Assembly: GCF_029323795.1 (NCBI RefSeq)
Contig: NZ_CP119758.1
Coordinates: forward strand, 4,588,001 to 4,652,000
From: Zobellia alginiliquefaciens
GTDB lineage: Bacteria; Bacteroidota; Bacteroidia; Flavobacteriales; Flavobacteriaceae
Reading direction: 5' to 3'
Length of the DNA stretch: 64,000 bases
The position numbers and the translations under genes are program-made. Shown here piece by piece: positions 1 to 64,000 of the stretch. A model generated the notes under the pieces. That model was given only the letters and a program-made list of their open reading frames with translations, had not been told where the DNA came from and made no database searches. Within the stretch, counting starts at the first letter, position 1; every line of letters starts with the position of its first letter.

Positions 1-1053
1 AAAATGGTCTTCCGCATATATTTCATCGTGAATGGCTACTTCTTTGTTTTCCAATAATGGCATAAAGCTAAGGCCATCAAACTCCTGTAAAGGCTCTAAT
101 CCTGCCATTTGCATAAAAGTTGGTGCTATATCCACGGAGCTCACCAATTCCGTATTGGTTTGTCCGCCTTTAATTTTTGCAGGCCATTTTATAATCCATG
201 GTGTTTTTATACCGCCTTCGTATAAGGTAGTTTTATCTCTTGGGAAAGCTCTCCCGTTATCCGAAATAAAGAGGATAATGGTGTTGTCGGCCACATTTTG
301 AGCCTCCAGTTCCGCGACCACTTTGCCAATGTACGCGTCCATTCTAGAAATTTCGTCATAGTATAAAGCAAAGTCCTTTTTAACTCCGTCCGTATTTGGT
401 ACATAAGGGGGTAAAATCACATCTTCGGGCGCATGCGGATTATCCGTTATACCTTCGTAAAAAGGCCTGTGCGCATCATAAGAAGCTAACCACGTAAAAA
501 AGGGCGTGTCTTTTGGTCTTTGTTGTAGGAGTTTGATCCATTCATCACAACCACTACCGTCGCCAACTAATCTTCTATCCAATCCCTTTAGGCCAATATT
601 ATCGTTCCATTGCATTTCCAACAACACATCAAAATCGTCGGTAACGGCTTCGCCTAGATGATATTTTCCGGCCAAACCGGTCCAATATCCTGTGTTTTTT
701 AATTCCTGAACAAAGGTCCTTTTCTCCTCGGGCAGAGGCCATGCCAACTGTTCTGCATCGGTGTTATGGGGGTAGAGACCAGAAATAATACTGGTTCTAC
801 TGGGGCTACAGGAGCTTGTAGTTAAAAAGGCATCTGTAAATAGCATTCCATCTTTTGCCAGTTGGTCCAAATTGGTAGTTCTGATATTTTTGTTACCATA
901 AGGGCCAATATCATCCCAGTTTACATCATCGGCAATAATGAGAACAATATTTGGTTTTTGGGCAGTTGTGTTTTCCGATTTTCCCTCCTGACCGAATAGT
1001 AGAATGGGTAAACAAAAAAAAGATATATATAAAACGTACAGACTGTGATTCAT
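1..1053 (-). CDS. S1-family sulfatase, 3' end beyond the window
   Basis: The reverse strand is open from an ATG at 1053 to base 1 (351 codons) with no stop, so the C-terminus is missing. The N-terminus is a hydrophobic export signal (about residues 1-21). Residues 34-43 (KPNIVLIIAD, then a second D) form the first metal-binding strand of type I sulfatases. C82-S-P-S-R is the C-x-P-S-R signature whose Cys is converted to formylglycine, and a later I-S-D-N-G supplies further metal ligands. It should hydrolyse sulfate esters or sulfamates, probably in the periplasm on an algal or glycosaminoglycan polysaccharide. The exact S1 subfamily cannot be assigned; the text looks closest to N-sulfoglucosamine sulfohydrolase-like members. 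No polysaccharide-utilisation partners are visible on this side, so any locus would lie to the left. Confidence 0.93.
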   Translation of the reverse strand, partial: MNHSLYVLYISFFCLPILLFGQEGKSENTTAQKPNIVLIIADDVNWDDIGPYGNKNIRTTNLDQLAKDGMLFTDAFLTTSSCSPSRTSIISGLYPHNTDAEQLAWPLPEEKRTFVQELKNTGYWTGLAGKYHLGEAVTDDFDVLLEMQWNDNIGLKGLDRRLVGDGSGCDEWIKLLQQRPKDTPFFTWLASYDAHRPFYEGITDNPHAPEDVILPPYVPNTDGVKKDFALYYDEISRMDAYIGKVVAELEAQNVADNTIILFISDNGRAFPRDKTTLYEGGIKTPWIIKWPAKIKGGQTNTELVSSVDIAPTFMQMAGLEPLQEFDGLSFMPLLENKEVAIHDEIYAEDHF

Positions 1054-1194
1054 GGGTGATGGTGGTTGGTTAAATCACGAATGTAATATAATTTGTTGGC
1101 ACAAAGTACGTTGAAAAAGAATAATTGTAAAATAGACACGTAATACTTGTCCGATTAGGTATGGGTAAAACAGTACACCCAATGTTTACAAAAC

Positions 1195-1223
1195 AAAAGC
1201 CGACTCGTTAAAAGTCGGCTTTT
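1195..1223 (-). terminator. Rho-independent terminator of the sigma factor gene
   Basis: An 11-bp perfect stem (AAAAGCCGACT at 1195-1205, AGTCGGCTTTT at 1213-1223) lies 23 bp past the stop of the sigma factor gene. On the reverse strand it is followed by a T-rich tract. Confidence 0.85.
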
Positions 1224-1245
1224 GTAATTATGTAAAGTTGTATGT

Positions 1246-2106
1246 TTACAGATATGCTTTTAAAATTTCGTTCTGAGACCTATTTCTGAGCATACGAATC
1301 GATTTCTCCCTTATTTGTCTTACCCGTTCTCTTGTAATATCAAAAAGTTCACCAATTTCACTTAAACTTCTTGGGCTGCGTTCTCCAATGCCATAGTATA
1401 ACTTAATGATGGCACTTTCTCTGTCCGGGAGTGTATTTAAAATATGGTCTAGATCGGTTCTAAGGGAATCGACCATCATATTAGCATCAGGGCTAGTTGC
1501 GTCTTTAGATTGAATAACGTCATATAAACTAGAAGATTCTCCTTCTTGAAAAGGGGCATCCATAGATAAATGCTTTCCAGAATTTTTCATAGCGAATTTC
1601 ACTTGAGCGGCATTCATATCTAATTCCTTGGCGATTTCTATGGCGCTAGGAGGTCTTTGGTGCCTTTGTTCCAAAGAAGAATGCACCTTATTGATTTTAC
1701 TGATTTCGCTTATTTTGTTCAGCGGTATCCGTACCATTCGCGAGTGATTGGAAATGGCCTGTAATATGGATTGTCTGATCCACCATACGGCATAGGAGAT
1801 AAATTTAAACCCTCTGGTTTCATCAAAACGTTTGGCTGCTTTTACCAACCCAATATTACCTTCATTGATCAGGTCAGAAAGTCGTAATCCGCTTCCTTGG
1901 TATTGTTTTGCCGTAGAAACTACAAATCGTAGATTGGCATTTACTAATCTATTAAGGGCAACATCATCTCCTTCACGAATTTTTCTTGTTAGTTCCACTT
2001 CTTCCTCTGGGGTGATCAAATCAATTTTAGATATTTCTTGAAAGTACTTTTCTAAGGATTTAGTGTCTCTGTTCGTAATTTGTTTCGTGATTTTCAATTG
2101 CCTCAT
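1246..2106 (-). CDS. RpoD-like sigma-70 factor (Bacteroidetes short type, possibly a paralogue of the housekeeping sigma)
   Basis: This 286-residue protein has the compact Bacteroidetes primary-sigma architecture: region 1.2 (near SLEKYFQEI), region 2 (NLRFVVSTAKQYQ, DLINEGNIGL, RFDETRGFKFISYAVWWIRQ), region 3, and region 4 ending in the helix-turn-helix DITRERVRQIREKSIRML. It should direct RNA polymerase to -33/-7 promoters. Several positions differ from the very conserved flavobacterial RpoD I remember: SNHSRMVRIP where AEQSRIVRLP is usual, GLRLSDLINEGNIGLVKAAKRFD where [23 protein letters not shown] is usual, and SPRSLSEIGELF in region 4. I therefore infer a second, RpoD-like factor rather than the essential copy. 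A genome-wide count of rpoD-like genes would decide. It is monocistronic, with its own terminator. Confidence 0.9.
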   Translation of the reverse strand: MRQLKITKQITNRDTKSLEKYFQEISKIDLITPEEEVELTRKIREGDDVALNRLVNANLRFVVSTAKQYQGSGLRLSDLINEGNIGLVKAAKRFDETRGFKFISYAVWWIRQSILQAISNHSRMVRIPLNKISEISKINKVHSSLEQRHQRPPSAIEIAKELDMNAAQVKFAMKNSGKHLSMDAPFQEGESSSLYDVIQSKDATSPDANMMVDSLRTDLDHILNTLPDRESAIIKLYYGIGERSPRSLSEIGELFDITRERVRQIREKSIRMLRNRSQNEILKAYL

Positions 2107-2300
2107 ATATTTATTTTATTTTTAATTTGTTATCTTATAATACGGGATTTATTGCAATAATCCTAATGATTATCCGAATTGTTTAAAAATTTTTCAAAGA
2201 ATTTTCAATTTTACATCGATTCGACCACTTAAATTGAAACCAAAATAGAGAAAGGGCAACTTACGCGTATAAACAGGAAAATCAACTATGAAAACGAAAT

Positions 2301-2349
2301 GTCCAAACATAAAAAAGGCTGTCTAACAGATGTTTGGACAGCCTTTTTT
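2301..2349 (-). terminator. Terminator of the DUF4494 gene with an overlapping alternative hairpin
   Basis: A 13-bp perfect stem (AAAAAAGGCTGTC at 2311-2323, GACAGCCTTTTTT at 2337-2349) lies just past the stop of the DUF4494 gene and reads as a terminator on the reverse strand. A second perfect 10-bp inverted repeat (GTCCAAACAT at 2301-2310, ATGTTTGGAC at 2330-2339) overlaps one arm, so the two stems exclude each other. Confidence 0.85.
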
Positions 2350-2368
2350 AATGTGTATTTTTAGAGAA

Positions 2369-2932
2369 CTACTCTTCTTCACTTTCTGCTAGCACATCGG
2401 CCATTTCCAGTTTTTCGTCCATTTCAAGATTTACGGGAACAGAATCTTTTAACGCATTGAATTTCTCCAAGCGCTCCAGTTCATCTTCCTCACCAGAAAA
2501 ATAAGGGAATACATCCATAATTGGGGATTCTGAAATGGCAGGTATGGTATACTCGCCCATGGTATCCTTCATAACGCCAACCGTATTGTCATACGCTTCT
2601 TTTACATCATTTGCCTGTACCAATAGGTATTGATTCGTTTTACGCTCCTTACCACTTTCCTCATCAAAAGCGATTAAAGATACTCTAGACTTAAACCAGC
2701 GGTCAGAATTCTCAAAAGGGTGGATCTCTGCGTAGTTTGCCACTTTTATATTGGTAATCTTAATTTCATCGGTATCACTTAAGTAAACGGACATTTCTTC
2801 GGTTATTCTACTTTCCGCCTCGGTATACGAAATGGCATCTACCAAAAAAGGTTCTGTTTTTACTTTTTGTGTGCCCGATGTTTCATCAAGCTTTCTATAT
2901 TTTACTTTGCATTCATACCACGTTGCACTCAT
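2369..2932 (-). CDS. DUF4494 domain-containing protein
   Basis: A 187-residue soluble acidic protein with no signal peptide. The N-terminal part (MSATWYECKVKYRK, then EPFLVDAISYTEAE and ITNIKVANYAEI) and the centre (DRWFKSRVSLIAFDEESGK, then NQYLLVQANDVKEAYD) match the DUF4494 family, which is widespread in Bacteroidetes and of unknown function. The C-terminal 35 residues are acidic and low in complexity (ends in ESEEE). It has its own terminator and is separated from the response regulator by 275 bp, so it is probably transcribed alone. Confidence 0.85.
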   Translation of the reverse strand: MSATWYECKVKYRKLDETSGTQKVKTEPFLVDAISYTEAESRITEEMSVYLSDTDEIKITNIKVANYAEIHPFENSDRWFKSRVSLIAFDEESGKERKTNQYLLVQANDVKEAYDNTVGVMKDTMGEYTIPAISESPIMDVFPYFSGEEDELERLEKFNALKDSVPVNLEMDEKLEMADVLAESEEE

Positions 2933-3207
2933 AACTATTGTTTTAGGGGTGCCAAATATAAGATTATGCTTTAGGGCGGGAAGTCATAATTAGCAATAGA
3001 TATTCACAATTTCATATGTAAAGATATACTGGTCACATACTAAGTCAGTTATGGTTTTTGTAGTGCCTGATTTTAATTGAACGAAAAGTTTGTTGTCCAA
3101 ATTAAGAGGCTCTAAACAAGTGTTTAAACAAATACGAATGAAGCCCTATGTATAAAGTGATTGTTGGGCTAATTAGCTGTATTAAAAGAAAAGCGGATTA
3201 TGTATTT

Positions 3208-3585
3208 TTAGGAGGCGGCAGTTCTCCCATGTATCTGTTTGTAGACCAAATCTATCGATTTGTGAAATTCATTTTTTGTATAGGGTTTGCTAATAAAATC
3301 TACACACCCAAGTTCTCTTGCTATATCTTCAAAGCTTTGTTTGGTAGAACTAGATATAAAAGGCATTCGGTTACCGAACATTTCAAGAAAAGACAGTCCG
3401 TCCATTCCTGGCATTTCTATATCCGATAATACCACCTGTGGTTTTGAAATTTGAATATGTATCCAAGCATCATATGAATCTTCAAAAGTAGTTACACTGC
3501 GCACTAAAGGATGGGTTTTGGCAAGCTTTTCAGCTAAGGACAACCATACAACGGAATCGTCCACAATAACTATTTCAAGTTTCAT
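3208..3585 (-). CDS. Single-domain response regulator (CheY-like receiver)
   Basis: The 125-residue protein is only a receiver domain: acidic pair D9-D10, phosphoacceptor D55 in VVLSDIEMPGMDG, a Ser/Thr switch in FISSST, and the conserved Lys in FISKPY. No DNA-binding or enzymatic output domain follows. It probably relays phosphate or binds a partner within a multistep phosphorelay. No histidine kinase is adjacent (neighbours are DUF4494 and an antiporter), so its partner must be elsewhere. Confidence 0.9.
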   Translation of the reverse strand: MKLEIVIVDDSVVWLSLAEKLAKTHPLVRSVTTFEDSYDAWIHIQISKPQVVLSDIEMPGMDGLSFLEMFGNRMPFISSSTKQSFEDIARELGCVDFISKPYTKNEFHKSIDLVYKQIHGRTAAS

Positions 3586-3737
3586 AAATATCTAATTTGC
3601 TAGAAAAGTAGCTCGTTGTAGTATTAGGAAAAATTAATTTGGACGAAAGGAGTGAAAGTATCTTTACATGTCCATATTACACTTCAACCTTCATGAGTTC
3701 TACGTAATAAGAGTAAACGAAACAGTTACTACTATTT

Positions 3738-5057
3738 TTAGATTTTGATGGAATTTATGCTTTTACTAGCCTTCTTGAAGCCTATGAATAGTACACTAGA
3801 CACCAACAATAGTAATAAATACCACGTATTGCCAACCAAATCTAAATAGGTGATTTTTCCACTGGCAAAGCTCAAAATCATTAAAGCCTGGGCTCCGTAA
3901 GGCAACAGTCCTTGGGTTATACAGGCGTAAATATCTAAAATTGAGGCAGTTTGTTTGTTTTCTAAGGAGTATTCATCGGTAATGGATTTAGCAATGGGTC
4001 CAGAAATGATAATGGATACGGTATTGTTCGCAATTGCTGTATTGATACTCGATACTAAAGCTGCAATACCAAATTGAGCTGTTCTTTTACTTTTAATGAA
4101 TGTTTTGATCTTGGTAAGAATAAATTCAATTCCTCCGTTATATGTCACTAAAGCAGCTAAACCTCCTGTTAACAGGGATAATAAGAATATTTCGGTCATA
4201 TTCGTAAAACCGGTATAGACTATTCTCGTGAATTCGAGTATTGAGAAATCGCCATAAAGAACACCTAATATTCCAGCCGAGATCACACCCAATACCAAGG
4301 TAACAAATACATTGATACCAACTACGGATAAAATAATTACAATTAAATAGGGCGCTATTTTAAGAATGGAATAGGTGAAAGTTTCCATTTCCATGCCTTG
4401 GCTATTGAGTGATAAGCCTTGATAGATAAGAATAGCCATACTAACTATGGCCGCTGGTAACGCTATTTTTATGTTGGCTTTAAATTTATCGCTCATTTTA
4501 ACTTCTAGCGATTGGGTAGCGGCAATGGTCGTATCTGAAATTACGGAAAGGTTATCCCCAAACATTGCACCCCCCAACAATGCTCCACATAAAATAGATA
4601 ACGCAAAGTCTCCCGTATCTGCGAAACCGATAACAATTGGGGCCAATGCAACAATAGCACCCACGGAGGTTCCGGTAGAAATGGATAAAAAAGCGGCGAT
4701 AACGAATACGCCCACATAAATATACTCCTGACTAATAATATCCAATCCTAAATGAACAATAGCATCAACGCTACCCATAGCTTTGGTAATGGCGGCAAAG
4801 GCGCCCGCCAATAAATAAATTAGGCACATGGTGAGTATTTTATCGTCACCACATCCCTTTAGAAGAATACCTATTTTAGAATTCATGGGCTGCCTGAACA
4901 TCATGAATGCCACAAGGATTCCTGCAATTACCGCAATAGGAGCGGGGAGGGCATAAAAATCATTTTGATAGATACCCGCACCTAAAAAGACAGCAACAAA
5001 TACTAAAAATGGAAATAGTGCCTTGTAGTTTGCAACCACAGCCTTAACCTGAGTCAT
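3738..5057 (-). CDS. NhaC-family Na+/H+ antiporter
   Basis: A multi-spanning inner-membrane protein with about a dozen hydrophobic segments. It contains the polar intramembrane patches typical of NhaC transporters (STGTSVGAIVALAPI, GALLGGAMFGDNLSVISDTTIAAT, and INTAIANNTVSIIISGPIAK). Expected role: sodium export in exchange for protons, or exchange of a small organic ion. I place the start at the internal Met of MTQVKAVVANYKALFPFLVF (codon at 5055-5057), where family members usually begin. An upstream in-frame ATG at 5144 would add 29 residues with one extra hydrophobic stretch and cannot be excluded. It appears monocistronic. Confidence 0.87.
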   Translation of the reverse strand: MTQVKAVVANYKALFPFLVFVAVFLGAGIYQNDFYALPAPIAVIAGILVAFMMFRQPMNSKIGILLKGCGDDKILTMCLIYLLAGAFAAITKAMGSVDAIVHLGLDIISQEYIYVGVFVIAAFLSISTGTSVGAIVALAPIVIGFADTGDFALSILCGALLGGAMFGDNLSVISDTTIAATQSLEVKMSDKFKANIKIALPAAIVSMAILIYQGLSLNSQGMEMETFTYSILKIAPYLIVIILSVVGINVFVTLVLGVISAGILGVLYGDFSILEFTRIVYTGFTNMTEIFLLSLLTGGLAALVTYNGGIEFILTKIKTFIKSKRTAQFGIAALVSSINTAIANNTVSIIISGPIAKSITDEYSLENKQTASILDIYACITQGLLPYGAQALMILSFASGKITYLDLVGNTWYLLLLLVSSVLFIGFKKASKSINSIKI

Positions 5058-5472
5058 AAATTTATGTTTGCAGAATAACAAATAGAGCAATGGCAAATAC
5101 AATAGGAAGGATATAACGTTTTTTCCAAGGTATTGGCTTATCATTTTAGCACCTTGCTCGTTAATGCAGGTTGCTATCTCAATTTGAGATTCTTGATATT
5201 AATTTTAAGGGCGCAAAATTAGTGAACTTAAAAGAGACGGGAGGTCAATTTTTGTTTTTTATAACATAGTTAAATCCCTGTATTTGAACTTAGCACTCTT
5301 TATGAGAACCTGCAGCTTTAATAAGTTGGGTATTAAGCTCTCTAATAAGCATGCTTACCTATTTTGAATTTTTTCAGATAACAGGGGCTTATTTTCTTGA
5401 TTCTTTTCTATTGGGAGCAGTTATCTATTTAGCTTTTAAATGGAAAAAGATTTTCAAGTAAATCAACATAAA
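5058..5472. other. Intergenic region with a possible 36-codon membrane peptide
   Basis: No conserved gene is seen here. On the + strand 5351-5461 encodes 36 residues (begins MLTYFEFFQ, ends KWKKIFK) with one hydrophobic segment and a basic tail, the shape of a small membrane peptide. It lacks a clear promoter or ribosome binding site, so I give it little weight. Confidence 0.3.
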
Positions 5473-5506
5473 AACACCTATTAAAAATAGGATTTTAATA
5501 GGTGTT
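5473..5506 (-). terminator. Terminator of the outer-membrane barrel gene
   Basis: A 14-bp perfect stem (AACACCTATTAAAA at 5473-5486, TTTTAATAGGTGTT at 5493-5506) with a 6-nt loop, 32 bp past the stop of the reverse-strand gene, followed on that strand by Ts. Confidence 0.85.
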
Positions 5507-5538
5507 GTCAGTTCAGAATTTTTCTGTTAAGCCTATGG

Positions 5539-6399
5539 TTATTGCTTAACTGTGCGCTTAAATTTATAGGTAACCCCAATATTCAGCCCAAAAGAAGAAT
5601 AAGGTACTTTTTGAGATAGTTCTTGGGAAGGGTCAGTATTGGTATTTGAAAGATTATCTACATAATCCGTTTTTTTCACAACGCCGTCAGGTAGGTTTTC
5701 TAAAGTGTATAGTCCGTTTACAGCTACCGAACCATCGGGAAGTTTAACATCGGTATGAAATGCAGATAGTTCCGAGTCTTTTCGTTTCAGACTGATACCG
5801 TAATACTCCGCTTCTACGAAAACACTAAAATTAGAATTTAGTTCATATTGATACCCGAGTGCACCCACAAAACCTAAAGGAAAATGTCCGTGAAAATCTT
5901 CTTTGTAATTAGTCTCTGAATACGAACCCTGTGGAACTCCCAAGGCATCCGCCTCAGCCTCGGAAAAAACAGATTTTTGATAGACCACACCTTCCGTTTT
6001 CCCTCCTAATTTAATCAAGGCCCCAAACCGACCATAAATGTTATTGGTGAACTTGTATACCACGGAAGCCGAAGCACCAAAAGCACGTGCTCTGGCAATA
6101 GCATCTACTTCAGTATCCGGTAAATTTACCATAGAGATATCTTGGTCTGTACCGTGCAAATATCCAATACCTAAATCCACACCGAAGGATTCATCAAAAA
6201 AATAAGTTCCCCTAACTTGAAAATTGACTCCCTCGCCATAACTACCATATGTATTTTCCGTTTCAGAAGCGTTCACCCTTTCTCCAAGTTTCATAGTAGC
6301 ACTTCCCAGGGCATAGCCAGAACTTGCAGAAACTTGAAGTTGTGCATTAGCTAAATTACCAATAAGCACCGTAGTGACAATTAGAAATAAATGTTTCAT
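5539..6399 (-). CDS. Outer-membrane beta-barrel protein
   Basis: From the ATG at 6399 the product is 286 residues with a clear signal peptide (MKHLFLIVTTVLIGNLANAQ). The mature part is an alternation of amphipathic strands typical of OmpW/OprF-like barrels: FQVRGTYFFDESFGVDLGIGYL, SASVVYKFTNNIYGRFGALI, then FGLNIGVTYKF as a terminal strand ending in aromatic and basic residues. An upstream in-frame ATG at 6507 would add 36 residues of non-signal character in front of the signal peptide, so I reject it. Function is unknown beyond outer-membrane location. Transcribed alone, with a strong terminator and a plausible upstream promoter. Confidence 0.85.
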   Translation of the reverse strand: MKHLFLIVTTVLIGNLANAQLQVSASSGYALGSATMKLGERVNASETENTYGSYGEGVNFQVRGTYFFDESFGVDLGIGYLHGTDQDISMVNLPDTEVDAIARARAFGASASVVYKFTNNIYGRFGALIKLGGKTEGVVYQKSVFSEAEADALGVPQGSYSETNYKEDFHGHFPLGFVGALGYQYELNSNFSVFVEAEYYGISLKRKDSELSAFHTDVKLPDGSVAVNGLYTLENLPDGVVKKTDYVDNLSNTNTDPSQELSQKVPYSSFGLNIGVTYKFKRTVKQ

Positions 6400-6485
6400 A
6401 AGGAATAATATCTTGTAAATTTTATTAAATGATTGACATACAAGGCATAGCATAATTGATGAAAAGCCTTGATTAATTTTGGCGT

Positions 6486-6517
6486 CAAATTTACCTGTTT
6501 TAAGCACTTTTATGCAA
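6486..6517 (-). promoter_or_regulatory. Putative promoter of the barrel gene
   Basis: On the reverse strand TAAATTTG (6493-6486) fits the Bacteroidetes -7 consensus TAnnTTTG, with TTG (6517-6515) 21 nt upstream as a -33 element. The predicted start would leave about an 80-nt leader, inside which CAAGGC/GCCTTG (6441-6446 and 6466-6471) could pair. Confidence 0.4.
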
Positions 6518-7053
6518 GATCGATGAAGTTTTAATCGATTATTAGCGCTTTTGATTAGTATTATTGACGCGATAAAATGTCAGATTGTAATTACAAAAAG
6601 TTACTCTATATTTTCATCTCCGCTTCCTATTGTAAAAGCTGAATTGCTGGATCAAGCCCGCTATCTTTTCGCTCCATAAAATCATCGTTTAAGAAAATGG
6701 AATCTGATTATTGGGTTATGACCGTTACCTAAGTGTAGGAGGAGGGCAAAAGTTAGAGAATTCTAATTTTTATGCTGTTCTACATTTAAGAAAATCTGCA
6801 TTAGCTCTAATGGGGGAGGAAAGTTAATGTTGTATAATGAATTTAGCTACAAAGTTCAATATATACACTAATTCAATCCACACATACATATTTCATTTAA
6901 GAAGAAAAGGTTAAGCTTATTTTTGATGTACTCATTTTCTGGGGTTTATAGATTTTATATAGGCGAGAACAGGAATCCATTTTCTATCTCTTTGTTGTCT
7001 AGCCATTATGTAAAGATTCCTATAAAAGCTAATTAGAACTTAAAACAATAATT
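6518..7053. other. Gene-free region upstream of the tube-protein pair
   Basis: About 540 bp without a convincing ORF on either strand. It holds a perfect 12-bp palindrome TTGTAATTACAA (6585-6596) and a -7-like box TATTTTTG at 6918-6925 that could serve the tube-protein genes, although no -33 element lies at the expected distance. No remnant of sheath or baseplate genes was recognised. Confidence 0.5.
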
Positions 7054-7485
7054 ATGGCAGAAAATCTATTAGTTAATTTTCATTTTAAAGTTGATTGGGG
7101 AGGTACTCGAATCGGTTTTACAGAGGTCACTGGGTTGGATATTGAACAAGAGGTTCTTGAATACCGTGAAGGTGCTAGTCCGGAATATGCTCCAATAAAA
7201 ATCCCTGGTTTACGTCGTTATTCTAATATTATATTAAAGAGAGGTGTTTTTAAATCGGATAACGAGTACTATGAATGGCTAAATACCACCCAATTGAATA
7301 TTGTAGAAAAACGAGATATTACCATCTCGCTTTTAAATGAAAGTCATGAACCCGTAGTAGTATGGCTTGTAAAATCGGCATGGCCCGTAGCCCTTAAATC
7401 TACAAACCTGCATAGCACGAATAGCGAAATAGCTATTGAGAGTTTAGAGCTTGCTCATGAAGGTTTAAGTATTGAACATACATAA
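7054..7485 (+). CDS. gp19-like contractile-tail tube protein (eCIS Afp1/Afp5 type), first of pair
   Basis: The 143-residue protein carries the phage tail tube (T4 gp19-like) pattern: FHFKVDWGGTRIGFTEVTGL near the N-terminus, EVLEYREG, IPGLRRYSNIILKRGV, YYEWLNT, and a C-terminal SAWPVALKSTNLHSTNSEI. In phages and extracellular contractile injection systems such subunits stack as hexamers to form the inner tube through which cargo passes. No signal peptide. Its stop codon shares one base with the start of the next gene (TAATG), so the two are translationally coupled. Sheath, baseplate, spike and ATPase genes normally found beside it are absent. This may be a remnant, or part of a dispersed system. 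Confidence 0.85.
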   Translation: MAENLLVNFHFKVDWGGTRIGFTEVTGLDIEQEVLEYREGASPEYAPIKIPGLRRYSNIILKRGVFKSDNEYYEWLNTTQLNIVEKRDITISLLNESHEPVVVWLVKSAWPVALKSTNLHSTNSEIAIESLELAHEGLSIEHT

Positions 7486-7934
7486 TGGCTATTGTAAATA
7501 AATATCCGCCGTTAAACACACACTTTGCTGTGGATTTCCATAGTAAGGAATATGGTTTAGACCATAAATTTCAATCTGTAGACGGACTTAGCGTAAAGCT
7601 TGTAAAAGATGAGATGCGTAAAGAGCCCATAGCTCAGTTTCAAGACATTGTTTTAAAGCGAGCTTACGAACCAAACTCTAAACTGCTTGCCTGGTGTATG
7701 GATACTATCAATAATAAAAAATATCTCCATGAAAATTTCACTATTAGGTTGTTAGATGCTAAACATGAGACTATTAGCGCTTGGGATATTGAGCAAGCTT
7801 TGCCTGTAGGCTGGAATATTGAAGAGCTTCATGCGCAAGACACTAGAATACTAATAGAAACTATTACATTTAAATACAGTTATTTTCAGATTTTAAACAG
7901 TAAGGGCAAAAAAATCTCACCTAAAACGAAGTAA
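7485..7934 (+). CDS. gp19-like contractile-tail tube protein, second of pair
   Basis: This 149-residue paralogue has the same fold signature: HFAVDFHSKEYGLDHKFQSV DGL near the start, FQDIVLKRAYE, LLAWCMDTI, FTIRLLDAKHE, and a C-terminal GWNIEELHAQDTRILIETIT. It is more diverged than its partner and lacks the YREG element. In eCIS loci two or three different tube proteins are common: one forms the long tube, the others form the tube start near the baseplate. The start overlaps the previous stop by one base. The stop codon lies inside the first copy of the 96-bp dispersed repeat, which is unusual and suggests the repeat marks a deletion or insertion border. Confidence 0.82.
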   Translation: MAIVNKYPPLNTHFAVDFHSKEYGLDHKFQSVDGLSVKLVKDEMRKEPIAQFQDIVLKRAYEPNSKLLAWCMDTINNKKYLHENFTIRLLDAKHETISAWDIEQALPVGWNIEELHAQDTRILIETITFKYSYFQILNSKGKKISPKTK

Positions 7935-8026
7935 ACTACCTCGGGGCAAACCCGCGAGGCATTAAAAGAAATGCACCTTGATTTCGAGGCAAGCCTCGGA
8001 GCGTTTAATCTCGGTTATCGGGAAAA
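7931..8026 (+). repeat. 96-bp dispersed three-hairpin repeat, copy 1
   Basis: Starts GTAAACTACCTCGG, overlaps the preceding stop codon, and shares most of its sequence with 46457-46552 and 60493-60588. Hairpins: CCTCGGGGC-AA-ACCCGCGAGG; CGAGGC-AA-GCCTCG (perfect); and CTCGG..CGGG near the end. Confidence 0.9.
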
Positions 8027-8064
8027 ACAGTTTGTTAAGTTTTTAGATATAGTTCTCACCTTTT

Positions 8065-11000
8065 CTACTGTGAGCAATTACCAGAATAAATATCACCAGT
8101 AGTGGGGTTATATGCATTTTGCTCAATCAAAACCTCAGTATATGTTCCATTCTTAATTAAGTTTGTTATACTACAAAAATCAGTTAATGAATAGTTTCCG
8201 CCATATATCAAGTTAAAATCTTCATCATACGATGCACCAATTGTAATTTTGTCACCTACGGAGATAAGTTTTTCTAAACCATTTAATGAGGTAATTCCGT
8301 TTTCATGCAGTGATAAAGCAGCGCCAATTGTAGTGATATTTTCCAAATCCATAATAGAGTTAAGCCGTGAATTGTTCCAAATAGCCACATTGTATAGGAC
8401 CGAGGTAGTATTATTCAAACCCTTTACAGAGGTAAGTTGACTGTTTTTGGAAATACTTAAGTGACCTTGAATCTCAGTTATATTTTCTAACCCTTCAAGA
8501 GAGATGAGTTTTGCATTATTTCTAATTTCTAAATCACCTTTTATGGCGGTAACATTGTCTAGACCACTAAATGTAGTAAGTTCAGGATTAGCCCCTATTT
8601 GCAGACCAACGGTATTATAGGCACTACCTGATAAAACAAGGCCATGACCAATAGAAGTAAGATTATCTAACCCGCTTAACGAGGTAAGATTTCTATTTTG
8701 AGTAATGACTAGGGCAAGTTCAATTGATGTAATATTATCTAGACCTGCAAGCGTAGTAATATTATTATAAGAAACCCTCAACTCGCCGTGGATTTCAGTT
8801 ATATTTTCTAGTCCTGTCAACGAAGTTAGTGCATCGTTATTGGTGATAGTTACGTAATGTCCTCCAATAGATGTAACATTATCCAATCCAGTAAGCACGT
8901 TAAGGTTGTTGTTGTTTGAAATGGTTAAACGGTTCCCAATGAAAGAAAGGTTTTGCAAACCTTGTAAATTGGTTATGGCGGTTTTGGAAATTGTCAAAGA
9001 CCCTCCAATTTTCGTCAAATAATCTAAGCTTGCAAGTGTAGTAATGGTTGGCGTAGCACTATCCTCTATAATTACATCACCCGTAACTTCCGTATAACCA
9101 ATGGTTCCAAAATTTTCTACTTCAGCTTGGGTAGTCAGCGTAATAGAGCCTTCATAAATCCCGCCACTTTGAGCCTGTTCCTCACAATCGCCATTATAAA
9201 GGTCATTATAGGTTGGGTTGTATTGGTTATCTGAAATTCTAACTTCACCGTGGGTGCCATTGGTAATTAAATTGTTTAAAGCACAAAAATTAGATAAACT
9301 TGAGTTAGGACGAAAACTAGTACCAATAAATAGTATGTCACCAATTGAATTTAGATTTTCTAAACCTGTTAGTGTCGGAAGTAACGGGTTGCCATGAATT
9401 CTAAAATTTCTTCCAACGGAATTAAGGCTTTCTAATCCGACAATTGTCGATAGCTTATCATTACTTTGAATAGTTAAATCAAGCCCAACTGATGTTATAT
9501 TCTGTAAACCTTGGAGGTTAGTTAAATTCTGATGGTTAGTGACATATAAGTTTTTATCAATAGTGGTCAAATTTTCTAACCCCGTTAACGCGGTAAGGTT
9601 CTGATTACTATTAATTACAATACTACCGGCAGAAGTTAGGCTTTCTAAACCAGTTAATGTGGTTAGATTTGTGTTAATGTCAATCCATAAAAGACCACCC
9701 ACGGAAGTTAAATTTTCAAGAGCCCTTAGAGTAGTAAGATTTGAGTTTTGAAGTATGGAAAAATCACCACCCACGGTTTCTAGTTTTTCTAAACCTATTA
9801 AGTTCTGAACTCCAGTTTTTAAATACAAGTTTCCTCCAATAGTTGTTAAGGTTGCTAAACTTTCTAAAGAAAAAATGTGTTCTTTTCCATCCAGTTTAAT
9901 ATCTCCGGTAATCTCAATATATCCAAAAGCTCCAAAAGCATTTACTTCTTCTTGGGTAGTTAAAGTTATAGACCCCTCAAAAACAGTGCTTGCTTCACCA
10001 GGACACGTTTGTAATTGTCCTAAATTGGTAATACCATTTTCAATAATAGTTAGGGTGATTTCATCAGAAACTTCATTGGTATCCAAGTCTATTACAACCA
10101 TGTTATAGTCCCTTTCTTTACAATACACAAGCTGTTGTTCAATTTCACCATTATGTATGGGGAGAATTTTGGAATCATTGCTGTTATTGGTGGAATACAA
10201 AAGAGCATATCCATTCGTTAAAGGTGCATTACTACAATTAGTTACAGTACTGCTCAAAGTAGTAATAGCGGAGTCCGCCAACTCGGTAACATTAATGGAA
10301 ATAGATGGGCTATCCTCTGAAAAAGGTCCAAATTCAAGAGAAGCTTCGGTTTTTTCAGTATCACAATCTCCTAAAAGGGTAATGGTAAGTTTTTCATTCT
10401 TCGGAAATAAACCACAGTTTAAACCCTGCTCGTCTGTAGTACCGGTATATATAAGCTGGTCATCTGATGATGTTGTAATCTTAAAACGGGTGTTGGGTAA
10501 AACAACGTCTTTTTTCAATTCAAAACATGCCCTAACAGAGCTGATAGGTAAATCACAGTTCCACCAAGTAAAATGTGTTACTTCTGCAACATACATCCCA
10601 TCCATAATTGTGGCAACTCCCTGTTCTTTCCAATATCCGACCGTTTCATCAAAATACCAAAGAGGTATGGTTGAAGGCGCATTTGGCGTTGATGTAGAAA
10701 CAGGAAAATGTAATTCCGCAGGAGTATCTTCTGATATATTTAAAAGTTCTCCAGTAGGAGCGTATAAGTCAATGGCTAACATACCATAAGTTTCCATAAC
10801 GGAGGGCTCATTGTTTTCTCTTTTACCAAACAGAGAACCTGGCATTTGAGAAAATGTAGTCGTTTGGTTGGGTTCCAAATAGTGCATGGAAACCTGAACT
10901 TTTCCTGAATATTCAGAGCCAGAAGCATCAATAAAACTACCGCCAAAATTTATCTTGGCTCCATTTGGTAAACTCACTTCTGATGTTTCCCCGGTATTTA

Positions 11001-11448
11001 TCGTCTCAATGCTATTCCTTTTAAGGAGGGTTATGTTTACAATATTACTACCATGGGAAGAAGGAACTATAGTCCTAGAACCTAAAATATAGGTTTCTTT
11101 TTCAGCTTTAATAAATGCGAATTTCTCATGTACAGCAACCTCATTTAAGCTAAAAACACCATAAACATCCGTTAAAGTAGTTTGAGTTCCTATTGTAATT
11201 TTGACATTTTCTAAGGGTGTTCCGGCAATATCAGTGATTTTACCCATAAAATTACCGCTTAGTTCGTTTCCGAAATTTTTTGCTGCAAATTCTAGGTCGG
11301 TACTCGCTATGATATCCGCATTTGTGGTATCAACAACGATAGTATCATTTTTAATTGGGTCTATAGAGACCTTTTCTAATTCATGGTCGTCATTAGTACA
11401 AGAAATGAGAACTGCAAATAAGGCAACTAGGGTAAGTAGGTATTTCAT
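8065..11448 (-). CDS. Giant surface lipoprotein with carboxypeptidase-regulatory domain and two L-domain (LRR-like) blocks
   Basis: The 1127-residue protein starts with a lipoprotein signal (lipobox LISC, Cys17, followed by acidic residues). Residues about 64-145 look like a carboxypeptidase regulatory-like beta-sandwich (GKITDIAGTPLENVKI, then TLTDVYGVFSLNEVA). The middle (150-480) holds further beta-sandwich-like segments. Residues about 490-755 and 765-1127 are two homologous blocks. Each starts with EGSITLTTQ(E/A)EV and G(Y)xE(I/V)TGD, continues with about 23-residue repeats of the form LTGLENLTSIGG-(hydrophobic)-I-N-N, and ends with a Cys-containing cap (CALNNLI or CSITNLI, then DLYNGDC or DIYSGNC). 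The repeats resemble receptor L-domains. A role in adhesion or ligand capture on the outer membrane is inferred. Confidence 0.88.
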   Translation of the reverse strand: MKYLLTLVALFAVLISCTNDDHELEKVSIDPIKNDTIVVDTTNADIIASTDLEFAAKNFGNELSGNFMGKITDIAGTPLENVKITIGTQTTLTDVYGVFSLNEVAVHEKFAFIKAEKETYILGSRTIVPSSHGSNIVNITLLKRNSIETINTGETSEVSLPNGAKINFGGSFIDASGSEYSGKVQVSMHYLEPNQTTTFSQMPGSLFGKRENNEPSVMETYGMLAIDLYAPTGELLNISEDTPAELHFPVSTSTPNAPSTIPLWYFDETVGYWKEQGVATIMDGMYVAEVTHFTWWNCDLPISSVRACFELKKDVVLPNTRFKITTSSDDQLIYTGTTDEQGLNCGLFPKNEKLTITLLGDCDTEKTEASLEFGPFSEDSPSISINVTELADSAITTLSSTVTNCSNAPLTNGYALLYSTNNSNDSKILPIHNGEIEQQLVYCKERDYNMVVIDLDTNEVSDEITLTIIENGITNLGQLQTCPGEASTVFEGSITLTTQEEVNAFGAFGYIEITGDIKLDGKEHIFSLESLATLTTIGGNLYLKTGVQNLIGLEKLETVGGDFSILQNSNLTTLRALENLTSVGGLLWIDINTNLTTLTGLESLTSAGSIVINSNQNLTALTGLENLTTIDKNLYVTNHQNLTNLQGLQNITSVGLDLTIQSNDKLSTIVGLESLNSVGRNFRIHGNPLLPTLTGLENLNSIGDILFIGTSFRPNSSLSNFCALNNLITNGTHGEVRISDNQYNPTYNDLYNGDCEEQAQSGGIYEGSITLTTQAEVENFGTIGYTEVTGDVIIEDSATPTITTLASLDYLTKIGGSLTISKTAITNLQGLQNLSFIGNRLTISNNNNLNVLTGLDNVTSIGGHYVTITNNDALTSLTGLENITEIHGELRVSYNNITTLAGLDNITSIELALVITQNRNLTSLSGLDNLTSIGHGLVLSGSAYNTVGLQIGANPELTTFSGLDNVTAIKGDLEIRNNAKLISLEGLENITEIQGHLSISKNSQLTSVKGLNNTTSVLYNVAIWNNSRLNSIMDLENITTIGAALSLHENGITSLNGLEKLISVGDKITIGASYDEDFNLIYGGNYSLTDFCSITNLIKNGTYTEVLIEQNAYNPTTGDIYSGNCSQ

Positions 11449-11683
11449 GGGGAAGGTGGTTCAGTTAAAATTAGTTGGTTGGATGTTATTTTTTTGGTAA
11501 CCAAATGGCTTGTATTTAACTTAAAAAATGTTAAGATATTGCGGTAAGTACTTCGTTTACATGAGTATTGGATAGAGTATTTGCATAAAATAGATTGATT
11601 CAGGTAAGCAATGAATAGGTTTGGTATTGGCGTTAGAAGTCAAACTGATTGCAGTATCCGTCATAAATGTGCAATTAGCGACT

Positions 11684-11707
11684 AATACAAATGAATTCAT
11701 TTGTATT
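11684..11707. promoter_or_regulatory. 24-bp perfect palindrome (operator candidate, site A)
   Basis: AATACAAATG-AATT-CATTTGTATT is a perfect palindrome 104 bp upstream of the DUF6642-like gene. Its half-sites match those of the inverted repeat at 50616-50639 in 9 of 10 positions with the same 4-bp centre spacing, which points to one dimeric regulator. Confidence 0.55.
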
Positions 11708-11810
11708 TGAAACAATGGCACGCGGTATAGAAAATAATTTAAAAACGCTCAAAATAATAGTCCAGTTACTTTAATTTTGTATTTCATTCATCATCTTTAA
11801 ACTCAAAGAC

Positions 11811-12410
11811 TTGTTAGAAAAAAGAAATCAGTTACCCCAAGAACAATTAACAGATGAAGACTACTTCATCTACTGTTTAGAAGGGGTGGACGAGATAGCG
11901 ACAGACAAGGTTACCCAAGCGCAAATAGATTTGGAGCAATTGGCCATGAATTATGGTATTGCCAGTATTTATAAAACATGCGACACCATTGAAGGGTTAG
12001 AAGACAGCTTAAATGCATTAGTGCTCGATGATCATAATTTTAAGGATTATGAAATCATCTACCTTGTTATGGCAGGGGAGCCCAATAGCATTTGCTTAAA
12101 TGATTACTACTACAGTTTACAGGAAATCGCGGAAATTTTTGAAGGAAAATTAAAAGGAAAGATTTTACATTTTTCAAACGCGAAAATTTTGAATTTAGAT
12201 GAGGAAGAAGCACAATATTTCTTGGATATTACCAATGCAAAAGCGGTTTCTGGCTACGGAAACGAATTTAAAGGCGTAAGTAGCTCAAATCTGGACAAGG
12301 CGTTCTTTAATCTATTTAAAGAAGACGATGATATGCTGGAAGTAGTAGAAGAGTTGCACCAAAGACATTATAATGCCTGTAAAGTACTGGATTTTAGGAT
12401 GTATTATTGA
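11811..12410 (+). CDS. Conserved protein, probably DUF6642 family
   Basis: A 199-residue acidic soluble protein. FIYCLEGVDEI, GIASIYKTCDTIEGLEDSL, DYEIIYLVMAGE, YYSLQEIAEIFEGK and AVSGYGNEF resemble what I remember of DUF6642, a Bacteroidetes family without known function. No ATG is available in frame at the N-terminus; the reading frame opens at a stop at 11772, so the start must be TTG at 11811 or an ATT/ATC just upstream. It has no signal peptide. The palindrome at 11684 is a candidate control site. Confidence 0.65.
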   Translation: MLEKRNQLPQEQLTDEDYFIYCLEGVDEIATDKVTQAQIDLEQLAMNYGIASIYKTCDTIEGLEDSLNALVLDDHNFKDYEIIYLVMAGEPNSICLNDYYYSLQEIAEIFEGKLKGKILHFSNAKILNLDEEEAQYFLDITNAKAVSGYGNEFKGVSSSNLDKAFFNLFKEDDDMLEVVEELHQRHYNACKVLDFRMYY

Positions 12411-12420
12411 GGTTGAATGC

Positions 12421-12612
12421 TTACAAAACCAATTCTGCGCCTTTGCCATATTCATAATCCTCGAAGTCGCCGTCGTTCATTTTTTGGATCAGTTGCTTAC
12501 AGTCGTCCAAATGTTTCTTGATTTTTTTCTTATAACTTATCGAATGTACATCGCCCTCAATAAGCCGATATACTTGTTCGATAAAATTAGAACCAGGCTT
12601 TTTGATATAATA
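12421..12612 (-). pseudogene. Remnant of an unidentified gene (C-terminal fragment)
   Basis: The reverse strand is open for 63 codons between a TAA at 12613-12615 and a stop at 12421-12423, with protein-like composition (GSNFIEQVYRLIEGDVHSI, then KKHLDDCKQLIQKMNDGD, ending YEYGKGAELVL). There is no usable start before the late internal Met, and a different frame upstream carries a short ATG-initiated segment (MILSLILYQKAWF) that runs into it. This looks like the tail of a frameshifted or truncated gene. I do not recognise the family. Confidence 0.5.
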
Positions 12613-12789
12613 TTAGTGATAGAATCATGGCTACTATACCCCTCTCACAACTCTTCTAGTATTTAAACTACCACTTAGATTGCCGCTCTGCGATTAAATG
12701 GTTTAAAATAAACTTTTAACATTTTCGTTTTCATAGAATAAGCCAATTAACCTACCTGACACATACCAAATTTTAATACCCCGAATCTT

Positions 12790-15700
12790 ATGAAGAACCT
12801 GCTGTTTTCGCTTCTATTTTTTTTCATATCATTCAGCTTGTCTGCACAAATAGGATTTCAAGATGGTCTTTTGTTTAATAAGGAGAGTTTTGGCACAAAT
12901 TTTCACAGTGCTTTCTTGGAAGATATTGATTCAGATGGAGATTTAGATATTTTAGTTACTTCAAAAAATGACAATTTTAAACCAGTTGTGTGGTTTGAAA
13001 ATATTGATGGAAATGGCACATTCGGCGCTTCAAAAGAAATAGTTCAATTTACTAGTGGATATCCATTATTATTTGAAGATTTAGATTTAGATGGGGATAA
13101 AGACTTGATAGCTCCCTTTGTCAACGGATCTACTATTTTCTGGTACGAAAACATAACTGGTTCTGATAGTTTTTCTGAACAAAACACTATATTTCAAAAG
13201 CCCTCTTCCCGATATTATAAGATCGCAGTTGGTGATATAGATGGTGATTTGAATATTGATGTGTTGGCTGCTAGCGGTCAGAATAGTGGTAATACGTCAA
13301 TAGAAATTACTTGGTTAAAAAGCACGGATGGTTTTGATTCGCCAGACAATATTTCAGAAATTATCATAGATGATAGTATGATTTCCAATTCAAACATACT
13401 GTTGGAAGATTTTGATGGTGATGGCGACTTAGATGTGATGGCTATTGTTGAAGTTTCAGATAGTCCTAGCTCCCTAAACTATGAAAGGCTTTTATGGTAT
13501 GAAAACTTAGATGGCCAGGGAAACTTTAATGATGGCAATGTTGTCATATCCGATATTGGTGCCTATTACGGTGTTAATTCAAGATTATATAACCTAACAG
13601 CTCCAGACATTGATAATGATGGTGATTTGGACATTCTTTTTAAAACTGGCAGAAATATAGGTTGGCTTAAAAACGATGGTATCGGAAATTTTAGTTCAAT
13701 AAATATTGAGGCTTCGGAGAATGAAGCCGTTTCAGAATTTAAAAACACGGTTGCTATTGATATAGATGGTGATGGCGATTTAGATATTTATGGAAGTACC
13801 AAAAAGTATGATTTTCAAAATGGAGAAACCACCTATGATTACGGATATGCATGGTTTGAAAATCTTGATGGCTTGGGCAATTTTGGGCTTATGCAAAATC
13901 ATTTCATTGAATCCTTTACAGATGAAACCTGGGGAAACAATATTAGGTTCCAGCATCCAAAAGCTGTTGCTTTTGGGGATGTAAACGGAGATGGTCTTAA
14001 TGACATGCTTACGGTGCATGCAAACAGCGGTTTTTATCGAGATGATACTTCCATAGTACTTCACAAAAATTTAGGCCCGCAGAAAAACGAAATAGAGGGT
14101 AGGGTGCAACTAGACTTTGATGAAAACGGATGTAGTCCATCGGATACACCTATTGAACAGTATAAAGTTATCGCCACCAATGGTGTTCATAGTTACGTGA
14201 CATATACTTTGAGCAATGGTTATTATCAACTCTTTGTAGAGGAAGGAAATTATGAAGTTTCGGTTGAACCCTACTACAATGGTTGGTTTTCTCCTAATCC
14301 GACAAGTCGAACGGTTAATTTCACAGGTATAGGAAATACGGAGAATATTGGCTTTTGCTTTACAAAAACCCAAACCATAAATGATTTAAATGTCAATATC
14401 GTGCCGCTAAACGAACCAAGACCTGGTTTTGATGTTTCTTACGAACTGATTTATGCAAACGCCGGAACAACAATTCTAGACGGATCTGTAGACTTTGAAT
14501 TTGATGATCGACTACAATTTTTGGGAGCGGATACAACCATTGAAACCCAAACGCAAAACACTCTAACTATTCTATACAATCAACTACGTCCATTGGAGTC
14601 TAGAAAAGTCGTTTTGGATTTTAACATACCTACAATTCCTGAGGTCAACCTATTCGATGTTTTGACATTCAAAGCCAGTATTGATCCTAAAAATGGTGAT
14701 GCCACATGGGTAAATAATGATTTTACACTTCGTGAAATTGTTATTGGCTCCTACGATCCTAATGATATTAGAATCATAGAAGGTGATTCCATTTTTATGA
14801 AAGATTCTGATGAATACTTAAACTATCTCATTCGATTTCAAAACACCGGTACGGCTTCTGCAATAAATGTTAAGGTAAATCATGAACTTGATGCAAATTT
14901 GGATTGGGAAACATTTACGCCCATATCCTCAAGCCATGAAAATACTACCACCATAACAAATGGCAAGGATGTTGAATTTTTCTTTAAAAATATTTTTCTA
15001 CCCGATAGTTTGTCCAACGAACCTGAAAGTCATGGTTACATTTCCTTCAAAATAAAACCAAAAAACAATGTATCAGTGGGCGATAAGGTTGAAAGTCTAG
15101 CCAACATTCATTTTGATTTTAACCCACCCATAATTACAAACATTGCAATTACAGAATTTATTGAAGATCCACTACCCTTGGGTTCCATGATAGTAGAATA
15201 TCAACCTATTTCTTGCCCATATCAAAGTGATGGTATTATCCAAGTTCAGGCAACAGGTGGGAAAGAACCATACCTCTATCAATTGTTGGATGCTTATGGA
15301 AACCCAACAACCACTCAGGCCAGCAATTTATTTGAAAACATAAAAGCTGGATTTTACACCACCAAAGTAATTGATGATTATGGTGATGAACACATCGCTT
15401 ACATAAATATTGAAAATCCTGAAATTTTTGAAGTAACAACAAGTGTAACGGGTGTTAGCTGCAATGGTGCCGCTGATGGTATTGTTGAAATAACGGCAAC
15501 AGGGGACGATGGACCTTATAGTTATGGTCTCAGTGGTCAAGGTTTTCAATCATCTAATATAATTGATGGGCTTTCAGAAGGAAATCATGTTATTGCAGTG
15601 TTGAACGGTAATGGCTGCACTGTTTATCGGCAGGTAACCGTTGGTGAAAAAGAAAACCTGACGGATTTAGATGGCGATGGAATAGACGATGCCTGTGATG

Positions 15701-17160
15701 AGGATATTGACGGTGATGATATTTTAAATGAGAATGATAATTGTCCAACTACGTCAAATCCTTTACAAGAAGATTCAAATGGCGATGGCGTTGGTGATGC
15801 CTGCGATAGTGTGGAAGAACTAGGCGCCAATTCAACATTAATCTCTCCAGTTTCCTGTAACGGTTCTAATGATGCCGTTATCCAAACCGATGCAGGTGGT
15901 GGTAAATCGCCATATTTATATGAATTGTTGGATGATAGTTCAAACGTCCTCATTCCAGCTCAATCTAGCAACATTTTTGAAAATCTTGCTCCGGGTAATT
16001 ATATGGTTAAAGTAATTGATGATACTCCACATGAAAGTTTCTCAAATACCCTTACAATAATCGAGCCTGGGGAACTGCAAGTTACATCTATTAAAACTAA
16101 TGTAAGCTGCAAAGGGGCAAACAATGGAAGTATTGAGGTAGATGCCAACGGCGGTTCAGCGCCTTATCAATTCAGTTTAGATGGCACAAACTATACAACG
16201 AACAACAATTTTAGCAACCTGATACCTGCAACATATAACGTTTTTGCTAAAGATGCAATGGGTTGCAACCAAACTGTTCCGGTAATCATTTCAGAACCAA
16301 ATAGTCCTGATTTTGATAATGATGGTCTTGGCGATTCTTGCGATGATGACATTGATGGAGACGGTATTTCTAATGAAAACGACCAATGTTCAGAAACTCC
16401 TTTGGGAAGTTCGGTGGATACCTATGGGTGTTTCGTATTCTCTTTGCCAAATGATAATTTTACCATCCAAACTACGGGTGCATCTTGCCCCGACGCCAAT
16501 AACGGAAGTATTAATATTAGCGCAATTTTGCCATATAACTATAATGTAATCCTAACGGGAAATTCGATTAACGAATCAAAGTCGTTCGGCGATTTCGCGA
16601 ACTTTGAGAATTTAGTTGCAGGAACCTATGATATTTGTATCACAATTACCGAACATTCTGATTTTGAACAATGCTTTTCTGTTGAGATTACCGAACCTGA
16701 ATTGTTGTCCGTAAGTTCCAAAATGGATGATTCTGGTAAGTCGGTTGTTTTACAGTTAAGTGGAGGAATCATTTATGAAGTAAATTTAAATGGCACAATA
16801 TACACCACCGATGATAACCAAATCCACCTGCCAGTATCGGAAATCGAAAATAATTTGACCGTAAGCACGGACAAGGAATGTCAAAGTGTTTATGAAGAAA
16901 TATTTTTTTCCCATCTTGGATTGTCTGTCTATCCCAACCCTGTTGAAAAAGGTGATGTAACTATCATTCTAAAAGATTCTTCAATAAAGGATGTCCAATT
17001 GTCCCTATATACATCGAGGGGAAGACAAATCATGGGAAAAACTGTCAAAACCGTGAACGGCATTGTTAAAGTCAACATGGACGGTTTTTCCTCAGGAATG
17101 TATTCCTTAAAAATCGAAACTTCTAACGAGACGTACACTAGAAAAATAATCAAAAAGTAA
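12790..17160 (+). CDS. Secreted VCBS/SprB/thrombospondin-3 repeat protein with T9SS type A sorting domain
   Basis: The 1456-residue protein has a signal peptide (residues 1-19, ending SAQ). Residues about 25-430 are FG-GAP/VCBS repeats with repeated calcium-binding D-x-D-x-D-G-D-L-D. About 432-505 is a CnaB/SdrD-like segment. About 653-783 is a DUF11/DUF7619-like segment ([47 protein letters not shown]). From about 800 there are SprB-type repeats ([26 protein letters not shown]), with thrombospondin-3 calcium repeats at about 958-1010 and 1173-1197. The last 80 residues (YPNPVEKG to YTRKIIKK) are a type A sorting domain, so the protein should cross the outer membrane through the type IX system and be anchored on the surface. 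SprB repeats suggest adhesion or gliding. It stands alone. Confidence 0.92.
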
Positions 17161-17518
17161 CCTAAGGGTTTCTTGGTTGTCGAGAGGGTAATCGCTCTAA
17201 GAGAATTTTGGTAAAACAATAGGGGAGAGGAGCATTAAGAATTTTAGGGGGCTGGTCACAATTTTTCTCGACATTTGAACAGGTTCTTTAACAGTAAAGC
17301 AGTCTTTGGTGTTACAATGGATCCTAAAATTTAGCTACCGACCCGTACATTGTTTCCAAAGTTCTCTGTTATTCTTGATTTTTTTTGTTTCTTTTTTTAT
17401 CAAGAAAAAAAGAAAGAACATTTTTACCTACAGTAAATTTTAATCATAATTATAGTCCTATTTGGACAGGAGCACTTTTAATTTAAACCATGATTTGAGC
17501 ATTTTAACAACAACTTAA
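17161..17518. other. Gene-free stretch between the giant T9SS protein and the toxin-antitoxin operon
   Basis: No supported ORF. It contains an A/T homopolymer inverted repeat (TTTCTTTTTTT at 17388-17398 with AAAAAAAGAAA at 17405-17415), which is low in complexity and of doubtful function. Confidence 0.5.
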
Positions 17519-17551
17519 GACAATTGTCGTTATATATTTGACATTTGTCAA
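17519..17551. promoter_or_regulatory. Two operator palindromes and -7 box of the RES-Xre operon
   Basis: GACAATTGTC (17519-17528) and TTGACATTTGTCAA (17538-17551) share the half-site GACAA/TTGTC up to one base, and their centres are 21 bp apart, two helical turns. The -7 box TATATTTG (17533-17540) overlaps the second palindrome. This is the arrangement expected for autorepression by the antitoxin encoded 37 bp downstream. Confidence 0.65.
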
Positions 17552-17587
17552 TATTTTTATGTAAATTGAATAACTGAATCCAAAATT

Positions 17588-18151
17588 ATGACTATAAAGA
17601 GAAAAGATAAAAGCGACGCAACTTCAAAGGTACCTAGTATTTCTGAATGGTTAGACATGGTAAAAAAGTATGATTATTCAGAATCTGAAGCAACAGCAAT
17701 GCTTGTTCAACCTAAAGTAACATTTAAAAATGTCAAAAAAGAAATAGCCTATGTATCTTTTGACTGGAATGATGATTCTCGAGGATACGAGTTGGTTTCC
17801 GTAATACGTGAAGGAATTAATTATAGTACATTTCAAGTTGTTGCCAAGAGAGCCCCTTTAGTTGAAGCTGATTGGGCAGTTATTTTAGATACTACAACAA
17901 GAACGTTAGATAGATATAAAAAGGACAATAAAACATTTTCTCCCACCCAAACTGAAAAAATTATTGAGATTCAGCAATTGATGTTATTCGGAGAACAAGT
18001 TTTTGGAAGTACTACGAATTTTAATGCATGGTTGATTCGAGAAAATATAGGTTTAGGGGGTGTAATTCCCAAAAACTTACTTGATACGTCCGTTGGTTTT
18101 GGTATGGTTAAGGATGCCATTGGCCGAATTGAACACGGTATCTTCGCATGA
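17588..18151 (+). CDS. Xre/MbcA/ParS-type antitoxin of a RES-Xre pair
   Basis: The 187-residue protein ends with the DUF2384 toxin-binding signature: NAWLIRENIGLGGVIPKNLL followed by VGFGMVKDAIGRIEHGIFA, with the diagnostic RIEHG at the C-terminus. The N-terminal half should carry the Xre-like DNA-binding helices (about 95-140, TLDRYKKDNKTFSP). The first 80 residues form an extension of uncertain role. It should neutralise the downstream RES toxin and repress the operon. The stop overlaps the toxin start by 4 bp (ATGA), as is typical for these pairs. Confidence 0.9.
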   Translation: MTIKRKDKSDATSKVPSISEWLDMVKKYDYSESEATAMLVQPKVTFKNVKKEIAYVSFDWNDDSRGYELVSVIREGINYSTFQVVAKRAPLVEADWAVILDTTTRTLDRYKKDNKTFSPTQTEKIIEIQQLMLFGEQVFGSTTNFNAWLIRENIGLGGVIPKNLLDTSVGFGMVKDAIGRIEHGIFA

Positions 18152-18609
18152 TAGTATACCGTATTTCAAAAGGTAAATATAAAGATGATTTATCTGGTAC
18201 AGGGGCAGAACTCTATGGAGGTAGATGGAATAACAAAGGGAACAAAATGTTGTATACCGCCTCATCGAGAGCATTGGCTATGGCAGAAGTTGCAGTTCAT
18301 GTTGATTATGGGATACTACCAACAGACTATTTTCTAATCTCTATTAGTGTTCCAGATACTAAAATTCTTGAAGTTAATCTCAAATTATTAGCAGGTTTTG
18401 ATTGGCGAACGAATCCGCCTTCTCCAATAACTCAGTATATGGGAGATGATTTCTTATTAGGCCTAAAAGGATTAGTGTTAAGAGCACCATCAGTAGTTGT
18501 TCCCGGAGATTCAAATATTCTTATAAATCCTCTACACAAAGATTTTTCCAAGGTTAAAGTAAAAAAAGTAGAACCATTTAAATTTGACCCAAGATTATTT
18601 GGTATTTAA
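18148..18609 (+). CDS. RES-domain toxin (NAD+-degrading)
   Basis: At 153 residues it is a stand-alone RES domain. GGRWNNKG (R26), YTASS (Y36, S39-40) and LAMAEVAVH (E47) are the conserved Arg, Ser and Glu positions that name the family. Known RES toxins deplete NAD+ by phosphorolysis or hydrolysis and are blocked when the antitoxin C-terminus fills the active site. All key residues appear intact, so the pair is probably functional. It is followed by about 700 bp of repeat-rich, gene-poor DNA, consistent with an acquired cassette. Confidence 0.92.
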   Translation: MIVYRISKGKYKDDLSGTGAELYGGRWNNKGNKMLYTASSRALAMAEVAVHVDYGILPTDYFLISISVPDTKILEVNLKLLAGFDWRTNPPSPITQYMGDDFLLGLKGLVLRAPSVVVPGDSNILINPLHKDFSKVKVKKVEPFKFDPRLFGI

Positions 18610-18952
18610 ATTGGTATTCAAATAGTAAAAGATAGAAGTAAATAGTTATTCGAACTATGTCATAATTCTATTTTATATAATATTAGAAACACCAAAAGAA
18701 AAGATTCAAACAAAGGATAGTGGTAGCAAGTGCACAGAAATTTTTATTTCTAAAATTTTGTGGTGTTGCGGCAATCTGCCGAGAATCTCTTGAAAAATTT
18801 ATTGGCAGATAGTTTCTTATAAATCGCATATTCCAAAAAACCTAAAAGGTTTTGCTTTTTTTGGCGCTGGCCAAGCGTTGGATAATTGTGTTTAAAAATA
18901 AATGCCATATAAGGAATTTAAATTTTTAAAAAGCAATCGAGCGCTTGGTAGT

Positions 18953-18998
18953 GGCTATTTTACATAACGGCAAATTATGAGTACAGACGAAAGGTTTG
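18953..18998 (+). repeat. 45-bp direct repeat, unit A
   Basis: Begins GGCTATTTTACATAA and ends AAAGGTTTG. Roughly 80 percent alike to 19123-19166 with small indels. The core CTATTTTACATAAT also occurs inverted at 19201-19220. Confidence 0.6.
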
Positions 18999-19122
18999 TT
19001 GACAGGGTTGACGAATTTGGAAGTTACGAATACATTTTATTCTGTGTGAAAAATTTGAAGCTACGTAAATTAAACAGGTTGATGACCCTGTTAGTAACTC
19101 TCATAAAAGCTATAAACGTGAG

Positions 19123-19166
19123 GGATATTTTACATAATAGAATTATGACTTACAGCTAAAGGTTTG
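19123..19166 (+). repeat. 45-bp direct repeat, unit B
   Basis: Begins GGATATTTTACATAAT and ends AAAGGTTTG; partner of the unit at 18953-18998, 170 bp away. Confidence 0.6.
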
Positions 19167-19264
19167 AACCTTAAATACTTATATATCAATCTGTATCATA
19201 ATTTATATTATGTAAAATAGAATATTTCAAGAACTCCACTATTGGGTAATTCTTGCAAATAAAA

Positions 19265-19289
19265 AAGCCCCTTTGTTTCCAAGGGGCTT
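19265..19289 (-). terminator. Terminator of the lipocalin-like gene
   Basis: AAGCCCCTT (19265-19273) pairs with AAGGGGCTT (19281-19289), 31 bp past the reverse-strand stop and followed on that strand by a T6 run. Confidence 0.85.
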
Positions 19290-19320
19290 CGTTGTTCTCT
19301 ATTTTTCTAAGTCTTTCCTA

Positions 19321-19791
19321 CTAATTTCTTCTGGATAAAGTTACGATGTAATCATCAATTTCTTCATCACCGTCAATATCAATATCTATTTGATAACTTA
19401 AAGTTTCTTCGGTCAATTCCAATATGGTTAGCTCATAGTTTTCACTATCTTCATAATCGAGCATTAAGTTCAAAATAGAATCTTCAATACTCCAAACACC
19501 CGTAGATGATTCTACTTGTTCACAACCATCGCCGCTAATGTTTTCAAACTCGGTTTGGTTGTATATGCCGTCACTTGTGAAAATCTGATATTCAAACTCT
19601 TTCTGACATTCGTCTTCAAACGGGTAATCCTCACCATTTAAGGTTTGTGATACATAGTTCCATTCTCCGAGAATAAGTTCTGCGTAATCCGGGGTTTCCA
19701 TCTCCTCTTCAGTATCATTGTCATCACTGGAACAAGAAATAAACATGGTTGTGGCTAGCATCAGTCCTAAGAATAATTTTTGTTTTCTCAT
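19321..19791 (-). CDS. Lipocalin-like lipoprotein
   Basis: A 156-residue lipoprotein (lipobox FISC, Cys20, then SSDDNDTEEE). The core LILGEWNYVSQTLNG, a central pair of Cys (DECQKEF and GDGCEQV), TGVWSIEDSILNL and LEETLSYQ-like C-terminal strands fit the small lipocalin-like families common in Flavobacteriaceae. The family is usually described as having an eight-stranded barrel that may bind small hydrophobic ligands. The ligand is unknown. Very acidic, single gene with its own terminator. Confidence 0.75.
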   Translation of the reverse strand: MRKQKLFLGLMLATTMFISCSSDDNDTEEEMETPDYAELILGEWNYVSQTLNGEDYPFEDECQKEFEYQIFTSDGIYNQTEFENISGDGCEQVESSTGVWSIEDSILNLMLDYEDSENYELTILELTEETLSYQIDIDIDGDEEIDDYIVTLSRRN

Positions 19792-20030
19792 GGGGGTATA
19801 AATTTTGGTTTTGTAACAGTACTAATACTATTATTTCAGCCAATTATTGCTCAGCCCAGTGAAAATTTTTGAAATATCATTGTCCGTGTAGTTCAACGAA
19901 ATTCATACGAATACATCGTTGTAATACGATTAAAATCAATCCTTTATAGCATTTTATCGAATATTTCGCAGCTTTTAAATATACTGATTTACAATCTGTT
20001 ATATAAAACGGATACTAAAACAGATTCGCC

Positions 20031-21410
20031 ATGAATTTTAGATTACAACCAAAAAACGGATTACCAACGTTATTTTTTTTGACCCTAATTTTAATACAGG
20101 CTTGTCAGAAAGACAATGATCATACCCCAGAAATACATTCAGAAAATAGTGCTTTGCCTTCCGTAGTTCAAGATACTACGTTTACCGATGCTGAACTACA
20201 AGCAGTTTTACAGGAAGAAGACAGTATTAAAGTGCTTATTGAAACAGGAAGAATCGTGGACATTTCTGGTATGGTCGTAGAAAAGGAGAATCCTAAAAAA
20301 GTCTACATTCATTACATGCCATGGTTTCAAAGTAAAGATTATAATGGCTATTGGGGACAACATTGGACGATGGTCAACAAAAACCCCGAAATTATCGATA
20401 TTAATGGTCAACGGGAAATTGCTTCCTACTACTACCCCATTATCGGTCCCTATGCATCTGATGATCCTGATTTACAGGAATACCATATGCTTCTGATGAA
20501 ATTAGCAGGTATAGATGGGGTCATTTTTGATTGGTACGGGAGTAAAGACGTATATGATTACCAATTGATAAAGCAAGCAACAGAATCGTTCATGGGCCGG
20601 TTAGATGATCTGGGGCTGAGCTTTTCCATTATGTACGAAGACCGTGTAGCCCAAGCTTCGGTAGACCAGGGCATCCATTTATCAACGACCGATGCGGCAC
20701 AAGACGATTTCAATTATATCAAAATCAATTACTTTATAAAGGATAACTTCTTTACGTACGATGATAGAAAGCTAATGTTTGTTTTTGGTCCTGGAACCAT
20801 AACAAATGCTACGGAGTGGGACACTATATTTTCAATATTTCCTGAAAACGAGAAACCACATTTTTTGACACTTTGGGCCGCGAATCAGAATGTGGGTGCA
20901 AATGCCTCCGGAGAATTTCTATGGGTAGCACCAGACCATTTATTGGCTCATGAGTATTACTACAACACCTATTTAAATAGCAATTTTGTTACGGTGGGTA
21001 GCTGTTACCCAGGCTTTAATAGTTTTTATGAAGAAGGCGGTTGGGGTCTTACCCATGATTGGAGCATTGCTCATAATAACGGGAATACATTTGTGGAAAC
21101 CTTGAACTATACACATCACCAAGCGGCAGATTTTATTCAATTGGCCACTTGGAACGATTTTGGGGAGGGTACCATGTTGGAGCCTACAGAAGAATACGGT
21201 TTTTTTAACCTTCAGATTTTACAACAATACACAGGTGTAACCTATACCCCGGAAGATTTGCAGACCACTTTAGATTTATACCGTTCCAGAAAATTACATG
21301 CGGGTAATAAAAAGGCGCAATACTATTTAGACCGCAGCTATCAATACATTAAAAAGTCCAAACTAAAACGAGCCGATCTTCTCTTACAGGCAGTCAATAG
21401 ACATTTTTAA
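20031..21410 (+). CDS. GH99/GH71-like glycoside hydrolase, lipoprotein
   Basis: The 459-residue protein begins with a lipoprotein signal (lipobox IQAC). From residue about 88, VYIHYMPWFQSKD, GYWGQHW, IASYYYPIIGPYAS, YHMLLMKLAGIDGVIFDWYG, and a late ATWNDFGEGTMLEP (W374, D376, E379) follow the GH99 family plan (endo-alpha-mannanase/mannosidase, retaining, via an epoxide). In characterised GH99 enzymes the late motif reads as N-E-x-x-E. Here the first acid is Asp, a conservative change that may alter mechanism or specificity. It is likely anchored at the cell surface or periplasmic face. No transporter or other carbohydrate enzyme is adjacent, so the substrate is open. Confidence 0.85.
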   Translation: MNFRLQPKNGLPTLFFLTLILIQACQKDNDHTPEIHSENSALPSVVQDTTFTDAELQAVLQEEDSIKVLIETGRIVDISGMVVEKENPKKVYIHYMPWFQSKDYNGYWGQHWTMVNKNPEIIDINGQREIASYYYPIIGPYASDDPDLQEYHMLLMKLAGIDGVIFDWYGSKDVYDYQLIKQATESFMGRLDDLGLSFSIMYEDRVAQASVDQGIHLSTTDAAQDDFNYIKINYFIKDNFFTYDDRKLMFVFGPGTITNATEWDTIFSIFPENEKPHFLTLWAANQNVGANASGEFLWVAPDHLLAHEYYYNTYLNSNFVTVGSCYPGFNSFYEEGGWGLTHDWSIAHNNGNTFVETLNYTHHQAADFIQLATWNDFGEGTMLEPTEEYGFFNLQILQQYTGVTYTPEDLQTTLDLYRSRKLHAGNKKAQYYLDRSYQYIKKSKLKRADLLLQAVNRHF

Positions 21411-21425
21411 AAATGGGATAGTAGC

Positions 21426-21761
21426 CTAAACGGTGTTCAGGTAACGGTCAACTTTGTTCGCAAAACTCTCAAACCGTATGAGATAGTTTAAGAACAGACG
21501 GTAACATTGCGCGGCCATATTGGGTTCTTGGCGTAACTTACTGCTAATATTTCTGTTATTGTTCCTTAGGATTTTTGCGTCTTCTTTGAGCTCGTCCAAC
21601 TGTAAAAATTGGTCGTAAGTCTTTGGTTCACTTATATATGAAGATAACTGGGCGTATAATTGGGAAATATCCTTTAGGTTACGGTCTAACCTTTGCAGCT
21701 GTATGTCACTGGTCAGAATGTCCTCTTGTTTTGGAAATGTAGCCGTCAATATCTGTTCCAT
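21426..21761 (-). CDS. Hypothetical helical protein, tandem paralogue 1
   Basis: A 111-residue soluble protein predicted mostly helical (long runs of L, K, E, Q and N with few Gly or Pro). LQRLDRNLKDISQLYAQL, SYISEPKTY and a C-terminal LIRFESFANKVDRYL are the visible features. The central RLxRNxKDxxQL-x(4)-LxSYxxEPKTY is shared with the next gene upstream (21896-22234), so the two are a tandem duplication. The family is not recognised. A -7-like box lies 36-43 bp upstream. Confidence 0.6.
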   Translation of the reverse strand: MEQILTATFPKQEDILTSDIQLQRLDRNLKDISQLYAQLSSYISEPKTYDQFLQLDELKEDAKILRNNNRNISSKLRQEPNMAAQCYRLFLNYLIRFESFANKVDRYLNTV

Positions 21762-21796
21762 AAAAAACCTACTATAGTGTTCTTGATTTTCGACGC

Positions 21797-21804
21797 CAAA
21801 GATA
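21797..21804 (-). promoter_or_regulatory. Putative -7 box
   Basis: Reverse-strand TATCTTTG matches TAnnTTTG, 36 bp upstream of the start at 21761; no -33 element is evident. Confidence 0.35.
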
Positions 21805-21895
21805 CACTATAATAGGTCTGTTAATACGGTAAATCTTACGTTTAACCTTACATTTACATTAAACCTAATCAATTGGATTTTAGGTTAGTAAATTG

Positions 21896-22234
21896 TTAAT
21901 GACTGGTGCAAATATTGAAGTAGTCTTCCACTCCATCATTAAGTCTTCTAAACTCGGTCAGATGTCGCTTTGCACGTTCCAAATGAACGTTCACCGTTTT
22001 GCGGGTGTCCTTTAATGATGAGATAATTTCGCTGTTAGAATGGCTTAATGAATCCATTTTACTTCGCAGCGATTCTATTCGTTCATAAAGTGAATAGGTT
22101 TTTGGTTCACAACGGTACGAATTGAGTTTTGTTCGTAATTGAACCAAATCTTTTTGATTTCTTTGAAGTCGAACAACAATGGCGTTTTTGTCGTTTTCTT
22201 CTACACTTGATAATGGGCGTTGAATTGTTGTCAT
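21896..22234 (-). CDS. Hypothetical helical protein, tandem paralogue 2
   Basis: A 112-residue, probably coiled-coil protein. VVRLQRNQKDLVQLRTKLNS, YRCEPKTYSLYERIESL and VHLERAKRHLTEFRRL show heptad-like spacing. It shares the SYxxEPKTY-like centre with 21426-21761 but is more basic. No signal or membrane segment. Function unknown; I recognise no family. The 134-bp gap holding a -7-like box suggests the two paralogues are transcribed separately. Confidence 0.6.
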   Translation of the reverse strand: MTTIQRPLSSVEENDKNAIVVRLQRNQKDLVQLRTKLNSYRCEPKTYSLYERIESLRSKMDSLSHSNSEIISSLKDTRKTVNVHLERAKRHLTEFRRLNDGVEDYFNICTSH

Positions 22235-22579
22235 AGGTGCAGGATTTTGGGTTGTTGAGATAAAGAGTGTTCCTCTAAGTTATAAAAAAAATCCTACAAT
22301 TTTGTGTTTAACTTACATATAATCAGACTTTAACACTAAATTTATGTTGTTTACTATACTATGCCACATGAAAAATGAAGTAATTTTATACAGAACTTAT
22401 CAACAGCTAATTAACTGAACGTAAACGTGGTAAGACAAAATAATCTGCTTTTTTGGTGTCAGTAGAACATCCTACAAAAAATCGGATCTCAATTCTTTTT
22501 TAACGGTATACTTTGAATTAAGGCCGTTAATTCACTGCTCAACTGATTTAAAGCCACTTTATAGCACTAATTTTACAGC
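22235..22579. other. Gene-free region
   Basis: About 345 bp between the second paralogue and the next terminator. AT-rich, with no ORF, repeat or clear promoter that I can support. Confidence 0.5.
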
Positions 22580-22618
22580 AAAAAAATACCTCCAAAAGGC
22601 GGTTGCCCTATGGAAGTA
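22580..22618 (-). terminator. Terminator of the small secreted protein gene
   Basis: ATACCTCC (22585-22592) pairs, with one wobble, to GGAAGTAT (22611-22618). On the reverse strand a T7 run follows directly. Confidence 0.65.
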
Positions 22619-22642
22619 TCTTAAGTTTAGGTGGTTTATACT

Positions 22643-22969
22643 TTATTCTTCGTCCTCAAATTCAATTTCGGCCATGGTTCTAGATAGTCTATTCGAGAAC
22701 GGTTCCGTTATTAAATCTTGAAGTAATCGTTGTCTTTTTCTTTCTGAAATATCTAACGTATCCAATATTTCCTTTCGTCTTTGCGTCTCCGCCATACGTT
22801 CTTCCCTAAGTTGGGTGCGTTCTTCCAAAGTCAGCATAACTTTGGGTTCAAATCGTTCCATTACCGTGTACTTGGTAAGTTCGGATTTCTTTTCTTTTAT
22901 TTCTTGAGCGGATAATCCACATGTGCCCATAAGAATACAGGCAGTGATCATAAAAAGGGGGTTTTTCAT
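22643..22969 (-). CDS. Small secreted hypothetical protein
   Basis: A 108-residue protein with an N-terminal signal peptide (ending LSAQ at about residue 21). The mature part is very charged and helical (ERTQLREERMAETQRRKEIL, then ISERKRQRLLQDLI), with an acidic tail FEDEE. The periplasm is the likely place. It looks like small flavobacterial periplasmic helical proteins of unknown role; I cannot name a family. Monocistronic, with a terminator directly downstream. Confidence 0.65.
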   Translation of the reverse strand: MKNPLFMITACILMGTCGLSAQEIKEKKSELTKYTVMERFEPKVMLTLEERTQLREERMAETQRRKEILDTLDISERKRQRLLQDLITEPFSNRLSRTMAEIEFEDEE

Positions 22970-23122
22970 AATTACTTCATATTAGTTCTGTTATAAAGAT
23001 ACTAATTTGTCTAAAACGCCGCTAGTTTGCAGTTTAGATTGTACATATACCGATAAATGGGTTCATGTTATCGGTAATTTTAAATCGCTTATCTTTAGGT
23101 AACCAGAATTTCCACATCATTT

Positions 23123-23647
23123 ATGAAACCCATTTTAGTAATATTCACAGCTTTACTGTTCAGTGGCAATATGTTAGTCCTTGCCCAGAACCCCGCGAAC
23201 ATAACTTCAGCCAAGGTTACGTTTCATTTTATTTCAAAAAATGTAGAGGGTAGTTTATCGGGATTTGAGTCGGAATCCAAAATTGACCTTTCCGCTATCA
23301 GTTCTTCTCAATTTAAAGGATCTGTAGATGCAGAAACGATTAAAACCGGTAACTTTCTTAGGGATTGGCATTTAAAGAGCAAAAAGTATTTCAATACAGA
23401 TGACTATCCCAAAATCAATTTTGAAAGTACGGAAATAAAAGAGACCGCAGATGGATTTTCGGTTACGGGAACTTTGACTTTAAAAGGTACTTCCAAGCCT
23501 ATTACCATCAAATTTATTAGAAAACCATCCCAATTGGTGGGGACCACTACCCTGTTTACATCAGATTATGGAATTCCCATCCAAAAAGAGAGAGCGGAGA
23601 ATAAAGTTGTGGTTACCATTTTACTTCATATATACGCTGAAAATTAA
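23123..23647 (+). CDS. YceI family periplasmic protein
   Basis: A 174-residue protein with a signal peptide ending VLAQ. The mature part matches YceI: VTFHFISKNVEGSLSGF, FKGSVDAETIKTGNFLRDWH, LKSKKYFNTDDYPKINFEST and a C-terminal TGTLTLKGTSKPI. YceI proteins are lipocalin-fold beta-barrels that bind isoprenoid-like lipids. The exact ligand cannot be told. The TerC gene follows after 99 bp in the same direction, but a TATCTTCG box before it suggests separate transcription. Confidence 0.93.
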   Translation: MKPILVIFTALLFSGNMLVLAQNPANITSAKVTFHFISKNVEGSLSGFESESKIDLSAISSSQFKGSVDAETIKTGNFLRDWHLKSKKYFNTDDYPKINFESTEIKETADGFSVTGTLTLKGTSKPITIKFIRKPSQLVGTTTLFTSDYGIPIQKERAENKVVVTILLHIYAEN

Positions 23648-23746
23648 GAAGTTAACGCCCTGTGTTAAATGAGTTAAAGACTCTTTTTAATGCGTCTTTA
23701 CGAACACCAAAAAACAGTATCTTCGCTGCCGTAAAAACTGTGTTGT

Positions 23747-24718
23747 ATGTGGGTTTGGATACTTTTTATTGCTCTTATTATTGTTTTTCTCGCTCTAGAT
23801 TTGGGTGTGTTCAATAAAGATGAACACGTAATTAAAACTAAGGAAGCCGCTATCTGGACCTCTATTTGGGTTTCCGTGGCATTAGCCTTTAGTGGCGTTA
23901 TTTATTGGTTGTTCGCGGAAGGGCTTGTAGAAAATCCAACCAACCTAACACCCAATAACGCCGTACTTAAATATATTACGGGCTATCTTATAGAATTATC
24001 GTTGAGTATAGATAATGTTTTTGTTATTGCCGTTATTTTTTCCTCCTTTAAAATACCCGCGCTATACCAACACCGTGTGCTTTTCTGGGGTATTTTGGGA
24101 GCTATTGTTTTTAGGGGATTAATGATTTTGTTCGGTGTGGCACTTATCACCAAATTTGAATGGATCATTTATGTTTTTGGTGTGTTCTTGTTATGGACCG
24201 CCTATAAAATGCTTAAAAGTGATGAAGAAAACTTCGACCCAAAAAATTCTTGGATTTTTAGACAAATTCGAAAGGTATATCCCATTACATCCAACATTCA
24301 CGGGCATGATTTCTTCGTAAAGAAAAAAGGGCTGAACGCCGCTACTCCACTGTTTGTAGCCTTGGTGGTTATTGAATTGACAGATGTACTCTTCGCTTTA
24401 GATAGTATTCCCGCTATTTTGGCCATTACGGCTGACCCTTTTATAGTGTTTAGCTCCAATATCTTAGCTATTCTTGGACTACGGTCCATGTACTTTTTAA
24501 TTTCAAGGATGCTGGAAAAATTCCGTTATATCAATTATAGTCTGGTCGTCATTCTGGCCTTTGTAGGGCTTAAAATGTTGTTTTCCCATCAAGTGGAATT
24601 GCCGGAATGGTTGTCACTGGCGGTTATTTCAGTAGCGTTGGCGGCGGGTATAGCAGCTTCGTTGCTCATTCCTGAAAAGGAAAACAAAGATGAGTTGCCA
24701 CATATGGAAGATGAATAA
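23747..24718 (+). CDS. TerC/Alx family integral membrane protein
   Basis: A 323-residue membrane protein with about eight hydrophobic segments and the family's two intramembrane acidic signatures: LIELSLSIDNVFVIAVIF and VVIELTDVLFALDSIPAILA. Members of the family (Alx, TerC, MeeY) are linked to manganese export or metal loading of secreted proteins and to tellurite resistance. The length and the FEWIIYVFGVFLLWTAYKM segment are those of the Alx-like branch. No manganese riboswitch (yybP-ykoY type) could be recognised in the 99-bp leader. Confidence 0.93.
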   Translation: MWVWILFIALIIVFLALDLGVFNKDEHVIKTKEAAIWTSIWVSVALAFSGVIYWLFAEGLVENPTNLTPNNAVLKYITGYLIELSLSIDNVFVIAVIFSSFKIPALYQHRVLFWGILGAIVFRGLMILFGVALITKFEWIIYVFGVFLLWTAYKMLKSDEENFDPKNSWIFRQIRKVYPITSNIHGHDFFVKKKGLNAATPLFVALVVIELTDVLFALDSIPAILAITADPFIVFSSNILAILGLRSMYFLISRMLEKFRYINYSLVVILAFVGLKMLFSHQVELPEWLSLAVISVALAAGIAASLLIPEKENKDELPHMEDE

Positions 24719-24726
24719 ATTACCCG

Positions 24727-25161
24727 TTAATACCTCTGCAGAAATAACTTCTCATAGATTTTGTTCACGGTCCAGTTTCCCAACGGGAAGTACAGAGCGA
24801 AAAACAAGGCCATTCCCAAACTGAAATTCCGGATGCCAAAGGTTTGGTCCAAAAGGTTATTAGGGTATGCATAGGAAGTTTCAAAATAATAGCCTCCAAA
24901 TTCTAAGAACCCCATAGCAACCAGTCCGTATGCGTACTGGGTGTGAAAAGGAAGTTTTCGTAGCAAGAGCGATAGCGGTACCATGTATAAAATGTAACAG
25001 CTGATGACTTGCCACCAGTAGGTAAATTTGGCTATTTCCATGGTAGCTCCAAACCAATTCATTACCATGCCCCAAGTGAAATAAACAATGCAATAAACAG
25101 CGATTAACCTGCTATCTACAAATAACTTAGGTTTTGCCCAGTTCCAGAATTCGGTCCACAT
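24727..25161 (-). CDS. Small four-helix membrane protein at the end of the type III PKS cluster
   Basis: 144 residues with about four transmembrane segments (near residues 20-38, 48-66, 73-92 and 110-130). Charged or aromatic residues sit inside, for example VAMGFLEFGGYYFETSY and FGIRNFSLGMALFFALYFP. I do not recognise a family. The start overlaps the ACP stop by one base, so it belongs to the same transcript and is co-translated. It may be a membrane-bound tailoring enzyme or an anchor for the product. An integral-membrane cyclase-like role is possible but unsupported. Confidence 0.7.
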   Translation of the reverse strand: MWTEFWNWAKPKLFVDSRLIAVYCIVYFTWGMVMNWFGATMEIAKFTYWWQVISCYILYMVPLSLLLRKLPFHTQYAYGLVAMGFLEFGGYYFETSYAYPNNLLDQTFGIRNFSLGMALFFALYFPLGNWTVNKIYEKLFLQRY

Positions 25162-25415
25162 TACTTCGCTTCTAGTTTGGTATCAATAATGGTTAAGGCA
25201 TCTTGAACGGTTTTCATTTTTTCAATATCCTCGTTCTCCAAAAGAATATCAAACTCATCCTCCACATCTAGAACAATATCTACCAGATGTGCGGAATTTA
25301 TATTAAGCTCGGTTATAAGATTGCTATCCAAGGAAATTGCATCCACAGCTACATCTTCCGGTAAATACACCTTAATAATCTTTTTTAAAGTGTTGTACTT
25401 AGTGCTTTCATCCAT
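25161..25415 (-). CDS. Dedicated acyl carrier protein
   Basis: 84 residues, acidic, with the four-helix ACP pattern: LITELNINSAHLVDIVLDVEDEFDILLENEDIEKMKTV in two stretches around S41. S41 aligns with the phosphopantetheine Ser, but the usual D-S-L is N-S-A here. It should carry the growing acyl chain for the adjacent ketosynthase and hand it to the type III PKS. The stop overlaps the membrane-protein start, and the ketosynthase gene ends 17 bp upstream. Confidence 0.88.
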   Translation of the reverse strand: MDESTKYNTLKKIIKVYLPEDVAVDAISLDSNLITELNINSAHLVDIVLDVEDEFDILLENEDIEKMKTVQDALTIIDTKLEAK

Positions 25416-25432
25416 TTTGATTTCAGTCTTTT

Positions 25433-26707
25433 CTAATCCATATATCGTTTAAAAATAACACAAGCATTGACATCTCCAAAGCCAAAACTAGCCTTTGCCA
25501 AAATATGAGGCTTATGTGTTATCGTTTTTTGTGGAATACAGTCGGCATCTATTATTTCTGTAATTGTAGGATGTACATCCTCACAATTTATGTTACCGAA
25601 CACTTGTGATTTTTCAAACTGAAGTACCGCAGCAACACATTCAATGCTTCCCGCAGCGGATAAACAGTGTCCAAAAAGGCTCTTAAAAGAATTGATATAT
25701 GGAAAATCGGTGCCGGAACGTTTCAAGGCCGTGCTCCAATTTTCTATTTCCAATGCATCTTTAGAGGTTGCCGTCAAATGCCCGTTGATCACATCGATAT
25801 CCGAATTTTCAATCCCCGATTGCCGAACCGCTTGTGAAATACAACGTTGCACCGCTTCGCTATTGGGTGCGGTCATAGTACCATCTCCACGCTGTCCTCC
25901 ACTATTTATAGCGCCTCCTAAAACCTCCGCATAAATTTTGGCGTTACGTGCCCGAGCGCTTTCCAGAGATTCCAAAACCAGTGCCCCTGCCCCACTTCCC
26001 GGAACAAACCCTGCTGCCGAAGCACTCATGGGCCTGCTTGCCGCTTCCGGATTATCATTGTAATTCCTAGGAAGAATTCGCATGGCATCAAAACCGGACC
26101 ACACATATGGGCCACTATCACTACAACTGCCCACCAACATACGTTCTGCTTGGCCATTTGCAATTCGCTCATACCCCATAAGAACACCTTCTGTTCCCGT
26201 GGTACAGGCCGAAGAATTGGTCGTCACTTGATTTCCACACCCTAAAATACCTCCTAAATACGCACTTACGCCACTCGCCATGGTTTGAATAACCGTAGTA
26301 CTGCCCAAACGACGGACTTTCTTTGCATCTACCAAATGTATGGCCTCATAGAACTTATCTACCCCTAAAGTGCCGGAACCAAAGAGAATACCGCTATCCC
26401 AATCCGGTTTTTCTTGACCGGCTTTGGGTAGCCCAGCATCATTCCACGCATCGGTACCCGCCATTACGCCGTACATTATTCCAGTTGCTGAAAGACCCCG
26501 TAACTGCAAGGGCGTAAAATAAGGTGCTAGAATTTCATCGGTCAACTCAGGTTTCCCTGCAATTTGACAGCCGAATTCAAATTCTTTCAACTGCGGTTGA
26601 AACTGAATGCCACTTTTGCCCTGCGCCATGGCATCGGCAAAATTAGTTCGACCAATTCCGTTAGGAGCACAAACACCCATTCCCGTAATTACAACTCGTT
26701 TACGCAT
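25433..26707 (-). CDS. Beta-ketoacyl-ACP synthase (FabF-like) of the type III PKS cluster
   Basis: From MRKRVVITGMGVCAPNG (start at 26707) the product is 424 residues, the usual FabF length. Catalytic Cys168 lies in NSSACTTGTEG, His310 in NGHLTATSKD, Lys342 and His347 in FKSLFGHCLSAAGS, so the Cys-His-His triad is complete. NGHLTAT replaces the common EAHGTGT, which marks a diverged, pathway-specific branch. It should elongate an acyl-ACP with malonyl-ACP. The start overlaps the 3' end of the dehydratase gene by 8 bp, which indicates translational coupling. In-frame Mets up to 11 codons earlier lie inside the dehydratase gene and are less likely. Confidence 0.9.
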   Translation of the reverse strand: MRKRVVITGMGVCAPNGIGRTNFADAMAQGKSGIQFQPQLKEFEFGCQIAGKPELTDEILAPYFTPLQLRGLSATGIMYGVMAGTDAWNDAGLPKAGQEKPDWDSGILFGSGTLGVDKFYEAIHLVDAKKVRRLGSTTVIQTMASGVSAYLGGILGCGNQVTTNSSACTTGTEGVLMGYERIANGQAERMLVGSCSDSGPYVWSGFDAMRILPRNYNDNPEAASRPMSASAAGFVPGSGAGALVLESLESARARNAKIYAEVLGGAINSGGQRGDGTMTAPNSEAVQRCISQAVRQSGIENSDIDVINGHLTATSKDALEIENWSTALKRSGTDFPYINSFKSLFGHCLSAAGSIECVAAVLQFEKSQVFGNINCEDVHPTITEIIDADCIPQKTITHKPHILAKASFGFGDVNACVIFKRYMD

Positions 26708-27152
26708 TTGCATCACTTTTAAACATTCCTGAAATTTCACCCTTACATACCAATTCCCCTTTGGAGTTATGCATTTTTACCGCACATTTTAACTTATTGA
26801 ATCGGAAATAAATTTTCTTGGAGGTCACCGTTACTTTTTCGTCCGGTTGTACTGGCAGCAAGAAATCCATCTGAGAACTGCTCATACCGATTTGCATGTT
26901 ATTTACAGTAAAACCACCCTCTTCAGTCAGCAAATAGATACCCAAACATACCACACCAATCTGCGCGCAACATTCCGTCAACAGCACCCCAGGCGTTACC
27001 GGAGCCCCCTTAAAATGCCCCCTGTAAAAATCCGAATCTTCGGAAAACAAATACGTACCAACCACCCCATCGCTATTCACCTCAAGCAGGTCGTCAACAA
27101 ACAAGAACGGAGGGCCGTACGGTAATTGATTTATAAGTTCTGTTTTCGTCAT
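26700..27152 (-). CDS. FabZ-like hotdog 3-hydroxyacyl-ACP dehydratase
   Basis: 150 residues. PYGPPFLFVDDLLEV, then GHFKGAPVTPGVLLTECCAQ, is the FabZ/FabA hotdog signature, with catalytic His46 and Glu60 in place. The C-terminal half continues the fold (SSSQMDFLLPVQPDEKVTV, then CKGEISGMF). It should dehydrate 3-hydroxyacyl-ACP to the enoyl form. The 157 bp upstream, before the SDR gene, carry a three-unit repeat, so expression may be partly uncoupled from the SDR and PKS genes. Confidence 0.9.
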   Translation of the reverse strand: MTKTELINQLPYGPPFLFVDDLLEVNSDGVVGTYLFSEDSDFYRGHFKGAPVTPGVLLTECCAQIGVVCLGIYLLTEEGGFTVNNMQIGMSSSQMDFLLPVQPDEKVTVTSKKIYFRFNKLKCAVKMHNSKGELVCKGEISGMFKSDANA

Positions 27153-27226
27153 TTTATAAATATTTTGTGTTAAGTCATATTACGCAGCGCGCAATCACAG
27201 GCACAAATCTCATAACCCCTTCACAG

Positions 27227-27311
27227 ACCCTTCTTGAGCGCAGTCACACCAAACCCTTCCTGAGCGCAGTCCCACACAAACCCTTCCTGAGCGCAGTCGA
27301 AGGAAGGGTTT
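27227..27311. repeat. Three-unit REP-like array ending in a hairpin
   Basis: Units ACCCTTC(T/C)TGAGCGCAGTC start at 27227, 27253 and 27280, a period of 26-27 bp. The last runs into a hairpin AAACCCTTCC (27278-27287) with GGAAGGGTTT (27302-27311) that touches the SDR stop codon. The unit resembles the CTTCGACTGCGCTCAGG-type repeats common in bacterial intergenic DNA. Confidence 0.75.
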
Positions 27312-28089
27312 AACGCAAACTCTCCCCACCATCCACTTTTATCACCGTACCCGTAATCCATTTGGCCTCATCGGTACTTAGTAAATAGACCGTATTGGCT
27401 ACATCTTCTGGGGTTGTTAATCGTTTATTCGGGTTTCGCTCTAAAGCCTTTTTCTTTAAGTCTTTGCTATTAGGAATTATCTGAAATGCTTTTGTATCCG
27501 TGGTTCCCGCTTGTATACAATTAGCCTTAATCCCTTTTGAAGCGTATTCTAGTGCAATACTTCGGGTGAGCGCTTCCAACGTTGCCTTAGCTGCGGAAAC
27601 AGCTGCGTAACCCTCCCAGGCTCTACTGCTACCTTCACTGGTAAAAGCCACTACGCGCGCATCCTCATCAAATAAATTTTGCTCATATATTTCCTTCACC
27701 CAATCATAAAAGCTTAATGCCATGGCGTTTAAGGTGATTTCTATGTCTTGATGGTTTAAGGTGGTTTCCTCATTGGAAACCATAGGTTTGAGGCTGCCTT
27801 TGGCGATGCTATGGACCATCATTTTTATTTTTCCCGAATTTGTTAAAGTCGTTTTTATTTCTTCAATGGTTTGTTTCCTTTTATCCGAATTGGCAGCGTC
27901 TATATTGAAACTCAACAATTGCACTCCTGTTAAAGTGATTTCTTTAAAATGGGTGTTAATCTCTTCTAAATCAGACCTCCTATCTCTATGTATAATTATG
28001 AGATGATATCCGTGACGCGCCATTTTTTTAGCGGTTGCCAAACCTAGTCCGCTGCTCCCTCCAAGAATAAGTGCCCACTGTTTTTTCAT
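27310..28089 (-). CDS. SDR oxidoreductase with enoyl-ACP-reductase spacing (FabL/FabI-like)
   Basis: A 259-residue Rossmann protein with GGSSGLGLATA (nucleotide loop, 10-20), MMVHSIAKGSLKPM (90-103), and C-terminal IKVDGGESL. The catalytic Tyr161 and Lys168 are spaced Y-x6-K, the hallmark of enoyl-ACP reductases (FabI, FabL), whereas ketoreductases have Y-x3-K. The stretch TDTKAFQIIPNSKDLKKKAL also parallels the substrate loop I remember in FabL. I therefore favour an enoyl reductase that saturates the acyl chain. A ketoreductase role is second choice. It lies 22 bp downstream of the type III PKS gene in the same operon. Confidence 0.85.
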   Translation of the reverse strand: MKKQWALILGGSSGLGLATAKKMARHGYHLIIIHRDRRSDLEEINTHFKEITLTGVQLLSFNIDAANSDKRKQTIEEIKTTLTNSGKIKMMVHSIAKGSLKPMVSNEETTLNHQDIEITLNAMALSFYDWVKEIYEQNLFDEDARVVAFTSEGSSRAWEGYAAVSAAKATLEALTRSIALEYASKGIKANCIQAGTTDTKAFQIIPNSKDLKKKALERNPNKRLTTPEDVANTVYLLSTDEAKWITGTVIKVDGGESLR

Positions 28090-28111
28090 ACTATTTTACC
28101 ACTTCCATATG

Positions 28112-29167
28112 TTACCATTCTAATAAAACCCTTTGGGCAGAGAAACCCGGACCAAAACTTAGAATAAGGCCCTGCTCTCCCTTTTTAATATCTTTTTCCA
28201 TAAAACGCTCCAATACATAGAGCACGGTTGCACTACTCATGTTCCCATACTGGCGTAACACTTCGCGGGTGTCATCTATATTTTTTCCCATTTCGCCAAA
28301 AAGGGACTCCACGGTTTGGACAATTTTTTTTCCACCAGGGTGAAAAATCAAATGGTCCACCATTTCTATGGAAGAATTATGTTTGTCCAAAAAAGGGTGT
28401 ACAATATTGGGGAAATGTGCTGATATAGTTTCAGGCACGGAAATATCCAGTATCATTTTAAGACCGTGGTTGGTTAAATCGAAACCCATCATATGTGTAC
28501 TATCCGTAAAGTGATACATTTCCGAGCCTTTTATCATAGGGCCTTCCGCATTTTCTTCCGAAGATAAAAGAACACAGGAAGCACCATCACCAAAAATGGC
28601 AGCACTAACCATATTGGCCATGGAAAAATCATTGAGTTGAAATGTAGCAGTGGGACTTTCTACGGCTACTACCACCGCTCTTTTTCCTGGATTGGATTTT
28701 AAGAAGTTATGCGCATAAATCAACCCGGAAACGCCGGCCGCACAGCCCATTTCCGTAACCGGAAGCCGTACTACATCTTGCCGTAACCCTAAATCATTGA
28801 TCAAATAAGCATCCAAAGAAGGAATTAGAATTCCTGTGCAACTAACGGTAATGATAAAATCTATGGAATCTGCTTGCCAATTACTTTGAATTAAGGCTTT
28901 TTCTAAAACCTGTTTTCCTAGTTTCTTGACTTCCCGTGCATAAATAACATTTTTCTCTTCAAAGGAGGTGGCTATAAAGACCTCTTCGGGCGCCATAATG
29001 CTGTAGCGCTTGTCTACGGCGGCACCTTCAAATATCTTGATAACCTTACGCCTAAAGCGATCCTCTTGGCCAGAAAGCCACAAGTTCACAAACGGCAAAA
29101 TTTCATTCGTCGGTTTGCAATAGGCTGGTAATTGCTTCACCGTTTTTATGATTCGAACTTCATTCAT
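28112..29167 (-). CDS. Type III polyketide synthase (chalcone/stilbene synthase superfamily)
   Basis: From MNEVRIIKTVKQLP (start at 29167) the protein is 351 residues. Catalytic Cys142 in TEMGCAAGVSGL, His276 in IFHPGGKKIV and Asn309 in YGNMSSATV form the complete triad, and ILSFGPGF near the C-terminus is the GFGPG-type loop. It should condense an acyl starter with several malonyl-CoA units and cyclise to a pyrone, resorcinol or phloroglucinol. The start lies 4 bp past the methyltransferase stop; an ATG at 29197 would overlap that gene by 26 bp and adds atypical residues. Neighbouring ACP, KS, DH and ENR suggest a special long acyl starter. Confidence 0.93.
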   Translation of the reverse strand: MNEVRIIKTVKQLPAYCKPTNEILPFVNLWLSGQEDRFRRKVIKIFEGAAVDKRYSIMAPEEVFIATSFEEKNVIYAREVKKLGKQVLEKALIQSNWQADSIDFIITVSCTGILIPSLDAYLINDLGLRQDVVRLPVTEMGCAAGVSGLIYAHNFLKSNPGKRAVVVAVESPTATFQLNDFSMANMVSAAIFGDGASCVLLSSEENAEGPMIKGSEMYHFTDSTHMMGFDLTNHGLKMILDISVPETISAHFPNIVHPFLDKHNSSIEMVDHLIFHPGGKKIVQTVESLFGEMGKNIDDTREVLRQYGNMSSATVLYVLERFMEKDIKKGEQGLILSFGPGFSAQRVLLEW

Positions 29168-29171
29168 ATAC

Positions 29172-29888
29172 TTAAATCGGGAGTTTTTGTTCGGCAACCC
29201 ATATGTATCTAAAAGCCCATTTCCATTGAATCGTATGCTTCATATCCGGTAGTTTATCAGAAAAACCTGTTAAGTCCTCTTTGCTAAATCCACTTTTTAT
29301 GGAAATAAGGCCATCTTTTTTGGCAATATCGGTTCGTATAAAAATAGTACTAAAGAGTTTAAAAAGATGATAAGCCATGGTGCTTCTGTGTAAATCGTTA
29401 ATAATAAATCCGATTCGGCTCAAATTCGAAAATTGATTCAAGAATTGCGGAATCTGCTCATTCCGGAAATGGTGCATTGTAAGAGTACATAGAAGGATAT
29501 CGCACTTTAACTTGTCTGGAGTTAGTTGTAAAATATCTTGTTTCCAGTACTGGATTTCAGGATAATTTTGTGAATCTTCACGTGCTATCTCCAAACTTTT
29601 TTCGTTTAGGTCAACGCCTATACAGGAAACGCTAATGTTTTGCTTCCGTGCCCATAAAACTACTGCCCTAAGCATACTTCCGTTGCCACACCCCATATCT
29701 AAAATCGTATATGATTTGTGATTTTTACCAGAAATAAGTCGACTTATCGCTTGAATGGTGAGATGGTTCCCGTTCAAAAAACGATTGGAACGATCAATAT
29801 CCAACAATACCTGTTTAAGATGCGTTTCATCCAATGACAAGTCGTCCATTAATTCGGGTTCGGTACTTCGTATTGAAAAATCGCTCAT
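29172..29888 (-). CDS. SAM-dependent methyltransferase (class I)
   Basis: 238 residues. The SAM-binding motif I is TILDMGCGNGSML (residues about 61-73), followed by CIGVDLNEKSLEIAR (motif II) and CDILLCTLTMHHF (motif IV). The C-terminal part (FIINDLHRSTMAYHLFKLFS) resembles methyltransferases of aromatic and quinone-type products, including those that accompany type III PKS genes. It probably methylates an oxygen or carbon of the polyketide ring. The start overlaps the stop of the FAD enzyme gene by 4 bp (ATGA), and the PKS starts 4 bp after its stop. Confidence 0.88.
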   Translation of the reverse strand: MSDFSIRSTEPELMDDLSLDETHLKQVLLDIDRSNRFLNGNHLTIQAISRLISGKNHKSYTILDMGCGNGSMLRAVVLWARKQNISVSCIGVDLNEKSLEIAREDSQNYPEIQYWKQDILQLTPDKLKCDILLCTLTMHHFRNEQIPQFLNQFSNLSRIGFIINDLHRSTMAYHLFKLFSTIFIRTDIAKKDGLISIKSGFSKEDLTGFSDKLPDMKHTIQWKWAFRYIWVAEQKLPI

Positions 29889-31012
29889 TCGTTTATAGGT
29901 TTCCCGTGGGTATTTTTAATCAGTTGTTTTAAAAGCCATGGTTGTCTTGCAACGAGTGAAATTCCGAAGGCGGACCAACTAGGGTGAAGCAACAGAGACT
30001 GCAATTGTCTGCCAAACCACAAGCGCCTTTTAAAGGTACGATTCCATTTTTTTATGTACCCCTGCTCCATATCTTTTCGGTTCATTTTATCTCCAGATAA
30101 AAAAGCATCTATATATTCCGAGGCTATTTTAGCGCTATGAATGGCCATCGCCATACCGTTTCCACAAAGAGGGTGAATTAAACCAGCTGTGTCTCCGCAC
30201 ATAATGACGTGGTCTTTTATAGGAGCCTTAGCTTCAAAAGACACTTGCGCTATGGTCAAAGGGGAATCAAATAATGGTTCTGCGCGGGAGAGAAAATCTT
30301 TTAGAATTGGATTTTCTTGAACTACATTCCTGTGAAATCGTTCAACGTCTTTTTCCTTTTGAAAACTTTGATAGGACGCTAGATAACAAAAATTAACCGC
30401 TCCCGATTCCGTTTTTGATAGTCCACCATACCCCCCTTTAAAATTATGGAGACCTACTTCACGGTCTGGAAAGTCTGCCAAGCGGTAATGACTCTTTACA
30501 GCCAGCCAAGACGATTTCTCCTTGATAAAACTACGGTTCAACTGCTTGTCTAGCACACTTCGCTTGCCATAAGCACCAATGACTATGCTTGAAGTATACT
30601 TTCGATTATCGATTGTAACTACCTTAAAAACAGTATTTTTATATTCAATAGAATTTACACTGTCAAAAATAAAGTCCACTCCTGATTCCACCGCTTTCTC
30701 ATACAGCAGATAATCAAAGGCATACCGACTAATGCCTGTTCCTCCAAGCGGTAATTCAGTCTTTAGACCACTTCCCTTAACCGTCGAAAACCGTAGCGTA
30801 GTGATTGGGACAGCTCCAGACTTGTCTAAGTTTACTCCTAATTTTTTTAAATATGGGAGCACTTCATTGGATACATATTCGCCACAAACTTTATGGTGCG
30901 GGTATGTGTTTTTTTCAAAGACCAAAACCCTATGCCCAGTCTTTGATAAATGGATAGCCGCCGTTAAGCCTGCCAATCCACCTCCTACAATGATAACCTC
31001 ATATTGCTCCAC
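29885..31012 (-). CDS. FAD-dependent oxidoreductase/monooxygenase (geranylgeranyl-reductase-like group)
   Basis: 375 residues. VIIVGGGLAGLTAAI (residues about 7-20) is the FAD dinucleotide fold, FEKNTYPHHKVCGEYVS the following ribose and substrate segment, and VIMCGDTAGLIHPLCGNGMA the second FAD motif. The family includes flavin monooxygenases and geranylgeranyl reductases; here oxidation of the polyketide ring is most likely. The start is GTG at 31012; no in-frame ATG serves the FAD fold. It is the first gene of an eight-gene, one-direction cluster (31012 to 24727) with short gaps or overlaps except for the repeat array. Confidence 0.88.
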   Translation of the reverse strand: MEQYEVIIVGGGLAGLTAAIHLSKTGHRVLVFEKNTYPHHKVCGEYVSNEVLPYLKKLGVNLDKSGAVPITTLRFSTVKGSGLKTELPLGGTGISRYAFDYLLYEKAVESGVDFIFDSVNSIEYKNTVFKVVTIDNRKYTSSIVIGAYGKRSVLDKQLNRSFIKEKSSWLAVKSHYRLADFPDREVGLHNFKGGYGGLSKTESGAVNFCYLASYQSFQKEKDVERFHRNVVQENPILKDFLSRAEPLFDSPLTIAQVSFEAKAPIKDHVIMCGDTAGLIHPLCGNGMAMAIHSAKIASEYIDAFLSGDKMNRKDMEQGYIKKWNRTFKRRLWFGRQLQSLLLHPSWSAFGISLVARQPWLLKQLIKNTHGKPINE

Positions 31013-31037
31013 TAAGGAAAGATAGTCAATTTGGACA

Positions 31038-31072
31038 AAAAAAATACCGACAAAAAATGCCGGTATTTTTTT
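31038..31072 (-). terminator. Terminator between the OmpA gene and the PKS cluster
   Basis: AAAAAAATACCG (31038-31049) pairs perfectly with CGGTATTTTTTT (31061-31072), directly downstream of the OmpA-family gene. It separates that operon from the cluster starting at 31012. Confidence 0.88.
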
Positions 31073-31098
31073 AAAATTATTGATTTATAAAAAGAGAA

Positions 31099-31794
31099 TT
31101 ATCCTTTTACTTGTTGCTTTGCTTCTTGCTTTAATGCTTCACTGGCTACAATTGCCAATTCTACCCTTCTGTTTTTAGCTTTACCTTCCGTAGTAGTATT
31201 ATCACCTACAGGCTGAGATTCGCCGTACCATCTTGTCTCCAATCGGCTTTTGTCAATGCCTTGAGAAATTAAATAGTCAGTTACAGAAGTAGCTCTTTGT
31301 TTTGATAAGTTCATATTATACTCATCAGGTCCAGCACTATCCGTATGACCTTCTACAAGTACATTAGATTTTGGATAATCTTTTAAGATTTGAGCCATAC
31401 TATTCAATGTGGTTTGAGAAGTACCTTTTACATCGGATTTATTAGTATCAAAATAAACACCTGCATCTTCGTTAAACGTAACATTGATACCTTCACCAAC
31501 CCTACTTACTTCTGCACCCGGAATCTCTTCCTCAATACGCTCTGCCTGACGATCCATGCGATCTCCGATATATCCACCAGCGACACCGCCAATAGCGGCA
31601 CCAAGGATTGCACCTAATACCGTATTATTACCACTTCCAACATTGTTTCCGATTACACCACCAATAGCAGCACCGCTACCAGCACCTATTACGGCACCTT
31701 TTTGTTTGTTATTGGCATTTTGCACCGTTTTACAACCTACAACCATGGTCATGGCCATGATGATATATATTGATTTTAAAGCTATTTTTTTCAT
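31099..31794 (-). CDS. OmpA-family lipoprotein with glycine zipper
   Basis: 231 residues. Lipobox VVGC (Cys21). Residues about 33-80 are a glycine-zipper segment (GAVIGAGSGAAIGGVIG, GAILGAAIGGVAGGYIG) that may insert in a membrane. The C-terminal domain (about 105-215) is an OmpA-like peptidoglycan-binding domain: VYFDTNKSDVK, VLVEGHTDSAGPDEYN, LSKQRATSVTDYL, and KAKNRRVELAI with the conserved Asp and Arg that hold diaminopimelate. It should tether the outer membrane to the cell wall. An 11-bp gap to the lipocalin-like gene upstream shows a two-gene operon. Confidence 0.93.
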   Translation of the reverse strand: MKKIALKSIYIIMAMTMVVGCKTVQNANNKQKGAVIGAGSGAAIGGVIGNNVGSGNNTVLGAILGAAIGGVAGGYIGDRMDRQAERIEEEIPGAEVSRVGEGINVTFNEDAGVYFDTNKSDVKGTSQTTLNSMAQILKDYPKSNVLVEGHTDSAGPDEYNMNLSKQRATSVTDYLISQGIDKSRLETRWYGESQPVGDNTTTEGKAKNRRVELAIVASEALKQEAKQQVKG

Positions 31795-31805
31795 GTGACT
31801 CTATT

Positions 31806-32288
31806 TTATTGTTTTGAAAATTTATAAACGACCGAAACTGGACTGCCATCCACATTTACATCTGATTTTAATGTCATCTGAGATGGAGATAAGGATACAA
31901 TCTCTAAACGATACCCGGTTCTACCGTAAATATCTTTTTTCTTTTCGTCAATATATTTGAACTGCAGCTTGTCATTGCCATTCTCATTCTCTAGAACTGA
32001 CCATCTAATATTTCTAACCCCACCAGGGCAAACACTGTTAGATGTAGGTATAGTGTAACTGCCGGTACTATTATTTTCTAGGAAATACCAGGTACTACCT
32101 TCAAAGCAAAAACCATTGGCATCGTTAAAAAGCATGGATTTAAAGGAACCACCATTGCTCTCATATCCTACATTTTCCAAAACCCAGTTACCATTAATGG
32201 TTTTGCGTTCTTCACGCACATTTTTTGAAAGAGAACATGATGAGACTACAACTGCTAGAGCCAACATCAATACGCTATTTTTGATCAT
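31806..32288 (-). CDS. Lipocalin-family lipoprotein
   Basis: 160 residues. Lipobox SSC (Cys18). KTINGNWVLENVGYESN, then CFEGSTWYFLENNSTGSYTI and NIRWSVLENENG, follow the lipocalin-like pattern, with strands to the end (SPVSVVYKFSK). It is the first gene of a pair with the OmpA lipoprotein, a combination that I remember as frequent in Flavobacteriaceae. Function in envelope maintenance is inferred only. Confidence 0.85.
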   Translation of the reverse strand: MIKNSVLMLALAVVVSSCSLSKNVREERKTINGNWVLENVGYESNGGSFKSMLFNDANGFCFEGSTWYFLENNSTGSYTIPTSNSVCPGGVRNIRWSVLENENGNDKLQFKYIDEKKKDIYGRTGYRLEIVSLSPSQMTLKSDVNVDGSPVSVVYKFSKQ

Positions 32289-32430
32289 AATTTTGAATTA
32301 AAGTTTGCATAGATACGGTTTAGTTGGCGTCAAAGTTGCCAAGAGACCGTTAAACAATTATTAATATAACAAAGGTGCCATTTTGTTAAAATGTAAACCG
32401 GTGTGAAAGAACAAGATGTTTGCTCAATTA

Positions 32431-34407
32431 CTAATAAGCAAGAAGTTCCTTAAGTGCAAAAATGAATCTTTCTTTAGGTAAATAATTATTTTCTAACTTT
32501 TTTGAAAAAGGAATTGGCGTTTCCATACTAGCTACACGTTTAACAGGTCCGTCTAAATATTGGAATCTATTTTCCATGACCAAGGCAGAAATATCACTGG
32601 CAATACCCCCGAACATACTGTCCTCTTGAAGAATGATAAGTTTCCCCGTTTTTTCTACCGATTTATAAACGGACGCTATATCCAAAGGAGCCAATGTGCG
32701 CAAGTCAATAAGGTCTGCTGAAATATCCGGATGTTTCTCTAACGTGTCCAAAGCCCAATGCACTCCTGCTCCATAAGAAACAATAGTTATATCCTGCCCT
32801 TCCTTCAATAAAGCCGCTTTCCCGAAAGGAAGTGTATAATAATCGGCAGGTATATTTTGGTAAACAATGCGGTACAAAGCTTTGTGCTCAAAGAACAGAA
32901 CCGGATTTGGATCATTGATGGCAGTAGCCAGTAACCCCTTCGCATCATACGGAAAAGCAGGGTAGGCTACTTTGAGCCCTGGGGTTTTGGTGAACCACGC
33001 TTCATTGGTTTGGGAATGAAAAGGGCCTGCGCCCACATCGCCCCCGCAGGGCATGCGAATTACAACATCTGCTTTTTCGTTCCAACGGTAATGAGATTTA
33101 GCAAGGTAGTTGACTACGGGATTGAACCCGCTACTCACAAAATCCGCAAACTGCATTTCCACCACGGCTTTCATTCCTTTGATCGACAATCCCATAGCGG
33201 TCGAAACAATCCCCGATTCACAGATAGGTGTATTTCGCACGCGCTCCTTTCCGAAAGCATCCATAAACCCTTCCGTAATTTTGAAAACTCCACCGTAATC
33301 CGCTATATCCTGCCCCATGATTACCAGATCGGGATGTTTTTCCATGGATTGCCGTAATCCTTTTGAGATAGCATCTACCAACCTAATATGTTCAACAACA
33401 CTTCCTGGTTGAATCTCAATATATTCAAAAGGTGCGTATACATCCAAAATCTCTTGATCCATATTCGGTTCAACTTCAGGTTCGTCAAAGGCCCATTTTA
33501 AATTATAATTAATTTCCTCTTCAATTTCAGCCCTAAGGGCTTCAATCTTTTCTACGGATATCATATTAGCTTCTAGAAGTTGTTTTTCATAATTAGAAAT
33601 AGGGTCCTTCTCCGCCCATTCGGCCATCAGTTCATCTGGAACATATTTAGTACCGCTTGCTTCCTCATGACCACGCATTCGAAACGTTTGAAATTCAATT
33701 AAAACCGGACGTGGATTTTCCCGTAAATCTTCAGCAATCTCCTTCACCTTGGTGTATACCCCTATGATATCGTTACCATAAATCGTATACGATTCAATTC
33801 CATACCCCAAACCTCTATCCGCTAGATTCTCACAGTTATACTGTTCTTTTGTTGGCGTAGAGAGGCCATATCCGTTGTTTTCAATACAAAAAATAACAGG
33901 CAGGTCCCATACGGATGCAATGTTTAAAGCCTCATGAAAATCCCCTTCACTAGTACCACCTTCTCCTGTAAAAACAGCGGTAACCGCATTTCTATTTTGA
34001 AGTTTTTCGGCTAAAGCAATACCGTCGGCCACACCTAATTGTGGACCAAGGTGACTGATCATTCCTATAATTTTATATTCTTTAGTGCCGAAGTGAAAAC
34101 TACGGTCCCTACCTTTTGTAAAACCGTTCATTTTACCTTGCCATTGAGAAAATAATCGGTTTAAAGGAATACCACGTGTAGTAAATACTCCTAAATTCCG
34201 ATGCATGGGCAAAATATACTCATCATCGTTCAAAGCGTTCGTCACCCCTACAGAAATAGCCTCTTGACCAATACCACTAAACCATTTGGAGATTTTTCCC
34301 TGACGTAAAAGAATCAACATCTTTTCTTCAATCATCCTAGGACGTAGAAGGTCTTTATAGAGTTTTAGTGAAACAGTTTCGTCTATATTCTTTTTATCGT
34401 TTTGCAT
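32431..34407 (-). CDS. 2-oxoacid dehydrogenase E1, fused alpha and beta subunits
   Basis: From MQNDKKNIDETVSLKLYKD (start at 34407) the protein is 658 residues. The alpha half has LRQGKISKWFSGIGQEAISV, a thiamine diphosphate motif with GEGGTSEGDFHEALN in place of GDG, and ENNGYGLSTP. The beta half (from about residue 330) has VIMGQDIADYGGVFKITEGF, TPICESGIVSTAMGLSIKGM, and a C-terminal transketolase domain (QDITIVSYGAGVHWAL). Fused E1 of this type serves branched-chain 2-oxoacid (or pyruvate-like) oxidation, with E2 and E3 encoded elsewhere. An ATG at 34461 would add 18 residues and is unlikely. It is divergent to the dioxygenase gene. Confidence 0.92.
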   Translation of the reverse strand: MQNDKKNIDETVSLKLYKDLLRPRMIEEKMLILLRQGKISKWFSGIGQEAISVGVTNALNDDEYILPMHRNLGVFTTRGIPLNRLFSQWQGKMNGFTKGRDRSFHFGTKEYKIIGMISHLGPQLGVADGIALAEKLQNRNAVTAVFTGEGGTSEGDFHEALNIASVWDLPVIFCIENNGYGLSTPTKEQYNCENLADRGLGYGIESYTIYGNDIIGVYTKVKEIAEDLRENPRPVLIEFQTFRMRGHEEASGTKYVPDELMAEWAEKDPISNYEKQLLEANMISVEKIEALRAEIEEEINYNLKWAFDEPEVEPNMDQEILDVYAPFEYIEIQPGSVVEHIRLVDAISKGLRQSMEKHPDLVIMGQDIADYGGVFKITEGFMDAFGKERVRNTPICESGIVSTAMGLSIKGMKAVVEMQFADFVSSGFNPVVNYLAKSHYRWNEKADVVIRMPCGGDVGAGPFHSQTNEAWFTKTPGLKVAYPAFPYDAKGLLATAINDPNPVLFFEHKALYRIVYQNIPADYYTLPFGKAALLKEGQDITIVSYGAGVHWALDTLEKHPDISADLIDLRTLAPLDIASVYKSVEKTGKLIILQEDSMFGGIASDISALVMENRFQYLDGPVKRVASMETPIPFSKKLENNYLPKERFIFALKELLAY

Positions 34408-34449
34408 AAAGTTTCGGGGATGTGTTTCCAATTCGGTAGATAAAAGTAG

Positions 34450-34457
34450 CAAAAATA
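34450..34457 (-). promoter_or_regulatory. Putative -7 box of the E1 gene
   Basis: Reverse-strand TATTTTTG matches TAnnTTTG and sits 43-50 bp upstream of the start at 34407. Confidence 0.35.
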
Positions 34458-34506
34458 CCACATCCGACGCCGTCTTTGTTACATATTAAAGTTGAGTAGA
34501 TTTTAC

Positions 34507-34514
34507 TAACTTTG
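34507..34514 (+). promoter_or_regulatory. Putative -7 box of the dioxygenase operon
   Basis: TAACTTTG matches TAnnTTTG 22 bp before the ATG at 34537. No -33 element at 17-23 bp is evident. Confidence 0.4.
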
Positions 34515-34536
34515 ATAAAATTTATAAAGCAACGTC

Positions 34537-35487
34537 ATGAGTGCAATACCTAGTGTAGATTTACAAGATTTTGTTTCGGATAATAGCGAGAGAAAAGAGA
34601 AATTCATAAAAGAAATTGGTTCCGCTTTTGAGAATATTGGCTTTGTAGCCTTAAGCGGTCATTTTCTATCGGATGATTTAGTAAAAAGTCTTTATGATGA
34701 AATAAAGAAATTTTTTGACCTTCCCCAAGATGTGAAAGATTCTTATGAAATAGAAGGAATAGGTGGTCAACGCGGATATACATCCTTTGGAAAGGAACAC
34801 GCAAAAGGTAAAAAAGAAGGTGATCTAAAGGAATTCTGGCATTTTGGGCAATATGTACAAGACAACCCTAAATTGGAAGCGGAGTATCCGGATAACGTTA
34901 TGGTGGACGAGTTACCGACCTTCAATGCGGTTGGCAAAGAAACTTACCAGATGCTGGAGAAAACGGCCAAGTATGTGCTGCGGGCCTTGGCACTTCATCT
35001 TAATTTAGAAGAAACTTATTTTGATGATTATATAAAGAACGGTAATTCTATATTACGCCCTATTCATTACCCTCCTATTACCTCTGAACCTAAAAATGCG
35101 GTGCGTGCAGCTGCACATGGTGATATTAACCTTATAACCTTATTAATGGGAGCTCACGGTCGCGGACTGCAAGTAAAAAACCATGAAGGCGAATGGGTAG
35201 ATGCTATTGCACGGCCTGATCAGTTAATGATCAATGTGGGCGATATGCTTTCTAGGCTTACCAATAACAAATTAAAGTCTACTATTCATCAAGTTGTGAA
35301 TCCGCCTAAGGAACTATGGGGAACTTCTCGTTATTCTATTCCTTTCTTTATGCATCCCATAAGCGAAATGCCCCTTAATTGTTTAGAGAACTGCGAAGAT
35401 GACGCCCATCCAAAGCAATTTGAAGACATTACAGCTGGCGAGTTCCTGCATGAGCGTTTGATTGAGTTAGGACTTATAAAAGGATAA
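34537..35487 (+). CDS. Isopenicillin-N-synthase-family Fe(II)/2-oxoglutarate dioxygenase
   Basis: 316 residues. The non-haem iron triad is visible: His194 and Asp196 in AAAHGDINL, His251 in STIHQVV, with Arg265 of SRYSIPFF to bind 2-oxoglutarate. The N-terminal DIOX_N part (IGSAFENIGFVALSGHF, FFDLPQDVKDSYE) is typical. The substrate is unknown; such proteins are common in Flavobacteriaceae next to housekeeping genes. The SUI1-like gene follows after 2 bp, so the two are co-transcribed. Confidence 0.92.
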   Translation: MSAIPSVDLQDFVSDNSERKEKFIKEIGSAFENIGFVALSGHFLSDDLVKSLYDEIKKFFDLPQDVKDSYEIEGIGGQRGYTSFGKEHAKGKKEGDLKEFWHFGQYVQDNPKLEAEYPDNVMVDELPTFNAVGKETYQMLEKTAKYVLRALALHLNLEETYFDDYIKNGNSILRPIHYPPITSEPKNAVRAAAHGDINLITLLMGAHGRGLQVKNHEGEWVDAIARPDQLMINVGDMLSRLTNNKLKSTIHQVVNPPKELWGTSRYSIPFFMHPISEMPLNCLENCEDDAHPKQFEDITAGEFLHERLIELGLIKG

Positions 35488-35489
35488 AT

Positions 35490-35819
35490 ATGGATTTGCA
35501 AGACCAATTAAAGAACCTTTTTCCGGACCACGAACCCGAAGAAACAGAAACTCCTGCAGAGGAGAAAAGTGATATTTGGTTACAGGACGACCCTATTATT
35601 TGTAAATACGAAAAGCGAAAAGGGAAACCTATTACCATTTTAGAAGGTTATAACGGTGCGGAAAGTGATTTTAAAAAATTGGCAAAAGAGCTTAAGACTA
35701 AATTAAGCGTAGGTGGTAGTTTTAAAAATGGTCAAATCATTATTCAGGGCGATTATAGAGATAAAATTATGACTTTATTGAAAGAAAAAGGTTTTGCAGT
35801 GAAGCGAGTTGGAGGGTAA
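35490..35819 (+). CDS. SUI1/YciH family translation initiation factor-like protein
   Basis: 109 residues. The C-terminal 75 residues show the SUI1/eIF1 fold (KGKPITILEGYNG, FKKLAKELKTKLSVGGSFK, GQIIIQGDYRDKIMTLL, KEKGFAVKRVGG). The first 30 residues are acidic. In bacteria YciH can influence start-codon fidelity and is thought to help under stress. It begins 2 bp after the dioxygenase stop. Confidence 0.93.
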   Translation: MDLQDQLKNLFPDHEPEETETPAEEKSDIWLQDDPIICKYEKRKGKPITILEGYNGAESDFKKLAKELKTKLSVGGSFKNGQIIIQGDYRDKIMTLLKEKGFAVKRVGG

Positions 35820-35939
35820 ACCCTTTAAAAACAGCACTTAACGAAGCTTGCTTGAAGACTTCTTAATTCTGTTAATTATTTTTGCTTTTTTTTTAATTAA
35901 TAGTACTTTTATTCACTTGAACCTTATAATACACCCTAC

Positions 35940-36872
35940 ATGAGTTCCCTTTTGCACATCACTAACGGAGATAGCTTTACGGATAGATTAAAATCACTAA
36001 AAATAAAGGGTGACATTATCACGTGGCGTGAAATGTTATGCGAAGGAAAAACCCTCACTAATGTGGGGAGTGAATCTTTTTGGAAAGCCCGTTTTGAATT
36101 TTTAAATAAAAATTACAAGGTATCAAAATCATGGTTTATTGAAAAAACCTTAAAAGAATACCGATCCCTTTGTAATCATAAACAACAAGATGAGATCGTA
36201 CTCTGGTTTGAGTACGATCTTTTTTGTCAGGTAAATATGATAGCTGTACTAAGTTGGCTAAAAACCAACCGCAAGTATGCACAAGTTTCTTTGGTCTGTA
36301 GCGGTAAGGAAGACAGTACGGATAAAATGTACAGTCTGAACGATCTAAACGATGACCAGCTACAGGAATTATATAAGAATAAAGTAGAGCTGACGCAAGA
36401 TGATATTGAGTATGCGGACTATGTTTGGCAATTGTATTGCAGTGACAACCCAATACGTTTAGAAAATTTATCGGATTTTGGCGAATTCCAGTTTAACTAT
36501 TTAGGAGATGCGGTTCGTACGCATTTACATCGTTTTCCAAGTATTAAGAACGGACTTAATCAAATGGAAAATGACATCTTAAGACTTGCGCTAGACAAAA
36601 AGCCCACCTCAAAAGGAGCGTTTGTTACTGAAATCCTTCAGAATCAAGGTTTATTAGGATTTTCGGATACGCAATACGACCGTGCCTTAGGAAGGCTGAA
36701 ACCTTTGTTTTCTTCTTTTAACCCCGTTAGACTTACTAGAAAAGGAAAAGAGATTTTAGAAAACAAAACAAGCTACTATTCCTGTATTCAAGATAACAAT
36801 GTATACCTAGGTGGTGCTTTAAAGTATAATTTCCTTTATAATACCGAAGCTAACAGAATCCTAAAGCTGTAA
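35940..36872 (+). CDS. DUF1835 domain-containing protein
   Basis: 310 residues. The N-terminal HITNGDSFTDRLKSLKI, ITWREMLCEGK and the middle DEIVLWFEYDLFCQVNMIAVL are the DUF1835 signature. The C-terminal part (ENDILRLALDKKPTSKGAF, RALGRLKPLF) looks like a winged-helix segment (DUF3658-like), as in other members of the family. Function unknown. It lies 4 bp before the nucleoside phosphorylase gene and is thus in the same operon. Confidence 0.85.
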   Translation: MSSLLHITNGDSFTDRLKSLKIKGDIITWREMLCEGKTLTNVGSESFWKARFEFLNKNYKVSKSWFIEKTLKEYRSLCNHKQQDEIVLWFEYDLFCQVNMIAVLSWLKTNRKYAQVSLVCSGKEDSTDKMYSLNDLNDDQLQELYKNKVELTQDDIEYADYVWQLYCSDNPIRLENLSDFGEFQFNYLGDAVRTHLHRFPSIKNGLNQMENDILRLALDKKPTSKGAFVTEILQNQGLLGFSDTQYDRALGRLKPLFSSFNPVRLTRKGKEILENKTSYYSCIQDNNVYLGGALKYNFLYNTEANRILKL

Positions 36873-36876
36873 CTGC

Positions 36877-37749
36877 ATGCAATTAAGCGCCTCTGAGCTT
36901 ATCCTAAATGCCGATAAGAGCATTTATCATTTAAATTTATTACCCGAAGACATTGCGGAAACTATAATTACGGTCGGTGACCCTGATCGTGTAGCTACGG
37001 TTTCCAAGTTCTTTGATTCCATAGAGGTAAAAAAAGGAAAAAGAGAGTTTTATACCCATACGGGAACACTCAATGGGAAACGTATTTCGGTGGTTTCTAC
37101 TGGAATTGGAACGGATAATATCGACATAGTTTTTAACGAACTTGACGCATTGGTCAATATTGATTTTGATACAAGAACGGTAAAACCAAATAAGACCGTA
37201 TTGGACATTGTAAGGATTGGCACATCCGGATCTATTAGGTCAGATATCCCAATCGACTCCTTTTTAATGAGCGAATACGCAATGGGTTTTGATGGCCTTT
37301 TACACTTCTACGATAGTGAGGCCGTCCAAGAATTGGATGTATCTGATGCTTTTGTAAATCATACAAATTGGTCACCTCATAAGTCAGTGCCATATGTGGT
37401 TAAATATGATGAAAGTCTGGGCAAAAAGCTATTTTCAAATCGTATACGATTGGGGGCAACTGTTACCAATATAGGCTTTTACGGACCGCAAAGTAGAGTT
37501 TTAAGGCTTAATCTCAGGGATGCTGATCTTCAAGAGAAATTAGCGTCTTTTGACTATAAAAATGTAAAGGTTACCAACCTAGAAATGGAGACTTCGGGCA
37601 TTTATGGGCTTTCCAAATTGTTAGGTCACCGTGCAGTTTCCATGAACTGTATTTTAGCAAATAGAGCCAACGGAGAGTTTAGTGAAAACCCTACCCAATC
37701 CGTTGAAGAACTGATTCAATATACCTTAGAAAAGCTTACAACTCCATAA
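36877..37749 (+). CDS. Nucleoside phosphorylase (uridine-phosphorylase-like)
   Basis: 290 residues of the PNP/UDP phosphorylase superfamily: IITVGDPDRVATVSKFF binds phosphate, VVSTGIGTDNIDIVFNEL and VRIGTSGSIRSDIPI line the site, and VTNLEMETSGIYGLSKLLGH holds the Met-Glu that contacts the ribose. It should cleave a nucleoside with phosphate, releasing base and ribose 1-phosphate. It most resembles uridine phosphorylase-like proteins, but the base cannot be decided from the sequence. It starts 4 bp after the DUF1835 gene. Confidence 0.9.
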   Translation: MQLSASELILNADKSIYHLNLLPEDIAETIITVGDPDRVATVSKFFDSIEVKKGKREFYTHTGTLNGKRISVVSTGIGTDNIDIVFNELDALVNIDFDTRTVKPNKTVLDIVRIGTSGSIRSDIPIDSFLMSEYAMGFDGLLHFYDSEAVQELDVSDAFVNHTNWSPHKSVPYVVKYDESLGKKLFSNRIRLGATVTNIGFYGPQSRVLRLNLRDADLQEKLASFDYKNVKVTNLEMETSGIYGLSKLLGHRAVSMNCILANRANGEFSENPTQSVEELIQYTLEKLTTP

Positions 37750-37791
37750 ATCAGTTAACACTAATTTTAGGTTCAACTGTGTATGATTGGT

Positions 37792-37799
37792 TATTTTTG
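37792..37799 (+). promoter_or_regulatory. Putative -7 box of ppk1
   Basis: TATTTTTG fits TAnnTTTG only 6 bp before the ATG at 37806. If used, the transcript would be nearly leaderless. Confidence 0.3.
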
Positions 37800-37805
37800 T
37801 AAGCT

Positions 37806-39863
37806 ATGGACAGAAAATTGTATAAACACCGAGATGTAAATTGGTTGTCTTTTAATGAAAGAGTACTATTGGAAGCTGCCAATCCCAGCACTCCTCTTTT
37901 GGAACGGCTAAAATTCTTAGCCATTTTCTCATCAAATCTTGATGAATTCTTTCAAGTGCGTGTTTCACAACTTCGACAATTAAAATCCGTTGACAAATCC
38001 CTTCGAAAGAAACTGGTTTTACGCTCAAACAAAACCTTGAAAAAAATTCTGGGTATTGTAGATGAACAACAACAGCGGTTTGGCAGCATCATGGAAGAAA
38101 TCTTCGATGAACTCGCTAAGGAGCATATTCGCTTTTTGACGGATGAAGGACTAAATCCTGACCAAAAACAGTTTCTAGACACCTTTTTCAAGGGTGTTTC
38201 AGAAAATTGTAATGTATTTAAAGCGGAAGAGAAACCAAAACTGGAGGATGGTGGACTCTATTTTTTCGTAGCTCAGACCAATGGTGAATGTTATTTTGTA
38301 AGTATACCTTCTAATACCCACGAGCGCTTTGTTAAGCTTCCTGGCGACGACCATTCTTTTATGTTTTTGGACGATGTGGTAAAATTGAATCTGGATAAAC
38401 TTTTACCAGTAGGAACAATTGAGGCCAGTTATTCTTTAAAGCTCTCCAGAGACGCTGAACTTTATTTGGAAGATGATTTTGGGGACACGCCGTTAGCGGA
38501 TCAAATTTACGATGCTTTAGATCAGAGAAAATCAGGACAACCCACACGGCTGCTGTACGATGTTAAAATGCCTGAGGCGTTTCTAACAATTATCAGGGAA
38601 GTCTTGGATATCGGCGTAATTGACCTTTTTCCAGGGGGGAGATATCATAACCTTTCGGATTTTTTCAGCTTAAAAAACCCTACGGATAATCCTAATTTAG
38701 TCTATAAGCCACAACAGCCGCTACCGCATCCTGTGTTGTCTCAAACCCAAGATATTTTCTCATCCATAAAAGAGAAAGATCAATTGGTGCATTTTCCGTA
38801 TCAAAGTTTTGATGTGGTGGAACAGTTTATTGCTGCAGCCGCTAAAGATGATCAGGTGCTACATATTAAAATCACCTTATACCGTATCGCAAAATCTTCG
38901 GTGTTAACAGACGCGCTACTTCTGGTGCTTAAAAAGGGAAAAAAAGTAACTATTTTTGTAGAAGCAAAAGCGCGCTTTGACGAAAAGAACAATATTGAAT
39001 GGGGTAAGGTGTTCCAAGATAATGGAGCTCAGGTTTACTTTAGCGTTCCTAATATTAAGGTGCATTCCAAAATTGCCTTAGTGGAACGAATAGAAAACGA
39101 TTCTATTCAAAAATATGCTTACATAGGTACTGGAAACTTTAACGCCACCACTTCAAGAATTTATTGCGACCATGGACTCTTTACAGCTCACAATCAAATA
39201 ACTGACGATTTATATCAGGTTTTTTCAACTTTAAAACGCCGTTTGATTATCCCCAAAGTAAAACGCCTGCTTGTTTCGCCTTTCAATACCAGAAATGTAT
39301 TCTTAAAATCCATTGAAACCGAAATAAAAAATAGTAAAGCTGGCCTTCCTGCAAAGATTACCGCAAAAATGAATAGCCTGGAAGATCAAACCATGATAGA
39401 TGCGCTATATCGTGCTAGTGAAGCAGGTGTACAAGTCCGTCTAATTGTTCGCGGGTTTTGCTGTTTAATTGCTAAACCCATTGAGGAATTGCCGCCGGGC
39501 AGTTCTCCCATTATTATAACTAGTATTGTAGACCGTTATTTAGAGCATGGCCGTATCTATTTGTTTCACGATAATGGAGACGAAAAAATGTATATTGGCT
39601 CTGCGGATTGGATGACACGAAATCTAGACCGAAGGATTGAGGTGCTCACCCCTGTTTTGGATACCGATGTTTTTAGTGAATTAAAAGATATTCTAGAGCT
39701 TCAGTTAAACGATACGGCAAAGGCCCGTGTGCAGGATGCAAAGGATAGCAATACACTGGTGTCACCAGAAGAAGGAAATCCCATCCGTTCTCAATATGCT
39801 ATTTATGAGTATCTGAAGCAAAAACGCAATGCTAATTACAGAGCAGTTTCGGTAGACAAATAG
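37806..39863 (+). CDS. ppk1: Polyphosphate kinase 1
   Basis: 685 residues, the usual PPK1 length. The N-terminal helical domain (RDVNWLSFNERVLLEAA, LKFLAIFSSNLDEFFQVRV) is near-consensus. The two phospholipase-D-like catalytic domains contain NIKVHSKIALVER (the phosphorylated His) and YAYIGTGNFNATTSRIYCDHG, then RLIVRGFCCL and a late MYIGSADWMTRNLDRRIEV. It makes polyphosphate from ATP. The stretch after RGFCCL (IAKPIEELPPGSSPI) differs from the textbook GLRPGVPG-like segment, so this may be a second PPK1 copy. It stands between the phosphorylase and a substrate-binding protein. Confidence 0.95.
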   Translation: MDRKLYKHRDVNWLSFNERVLLEAANPSTPLLERLKFLAIFSSNLDEFFQVRVSQLRQLKSVDKSLRKKLVLRSNKTLKKILGIVDEQQQRFGSIMEEIFDELAKEHIRFLTDEGLNPDQKQFLDTFFKGVSENCNVFKAEEKPKLEDGGLYFFVAQTNGECYFVSIPSNTHERFVKLPGDDHSFMFLDDVVKLNLDKLLPVGTIEASYSLKLSRDAELYLEDDFGDTPLADQIYDALDQRKSGQPTRLLYDVKMPEAFLTIIREVLDIGVIDLFPGGRYHNLSDFFSLKNPTDNPNLVYKPQQPLPHPVLSQTQDIFSSIKEKDQLVHFPYQSFDVVEQFIAAAAKDDQVLHIKITLYRIAKSSVLTDALLLVLKKGKKVTIFVEAKARFDEKNNIEWGKVFQDNGAQVYFSVPNIKVHSKIALVERIENDSIQKYAYIGTGNFNATTSRIYCDHGLFTAHNQITDDLYQVFSTLKRRLIIPKVKRLLVSPFNTRNVFLKSIETEIKNSKAGLPAKITAKMNSLEDQTMIDALYRASEAGVQVRLIVRGFCCLIAKPIEELPPGSSPIIITSIVDRYLEHGRIYLFHDNGDEKMYIGSADWMTRNLDRRIEVLTPVLDTDVFSELKDILELQLNDTAKARVQDAKDSNTLVSPEEGNPIRSQYAIYEYLKQKRNANYRAVSVDK

Positions 39864-39936
39864 AAGGATTGTTTATGATACTTCTCCTCCAATGGATTTT
39901 TCTTAATTTTACAACATTAAGTAGCACAGCATACAT

Positions 39937-40782
39937 ATGAAAAAAGTAAGAATTATAGGCGTTCCAGAACATTTTAACCTTCCGTGGCATATGGCCATAG
40001 AAGAAGGCGCTTTTGAAGAAAGAGGTATTGATTTAGAATGGACGGAGGTTCCGGAAGGGACGGGGAAAATGTGCCAAATGCTTCAGGACAATGAAACAGA
40101 TCTGGCCATAATTCTAACTGAAGGTCTCGTAAAGAGTATAACGGAGGGCAACCCATCTAAAATTGTTCAAGAATATATTTCTACGCCGTTACAATGGGGA
40201 ATACATGTAGGTGCCAAAAGCGAATACCAATCCATAGCCGACCTTAAAGGAACCAAAGCTGCAATTAGCCGGATGGGCAGCGGAAGCCATCTAATGGCTT
40301 TTGTAAACGCGCAAAATGAAGGATGGTCTACAGAAACGCTGCAATTTGAAATCATAAATAATCTTCAGGGAGCAGTTACCGCTTTAACAGAAGGTACAGC
40401 CGATTATTTCATGTGGGAACACTTCACAACAAAACCTTTGGTGGACAAAGTTGTTTTTAGAAGGTTGGGCGACTGCCCTACTCCTTGGCCTTGTTTTGTA
40501 GTTGCAGCTACTCAAAAATTCATTAATGAAGAAGAAAGTATCTTACGACATATTTTAGAGGTCATTAACAACTATACTTCTGAATTTAAACAAATACCAA
40601 GTATAGGTCGCAGTCTAGCCAACAGATACGAACAGCAATTGGAGGATATTCAGGAGTGGTTAAGAATAACGCAATGGAGCCAGAAGCAACTTCCAGAAGC
40701 TACACTAACAAAAGTTCAAGACACCTTAAGGGAATTAAATCTAATTGATAAACCTATTTCCCTATCAAAGATCTTAAATTAA
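39937..40782 (+). CDS. Cytoplasmic periplasmic-binding-protein-like protein (Ca3427-like)
   Basis: 281 residues with no signal peptide. The fold is that of type 2 substrate-binding proteins: IIGVPEHFNLPWHMAIEEG, then EVPEGTGKMCQMLQDNETDL, DLKGTKAAISRMGSGSHLMA and AVTALTEGTADYFMWEHF. It resembles the Ca3427-like group. Absence of a signal peptide and of ABC permease genes suggests a sensor or enzyme-like role in the cytoplasm. The ligand is unknown. Confidence 0.75.
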   Translation: MKKVRIIGVPEHFNLPWHMAIEEGAFEERGIDLEWTEVPEGTGKMCQMLQDNETDLAIILTEGLVKSITEGNPSKIVQEYISTPLQWGIHVGAKSEYQSIADLKGTKAAISRMGSGSHLMAFVNAQNEGWSTETLQFEIINNLQGAVTALTEGTADYFMWEHFTTKPLVDKVVFRRLGDCPTPWPCFVVAATQKFINEEESILRHILEVINNYTSEFKQIPSIGRSLANRYEQQLEDIQEWLRITQWSQKQLPEATLTKVQDTLRELNLIDKPISLSKILN

Positions 40783-40783
40783 C

Positions 40784-41212
40784 TTAAATAACGACTAGAT
40801 TGAAATGACTTTGAATCAAATGCCTAAAAGTATCGTCAGATAAAGGTTTTTGAGAGAAATCATCAATAAACTTATTGCTTTTCGCTCTATCCTTATCCTC
40901 TTGATTATCACTTGTAGTTACTAGAACTATGGTGATTTGATCCTTCAATTCTTTTGGAACAGATTCTTCATATGATTTCATGAACTCCCATCCGTCCATA
41001 ATCGGCATTTTTAAATCAAGCATTACCATGCATGGCAATTCTAATTTTACCTCGCCATCACCCAAAATAAAGTCAAGGCCCTCTTTACCATTTAGCGCTG
41101 TATTAACTTCTAAACCCAAATCTAATTTATTAATAAAAACTGAATGTAAGATGTTGTTTATTTCATCATCATCAATAAGTAATATTGAATTTAATTGCTC
41201 TAAATTTTTCAT
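40784..41212 (-). CDS. Single-domain response regulator
   Basis: 142 residues. LLIDDDEINN (acidic pocket), D66 in MLDLKMPIMDGWEFM, a switch Thr in VLVTTSD and Lys in DFSQKPLSDDTFRHL make a complete receiver. No output domain. The D-D-D-E-I-N-N start is typical of receivers found with hybrid histidine kinases in Flavobacteriaceae. No kinase is nearby. It is convergent with the binding-protein gene, with 1 bp between the stop codons. Confidence 0.9.
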   Translation of the reverse strand: MKNLEQLNSILLIDDDEINNILHSVFINKLDLGLEVNTALNGKEGLDFILGDGEVKLELPCMVMLDLKMPIMDGWEFMKSYEESVPKELKDQITIVLVTTSDNQEDKDRAKSNKFIDDFSQKPLSDDTFRHLIQSHFNLVVI

Positions 41213-41401
41213 GGTTTCTTTGTTGGTTAGTGCTGCGTCTAGTGTTTAGATAAAAAATCTTATTTAAAATTAAATAAATAACCTAAAACGTAAGGTATTT
41301 ATTGTTAATTTGTCAGGTATTTTATCATAATCGCAAAATATTAGCTTAAAAGCTAAAAGAAACCTTTGGTAATATGTTATATCTGCTTAAAAATTATTGA
41401 T

Positions 41402-42067
41402 TCACCAAGTAATTTGCTCTAACCCCTTTCTCTTAAGGATTTCATTAACCTGACTAAAGTGATGATTTTCAAACCAGTAACCACGATTAGCACTTAATGG
41501 AGAAGGATGTCCAGAGGTTAGAATATGATGTTTTTTCCCATCAATAAGCTTTGCTTTCTTTTTTGCAAACCCTCCCCATAGTAAAAAAACAAGGCCTTCT
41601 CTTTCTTCTGATAACTTCCTGATTACGGTATCCGTAAAAATTTCCCATCCTTTTTTCTGGTGGCTTCCTGCTTCGTGTGCACGTACGGTTAATGTAGCGT
41701 TCAAAAGTAAAACACCTTGTTCCGCCCAACGCTCTAGATTTCCGCTTACGGGATAAGGTATTCCTAAGTCGGTTTCAATCTCTTTAAAAATATTTTGCAA
41801 AGAAGGTGGGTGCGGTATACCGTCCTTTACGGAAAAACAGAGTCCGTTTGCCTGATTTGGCCCATGGTAGGGGTCCTGACCAATAATCACCACTTTTGTT
41901 TTATTAAACGGACTATGGTCAAAAGCGGCAAAAATGTCTTTACCCTTGGGGTAGCAAATGTGTTCTTCGTATTCCTTTTTTACAAAATGAGTCAATTCTT
42001 TAAAGTAGGGTTTTTCAAATTCTTCGGAAAGTGGCCCTAACCAACTGTTATGTATTTGTACTGTCAT
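41402..42067 (-). CDS. ung: Uracil-DNA glycosylase
   Basis: 221 residues, family 1 length. VVIIGQDPYHGPNQANGLCF holds the catalytic Asp65 and His68. LLLNATLTVRAHEAGSH and a late HPSPLSANRGYWF supply the minor-groove loop. It removes uracil from DNA as the first step of base excision repair. Single gene. Confidence 0.97.
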   Translation of the reverse strand: MTVQIHNSWLGPLSEEFEKPYFKELTHFVKKEYEEHICYPKGKDIFAAFDHSPFNKTKVVIIGQDPYHGPNQANGLCFSVKDGIPHPPSLQNIFKEIETDLGIPYPVSGNLERWAEQGVLLLNATLTVRAHEAGSHQKKGWEIFTDTVIRKLSEEREGLVFLLWGGFAKKKAKLIDGKKHHILTSGHPSPLSANRGYWFENHHFSQVNEILKRKGLEQITW

Positions 42068-42226
42068 TTATTATTATCATTTTTGTAACGCAAGGGTAAT
42101 TGCCTAAAAACTGGTATTAGTCAAAGAAAAACCTTCTTTAAGGGAACCGGTTCTTGTATCAATTTCAAAATTACCTAAAATATATAGTGCATTGGCTAAG
42201 AAAGGTCTGCTTTAAATATTTACAAA

Positions 42227-42739
42227 ATGAAAAAGTGTGTTTTATCCCTATTGATGGTGTCGTTACTTTTTAGCTGCATTCCTGAAGAAAAAGAAATAAG
42301 CTCTGTAAATCCTGAAAATTGGGCAAAGCGAAAGGTTTCAATTTCGGCCAAAGACTCGCTGGAATACGGCAAGACCTATCTTTCCATATATTCTCAAATT
42401 TATAGTATATCCGAGCACAAGACCCATAATTTAACGGCGATGGCCAGTTTACGGAATACAAGTGATAAAGACACCATCTATTTAACAAAGGCCGAATACT
42501 TTGATACCCATGGAAAATCGGTTAGAACATATTTTGACCACCCCATCTATTTAGCCCCCATGGAAACCACCGAAATTATTATTGATGAAGTTGATATTGA
42601 AGGCGGTACCGGTTCTAATTTTTTAATAGAATGGAAAGTGCCTAAAGGGTGTCCGGAACCTTTATTTGAAGGCGTAATGAATTCCACTATGTCTCAACAA
42701 GGACTGTCGTTTACCACGGTAGGTAGACGTATTGAGTAA
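42227..42739 (+). CDS. DUF3124 lipoprotein
   Basis: 170 residues. Lipobox FSC (Cys17). YGKTYLSIYSQIYSISEHK, LTAMASLRNTSDKDTIYLTK, YFDTHGKSVRTYFDHPIYL and IEGGTGSNFLIEWKVP match DUF3124, a periplasmic or surface beta-sandwich family of unknown function. Monocistronic; the mutS2-like gene downstream has its own promoter. Confidence 0.88.
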   Translation: MKKCVLSLLMVSLLFSCIPEEKEISSVNPENWAKRKVSISAKDSLEYGKTYLSIYSQIYSISEHKTHNLTAMASLRNTSDKDTIYLTKAEYFDTHGKSVRTYFDHPIYLAPMETTEIIIDEVDIEGGTGSNFLIEWKVPKGCPEPLFEGVMNSTMSQQGLSFTTVGRRIE

Positions 42740-42767
42740 TGTTTGTCTTTCTTGGTGTCGCAACCCG

Positions 42768-42798
42768 TTTCACATTTCACTATCAATGCCTACCTTTG
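42768..42798 (+). promoter_or_regulatory. Promoter of the MutS2-like gene
   Basis: TTTC (42768-42771) as -33 element, 19 bp, then TACCTTTG (42791-42798) as -7 element, which fits the Bacteroidetes consensus TTTG-N19-TAnnTTTG with one mismatch. The ATG follows 19 bp later. Confidence 0.6.
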
Positions 42799-42817
42799 CC
42801 GTCGCAATTAAATAAGA

Positions 42818-44992
42818 ATGGCAAATATTCACGCTAAGACCGTACAAGACCTAGAATTCCCTACTGTTTTAGAGCAAGTCTCTGCACGCTGCTCAACGGA
42901 AATGGGGAAAGAAAGCGCATTGGAAATCGTTCCGATATCCGATAAGGAGTCCGTTGTTGAAATTTTAGGGCAAACGGCGGAGTATTTATCCTCTTTTGAG
43001 AATGAAAACCGAATTCCTCCTCATGGTTTTGACACTATAAACAAAGAGCTTCAACTTCTTAGAATAGAAAATACGACTTTAGAAGTCTCTAGTTTTAAAA
43101 AAATCGGGACCATCTGCACAACGGTGGCCTCACATAAAAAATTCCTTAAAAAATTCAAGGAGTATTACCCCCTACTCTTTGAGGTTTCAGCCAGAGTTGA
43201 GCTGAATACGGATATTCCTAAGGAAATTGAGGTAGTCATTGACCGCTTTGGAGAGGTGAAAGACAGGGCATCCAACAAGCTTTTCGACATTCGCCGTCAG
43301 ATGAATCAGGTGAAAGGTAAAATTGGCCAAAGTTTTGCTTCAGCATTAAATACCTATCACGGTTCTGATTATTTAGACGATATACGGGAGTCTGTTGTGG
43401 AAAACCGCAGGGTTTTGGCGGTGAAGGCCATGTACCGACGTAAAGTGAAAGGAACCGTCATGGGCACCTCCAAAACGGGGAGCATCGTTTATATAGAACC
43501 TGAAGCTACTTTAAAATATAGCCGGGAGCTGAATAATCTGGAATATGACGAGAAAGAAGAAATTCAGCGTATACTAAACGAGCTTACGAACCAAATAAGG
43601 CCATTTGCATGGCTATTGGCGGAATATCAGGACTATCTAACACATATTGATATTACTGCCGCAAAAGCTGCATATGCCCGTGATACGAATTCCTTGTTGC
43701 CTAAAATCAATGATGAAAAGCGACTCTATTTACGTGATGCTTTTCACCCTTTACTGTATTTGAGCAATAAATTACAAGGAGCAAAAACGTATCCGCAAAC
43801 CATAGAATTACATGCCGAAAACCGGATAATTGTAATCAGTGGACCAAATGCAGGTGGAAAAAGTATAACTTTAAAGACCATTGGCCTACTTCAAGTAATG
43901 CTTCAATCAGGGCTTCTAATTCCCGTTCATGAAAGGAGTTCTGTTTGTTTGTTTGATAAAATACTTACTGATATTGGGGATAATCAATCCATAGAAAATC
44001 ATCTGAGCACATATAGCTACCGGTTAAAGAACATGAAGAATTTTTTACGGATTTGTGATGACGATACCCTTTTTCTAATTGATGAATTTGGTACCGGTAG
44101 TGACCCGGAATTAGGTGGCGCTCTAGCGGAAGCTTTCTTAGAAGTGTTTTACGAACGTGGTGCGTATGGTGTAATTACAACGCACTATGCCAACTTAAAA
44201 GCATTGGCGGACGAATTGCCACATACCACAAATGCCAACATGGTCTTTAATAGCAAAACGCTAGAACCCACGTTTCAGTTGGTGTTGGGTGAGGCAGGAA
44301 GTTCATTTACTTTTGAAGTTGCCCAGAAGAACGGCATACCGTATAGCTTGATTAACAAAGCAAAGAAGAAGATAGAGCGAGGGAAAGTCCGTTTTGATGC
44401 CACCATAGCCAAATTACAGAAAGAACGCAGTAAAATGGCTAAAACAGGTTCCAGACTTCAAGAAGAAGAGTCTAAAGCACGTGAAGAGGCTTCTCGGTTG
44501 GAAATGCTCAATGCTAAGGTGAAAAGCAAATTGGAGAATTACCAAGAACTATATGACCATGACCAGCGCATGGTGCAACTGGGGAACAAGATAGATAAAG
44601 CGGCAGACCGATATTTCCGCGATAAGAAGAAGCGACCGTTGGTTTCCGAATTACTGCGCATCGTAGAAACCGAAAACAGCAAGCGCAAGAAGAAAACCGC
44701 GAACCAAGCTAAGGCTGAACGGGCCAAAAAAGCAAAAGTGGTTCAAGAAGTTCAGGAAAAGGTGAAGGTTATTCGTGAAAAGAAGATAGTCGAAAAGAAA
44801 AAAGCGGTTATCAAAGAAAAGAACAAGCCACGGCCTATTTTTAAGGTGGGCGATCGCGTGCGTATGCAAGATGGTAAAGCAGTGGGGTCTATAGATACCC
44901 TTGAAAAAAACAAGGCGATTGTAAACTATGGTATTTTTACGACTAATGTAAGCGTAGACCAATTGGAGCTTGTGGAGCGGGTTAAGAAGTGA
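42818..44992 (+). CDS. MutS2-like protein without C-terminal Smr nuclease domain
   Basis: 724 residues. The core and lever region (LEFPTVLEQVSARCSTEMG, YIEPEATLKYSRELNNLEYD) and the ATPase (Walker A SGPNAGGKSITLKTIGLLQ near residue 341, Walker B LFLIDEFGTGSDPELGGAL) are those of MutS2. From about residue 520 a long charged coiled coil leads into a short KOW-like tail (FKVGDRVRMQDGKAVGSI). Canonical MutS2 is about 780 residues and ends in an Smr endonuclease domain. None is present here, so cutting activity must be absent or supplied by a partner. Proposed roles of MutS2 are suppression of recombination and ribosome rescue. Confidence 0.92.
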   Translation: MANIHAKTVQDLEFPTVLEQVSARCSTEMGKESALEIVPISDKESVVEILGQTAEYLSSFENENRIPPHGFDTINKELQLLRIENTTLEVSSFKKIGTICTTVASHKKFLKKFKEYYPLLFEVSARVELNTDIPKEIEVVIDRFGEVKDRASNKLFDIRRQMNQVKGKIGQSFASALNTYHGSDYLDDIRESVVENRRVLAVKAMYRRKVKGTVMGTSKTGSIVYIEPEATLKYSRELNNLEYDEKEEIQRILNELTNQIRPFAWLLAEYQDYLTHIDITAAKAAYARDTNSLLPKINDEKRLYLRDAFHPLLYLSNKLQGAKTYPQTIELHAENRIIVISGPNAGGKSITLKTIGLLQVMLQSGLLIPVHERSSVCLFDKILTDIGDNQSIENHLSTYSYRLKNMKNFLRICDDDTLFLIDEFGTGSDPELGGALAEAFLEVFYERGAYGVITTHYANLKALADELPHTTNANMVFNSKTLEPTFQLVLGEAGSSFTFEVAQKNGIPYSLINKAKKKIERGKVRFDATIAKLQKERSKMAKTGSRLQEEESKAREEASRLEMLNAKVKSKLENYQELYDHDQRMVQLGNKIDKAADRYFRDKKKRPLVSELLRIVETENSKRKKKTANQAKAERAKKAKVVQEVQEKVKVIREKKIVEKKKAVIKEKNKPRPIFKVGDRVRMQDGKAVGSIDTLEKNKAIVNYGIFTTNVSVDQLELVERVKK

Positions 44993-45053
44993 TTATTCAT
45001 TTAATTGTTTGTAAACATTAGGACATCACCTTACACTAGACTAATTTTATGCT

Positions 45054-45461
45054 GTGGAAAATTCAAAACAAATCGTACTTTTTGATGGCGTTTGCAACTT
45101 GTGCAATGGCGCTATTCAGTTTATCATTAAACGTGATACAAATGATATTTTCCGTTTTGCCCCACTGCAAAGTGAATTGGGAAAAAAGCTGATTTCAGAG
45201 CGTAATATTGATTCCGAGACTATTGATTCTATTATTTTAATTGACCCGGGAGTCGCTTTTTATATTAAATCCGATGCCGCATTGGAGATTGGTAAGAATC
45301 TAAAAGGTTACAAGGAAATTTCTTCTGCTTTATCCTGGTTACCTAGTAGTTTACGTAATATCGTATATGATTTTGTAGCGCGAAACCGATACAAATGGTA
45401 CGGCAAAAAGGAACAATGTATGATTCCTACGCCAGAATTACAGAATAAATTTCTTTCCTAG
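45054..45461 (+). CDS. DCC-family thiol-disulfide oxidoreductase
   Basis: 135 residues. VLFDGVCNLCNGAIQFII has the family D-G-V-C-x-x-C (C14, C17). RFAPLQSELG, YIKSDAALEI and the C-terminal VARNRYKWYGKKEQC complete the thioredoxin-like DUF393 fold. Likely a small redox protein; partners unknown. The start is GTG at 45054; the nearby ATG at 45049 is out of frame. Confidence 0.9.
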   Translation: MENSKQIVLFDGVCNLCNGAIQFIIKRDTNDIFRFAPLQSELGKKLISERNIDSETIDSIILIDPGVAFYIKSDAALEIGKNLKGYKEISSALSWLPSSLRNIVYDFVARNRYKWYGKKEQCMIPTPELQNKFLS

Positions 45462-45560
45462 AAAAATTTAGGAACCATCTTTTCTTTACGTTCAATTATT
45501 ATCGTAATAGGGACATAGGTAATCAGAAGTTTGAAGTAATATTACCAAACTTCATTTGCC

Positions 45561-46346
45561 ATGAACGATAAAATAAAACAAGTTGCCTACGTGGGTTTTG
45601 CAGCCAAAGGAGCTGTCTACGCCATTACGGGAATATTAGCATTTCTTGCAGCCTTTAATCTTGGAGGCCAAAAAGCAGGGAAATTTCAAGTCATAGAATT
45701 TTTAGAAAAGCAACCTTTTGGTAACGTACTTCTAGGCGCGTTGGGCCTGGGTTTGATTAGCTACGCTTTATGGCGCTTTGTCCAAAGCATTCAGGATCCG
45801 GAAAATATGGGGTCCGATGGCAAAGCGATGGTCAAAAGAATCAGCTTTTTTATAAGTGGTCTCATCTATCTTGCGTTGGGAATATTTGCAATTGTAGATA
45901 TTTTTTATGAACCTAACTCCGGTTCTGGTAGCTCCAGCTCTTTTTTATCCGGTGATATTAGAACCTATGCCTTTATAGGTATTGGAGCTGCTTTAGCAGG
46001 AAAAGGACTTTATCAATTTATAAAAGTGTATAAAGGTAATTTTTTAAAGAAATTTAATCTCTCCTCTCTTTCCAATGCTACCCGTAGAAAATTTATTAAG
46101 AATATGGGTTACATAGGACTTATTGCCAGAGGGATTATGACGAGTATTATTGCTTACTTCTTTTTGAAAGCTGGTTTTAATCTAGCAGGCAGCGATTCCT
46201 CGGAGATGAAAGGAACTTCTGAAGCTTTTCAATTTATTCAACAAAACTCATCTGGTCCTTGGTTGATGGGTGTGGTTGCTGCAGGTTTGGTATGTTATGG
46301 CGTTTATATGTTCACTATGGCCAGATACCGACAGTTTGATGATTAG
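45561..46346 (+). CDS. DUF1206 domain-containing membrane protein
   Basis: 261 residues. Three repeats of a two-helix unit, each starting (V/I)A(Y/R)(V/G)G(F/I)xA(K/R)G: at residues about 9, 90 and 185, with transmembrane pairs. This is the DUF1206 plan. Function unknown; such genes often accompany stress functions in marine bacteria. A palindrome that matches the GntR operator lies 43 bp past the stop. Confidence 0.88.
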   Translation: MNDKIKQVAYVGFAAKGAVYAITGILAFLAAFNLGGQKAGKFQVIEFLEKQPFGNVLLGALGLGLISYALWRFVQSIQDPENMGSDGKAMVKRISFFISGLIYLALGIFAIVDIFYEPNSGSGSSSSFLSGDIRTYAFIGIGAALAGKGLYQFIKVYKGNFLKKFNLSSLSNATRRKFIKNMGYIGLIARGIMTSIIAYFFLKAGFNLAGSDSSEMKGTSEAFQFIQQNSSGPWLMGVVAAGLVCYGVYMFTMARYRQFDD

Positions 46347-46388
46347 TCAATGGTTTACAACATATATACATCAACACTTAATACTTGT

Positions 46389-46400
46389 ATCGTATACGAT
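46389..46400. promoter_or_regulatory. ATCGTATACGAT palindrome (GntR operator candidate, distal copy)
   Basis: Identical to the palindrome at 57319-57330. TTG at 46385-46387 and TAGATGTG at 46405-46412 could form a weak promoter around it, the same layout as at the GntR gene. The next + strand gene starts at 46640. Confidence 0.5.
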
Positions 46401-46456
46401 TAATTAGATGTGATCAATCTAATATCAAAGTATAATTCTTATTTTCACTATAACAA

Positions 46457-46552
46457 GTAAACTACCTCGGGGCAAGCCCGCGAGGTGCTAAAAGGAATGC
46501 AGTTTGGTTTCGAGGCAAGCCTTGGAGCATTTAGTCTAGATTATCGAGTAAA
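46457..46552 (+). repeat. 96-bp dispersed three-hairpin repeat, copy 2
   Basis: Same length, same orientation and same hairpin order as the copies at 7931 and 60493. First hairpin CCTCGGGGC-AA-GCCCGCGAGG, second CGAGGC-AA-GCCTTG, with a wobble pair kept. Confidence 0.9.
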
Positions 46553-46639
46553 TCATCAAATCTCTACACATAGCTCTTTATGAGCTAGGCTTTTATCGGA
46601 ATGTATCATTAAATATCTTTCAAAAAATCGACTTTTACG

Positions 46640-47752
46640 ATGAATACTTCAAGTATGGAAAACCAAAAGACAAAACGAGGATTTAAGAAAAAGAGATACA
46701 TGATTCCCATTGGAATTATTGTTTTTCTAATTGGCCTACGTTTATTAATGCCGGTTTTGGTCAAGAATTATGTGAATGGTGTTTTGGCGGATATCCCTGG
46801 ATACTACGGGCATGTTGATGGTATTGATATTGCTTTATACCGCGGGGCATATGTAATTGAAAATCTATCTCTTAGCAAGGTTGAAGCGGGTTCAGAAGTG
46901 CCTTTCTTGGATTTTGAAAGATCGGATATTTCTGTGGAATGGAGTGCCCTTTTGGATGGGAAAATTGTTAGTGAAATAGAAATTTTACGCCCCAAAGTAA
47001 TTTACGTCTTTGAAGATCAGCAAGACAGTATTAACGAACCAGAGGTGGAAGATTGGAGCGAGGCACTCACCGATTTGGTTCCTATAGAAATCAACAACCT
47101 TAAAATAACGGAGGGCACGGTTGCCTTTGTACAACTTCAAGCTGACCCAACAATAGACCTCAATCTTAAAAATATAAACCTGAATGCGACCAACCTCAGA
47201 AACGTAGTACAGCAAGAACGTACTTTGCCTTCGGACATACACGCTACAGCAACATCTATTGGAAATGGAGCTATGGAATTAGATGGGAAAATGAATTTAG
47301 TAAAAGAAATTCCGGATATGGATATTGCTTTCTCCATAACGAATGCCGATGTAAAAGCTTTAAATGATTTCACAAAATATTATGCAGAAATTGATTTTGA
47401 CAGTGGAACCTTTGAAGTTTTTGGGGAGGTCGCCATTGCCGATGGATTCTTAAAAGGCTCCCTAAAACCGATAATAAAAAACGGTAAACTGGTTGGAAAG
47501 GATGATGGCTTTTTGTCAACGCTTTGGGAAGGGTTCGTAGGTTTCTTTAAATTCCTTCTAAAAAACCAAAAGAACGATACTTTGGCTACAAAAGTTCCAC
47601 TAGAGGGCGACCTGAACAATGTGGGCACAAAACTTTGGCCTACCGTTACCAATATATTTAAAAACGCATGGATTCAAGCATTCCAAGGTGTTATTGATGA
47701 TGATATTACTTTTAAAGATGCAGAAGAAGGAGCTGACAGTGAAAAGAATTGA
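46640..47752 (+). CDS. DUF748/AsmA-like membrane-anchored protein
   Basis: 370 residues. A basic N-terminus followed by one transmembrane segment (about residues 21-41), then YGHVDGIDIALYRGAYVIENLSL, FLDFERSDISVEWSALLDGK and IEILRPKVIYVFED, which fit DUF748, a relative of AsmA proteins that may move phospholipid between membranes. The mature part is all-beta and periplasmic. Start at 46640 or, five codons later, at MENQKTK (46655). Confidence 0.8.
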   Translation: MNTSSMENQKTKRGFKKKRYMIPIGIIVFLIGLRLLMPVLVKNYVNGVLADIPGYYGHVDGIDIALYRGAYVIENLSLSKVEAGSEVPFLDFERSDISVEWSALLDGKIVSEIEILRPKVIYVFEDQQDSINEPEVEDWSEALTDLVPIEINNLKITEGTVAFVQLQADPTIDLNLKNINLNATNLRNVVQQERTLPSDIHATATSIGNGAMELDGKMNLVKEIPDMDIAFSITNADVKALNDFTKYYAEIDFDSGTFEVFGEVAIADGFLKGSLKPIIKNGKLVGKDDGFLSTLWEGFVGFFKFLLKNQKNDTLATKVPLEGDLNNVGTKLWPTVTNIFKNAWIQAFQGVIDDDITFKDAEEGADSEKN

Positions 47753-47766
47753 GAATTGAGAATTGA
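47746..47766 (+). repeat. Heptamer GAATTGA three times, stop codons in all frames
   Basis: The period-7 unit places TGA at 47750, 47757 and 47764, one per frame; the first is the real stop of the DUF748-like gene. Confidence 0.7.
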
Positions 47767-47805
47767 GTAAAAGGCGTTTGTTCACTTGAACAAACGCCTT
47801 TTACT
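47766..47805. terminator. Bidirectional terminator between convergent genes
   Basis: An 18-bp perfect stem (47766-47783 with 47788-47805, core AAAAGGCGTTTGTTC) and loop ACTT, with A- and T-runs on both sides, serves the DUF748-like gene and the symporter. Confidence 0.93.
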
Positions 47806-47829
47806 ATTTTACGGGAATAATTTTATAGT

Positions 47830-49155
47830 CTATTTGACCTCATTGTAGTTGTCATCCCAGTTTTTCACTTTGGGTTTACCCAGTTTGCCTACAGATTTAG
47901 CGACCAACATAGAAACACAGGCGTCACCTGTAATATTTACTACGGTACGGAGCATATCCAAAGGTCTATCTACGGCAAATATAAGAGCGAGACCTATTGC
48001 CAATTTATCCTGAGGGAAGCCAATCGCCTCAAGTACAATAACAAGCATCACCATTCCTGCTCCGGGAACGGCCGCAGAACCAATGGAAGCCAATAAAGCA
48101 GTAAGTACAATTGTTAGTTGGGCAGAAAAAGGCATATCAAAACTTAGGGCTTGGGCAATAAAAACAGCGGCAACACCTTGGTAAAGGCTTGTTCCGTCCA
48201 TATTAATGGTAGCACCAACAGGAAGTACAAAACTAGACACTTCTTTATCCACACCAATATGTTCTTCCACACGCTCCATAGTCACCGGTAGTGTGGCGGC
48301 ACTAGAACTGGTGGAAAATGCCAACAGTTGGGCTGGACTCATTTCCTTTAAGAATTTCCATGGACTGTATCGTGTAAATGTGGTTACTACAATACTGTAA
48401 AAGACAATCATAAGTATCAACCCTAGAGCAACTACACCTGCATATTTTAACAGTGCAAACAGTAAATCAGAATCTCCCGATGAAACTACTACGTTTGCCA
48501 ATAGAGCGAAAACCGCCACTGGCGCAGTAAGCATAATCAAATCTACCATCTTTAGGACTACATCATTTAACGAATCAAAGAAATCCTTTAAGGGCTTAGC
48601 TTTCTCCTCTCCTATCAAGAGCATAGAAATACCCATAAAAATAGTAAAGAAAATCACCTGAAGCATTAGACTATTATCTCCCAGTGCCTTGAAGGCATTG
48701 TCGGGAACCATATCTTCTAAAAACTGCAACGGGCCACTATCTTGCTGTCTATGCGCCTCTTCCAATTTTGAAGTAACACCACTATCATTGGAGTAAGTTT
48801 CCGTTAATTGTGTGATGGTATCTTCTGATATTCCTTCACCCGGTTTGAGAAGGTTTACTAAAACAAGTCCTATGGAGATTGCTATAACTGTAGTGCCAAT
48901 ATATATACCAATGGTTCGTAAACCAATATTCCTGAATTTTGAAATATCCTTTAAATCGGATATGCCCTTGATCAACGAAGCTAAAATAAGTGGAATTGCA
49001 ATGAGCTTCAGAAGTTTAACGAAAATGGTTCCCAACGGGTTTATCCAATCTAGGACAAAGTCCTTTCCCCATTCTACATAAGTCATTCCAAATCCAAAGA
49101 GAATACCTAGGATCATTCCGATTAGTATCCTCCAGTGTAATTCCAATTTTTGCAT
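47830..49155 (-). CDS. Dicarboxylate/amino acid:cation symporter (DAACS family)
   Basis: 441 residues, multi-spanning. LHWRILIGMILGILFGFG, GTIFVKLLKLIAIPLILASLI, the re-entrant serine loop FSTSSSAATLPVTMERVEE, and PVGATINMDGTSLYQGVAAVF are the GltP/GltT signature. It takes up glutamate/aspartate or C4-dicarboxylates with Na+ or H+; substrate specificity cannot be decided. Ends at a shared terminator; single gene. Confidence 0.94.
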   Translation of the reverse strand: MQKLELHWRILIGMILGILFGFGMTYVEWGKDFVLDWINPLGTIFVKLLKLIAIPLILASLIKGISDLKDISKFRNIGLRTIGIYIGTTVIAISIGLVLVNLLKPGEGISEDTITQLTETYSNDSGVTSKLEEAHRQQDSGPLQFLEDMVPDNAFKALGDNSLMLQVIFFTIFMGISMLLIGEEKAKPLKDFFDSLNDVVLKMVDLIMLTAPVAVFALLANVVVSSGDSDLLFALLKYAGVVALGLILMIVFYSIVVTTFTRYSPWKFLKEMSPAQLLAFSTSSSAATLPVTMERVEEHIGVDKEVSSFVLPVGATINMDGTSLYQGVAAVFIAQALSFDMPFSAQLTIVLTALLASIGSAAVPGAGMVMLVIVLEAIGFPQDKLAIGLALIFAVDRPLDMLRTVVNITGDACVSMLVAKSVGKLGKPKVKNWDDNYNEVK

Positions 49156-49253
49156 GCATCAAAGTTTAAGGAAGTAATATACTGCTTTTGGTCCGAAAGC
49201 AGAAAAACAACCTACAAATCGCATATGGAATTAATAAATTACCAATAAATTGA

Positions 49254-50324
49254 TTACGAATTTGCCTTAATAGTACGATTTAGCAAGCTAAAATCTGCCA
49301 TTACCAATGCGGCCATAGCCTCAACTATAGGTACGGCACGCGGTACTACACATGGATCATGACGCCCTTTTCCTTTGGTTTGTACGAAATTCCCGTCTTT
49401 ATCAATAGTTTGATACGGTTGAATAATTGTAGCAACAGGTTTAAAAGCTACATTAAAGTAGATATCCATTCCGTTACTGATTCCCCCTTGAATACCACCG
49501 CTATTGTTTGTTTTGGTAGTCCCATCTTGATTAAATTGATCGTTGTGCTCGCTGCCTTTCATGGCAACTCCAGCAAATCCGCTGCCGTATTCAAAACCTT
49601 TTACCGCATTGATGGATAGCATTGCCTTCCCCAACTCTGCATGAAGTTTATCAAAAGCAGGTTCGCCAAGGCCAATAGGCACATTTTGTATCACACATGT
49701 AATTACGCCGCCAATTGTATCTCCCTCTCCACGCACTTCTTTAATATACGTTTCCATTTTAGCTGCCATATCTGGATTAGGGCAACGCACAGGATTGGAT
49801 TCAATTAATGAAAAATCCAACTCTTGATACGGAGTTTCCATTTTCATGTTGCCTACCTGAGAAACATAGGCATTGATTTTCATTTCGGACAGAAATTGCT
49901 TGGCAATAGCGCCTGCTACTACCCTACTGGCTGTTTCGCGTGCAGAACTGCGCCCTCCCCCACGGTAATCTCTAAAACCATATTTTTGGTCGTATACATA
50001 ATCTGCATGAGATGGTCTATAGGAATCTTTGATATGTGTATAATCGTGAGATTTCTGATTGGTATTATGAATGGCAAAACCAATGGGCGTCCCTGTAGTC
50101 TTACCTTCAAATATACCCGAATAGAATTCAACCGTATCCGGTTCTTTCCTTTGGGTTACAATTGCAGACTGTCCAGGTTTTCTTCGGTTCAGTTCATTTT
50201 GAACGGCATCAAAATCGATTTCAATTCCTGAAGGACATCCATCTAACACACCCCCTATTGCTGCACCGTGAGATTCCCCAAAAGTGGAGAGTTTAAATAG
50301 GTTTCCAAAAGAATTTCCTGCCAT
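49254..50324 (-). CDS. aroC: Chorismate synthase
   Basis: 356 residues. [20 protein letters not shown] at the N-terminus, [20 protein letters not shown] in the middle and [20 protein letters not shown] at the C-terminus are the three family signatures. It makes chorismate from 5-enolpyruvylshikimate 3-phosphate with reduced FMN, in the cytoplasm. Single gene; other aro genes are not near. Confidence 0.98.
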
Positions 50325-50615
50325 TCTAAAAAATTAAAAGTTAGTACTACCCAATCCAAAACTGCCAAAACCTTAAAATCTGTAATTGAACATAAACAGG
50401 CTCGGTTTACAGCGGTTTTGGTTTTCTGTTTAAGCAAGCAGTAAAGATAAATCTTAAATCATTGACCACAAAATTAGCCATTGCCAATTCATCATATCAT
50501 CACACATATAGCCCTTAAAGTTTTTTTAATGGTTTCAACATCTAATCATAGTATCAATTTTACTTAGACTTTACATGCAAGTGATTAATTTGTATATCCC
50601 CTTCTTTTAAAATGG
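50325..50615. other. Intergenic region between aroC and the LpxH-like gene
   Basis: No ORF that I can support; AT-rich promoter region for both divergent genes. Confidence 0.45.
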
Positions 50616-50639
50616 AATACAAGTGCACCCACTTGTATT
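50616..50639. promoter_or_regulatory. 24-bp inverted repeat (operator candidate, site B)
   Basis: AATACAAGTG-CACC-CACTTGTATT, perfect 10-bp arms, 54 bp upstream of the LpxH-like start. Matches site A at 11684-11707. A following T-rich stretch means an attenuator hairpin is also possible. Confidence 0.5.
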
Positions 50640-50693
50640 TCTTCGTTTTTTAAGTGACTCAGAATACTAAACAGTAGTACACACCAATTGAAT

Positions 50694-51557
50694 ATGAAAA
50701 AACGAAAAATAGATATCTCCGTAATTTCAGATGCACATTTAGGCACTCATGAATGCCATGCAGATGAATTACTCACCTATTTAAGCAGCATTTCGCCTAA
50801 AACCCTTATTTTAAATGGTGACATCCTAGACATTAAACGCTTTAACCGAAGCTACTTCCCTACTAAACATACAAAGGTTTTGCGCAAGATTATCACACTA
50901 TCCATGAAAGGGACCGAGGTTTATTATATCACAGGAAACCATGATGATATGATGCGGAGGTTTGCGGGTATTTCTTTAGGAAATTTGCATATTGTCAACA
51001 AATTGGTCCTAAACCTGCATGGTAAAAAAGCTTGGTTTTTTCACGGTGATATTTTTGATTTTTCGATAAAAAATGCTCGATTGTTCGCCAAATTAGGCAG
51101 TTTTGGATATGCGTTTCTTTTTATTGCGAACAGAATGTTCAATTGGTCATTAAAAAAAAGAGGAAAAGACAAATACTCCTTATCCAATACAATAAAGAAG
51201 AACGGTAAAAAAAGTATGGAGGTCACGAGTAAATTTGAAAAATCGGCTGCAGATATTGCGATTGAAAACGGTTACGATTATGTGGTTTGCGGACATATTC
51301 ATCAACCTAAAAAAAGCCTACACCAGACTTCTAAAGGATCATGTACCTATTTGAATTCAGGGGATTGGGTGGAAAACCTGACCGCACTTGAATATTCCTT
51401 AAAACGATGGAAAGTCTACCGCTATAATCACGATAAACTCTCCCCTTTTTTTATGGATGAAGAACTGAAGAACATGAATATGCAAGACCTTATTAATTCT
51501 ATTGCCATTGCAAAGGCAAAGCCTAAAAAAGAAGGCGAAACTCCAACTGACAACTAG
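50694..51557 (+). CDS. UDP-2,3-diacylglucosamine diphosphatase-like metallophosphoesterase (LpxH-like)
   Basis: 287 residues from ATG 50694 (a TTG two codons earlier is possible). SVISDAHLGTHECHADELL, LILNGDILDIK, YYITGNHDDMMR, WFFHGDIFDF and VVCGHIHQPKK are the five metal-binding blocks of the calcineurin-like family, in the order found in LpxH. LpxH hydrolyses UDP-2,3-diacylglucosamine in lipid A synthesis. The Bacteroidetes branch to which this belongs is broader, so a different pyrophosphatase role is possible. Convergent with the FAD/Fe-S gene, with 1 bp between. Confidence 0.85.
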   Translation: MKKRKIDISVISDAHLGTHECHADELLTYLSSISPKTLILNGDILDIKRFNRSYFPTKHTKVLRKIITLSMKGTEVYYITGNHDDMMRRFAGISLGNLHIVNKLVLNLHGKKAWFFHGDIFDFSIKNARLFAKLGSFGYAFLFIANRMFNWSLKKRGKDKYSLSNTIKKNGKKSMEVTSKFEKSAADIAIENGYDYVVCGHIHQPKKSLHQTSKGSCTYLNSGDWVENLTALEYSLKRWKVYRYNHDKLSPFFMDEELKNMNMQDLINSIAIAKAKPKKEGETPTDN

Positions 51558-51558
51558 T

Positions 51559-54468
51559 CTAAACTAGCGCATTTTTCAAAATCGTCACCGGATGCAGAGC
51601 CTCCCGTTTAGTACCATCATAAATTTGATGCCTGCAACTGGTTCCATTTGCTGAAATAATGGTGTCTTCAGGTGATTTTCTTACGGATGGGAAAAGTTTT
51701 AACTCCCCAACCTTCATGCTCACCTCATAATGCTCTTTTTCATACCCAAAAGAACCGGCCATTCCACAACAACCGGAGCTAATAATGGAAACCTTATAGT
51801 TTTCAGGAAGGTTGAGCACATCAAAAGTGACTTTTTGATTACTCAAGGCCTTTTGATGACAGTGAGCGTGAATCTTCACTGTTTTAGCCTCCTTGGTAAA
51901 TAAGTCAGACGAAATTTCTTTTTTCTGTATTTCCAGAGCAAGAAACTCTTCTAATAGAAATGTATTCAATGCAATGGCACTGGTTGTTTCTTCGTCTTGC
52001 GAAAAGCGTTTGTACTCATCCCTGAACGTTAAAACTGCCGATGGTTCTAGACCAATTACCGGTATCCCTTCGTCAACAAACTTTTTTAACTTAGGTATAT
52101 TCGTTAAAGCTAATTTTTTAGCTTGCTTTAAAAACCCTTTGGAAAGGTAGGTTCTGCCACTTTCTCCATAGAAGAGTTGAACGTCATACCCAAGTTTAGT
52201 TAATACTTCAATAGCATCCTTCCCTAACTCAATATCTAAATACTGACTGAATTCATCAATATAGAGTGCTAACTTTTGTTTTGTACTAGCGTGCTTATTT
52301 TTAAAAGATTGCAAGTAGTTATCAAAATTAAAGCTTGAAACTTTAGGCAAGCTTCTTTCTGGTGCTACACCAGCTGTTTTTTTCAATAACCCACCAAAAA
52401 ATTTAGAATCATATACCGCATTTGTAAGCCCCGGCATTTTGCTTCCCAACTTATTCAGTGTGGTGTTATAGGCGAATAATTTACTACGCATAGGGTAGCC
52501 GTTCGCTTCTTGATATTGATACAAAAACTCGGCTTTTAAAGTCGCTACATCTACATTACTTGGACATTCGGTTGCACAAGCTTTACAGCTTAAACAAAGG
52601 TCAAAAACTTCTTTTAATTCTTTTTGGACAAAATTGTTCTTTTGCTCCCCGACCGTTAAATACTCTCGTAATGCATTTGCTCTACCACGTGTGGTGTGCT
52701 TCTCATCTCTAGTCGCATGAAAACTAGGACACATGGCTCCCGCAGCATTTTCAGTTTTTCTACAATCACCGCCACCGTTACACTTCTCGGTAGCCTTTAG
52801 AATGCCCTCACTGTCGGAAAAGTCGAGTAAAGTCTTAATCTCTGGTTCGTCTCGATCTACCTCATATCGCAGCGATTCGTCCATAGAATAGGCATCCACA
52901 ATCTTTCCAGGATTGAAAATACCCTCAGGGTCAAAATAAGATTTTATACGTCTTAGTAATTGGTAGTTTTGCTCACCGATCATTATGGGAATAAATTCCG
53001 CACGAACAATACCATCACCATGTTCACCACTAAATGAACCTTTGTATTTTTTTGTTAAATGGGCAACATCCGTAGTGATATCCCTGAACATCACCACATC
53101 ATCTTTTTTCTTTAAGTTCAATATAGGGCGTAAATGCAACTCCCCTGCACCTGCATGCGCGTAGTACACAGCAGATTGTTTATAGCCGTCCATGATTTTG
53201 GTGAATTCCCCAATAAAAGGTTTTAAATCTTCTATGGCCACTGCGGTATCTTCAATACAAGCTACCGCTTTACGGTCACCAACCATGTTACCCAATAGCC
53301 CTAGACCTGCTTTACGGAGAACAACAGCTTTATTTACATCGGCCCCTCTAAGTATAGCTTCGGAATAACTAAGTCCCGATAATTTAACCGTTGCAAGAAT
53401 CTCATTTATTTGACGCTCTAAATCCTCTTCGGTATGGGCTTTGACCTCCAGCATTAACAATGCGGCCGGGTCTCCCTCAACAAAAAACCTATTTTTAAGT
53501 TGTTCCCTATTGTTTTTGGTACAGTCTAGAATCACCCTATCCATCATTTCGCAAAGGTGCAAATCGTGTTCCATAACCGGCGCAACATCCGTCAAACAGT
53601 CCTCTAAAGTGTAATAGTGAGTTACCACCATCGCCGAGAGCTTGGGCGGAATCTCGTCTAATTGAAAAGTAATCTCCGTAGTAAAGGCCAAGGTACCCTC
53701 ACTACCACTTAGTAATTTACAAACGTTTATTTTTTCATCGGTATCACCAAATACATTAGTGTTTAGCAGTTCATCTACTGCATAACCTGTGTTTCTTCTA
53801 TGTATTTGCGGTTTTGGAAACTCCTCAAGAATGTGTTGTTGCACTTCTTTAGGGGACAGTTCTTTATAGATTTCCCTATAAATAGTACCCTCTAAAGTGT
53901 TTAAGCTCATTTTTTCTTCAAATTCACTTGTAGTAAGCGCTTTGAATTCCACTTCATTTCCATCGGACAATACCGTTCTAAGCGAAATAATTTTTTCTCG
54001 GGTAATCCCGTATTTTATGGATGTAGTCCCGGATGAATTGTTACCCACCATTCCCCCTACCATACAACGATTTGCAGTAGATGTATTAGGACCAAAAAAT
54101 AGCCCATAAGGCTCAAGATACTGATTTAGCTCATCGCGAATAACCCCAGGTTGAACCGTAACCTGTTTGTTTTTTTCATCCACACTAACGATTTTTGTAA
54201 AGTGCTTGGATGTATCCACAACAATTCCCTCACCAACAACTTGTCCTGCCAAAGAGGTGCCAGCGGTACGTGGAATAAGTCCAATTTTATGTGTATTGGC
54301 AAAATGAACTAAAGTTTTTAAATCTTGGATTGTCTCAGGCAAAGTAACAGCTGTAGGAATTTTTCTATACACCGAAGCATCCGTGGCGTATAGGGTTTTT
54401 GTTAAACTATCCGATAAAACGCGGCCTTGTAGAGAATTAGCTAATTCTTGCAGTAAATTTTTATTCAA
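51559..54468 (-). CDS. FAD-binding and (Fe-S)-binding oxidoreductase (D-lactate/glycolate dehydrogenase-like)
   Basis: 969 residues in one chain. N-terminal FAD domain of the VAO type (IGLIPRTAGTSLAGQVVGEG, GGMVGNNSSGTTSIKYG), a FAD C-terminal domain ending near YFDPEGIFNPGKIVD, then a 4Fe-4S segment (CLSCKACATECPSNVD, with a second Cys cluster GGGDCRKTENAAGAMCPS) and CCG domains (HCHQKALSN, SSGCCGMAGSFGYEKEHY). Such proteins oxidise D-lactate or other 2-hydroxyacids and pass electrons to quinones. Likely peripheral at the inner membrane. Confidence 0.93.
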   Translation of the reverse strand: MNKNLLQELANSLQGRVLSDSLTKTLYATDASVYRKIPTAVTLPETIQDLKTLVHFANTHKIGLIPRTAGTSLAGQVVGEGIVVDTSKHFTKIVSVDEKNKQVTVQPGVIRDELNQYLEPYGLFFGPNTSTANRCMVGGMVGNNSSGTTSIKYGITREKIISLRTVLSDGNEVEFKALTTSEFEEKMSLNTLEGTIYREIYKELSPKEVQQHILEEFPKPQIHRRNTGYAVDELLNTNVFGDTDEKINVCKLLSGSEGTLAFTTEITFQLDEIPPKLSAMVVTHYYTLEDCLTDVAPVMEHDLHLCEMMDRVILDCTKNNREQLKNRFFVEGDPAALLMLEVKAHTEEDLERQINEILATVKLSGLSYSEAILRGADVNKAVVLRKAGLGLLGNMVGDRKAVACIEDTAVAIEDLKPFIGEFTKIMDGYKQSAVYYAHAGAGELHLRPILNLKKKDDVVMFRDITTDVAHLTKKYKGSFSGEHGDGIVRAEFIPIMIGEQNYQLLRRIKSYFDPEGIFNPGKIVDAYSMDESLRYEVDRDEPEIKTLLDFSDSEGILKATEKCNGGGDCRKTENAAGAMCPSFHATRDEKHTTRGRANALREYLTVGEQKNNFVQKELKEVFDLCLSCKACATECPSNVDVATLKAEFLYQYQEANGYPMRSKLFAYNTTLNKLGSKMPGLTNAVYDSKFFGGLLKKTAGVAPERSLPKVSSFNFDNYLQSFKNKHASTKQKLALYIDEFSQYLDIELGKDAIEVLTKLGYDVQLFYGESGRTYLSKGFLKQAKKLALTNIPKLKKFVDEGIPVIGLEPSAVLTFRDEYKRFSQDEETTSAIALNTFLLEEFLALEIQKKEISSDLFTKEAKTVKIHAHCHQKALSNQKVTFDVLNLPENYKVSIISSGCCGMAGSFGYEKEHYEVSMKVGELKLFPSVRKSPEDTIISANGTSCRHQIYDGTKREALHPVTILKNALV

Positions 54469-54555
54469 CGGTAAACAATTTAGATTGCTAAATTAAGTTT
54501 TTATGGTTGAAAGGCGAGTGAAAAATGCCTTTTTAGAATCAAAAATCACAAGAAT

Positions 54556-55074
54556 ATGAAAAAATGGAAAGTTTTATTTTTAATTTGCTTTTGCTTTACT
54601 GCACTTTCACTGCAAGCCCAAGAAATAGCGGACAACGCATTAGGTTTACGCCTTGGTGACAGTGATGGTTTTGGAGCCGAAATATCCTATCAAAAATCTA
54701 TTGGACGTTATACTAGAGCGGAATTGGACCTTGGCTACCGAGACAGCCGTGAGTTTGATGCCGTTAAACTTACAGGTGTGTACCAATGGGTATATGAAAT
54801 TGATCAAGGGTTCAACTGGTTCTATGGAGCAGGAGGCGGATTAGGAAGCGTGGATTTTGCTCCGGTCCCCAATAGAAACAACCCCAGCATTATTGAAGAC
54901 CCAGATGGCGGCCTATTTGTATTTTTAGCAGGAGATGTAGGTGTAGAGTACAATCCTGATCTACCGATAGTTGTATCATTGGATTTTAGACCGGAACTAG
55001 GTCTGATCGGTTTTAAGAATTTTGATAATAAATTCAATTTTGATATTGCCTTGGGCATCCGTTATCAGTTCTAA
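54556..55074 (+). CDS. Small outer-membrane beta-barrel protein
   Basis: 172 residues with a signal peptide (to about residue 21, SLQAQ). Mature part LGLRLGDSDGFGAEISYQKS, AELDLGYRDSREFDAVKLTG, WFYGAGGGLGSVDF and the terminal FNFDIALGIRYQF fit an eight-stranded barrel with a C-terminal Phe, the outer-membrane insertion signal. Function unknown. A terminator follows. Confidence 0.82.
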   Translation: MKKWKVLFLICFCFTALSLQAQEIADNALGLRLGDSDGFGAEISYQKSIGRYTRAELDLGYRDSREFDAVKLTGVYQWVYEIDQGFNWFYGAGGGLGSVDFAPVPNRNNPSIIEDPDGGLFVFLAGDVGVEYNPDLPIVVSLDFRPELGLIGFKNFDNKFNFDIALGIRYQF

Positions 55075-55099
55075 AACCTTTAAATAACCATATAATCCT

Positions 55100-55134
55100 A
55101 AGCTCTTGACTCAGAATGTTAAGGGCTTTTTTTT
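55100..55134 (+). terminator. Terminator of the barrel gene
   Basis: AGCTCTTGAC (55101-55110) pairs with GTTAAGGGCT (10 bp including two wobbles), then T8. Confidence 0.75.
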
Positions 55135-55149
55135 GTACCGATATATACC

Positions 55150-55157
55150 TACATTTG
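55150..55157 (+). promoter_or_regulatory. Putative -7 box of the TlpA-like gene
   Basis: TACATTTG fits TAnnTTTG, 20 bp before the ATG at 55178; a TTTG lies 14 bp upstream, closer than usual. Confidence 0.4.
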
Positions 55158-55177
55158 TTCAATCTTAAATATAAAGA

Positions 55178-56296
55178 ATGAAAAAAATAGTATTGTCAAT
55201 CTGTATCTTAATAGGCTTAGTTGCCTGTAACCAAAAGCCCGAAGGGTATAACTTTAAAGGAAATATTACCGGCGAAGTTGAAAACGGAACAAAAGTATTT
55301 CTTAGGGCAATGGGCGAAAATGGCCAACCTGTAGATGTGGACACAACTACTGTAGAAAACGGAACCTTCACTTTTACCGGTGTTGCCGATACCCCAGAAA
55401 TGCATTATGTTTTTGTTGATAAGCTAATGGGCTACACTGCTGTGATCTTGGAAAATGGTGATATTGAACTTAAAGCACAGAAAGACAGCTTAGGTTTTGC
55501 TACCGTAAAAGGTTCTAAGCAGAATGAAGTGTTCATGGATTATATGGACCAGTCCAAAAAAATTACTGCACAGGCACAGTCCATACAGGAAGATATGCAA
55601 AGAGCCGATGAGGCTACGGCAAATTCACTTCGTGATGAGATGATGGAACTTCAAGAAGAATACAAGAACTTTGAGCTTACTTATATAAAGGAGCATCCAG
55701 ACGCACTTATATCTGTTCTATTGATCGATAGGGCTATTGGAGCTCGCGCCGTAACTGGAGAAGAAGCCCAGGCTATTTACGACGGACTTTCTCCTGAAAT
55801 CCAGAAGACCAAAGCTGCTACATCTGTTCTTGAAAAATTAGAGGCACAGAAAAAAGCCGAAGAGAGCCAAAAGAGTACGGCTATAGGTGCTAAAGCTCCT
55901 GCTTTTACCGCTCCTACTCCTGACGGAAAAGAATTAGCTCTTGCCGATGCATTGGGCAAGGTTACTTTGATCGATTTTTGGGCTGCTTGGTGTAAGCCTT
56001 GTCGTGCGGAGAATCCTAATGTTGTAAATGTTTATAACAAGTACCATGACAAAGGTTTAAACATCATTGGTGTTTCTTTGGATAAAACGGGAGATGCCTG
56101 GAAGAAAGCAATTGCGGATGATGGCTTAACTTGGAACCAAGTTTCCAACTTGGCCTATTTTAACGATCCTATTGCTAAGCTATATAATGTAGATGCTATC
56201 CCTGCTGCTTTCTTATTAGATGAAAATGGTATTATCATTGCTAAAAATCTTAGAGGTCCAGCTTTGGAGCAAAAAGTTGCCGAACTTCTTCAATAG
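55178..56296 (+). CDS. TlpA-like thiol-disulfide oxidoreductase lipoprotein with DUF4369 domain
   Basis: 372 residues. Lipobox LVAC (Cys17). The N-terminal DUF4369-type beta-domain (about 24-130, YNFKGNITGEVENGTKVFLR), a helical linker, and from about residue 235 a thioredoxin domain (APAFTAPTPDGKELAL, FWAAWCKPCRAENP with C272 and C275, VDAIPAAFLLDENG). It should reduce or isomerise disulfides in the periplasm or on the outer membrane. Family members in Bacteroidetes are numerous and their partners are unknown. Confidence 0.92.
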   Translation: MKKIVLSICILIGLVACNQKPEGYNFKGNITGEVENGTKVFLRAMGENGQPVDVDTTTVENGTFTFTGVADTPEMHYVFVDKLMGYTAVILENGDIELKAQKDSLGFATVKGSKQNEVFMDYMDQSKKITAQAQSIQEDMQRADEATANSLRDEMMELQEEYKNFELTYIKEHPDALISVLLIDRAIGARAVTGEEAQAIYDGLSPEIQKTKAATSVLEKLEAQKKAEESQKSTAIGAKAPAFTAPTPDGKELALADALGKVTLIDFWAAWCKPCRAENPNVVNVYNKYHDKGLNIIGVSLDKTGDAWKKAIADDGLTWNQVSNLAYFNDPIAKLYNVDAIPAAFLLDENGIIIAKNLRGPALEQKVAELLQ

Positions 56297-56313
56297 AGTT
56301 CTCGACCTAATAA

Positions 56314-56347
56314 AAAAGCCCCGAACGGATTTCCGTTCGGGGCTTTT
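56314..56347. terminator. Bidirectional terminator
   Basis: A 15-bp stem AAAAGCCCCGAACGG (56314-56328) with CCGTTCGGGGCTTTT (56333-56347), between convergent genes. Confidence 0.93.
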
Positions 56348-56368
56348 CAATTTTATATCAATGAAAGA

Positions 56369-57172
56369 TTACTCTTTTAAAGAAATAGTTTCAACGGTAC
56401 TATCCGGATAAATAAGGGTAGCGGTATCATCACATGTGCCATCTCCAAAATCTACAGATACTTCCAAACCGTTTTTAGATAAGTCCATTGTACCTTTGCC
56501 AATGTACTCACATGCAAATTCAGTTTCTAAATCTGAAGTAATATCTACTTCATACGTATCATCCCCTGATTTAAGTACCCAATCACCATCAATAGTGAAC
56601 ATATTCTTTTCCTCTTCAAATACGAACCCAAAAGTTTTAGACCCTTTTTCGGATATTTTCTTATCATCTTCTAAAGTCAAGGTCATATCAATAGTTACAT
56701 CAAAAAGCAAGGAACCACTTTCGCTTTGACTATATGTAAAAGACCTTGTTCCATCTAAGCCTATCCCTCCTACTTTTAAATCATCATAAATTACTGTGTA
56801 AGCAAATGAATCATTATCCGTACCATAAACTACACTTAAAGAACCGTTTAGTATTTCTCCGTTCTCTTCAGCGGAGCAATCATCAAAACTAACCGTAAAA
56901 CCAGTATCCGAATATTCCGCCGTATAGCAAGAAGTATCCTTGGCTGTTTTACCCGCCTCCCTATTACTGAATAAATCCTGAACGACCATATCTGCAGAAC
57001 TTGACATTTGATCTGTTTCCAAAATAGTTTTAATTTCAGTTTGGTCAACTTTCTGGTCTTGTTCATTATTTAAAGCATCTTCAGCGTCATTGGAACAACT
57101 GAACGTCAAAAGTGCAGCGGAAACAACTAAAGAGTAAGGACTGATTTTTTTAAATAAGTAGCTCATAATCAA
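56369..57172 (-). CDS. Hypothetical lipoprotein
   Basis: 267 residues; lipobox FSC (near residue 26) after a short signal (start MIMSYLF at 57172, or MSYLF at 57166). The mature part is acidic and beta-rich. Four Cys (DTSCYTAEY, FDDCSAEENG, FACEYIG, DGTCDD) may form two disulfides. Similar strands (LNGSLSVVYGTDN, SFTYSQSESGSLLFDVTI) suggest a surface beta-sandwich. No family recognised. Confidence 0.6.
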   Translation of the reverse strand: MIMSYLFKKISPYSLVVSAALLTFSCSNDAEDALNNEQDQKVDQTEIKTILETDQMSSSADMVVQDLFSNREAGKTAKDTSCYTAEYSDTGFTVSFDDCSAEENGEILNGSLSVVYGTDNDSFAYTVIYDDLKVGGIGLDGTRSFTYSQSESGSLLFDVTIDMTLTLEDDKKISEKGSKTFGFVFEEEKNMFTIDGDWVLKSGDDTYEVDITSDLETEFACEYIGKGTMDLSKNGLEVSVDFGDGTCDDTATLIYPDSTVETISLKE

Positions 57173-57311
57173 ATTTTTGGATTTTCCTCTAAAACGTCCG
57201 CCCCTGGTTTTTAGTATAGTTCACACCTTTTTTCAGGTGAAATACACTTTTTTTAGCTCAACAGAGGTCCATTTTTTAAACAAATCATTGCTTACTATTA
57301 CCAAAAAGACA

Positions 57312-57341
57312 TTGTATAATCGTATACGATTACTATATTTA
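57312..57341 (+). promoter_or_regulatory. Promoter and operator of the GntR gene
   Basis: TTG (57312-57314), 19 bp, then TATATTTA (57334-57341) as near-consensus -7. The palindrome ATCGTATACGAT (57319-57330) is centred in the spacer, 15 bp before the ATG, as expected for autorepression. Confidence 0.7.
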
Positions 57342-57345
57342 CCCT

Positions 57346-57978
57346 ATGGGAATGAGCATCATATTACGAGACAAGGTACGCGAACATCTTTTGAGACAAA
57401 TGCAAAAGGGAGATTTACAACCCGGACAAGGTATTAATCTTGCTGCATTATCTAGAAAATTAAAAGTAAGCGTAACCCCTATCAGAGAGGCTTTAACCCA
57501 ATTGCAACAAGCCCATATAGTTAGAGCGATACCCAACCGAGGATTTGTAATTGCCGCTGTAAATCCCGAAGAAGCTAAAAACCTTTATGAATTGGTCGCC
57601 CATTTAGAAGTCCTGGCCCTAGAAGAATCTACCTTTAGCGAAGCTGCAATAGCCAAACTCAAAAAACAAAGAAATGATATTGCCAATGCAGTAAATGCAT
57701 TGGAGCGTGTAAACGCATATATGGAGTTTCATAGACTACTGACGTGCAACTACAAAAACCCGGTTTTTCAACAGATATTAAAAGACTTAAAAACCCGCGT
57801 TTTTTTCTATGAAAGAGCTTTTATGTCCAATGATTCCTTTCATTACAATTCCAATGATCAACATGATGCCATTGTGTCGGCCATTGAGGACGATAATATT
57901 CCCTCTGCAGCACTAGTTCTTAAAATGAATTTAATGCTCGTAAAAAGCTACATAGAAAAGCAACTTGTAGTATTATAG
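57346..57978 (+). CDS. GntR-family transcriptional regulator (FCD/FadR subfamily)
   Basis: 210 residues. N-terminal winged helix (LRDKVREHLLRQMQKGDLQP, INLAALSRKLKVSVTPIREA, LTQLQQAHIVRAIPNRGFVI) and C-terminal all-helical FCD domain (LYELVAHLEVLALEES, NAYMEFHRLLTCNYKNPVF, HDAIVSAIEDDN with metal-binding-type His). The effector is unknown, probably an organic acid or sugar acid. The palindrome in its own promoter and a second intergenic copy at 46389 suggest autoregulation and at least one more target. Start at 57346 or two codons later. Confidence 0.93.
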   Translation: MGMSIILRDKVREHLLRQMQKGDLQPGQGINLAALSRKLKVSVTPIREALTQLQQAHIVRAIPNRGFVIAAVNPEEAKNLYELVAHLEVLALEESTFSEAAIAKLKKQRNDIANAVNALERVNAYMEFHRLLTCNYKNPVFQQILKDLKTRVFFYERAFMSNDSFHYNSNDQHDAIVSAIEDDNIPSAALVLKMNLMLVKSYIEKQLVVL

Positions 57979-58156
57979 ATTCTGCAACGAATATCTTAAT
58001 TCCTTTCTGTTTTTTAACCGTTTTCAACCTTCTTCAACATTATTATCACGGTTATTACCCAAACCATTGAACACTTCTATCTAACTCATTTTCAACTTAT
58101 AGGTAAACAAATCACAAAGTTTTTGTAAAATTATATTCGGTTTCAAATTACGGATT

Positions 58157-58164
58157 TACATTTG
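58157..58164 (+). promoter_or_regulatory. Putative -7 box upstream of the 47-codon gene
   Basis: TACATTTG matches TAnnTTTG; the small ORF starts 84 bp downstream. Confidence 0.3.
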
Positions 58165-58248
58165 ACTTGTATTTCGACTAAAAACCGAAAATAAAGACAA
58201 CAATTTTTAACCAAGGACGTTTTAACGGTACCTAAAAAAATAGAAAAC

Positions 58249-58392
58249 ATGGGTTACTTATCTCCTCAAATAGAAGTTCTAGCCAAAAAAAGAAAACAAG
58301 AAGAGAAATCTTTGATCAAGAAAGAATACTCATGTGGTATTTTTCAAGATTATGGTGATTTGAACGAGAAGGAAGGACAAGCTAATAGCTAG
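58249..58392 (+). CDS. Possible small protein (47 residues)
   Basis: An ATG-initiated frame of 47 codons with highly charged content (begins MGYLSPQIEVLAKKRKQEEK, then YSCGIFQDYGDLNE, ends GQANS). It has no signal or membrane part. An A-rich leader and a -7-like box lie upstream. The last 4 bp overlap the end of the convergent HAD gene. No family recognised; reality depends on conservation. Confidence 0.4.
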   Translation: MGYLSPQIEVLAKKRKQEEKSLIKKEYSCGIFQDYGDLNEKEGQANS

Positions 58393-59060
58393 TTTTCCAA
58401 AATTGTTCGGGCTACTTCTAGGATAGTTTTGCCCTCCATGTCCGGCGTTCCGTTTAACGGATAAATGGCGTGACCAGTACGCGCAACAAATGCAGTCCGT
58501 AAACCTGCGCGCTTGGCCCCTAAAATATCCCACCCATGAGCGGCAACCATCATGGTGCTTTCTGGTGATACGCTCATTTTGGCAAGAACAGCTTTATAAG
58601 GAGCCGCTTCCGGTTTATAACTAGCCACCTCTTCCACGGAAACGATAGCATCAAAATAAGAAGCGATACCCGCAAATTGCAGTTGTTCGTTCAATAGTTT
58701 AGCATTGCTATTAGAAAGTGCTACCAACTTAATACCAGCTTCTTTCAAAATCTTCAAACCTTCCTCTACATCATCGTGCGCTGGCAATTTTTTGATATTT
58801 CCTAAAATAGAATCCAAGGTATCATCCGACAGATTTTTCCCAAACTTCTGCATAGTCATTTTTAAGGTAGCTTTACCTACTGCACTAAAATCCTCATAAT
58901 TACCTGTTAAAGTTTCAGCTAAAGAATAGTGCAATAAAGTCCTGAACCACAGCGAAAAAGCATGTTCTGAACCTAATGCATCGTTTATAGCACGGGTCAA
59001 CGGTTCCAAGTTTAAAAGTGTTTCGTTGATATCAAAAATTAGCAACTCGGGTTTCTTCAT
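58389..59060 (-). CDS. HAD-superfamily haloacid dehalogenase type II-like hydrolase
   Basis: 223 residues. LLIFDINETLLNLEPL holds the nucleophile Asp9 region, LVALSNSNAKLL the motif II Ser, ASYKPEAAPYK the motif III Lys, and MMVAAHGWDILGAKRAGLRT the motif IV acid. This order is that of L-2-haloacid dehalogenases. D-I-N-E-T in place of D-x-Y-G-T is common in the branch often named haloacid dehalogenase type II. It may act on L-2-haloacids or on an unknown phosphate ester. Single gene upstream of the emfourin-like pair by 24 bp. Confidence 0.9.
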   Translation of the reverse strand: MKKPELLIFDINETLLNLEPLTRAINDALGSEHAFSLWFRTLLHYSLAETLTGNYEDFSAVGKATLKMTMQKFGKNLSDDTLDSILGNIKKLPAHDDVEEGLKILKEAGIKLVALSNSNAKLLNEQLQFAGIASYFDAIVSVEEVASYKPEAAPYKAVLAKMSVSPESTMMVAAHGWDILGAKRAGLRTAFVARTGHAIYPLNGTPDMEGKTILEVARTILEN

Positions 59061-59084
59061 TCTATCTTGTTTTTTGATTGCAGT

Positions 59085-59351
59085 TCAGTTGCCTCCTTTT
59101 TGAATATCAGTAATAAAATGTCTGATTTTCTTAGGCAAATTAGATTCATTGAATTGTGATTCATAAACACCTTCCTCATCGGTTAGCTTTACCGTGTAGG
59201 TAAAACCATCGCGCAAATGACTATGATCTTCCTGCTTGACACTTACCGCATCTAGCATCTCTTGTTCTTCATTTTTGTTCAGCTTTACTTCTCCCTCAAA
59301 TCTCTTGGAAATACCTGTAAAGCCACCCTCTATATTAATTTCATATTTCAT
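59085..59351 (-). CDS. Emfourin-like protealysin inhibitor
   Basis: 88 residues, no signal peptide. MKYEINIEGGFTGISKRFEG, DGFTYTVKLTDEEGVYES and LPKKIRHFITDIQK resemble emfourin, the small protein that inhibits protealysin-type M4 proteases and is encoded next to them. Its start overlaps the stop of the M4 gene by one base, so enzyme and inhibitor are co-translated. Neighbourhood and overlap strongly support the call; the family match is from memory. Confidence 0.82.
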   Translation of the reverse strand: MKYEINIEGGFTGISKRFEGEVKLNKNEEQEMLDAVSVKQEDHSHLRDGFTYTVKLTDEEGVYESQFNESNLPKKIRHFITDIQKGGN

Positions 59352-60367
59352 TATACAACAATTGGGGTTAATCCTACCTGCGAAAAGCTACTACTTATCG
59401 CTTCTACCGCTTTATCGGACACTTTTCCTTCCGAAATTAAACGTTGGGCCGTTCCCACCAAAGTTTCGACCATATCATTAAAATCTGCCGTACGCCAAAG
59501 TGCTTTTAATGTTTCGAACCATATTAATGCACAATTATCAATACCAATTTCAAGACAACAGAGATAAAAAGCCTTGTTAGGAATACCCGAATTGATATGC
59601 ACCCCTTGATTATCTCCCATACCATTGAAATAATTATCCATATGATCGGGCTGTGTATCAAAATCGTTTGCTGTACCGGGAGCTTTCATGGAACGGATGG
59701 CCACTCCAGGAAATTCTTCGGTAACAACGCTATCTCCTATAAGCCAATCTGCTTCCGAAATATCTTGTTGTAAGTATTTCTGCTTGATTACAGTACCAAA
59801 AACATCTGAAAAGTGCTCATTAAGTGCCCCAGGCTGACTCTGATATTCTAAATTGGCGAAAAACTGGGTTACACCATGAGCCAATTCATGCGCAACAACA
59901 TCAATGGCACTAGCAAAATCCTTAAATTCTTTACCATCTCCGTCTCCGTAGGTCATTTCATCACCGTCCCAATATGCATTATTATACGCCTCCCCATAAT
60001 GTACATTGGAAATTATATCCAGACCATTTCCATCAATAGAATTTAAATTAAAAGTTTCTTGAAAATAATCCCGCACAAAACCCGAAGTATCATACGCATT
60101 ATTAACGGTTTCATCCTCCGTAGCATCTTGTCCTTCTTCTCTTGCCAACTCCAATCGCTGCTCAAATTGGTTTTTAGAATCGTATACGAAACGTTTCCCG
60201 CTCCCTTCTGGCTCATTACGGAGCAGCAAATTATTAAGACTACTGCGTCTACGTTCGGCAATACGCCCTGTATCGTTTAAAGCTCTCTTACAACTGCTAT
60301 TACCGTGTTTAGCGAGTTTTTCAAGTAAGTATGGAGGGATGATATAACATTGGGCTTTTGTACACAT
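59351..60367 (-). CDS. M4-family metalloprotease, protealysin-like
   Basis: 338 residues, no signal peptide. The short N-terminal part with YIIPPYLLEKLAKHG is the conserved propeptide motif of protealysin-like M4 enzymes. Zinc site H160-E161-L-A-H164 in VVAHELAHGVTQFF, third ligand E184 in GALNEHFSDVFG, and His257 in GVHINSGIPNKAF are all present. Protealysins act in the cytoplasm or in the environment, and their inhibitor is encoded beside them, as here. It should be a neutral endopeptidase. Confidence 0.93.
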   Translation of the reverse strand: MCTKAQCYIIPPYLLEKLAKHGNSSCKRALNDTGRIAERRRSSLNNLLLRNEPEGSGKRFVYDSKNQFEQRLELAREEGQDATEDETVNNAYDTSGFVRDYFQETFNLNSIDGNGLDIISNVHYGEAYNNAYWDGDEMTYGDGDGKEFKDFASAIDVVAHELAHGVTQFFANLEYQSQPGALNEHFSDVFGTVIKQKYLQQDISEADWLIGDSVVTEEFPGVAIRSMKAPGTANDFDTQPDHMDNYFNGMGDNQGVHINSGIPNKAFYLCCLEIGIDNCALIWFETLKALWRTADFNDMVETLVGTAQRLISEGKVSDKAVEAISSSFSQVGLTPIVV

Positions 60368-60492
60368 AAGTTCAAAATTTAGGGTTCACGATGTAATTTC
60401 GTACGTTTTCATCTTACCTGCAAAAATAAAGCGTTAAGCTTTTTACTAAAAATTAGGATGGAAATATCCGTGCTAAAGAATTTTTTTTCAAC

Positions 60493-60588
60493 GTAAACTA
60501 CCTCGGGGCAAGCCCAAGAGGCATTAAAAGAAATACACTTTGATTTCGAGGCAAGCCTCTGAGCATTTAATCTCGATTATCGAGTAAA
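60493..60588 (+). repeat. 96-bp dispersed three-hairpin repeat, copy 3
   Basis: Same length and orientation as the copies at 7931 and 46457. Third hairpin here is perfect: CTCGAT-T-ATCGAG (60572-60584). Confidence 0.9.
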
Positions 60589-60664
60589 CTAACCATAGAG
60601 CGTTCTCAAAAATACATTTTTAGATAGCGTAACGACTATTCGCAAATTGAATAGAAAATCAGGT

Positions 60665-61279
60665 TTAATTATCAATTTTAAGACCAGACATTAGCTGTTC
60701 ATAATCTTCTTTAGTATCAATATCACTTATGCGATGGTCAGCAGTAACAGTAATAACGTTATCCTGCTCTTGTTGCAATAGGTGTTTCGCTCCAAAATCC
60801 TCATTTAACTTTAAAAGTGAACTTACATAAGTCCTAGGAAAAATTGCCGGTACTCCTACTGCATTCTTATAGGCCGATGCAACAATCTTTTCAGTATTAT
60901 TTTCAGATATATCCATTAAACTATTCAGATACATTACATCTATTAGTGGCTGGTCCGCAAGCATAACCAATATACCCTCCCATTCAATATCAGAATTTAA
61001 CAACCACTCCACTCCCGTAACGATGGAAGTCCCCAACCCAGATGACCAATGGGCGTTTTCTACAAAAACCACATCTTCCTTAACAGTGGTTTTAATACGG
61101 CCCGCGTTAGCCCCTAAAATAGCTACTACTTCTATTGCTTTTGAAGATTGTGCAGTTTGAACTACATGCCCCAACAAGGTAGAGTTCTTCCATGGAAGGA
61201 GTTGTTTTGGCTCCCCCATTCTTGAAGAAGCTCCCGCTGCCAATATTATAATAGCGATACGGTGCTGTGTATCTCTCAT
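60665..61279 (-). CDS. MocA-like molybdopterin nucleotidyltransferase
   Basis: 204 residues. IIILAAGASSRMGEPKQLLP is the nucleotide-binding G-x-x-S-R-M-G-x-x-K-x-L signature, ILVMLADQPLID the metal site and AVGVPAIFPR a substrate loop. MocA makes molybdopterin cytosine dinucleotide for oxidases such as the one encoded upstream. The start overlaps the XdhC stop by one base, a translationally coupled operon. Confidence 0.92.
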   Translation of the reverse strand: MRDTQHRIAIIILAAGASSRMGEPKQLLPWKNSTLLGHVVQTAQSSKAIEVVAILGANAGRIKTTVKEDVVFVENAHWSSGLGTSIVTGVEWLLNSDIEWEGILVMLADQPLIDVMYLNSLMDISENNTEKIVASAYKNAVGVPAIFPRTYVSSLLKLNEDFGAKHLLQQEQDNVITVTADHRISDIDTKEDYEQLMSGLKIDN

Positions 61280-62289
61280 TAGGTGTGGATTCTCCCTTGT
61301 TTATTTTTAAGCATTATGGGCTCTTTATTTCTTGTGACCGAAAGTATTTCAGAAAGAATAGCTAAAGCGATTTCCTGAGCGGTTTCAGCACCAATATCCA
61401 AGCCTGCAGGACCATGGACAACATCAAAAAAAGCATCTGAAACTTCTGGGTAAAGCTCCATAAACTCGTTTAAAAGTTTCTCCCTGCGTTGCGCAGGACC
61501 CAATAATCCCAAATACACGGGGCGAGACTCTTTTATGGCCAACAAATACTTTAAGTCGCGAACGTAACTATGTGTCATTAAAACAATTGCAGTCTGATTG
61601 TCGATTGAATCTATGGATAACATTTCTGGTTCTTCCGTTAGAAAAAGACTCGCTCCAGGGAAGTCATTTATACTCTTTTCTTCTGCAGCCGCGGCTACGA
61701 TAGTTACTTCCCAACCTGCTAGGGAAGCAAAAGAAGATAACTGTACCGCGTCATGCTCCGCACCAATGATTATCAACTTAAAACATGGCTTCATTTGCTG
61801 TTGAAATAACAGTCTTTCATGACTCAATCCAACATCAGGTCGTACCGCAAATTTTTTGCCTTTAAAAACTAAAAAAGAAACTAGGTCAGCATGTGGGCCT
61901 TCTTGCTTTGTAAATGAAGAAATTATCTCAAATTGAGCTCTGTTTTTTAATATCTCATCAAAAGCCTCAAGAAAAGCCGGGTTTGGAATAAAGGGTTCTA
62001 TCAAAATATATAAAATACCTTCACAACCCAATCGATATCTACCATCATAAATCATCATTTTGGGCACATCATTGGAAAATACGGTTTGCGCCTGCCTAAC
62101 GATTTCTTTTTCTACGCAACCTCCACTTACCGCTCCTACCCTTTTTCCGTCTTCGCGAATAAGCATACGGACTCCCGGACGACGGTACGAAGAGCCCTCT
62201 AAAGCAACGACCGTCGCGAGGACGGTCTTTTGCTTCTTTTCGTTTGCGACTTGAAAGGCCTTAACTATGTTTTTTAATTCATGCGTCAT
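61279..62289 (-). CDS. XdhC/CoxI family cofactor-maturation protein
   Basis: 336 residues from MTHELKNIV (start at 62289, or MYM at 62295). TVLATVVALEGSSYRRPGVR and GAVSGGCVEKEIVRQA are the XdhC signature. The C-terminal half is a Rossmann domain (LIIIGAEHDAVQLSSFASLAG, YLGLLGPAQRREKLL). XdhC binds and sulfurates molybdenum cofactor before insertion into xanthine-dehydrogenase-type enzymes. It lies 50 bp downstream of the oxidase gene. Confidence 0.93.
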   Translation of the reverse strand: MTHELKNIVKAFQVANEKKQKTVLATVVALEGSSYRRPGVRMLIREDGKRVGAVSGGCVEKEIVRQAQTVFSNDVPKMMIYDGRYRLGCEGILYILIEPFIPNPAFLEAFDEILKNRAQFEIISSFTKQEGPHADLVSFLVFKGKKFAVRPDVGLSHERLLFQQQMKPCFKLIIIGAEHDAVQLSSFASLAGWEVTIVAAAAEEKSINDFPGASLFLTEEPEMLSIDSIDNQTAIVLMTHSYVRDLKYLLAIKESRPVYLGLLGPAQRREKLLNEFMELYPEVSDAFFDVVHGPAGLDIGAETAQEIALAILSEILSVTRNKEPIMLKNKQGRIHT

Positions 62290-62339
62290 ATACAATCGGA
62301 ATCGATTAAGAAAATGATGTAATGAAGGGTTTTGCTCTA

Positions 62340-64000
62340 TTACCCCAATATTTCCTCTTCTTTAACTTTCCAGAGCTCTTCTTGCTGAATAAAAGGTTGC
62401 TTGTATGCTCTTTTACCCGTAGCCGCCTTTAACGCATTTGCTACCGCTCCACCGGCCGGTGGCAAAGTAGGTTCTCCCAATCCTGTTGGAGAAAGTTCGT
62501 TCTGCACCAAATGTGTTTCGACTATTGCTGCCTCTTTCATACGGCCCAAACGATATTTATCATAATTATTGGCTGTTGGTTTTCCATCTTCAAACCCAAA
62601 ACTTCCATACATACTATGGCCAATACCATCAACAACACCGCCTTCAATTTGGTTTAAGGCTCCCATTGGGTTTATTACAATACCACAATCCACAACGCAA
62701 GTCACCTTTTTAACTACAGGCAAACCATTTTCAATTTGCACATCCGCTACTTCGGCAACATGGGTATTATGACAGTAATACGCTACAAATCCTTGATACG
62801 TACCTTTTGGCTGATTGCCCCAACCGGACTTATCAACGGCCATTTTTATAACCTCTTGCATGCGTTCTGGAGAATACTGAATTCGTTCATCCTCCGTGCC
62901 TTTTACTTTTTCCAAAAGGTCTAAACGCATTTTAATCTTATCCACATCCATTTCCTCGGCAAGCTCATCAAAGAAACTTTGTTCTGCGTACGCCAAGAAG
63001 TTGGTATATGGAGCACGCCATGCCCCTGTGGTAATATTACTCTTGTAATTAGCAACATCAACCTGATAGTTTTCTACAGTGCCAGCTGGAAAAAAGTTAG
63101 GTATCAATCCGTACATATTACTATTAATAGCTGCTTCTTTCAATTGATAACCAGTTAACTGACCATCCTTTATAGCTGCCTTAATCCTATATTTAATTGC
63201 TGGTCTATAAACCCCCGTGGACATATCATCCTCTCGAGAAGAGACCATTTTTATCGGTTTTTTAATTGTGGCGCTAATCTCAGCTGCTTCGTATACAAAA
63301 TCGCCATAAAGCCTTCTGCCGAACCCACCACCCATACGGGTCATTTCTAAATGAATGTCTTCAACATCACGCCCTAAAAGTGCCGCAACCGTATTGGCAG
63401 CATCCTCCGGAGTCTGGACCGGACCAACCAAGTGAATTTTTTCATCGCTAACGTTCGCGAAGAAATTCATGGGCTCCATACAATTATGGGGCAAGAAAGG
63501 GGATTCATAGGTGCGCTCCAAAACTTTATCCGCTTGTGCGAACGCTTTATTTACATCACCATCTTTACGCATGGTAACAAAATCCTTACCATTCAATAGT
63601 CCGTTTAGCTTTTCATCATGAAACTCAGTACTTTCCAAAGGAGTAGCATCAGACCAGACCGCTTTAATCGCTTTTTTACCTTTAAAAGCTTCCCAGGTAG
63701 ACTTTGCCAAAACCACTACTTTTCCGCTACCACTTAATTGTGCCGTCCAGTTGACTTTCTCTTCACCCAACAGCGCCTTGGCCATGTCACCAATTTGAAT
63801 CACATCAACTACGCCTGGTATCGCTTTCGCCTCTGTAGCATCAAATGAAACCAATTCCTGACCAAAAGCAGGGGGCCTAAGTACGGAAGCATAAAGCATT
63901 CCTTCCTCTTTATAATCAATACCAAATAGCGGTTGACCTGTTACAATTTTATCAATATCTACATTACGCCTATCCGTACCAATAATCTTATAATCCTTAG
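62340..64000 (-). CDS. Molybdopterin-binding oxidase subunit (isoquinoline 1-oxidoreductase beta/aldehyde-oxidase-like), N-terminus beyond the window
   Basis: The frame is open from 62340 to the window edge (more than 550 codons), so the start is not seen. Visible landmarks: GQPLFGIDYKEEGMLYASVL near the edge, LPHNCMEPMNFFANVSDEKI, MTRMGGGFGRRLYGDFVYEA, CVVDCGIVINPMGALNQIEG and GLGEPTLPPAGGAVANAL with the Glu that acts as general base. This is the large molybdenum subunit that hydroxylates aldehydes or N-heterocycles. The substrate is unknown. A 2Fe-2S partner (IorA-like) is not in view and would lie to the right. Confidence 0.93.
   Translation of the reverse strand, partial: KDYKIIGTDRRNVDIDKIVTGQPLFGIDYKEEGMLYASVLRPPAFGQELVSFDATEAKAIPGVVDVIQIGDMAKALLGEEKVNWTAQLSGSGKVVVLAKSTWEAFKGKKAIKAVWSDATPLESTEFHDEKLNGLLNGKDFVTMRKDGDVNKAFAQADKVLERTYESPFLPHNCMEPMNFFANVSDEKIHLVGPVQTPEDAANTVAALLGRDVEDIHLEMTRMGGGFGRRLYGDFVYEAAEISATIKKPIKMVSSREDDMSTGVYRPAIKYRIKAAIKDGQLTGYQLKEAAINSNMYGLIPNFFPAGTVENYQVDVANYKSNITTGAWRAPYTNFLAYAEQSFFDELAEEMDVDKIKMRLDLLEKVKGTEDERIQYSPERMQEVIKMAVDKSGWGNQPKGTYQGFVAYYCHNTHVAEVADVQIENGLPVVKKVTCVVDCGIVINPMGALNQIEGGVVDGIGHSMYGSFGFEDGKPTANNYDKYRLGRMKEAAIVETHLVQNELSPTGLGEPTLPPAGGAVANALKAATGKRAYKQPFIQQEELWKVKEEEILG

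Follow-up and report, generated by a model that had tools for sequence, protein, structure and literature searches.

Within the window, the whole 64,000-nucleotide stretch of Zobellia alginiliquefaciens contig NZ_CP119758.1 that was analyzed, positions 24727-31012 of the minus strand carry eight open reading frames (ORFs): in order, a flavoprotein, a methyltransferase (MT), a type III polyketide synthase (T3PKS), an enoyl reductase (ER), a FabZ-like dehydratase (DH), a FabF-like ketosynthase (KS), an acyl carrier protein (ACP) and a membrane protein. Pfam matches support the T3PKS, KS, FabA/Z-like, SDR/enoyl-ACP reductase, PP-binding, methyltransferase and FAD enzyme assignments. An earlier note on this DNA had described eight co-directional genes with overlaps or short gaps, and the ORFs bear this out. 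The FAD and MT genes overlap by 4 nt, the T3PKS ATG (29167) lies 4 nt beyond the stop codon of MT, and 22 nt separate T3PKS from ER; DH and KS overlap by 8 nt, given a KS start at 26707, and the ACP and membrane protein genes by 1 nt. The sole sizeable gap, 157 nt between ER and DH, is partly occupied by a 26-nt tandem repeat of 2.9 copies (27222..27298, no strand assigned) that is not thought to be functional. Two genes outside the pathway serve as boundary markers: a conserved neighbor encoding an OmpA-family protein (31099..31794, minus strand), found upstream of the operon in 39/60 loci, and a convergent gene for a TerC-family membrane protein (23747..24718, plus strand), found downstream within the fetched stretch in 23/60. 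A scan for promoters and terminators gave signal near shuffle level. All further coordinates are on the minus strand.

The T3PKS (28112..29167; 351 aa from ATG 29167, with an upstream TTG at 29197 as a possible start) matches the Pfam domains Chal_sti_synt_N/C above cut-off, and the C142/H276/N309 triad is present in 146/146 aligned rows of its clade, among which some genomes are counted twice. Its closest solved relative is Pks11 (181 bits), deposited in the PDB under a title on alpha-pyrone synthesis, and judging from the alignments its kinship to characterized enzymes is only distant. Residue 229 is Phe in all 146 clade rows, Trp in 17 and Tyr in one of 18 other Bacteroidota rows, and Trp in Pks11. 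We equate F229 with ArsB W281 through the alignment to Pks11, which PMC5916927 names as keeping the Trp. The equivalent position is Trp in named resorcinol formers, and Tyr is tied to triketide pyrones in M. marinum (PMC5916927); a change of the cyclization-position Trp in ArsB shifts the ring type, according to a review. CylI aligns Leu at this position and nevertheless makes a resorcinol, so residue 229 alone does not decide the ring type. Phe in place of the cyclization-deciding Trp offers a direct experimental handle.

The 259-aa ER (27310..28089) had been called simply an SDR. The family assignment holds, but the protein is of the enoyl-reductase type. Its best solved relative is 3oic, named an enoyl-ACP reductase (115 bits versus 85 for the next), which we take to be B. 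subtilis FabL; Y-x6-K is the signature of FabL enoyl reductases, and the Y161-x6-K168 pair is near-invariant in 75 sequences. FabL is also its best NCBIfam model, at 169 bits under a curated cut-off of 328, hence the designation FabL-like only. We rejected its reading as a ketoreductase: there is no Y-x3-K, and the best relatives are enoyl reductases. With the SDR an enoyl reductase, the operon holds no ketoreductase gene, and ketoreduction must come from outside it; an acyltransferase gene is likewise absent.

The 150-aa DH (26700..27152) matches Pfam FabA, and NCBIfam FabZ below cut-off; across 79 sequences, its H46 and E60 are near-invariant. The KS (25433..26707) has about 424 aa from ATG 26707, the longest ORF starting at GTG 26740; C166, H308, K340 and H345, numbered from 26701, are near-invariant in 74 sequences. 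It scores 255 bits against NCBIfam fabF (TIGR03150), far under the cut-off of 493.75, versus 600 for the genome's own FabF, to which it is 31% identical. ACPs usually carry D-S-L at the phosphopantetheine site; the 84-aa ACP here (25161..25415; Pfam PP-binding) has N-S-A, and N40, S41 and A42 are invariant in 19 sequences, Ser41 being the phosphopantetheine-site serine. A phosphopantetheinyl transferase (PPTase) ORF touches or overlaps the end of the ACP gene (within 10 nt) in 18/60 loci, and the one such ORF tested matches Pfam ACPS at 66 bits. The idea that the cassette is the cell's sole fatty acid synthase was rejected, as the genome has a separate primary one: its FabF, AcpP and FabG score above their cut-offs, a FabI-like protein scores below its own, and there is also a protein with a FabZ domain.

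The flavoprotein (29885..31012; 375 aa) is an FAD-dependent oxidoreductase of the flavin monooxygenase/GG-reductase superfamily (Pfam FAD_binding_3; NCBIfam GG-red-SF below cut-off). The nearest folds to its model (pLDDT 88.8) are flavin halogenases, with aromatic hydroxylases lower down. Flavin-dependent halogenases have a conserved active-site Lys near residue 75. We rejected a halogenase assignment made on fold alone, because in 80 sequences the stretch from residue 44 to residue 149 holds no near-invariant Lys. The flavoprotein could alternatively be a reductase of the GG-reductase family, or halogenase-like. The 238-aa SAM methyltransferase (29172..29888) matches Pfam Methyltransf_25, its best NCBIfam model being PRK06202 (138 bits, below the cut-off of 243). 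The statement that all catalytic triads are intact stands for part of the operon: active-site residues are intact and conserved in T3PKS, KS, DH, ER and ACP, while MT and the FAD enzyme have no triad. The last gene (24727..25161), whose ORF overlaps the ACP stop, encodes a four-helix membrane protein of 144 aa. It has no Pfam or NCBIfam match in the window, with scattered weak Pfam hits in a few relatives, and a fold search of its model (pLDDT 83.6) against the PDB gave no match at E <= 0.001. Across 35 sequences its mean column identity is 63%, and it lies within 400 nt of the ACP gene in 35/35; it was detected in only 16/60 family loci.

The earlier note had proposed conserved gene order in relatives as a check, and this proved correct. 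The seven-gene core FAD-MT-T3PKS-ER-DH-KS-ACP occurs in that order in 47/60 related loci, and another eight lack ER only (tblastn pieces under 45% query cover dropped). The T3PKS, MT and flavin oxidoreductase genes are adjacent in 60/60. ER, found in 52/60, is dispensable: it is absent from the other eight loci and from two of the three genomes of other families that also carry the block, with no close copy elsewhere in those genomes. Two genomes retain the DH-KS-ACP set although it sits at a locus apart from the T3PKS (pieces under 40% query cover dropped in the out-of-family and split-locus comparison). In a family sample of 199 genomes, the KS was detected in all but one, G138, of the 63 with a T3PKS of this clade (62/63) and in 0 of the other 136 (E <= 1e-100); in the phylum sample it was detected in 33/33 T3PKS-clade genomes among the matches listed. 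KS matches carried one internal stop in 4/62 cases (family sample) and 1/38 (phylum sample). Of one set of 96 relatives, 80 were kept. The gene order and the co-occurrence far exceed what chance would give, although the Fisher p of 2.5e-51 disregards genome relatedness and is not readable as a probability. T3PKS and KS distances show the highest correlation among the gene pairs compared (rho 0.86); this is only somewhat above the 0.80 of KS with the neighboring dehydrogenase E1 gene, and thus says little for coevolution beyond common descent.

The fatty-acyl set had been described as private to this cluster, which is not strictly so. Among 395 phylum genomes, five carry a homologous cassette without a T3PKS of this clade (BLASTP pieces under 40% dropped): two beside DarB and three beside glycosyltransferase and GNAT-like genes. 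At the two former loci, L264 and L265, an ER-DH-KS-ACP-PPTase cassette adjoins DarB (635 and 615 bits; cut-off 550). These settings point to a portable acyl-chain module.

We propose, with about an even chance of being right, that this is an ancestral, largely vertical operon in which a cassette-built acyl-ACP would be converted by the T3PKS into an alkylresorcinol and then into a methylated, oxidized hydroquinone or quinone. KS, DH, ER and ACP would extend an acyl chain on the dedicated ACP, borrowing ketoreduction and malonyl loading from the primary fatty acid synthase. The T3PKS would start from the acyl-ACP, add malonyl units and cyclize the chain through an aldol condensation, giving a 5-alkylresorcinol (or resorcylic acid). 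MT would then methylate the ring, and hydroxylation or oxidation by the flavoprotein would lead towards a hydroquinone or quinone with a methyl and an alkyl group. In the clade encoding it, the membrane protein may work on or move the lipid. Each of these chemical steps, the acyl-ACP substrate, the preference for resorcinol over pyrone and the quinone end product are what we infer; the analysis itself establishes the gene content, the intact active sites, the conserved order, the co-occurrence and a homologous cassette next to DarB, another resorcinol-forming enzyme. The model draws on the conserved order, the pairing of KS with T3PKS, the retained split loci, the out-of-family blocks, the PPTase neighbors, the DarB settings, the distance correlation, and the published trios and acyl-ACP-using enzymes. 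Against it stand the distance of the T3PKS from characterized enzymes, Phe at position 229, the planctomycete findings on the FAD enzyme, alkylquinone and growth, the opposite order of MT and FAD genes in those operons, the loci lacking ER, the lack of ketoreductase and acyltransferase genes, genome G138, and the reductase or halogenase-like alternatives for the flavoprotein. In agreement with the earlier note, we found no assigned product for the operon in the open-licence papers searched.

Lactonization by the T3PKS in the same module, giving a methylated alkylpyrone with the flavoprotein hydroxylating chain or ring, is possible but rather doubtful. It would fit the pyrone title of the Pks11 structure and the replacement by Phe of a Trp that, when altered in ArsB, leads to another type of ring. 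Yet an aromatic residue at 229 is retained in every clade row, the published FAD-MT-T3PKS trios consulted yield resorcinols, and the loci of other Bacteroidota T3PKSs lack the ER/DH/KS/ACP cassette in 17/17 cases (ORF picks for L126, L131 and some others looked wrong-frame and were excluded). Two of those T3PKSs sit beside ICMT-type methyltransferases, presumably a Bacillus-like pyrone pair.

Two further readings concern the cassette. It might make a special acyl chain for an envelope lipid, the T3PKS using ordinary acyl-CoA and the linkage being purely regulatory. The three T3PKS-free loci near glycosyltransferase and GNAT-like genes would suit this, but the other two of the five are resorcinol loci again, the KS was not found in family-sample genomes lacking the T3PKS, and it is retained where the locus is split; we regard this reading as decidedly improbable. 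Lower still, and very improbable, is that the cassette builds a short polyene in the manner of aryl polyene or flexirubin loci, with an unsaturated chain where ER is lost. antiSMASH calls a related Aequorivita cluster T3pks-arylpolyene, and the loci lacking ER would be consistent with such a chain; against this, most loci keep the FabL-like ER, and the KS shares just 28% identity with the one that the genome encodes at its 1.486-Mb locus.

Returning to the alkylresorcinol-quinone pathway, one could speculate, though we think it unlikely, that Flavobacteriaceae have an extra lipoquinone in addition to menaquinone. It would be a polyketide quinone with a tail from a dedicated type II cassette, the acyl-ACP being handed to a Phe-type T3PKS. 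Mean pairwise identity is 0.75 for the T3PKS and 0.74 for dehydrogenase E1, and in this reading such similar conservation would speak for a function in the membrane or in respiration and less for a niche secondary metabolite. Should the product prove to be a quinone, it would extend to Bacteroidota the polyketide quinones that the literature consulted describes from Actinobacteria. T3PKS clusters of all clades together account for 10.74% (PMC10734526) or 9% (PMC7440613) of the biosynthetic gene clusters tallied in genomes of Flavobacteriaceae.

The FAD, MT and T3PKS trio comprises the same enzyme types, compared by description, as the hierridin, planctomycete alkylresorcinol and mycobacterial polyketide-quinone operons. 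The pkqA-C and srs operons of mycobacteria and Streptomyces, which make polyketide quinones and phenolic lipids (PMC9927152, PMC5916927), are described as three-gene operons without a fatty acid synthase cassette, with the T3PKS gene first and Trp at the cyclization position; here the T3PKS gene is third, a cassette follows and the residue is Phe. In the planctomycete operon and cyanobacterial hierridin HidABC, as here, the T3PKS gene is immediately preceded by those for MT and FAD-oxidoreductase, a likeness drawn from published descriptions; there MT precedes the oxidoreductase, whereas here FAD precedes MT. Four of six tested planctomycete T3PKSs, all operon-derived, gave alkylresorcinols, and co-expression of MT and FAD enzyme added a methyl; that study left the role of the FAD enzyme open, the heterologous host formed no alkylquinone, and T3PKS deletion had no growth phenotype. 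A term search of its text found no mention of ketosynthase, dehydratase or enoyl. A C14 acyl-ACP starter has been proposed for HidABC, and acyl-ACP use is reported for ArsB/ArsC, SCO7671 and GCS in a review. The Azotobacter ars system, as described there, shares a dedicated fatty acid synthase set, which passes ACP-domain-bound acyl chains to alkylresorcinol and alkylpyrone synthases; that synthase is type I, whereas the enzymes here are separate and type II. As for the DarA/DarB dialkylresorcinol and flexirubin loci, a homolog of the cassette itself stands beside DarB in L264 and L265. DarB belongs to the KAS III-type enzymes rather than the type III PKSs, and the ring is built by another route. 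The analysis yields a concrete pathway model and a portable acyl-ACP cassette common to two different resorcinol routes.

The operon is real, old, and widespread. In its 5.07-Mb, single-contig genome, eight genes run on the minus strand of the window from 31012 down to 24727 and encode, by Pfam and NCBIfam domains, a flavoprotein (FAD), a methyltransferase (MT), the type III polyketide synthase (T3PKS), an enoyl reductase (ER), a dehydratase (DH), a KS, and an ACP; the last gene encodes a membrane protein. The tight, same-direction packing described in the earlier note is borne out by the coordinates, neighboring genes overlapping by 1-8 nt or lying only a short distance apart; the exception is the ER-DH gap of 157 nt, which contains 2.9 copies of a 26-nt tandem repeat (27222-27298). 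Among 80 named loci, the T3PKS has its nearest relatives in two species of Zobellia, Z. amurskyensis (91%) and Z. barbeyronii (89%), which makes this genus the probable source of the window.

We searched 199 genomes of the family and found T3PKS matches (E <= 1e-20) in 64, of which 63 belong to the clade of the window's protein (at least 58% identity) and one, G072, stands at 35%. The KS (E <= 1e-100, same genomes) was found in 62, every one of which carries the clade T3PKS, with G138 as the sole clade genome lacking a match. That the genes are conserved together in relatives is confirmed by the stretches fetched for 60 of the 63 clade genomes (13-17 kb each, one of 6 kb): FAD, MT, and T3PKS occur together in all 60, the seven core genes (FAD through ACP) keep their order in 47, and eight show the same order minus ER. 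Among the five deviating loci, G190 and G144 retain DH-KS-ACP at a separate locus, the operon of G066 runs on to another contig, DH was not detected in G118, and DH-KS-ACP was not found near the T3PKS of G138. The remaining clade genomes are the window's own and two (G191 and G150, the T3PKS of the latter matched as two pieces) with all seven genes in order. In the ER-less genomes (eight of the family and two others), we found no close ER elsewhere, other SDR matches reaching at most 33%. In 18/60 loci, a phosphopantetheinyl transferase (PPTase)-type reading frame starts no more than 10 nt from where the ACP gene stops; the single member tested scores 66 bits for Pfam ACPS. The membrane protein is present in 16/60 family loci and 35/80 named loci; the window's copy matched no Pfam family, and its structure model (pLDDT 83.6) matched no solved fold. 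In six loci (L068, L069, L076, L081, L083, L084), a second gene, 19%-24% similar to the T3PKS and perhaps a KAS III, precedes the FAD gene.

The operon occupies what looks like an ancestral site, since it is flanked by OmpA upstream (39/60 loci) and TerC downstream (23/60, within the fetched stretch). The operon's upstream neighbor in the window (32431-34461), kept in 42/60 loci, combines Pfam E1_dh and transketolase domains in a fused E1 of a 2-oxoacid dehydrogenase which, if branched-chain, could provide iso-fatty-acid primers. This E1 gene was also found in 13 of 16 genomes without the T3PKS; lipoprotein and OmpA genes follow it in four of these 13 stretches, and the other nine lack such an order. 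One of the four, L242, represents an empty site, with TerC after OmpA and 53 nt between the stop codons. In another, L249, from a genome without T3PKS and KS, an ER-like gene (56%; 4187-4948) follows OmpA with no other queried operon gene, possibly a relic of a lost operon. Outside the family, the block was found in three genomes (T3PKS 69%-73% identity, PPTase present, two without ER), which suggests that it was transferred whole. The same ER-less set is present in two of the named loci, both from Pedobacter.

The earlier note judged all catalytic triads intact, and the catalytic residues are indeed kept: the Cys-His-Asn triad of the T3PKS (C142/H276/N309) in 146/146 clade rows (some genomes counted twice), C166/H308/K340/H345 of the KS (numbered from 26701), H46/E60 of the dehydratase, and the phosphopantetheine serine of the ACP within an invariant N-S-A (19 sequences). 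The best solved relative of the T3PKS is Pks11 (181 bits), followed by 1u0m and CylI. The gene previously labeled an SDR is, judging from its motif and relatives, of the enoyl-reductase type: Y161-x6-K168 is near-invariant (75 sequences), and among solved structures the top match is 3oic (115 bits versus 85 for the next), Bacillus subtilis FabL, deposited as an enoyl-ACP reductase.

Elsewhere, the genome encodes FabF (600 bits against a cut-off of 494), AcpP (138 against 92), and FabG (339 against 298), together with a FabI-like protein that scores under the cut-offs and a 476-aa reading frame with a FabZ domain; the operon thus adds a further KS, DH, ER, and ACP, with no ketoreductase in its acyl-building set. 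Its KS is 31% identical to the genome's FabF and 28% to a KS at 1.486 Mb. Both PPTase genes of the genome lie outside the operon. Several KSs, two ACPs, a FabA-family dehydratase, and a PPTase cluster at 1.466-1.503 Mb, probably a flexirubin/aryl polyene locus; at 4.01-4.02 Mb, two carrier domains occur with a PPTase in reading frames of ~1350 aa, perhaps NRPS.

The acyl-building set, called private in the earlier note, is not strictly so. Across 395 genomes of the phylum, the T3PKS clade occurs in 33 (all others among the matches listed are at most 38%), and the KS (E <= 1e-70) in all 33 plus five genomes without the clade T3PKS (47%-54%). In two of these five, from other families, an ER-DH-KS-ACP-PPTase cassette adjoins, divergently, a gene for DarB, the KAS III-type enzyme of dialkylresorcinol loci (L264:7779-14107 and L265:8158-14332). 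The DarB matches score 635 and 615 bits against a cut-off of 550; those of the PPTase are weak, at 24.9 and 33.1 bits for Pfam ACPS, whose cut-off is 25. A nearby gene presumably represents DarA, the L264 copy having no Pfam match. The other three have DH-KS-ACP adjoining GNAT-like and family-2 glycosyltransferase genes (L266:8600-13746, L267:6825-11186, L268:7609-11856), with ER in L266 alone, and possibly make an unusual membrane lipid; ~4 kb away, L266 further carries a gene of the BioF/Kbl/serine palmitoyltransferase type. The two DarB loci support the cassette as supplier of acyl chains, since a homologous set there serves a different enzyme that forms resorcinols. Near the T3PKS genes of 17 fetched loci at 29%-37%, we found no ER, DH, KS, or ACP; two neighbors tested there are ICMT-type methyltransferases.

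Aligned to Pks11, the clade has Phe229 (146/146 rows) at the position of the ArsB Trp, occupied in 18 other Bacteroidota T3PKS rows by Trp (17) or Tyr (1), and in CylI by Leu; we assume that it equals Phe252 of fungal ORAS. In the literature, this Trp commits ArsB to resorcinol rather than pyrone (PMC6274091), Pks11 is among the enzymes named as keeping it and Tyr is associated with triketide pyrones in Mycobacterium marinum (PMC5916927), and Phe252 to Gly moves ORAS products from resorcinol to pyrone (PMC8086630). Phe229 is an experimental handle and not a verdict on ring type. The flavoprotein model (pLDDT 88.8) is nearest in fold to flavin halogenases (Bmp2, TM 0.77), then to aromatic hydroxylases (3-hydroxybenzoate 6-hydroxylase, TM 0.71-0.73). 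Residues 44-149, which span the position of the active-site lysine of halogenases, hold no near-invariant counterpart; the protein may be a hydroxylase, reductase, or halogenase.

Searches of open-licence papers gave no product assigned to this operon. T3PKS clusters have been counted in Flavobacteriaceae (PMC10734526, PMC7440613), an Aequorivita T3PKS 69% Zobellia-like lies in a 'T3pks-arylpolyene' cluster without product (PMC6139392), and passages of PMC10942906 and PMC12565237 yielded nothing on the operon. According to a planctomycete study (PMC10896814), MT and FAD-oxidoreductase genes precede the T3PKS in 58/96 cases; four of six tested T3PKSs, all four from operons, made alkylresorcinols, whereas nothing was produced by the two without operon. 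When MT and FAD were co-expressed, the product gained a single methyl, probably attached to carbon; alkylquinone was not formed, the authors did not settle the role of the FAD enzyme, and growth was normal after deletion of the T3PKS. In mycobacteria, the trio leads to polyketide quinones, alternate electron carriers (PMC9927152, PMC5916927). Acyl-ACP is accepted by ArsB/ArsC, SCO7671, and GCS (PMC6274091), and the HidC starter is thought to be C14 acyl-ACP (PMC8086630).

Gene order, content, and linkage are direct observations; for the chemistry, we infer that the operon would work like a pkq/hid-type trio, likewise joining T3PKS, MT, and FAD genes, fed by a cassette that would be the type II counterpart of the synthase of the Azotobacter ars operon.
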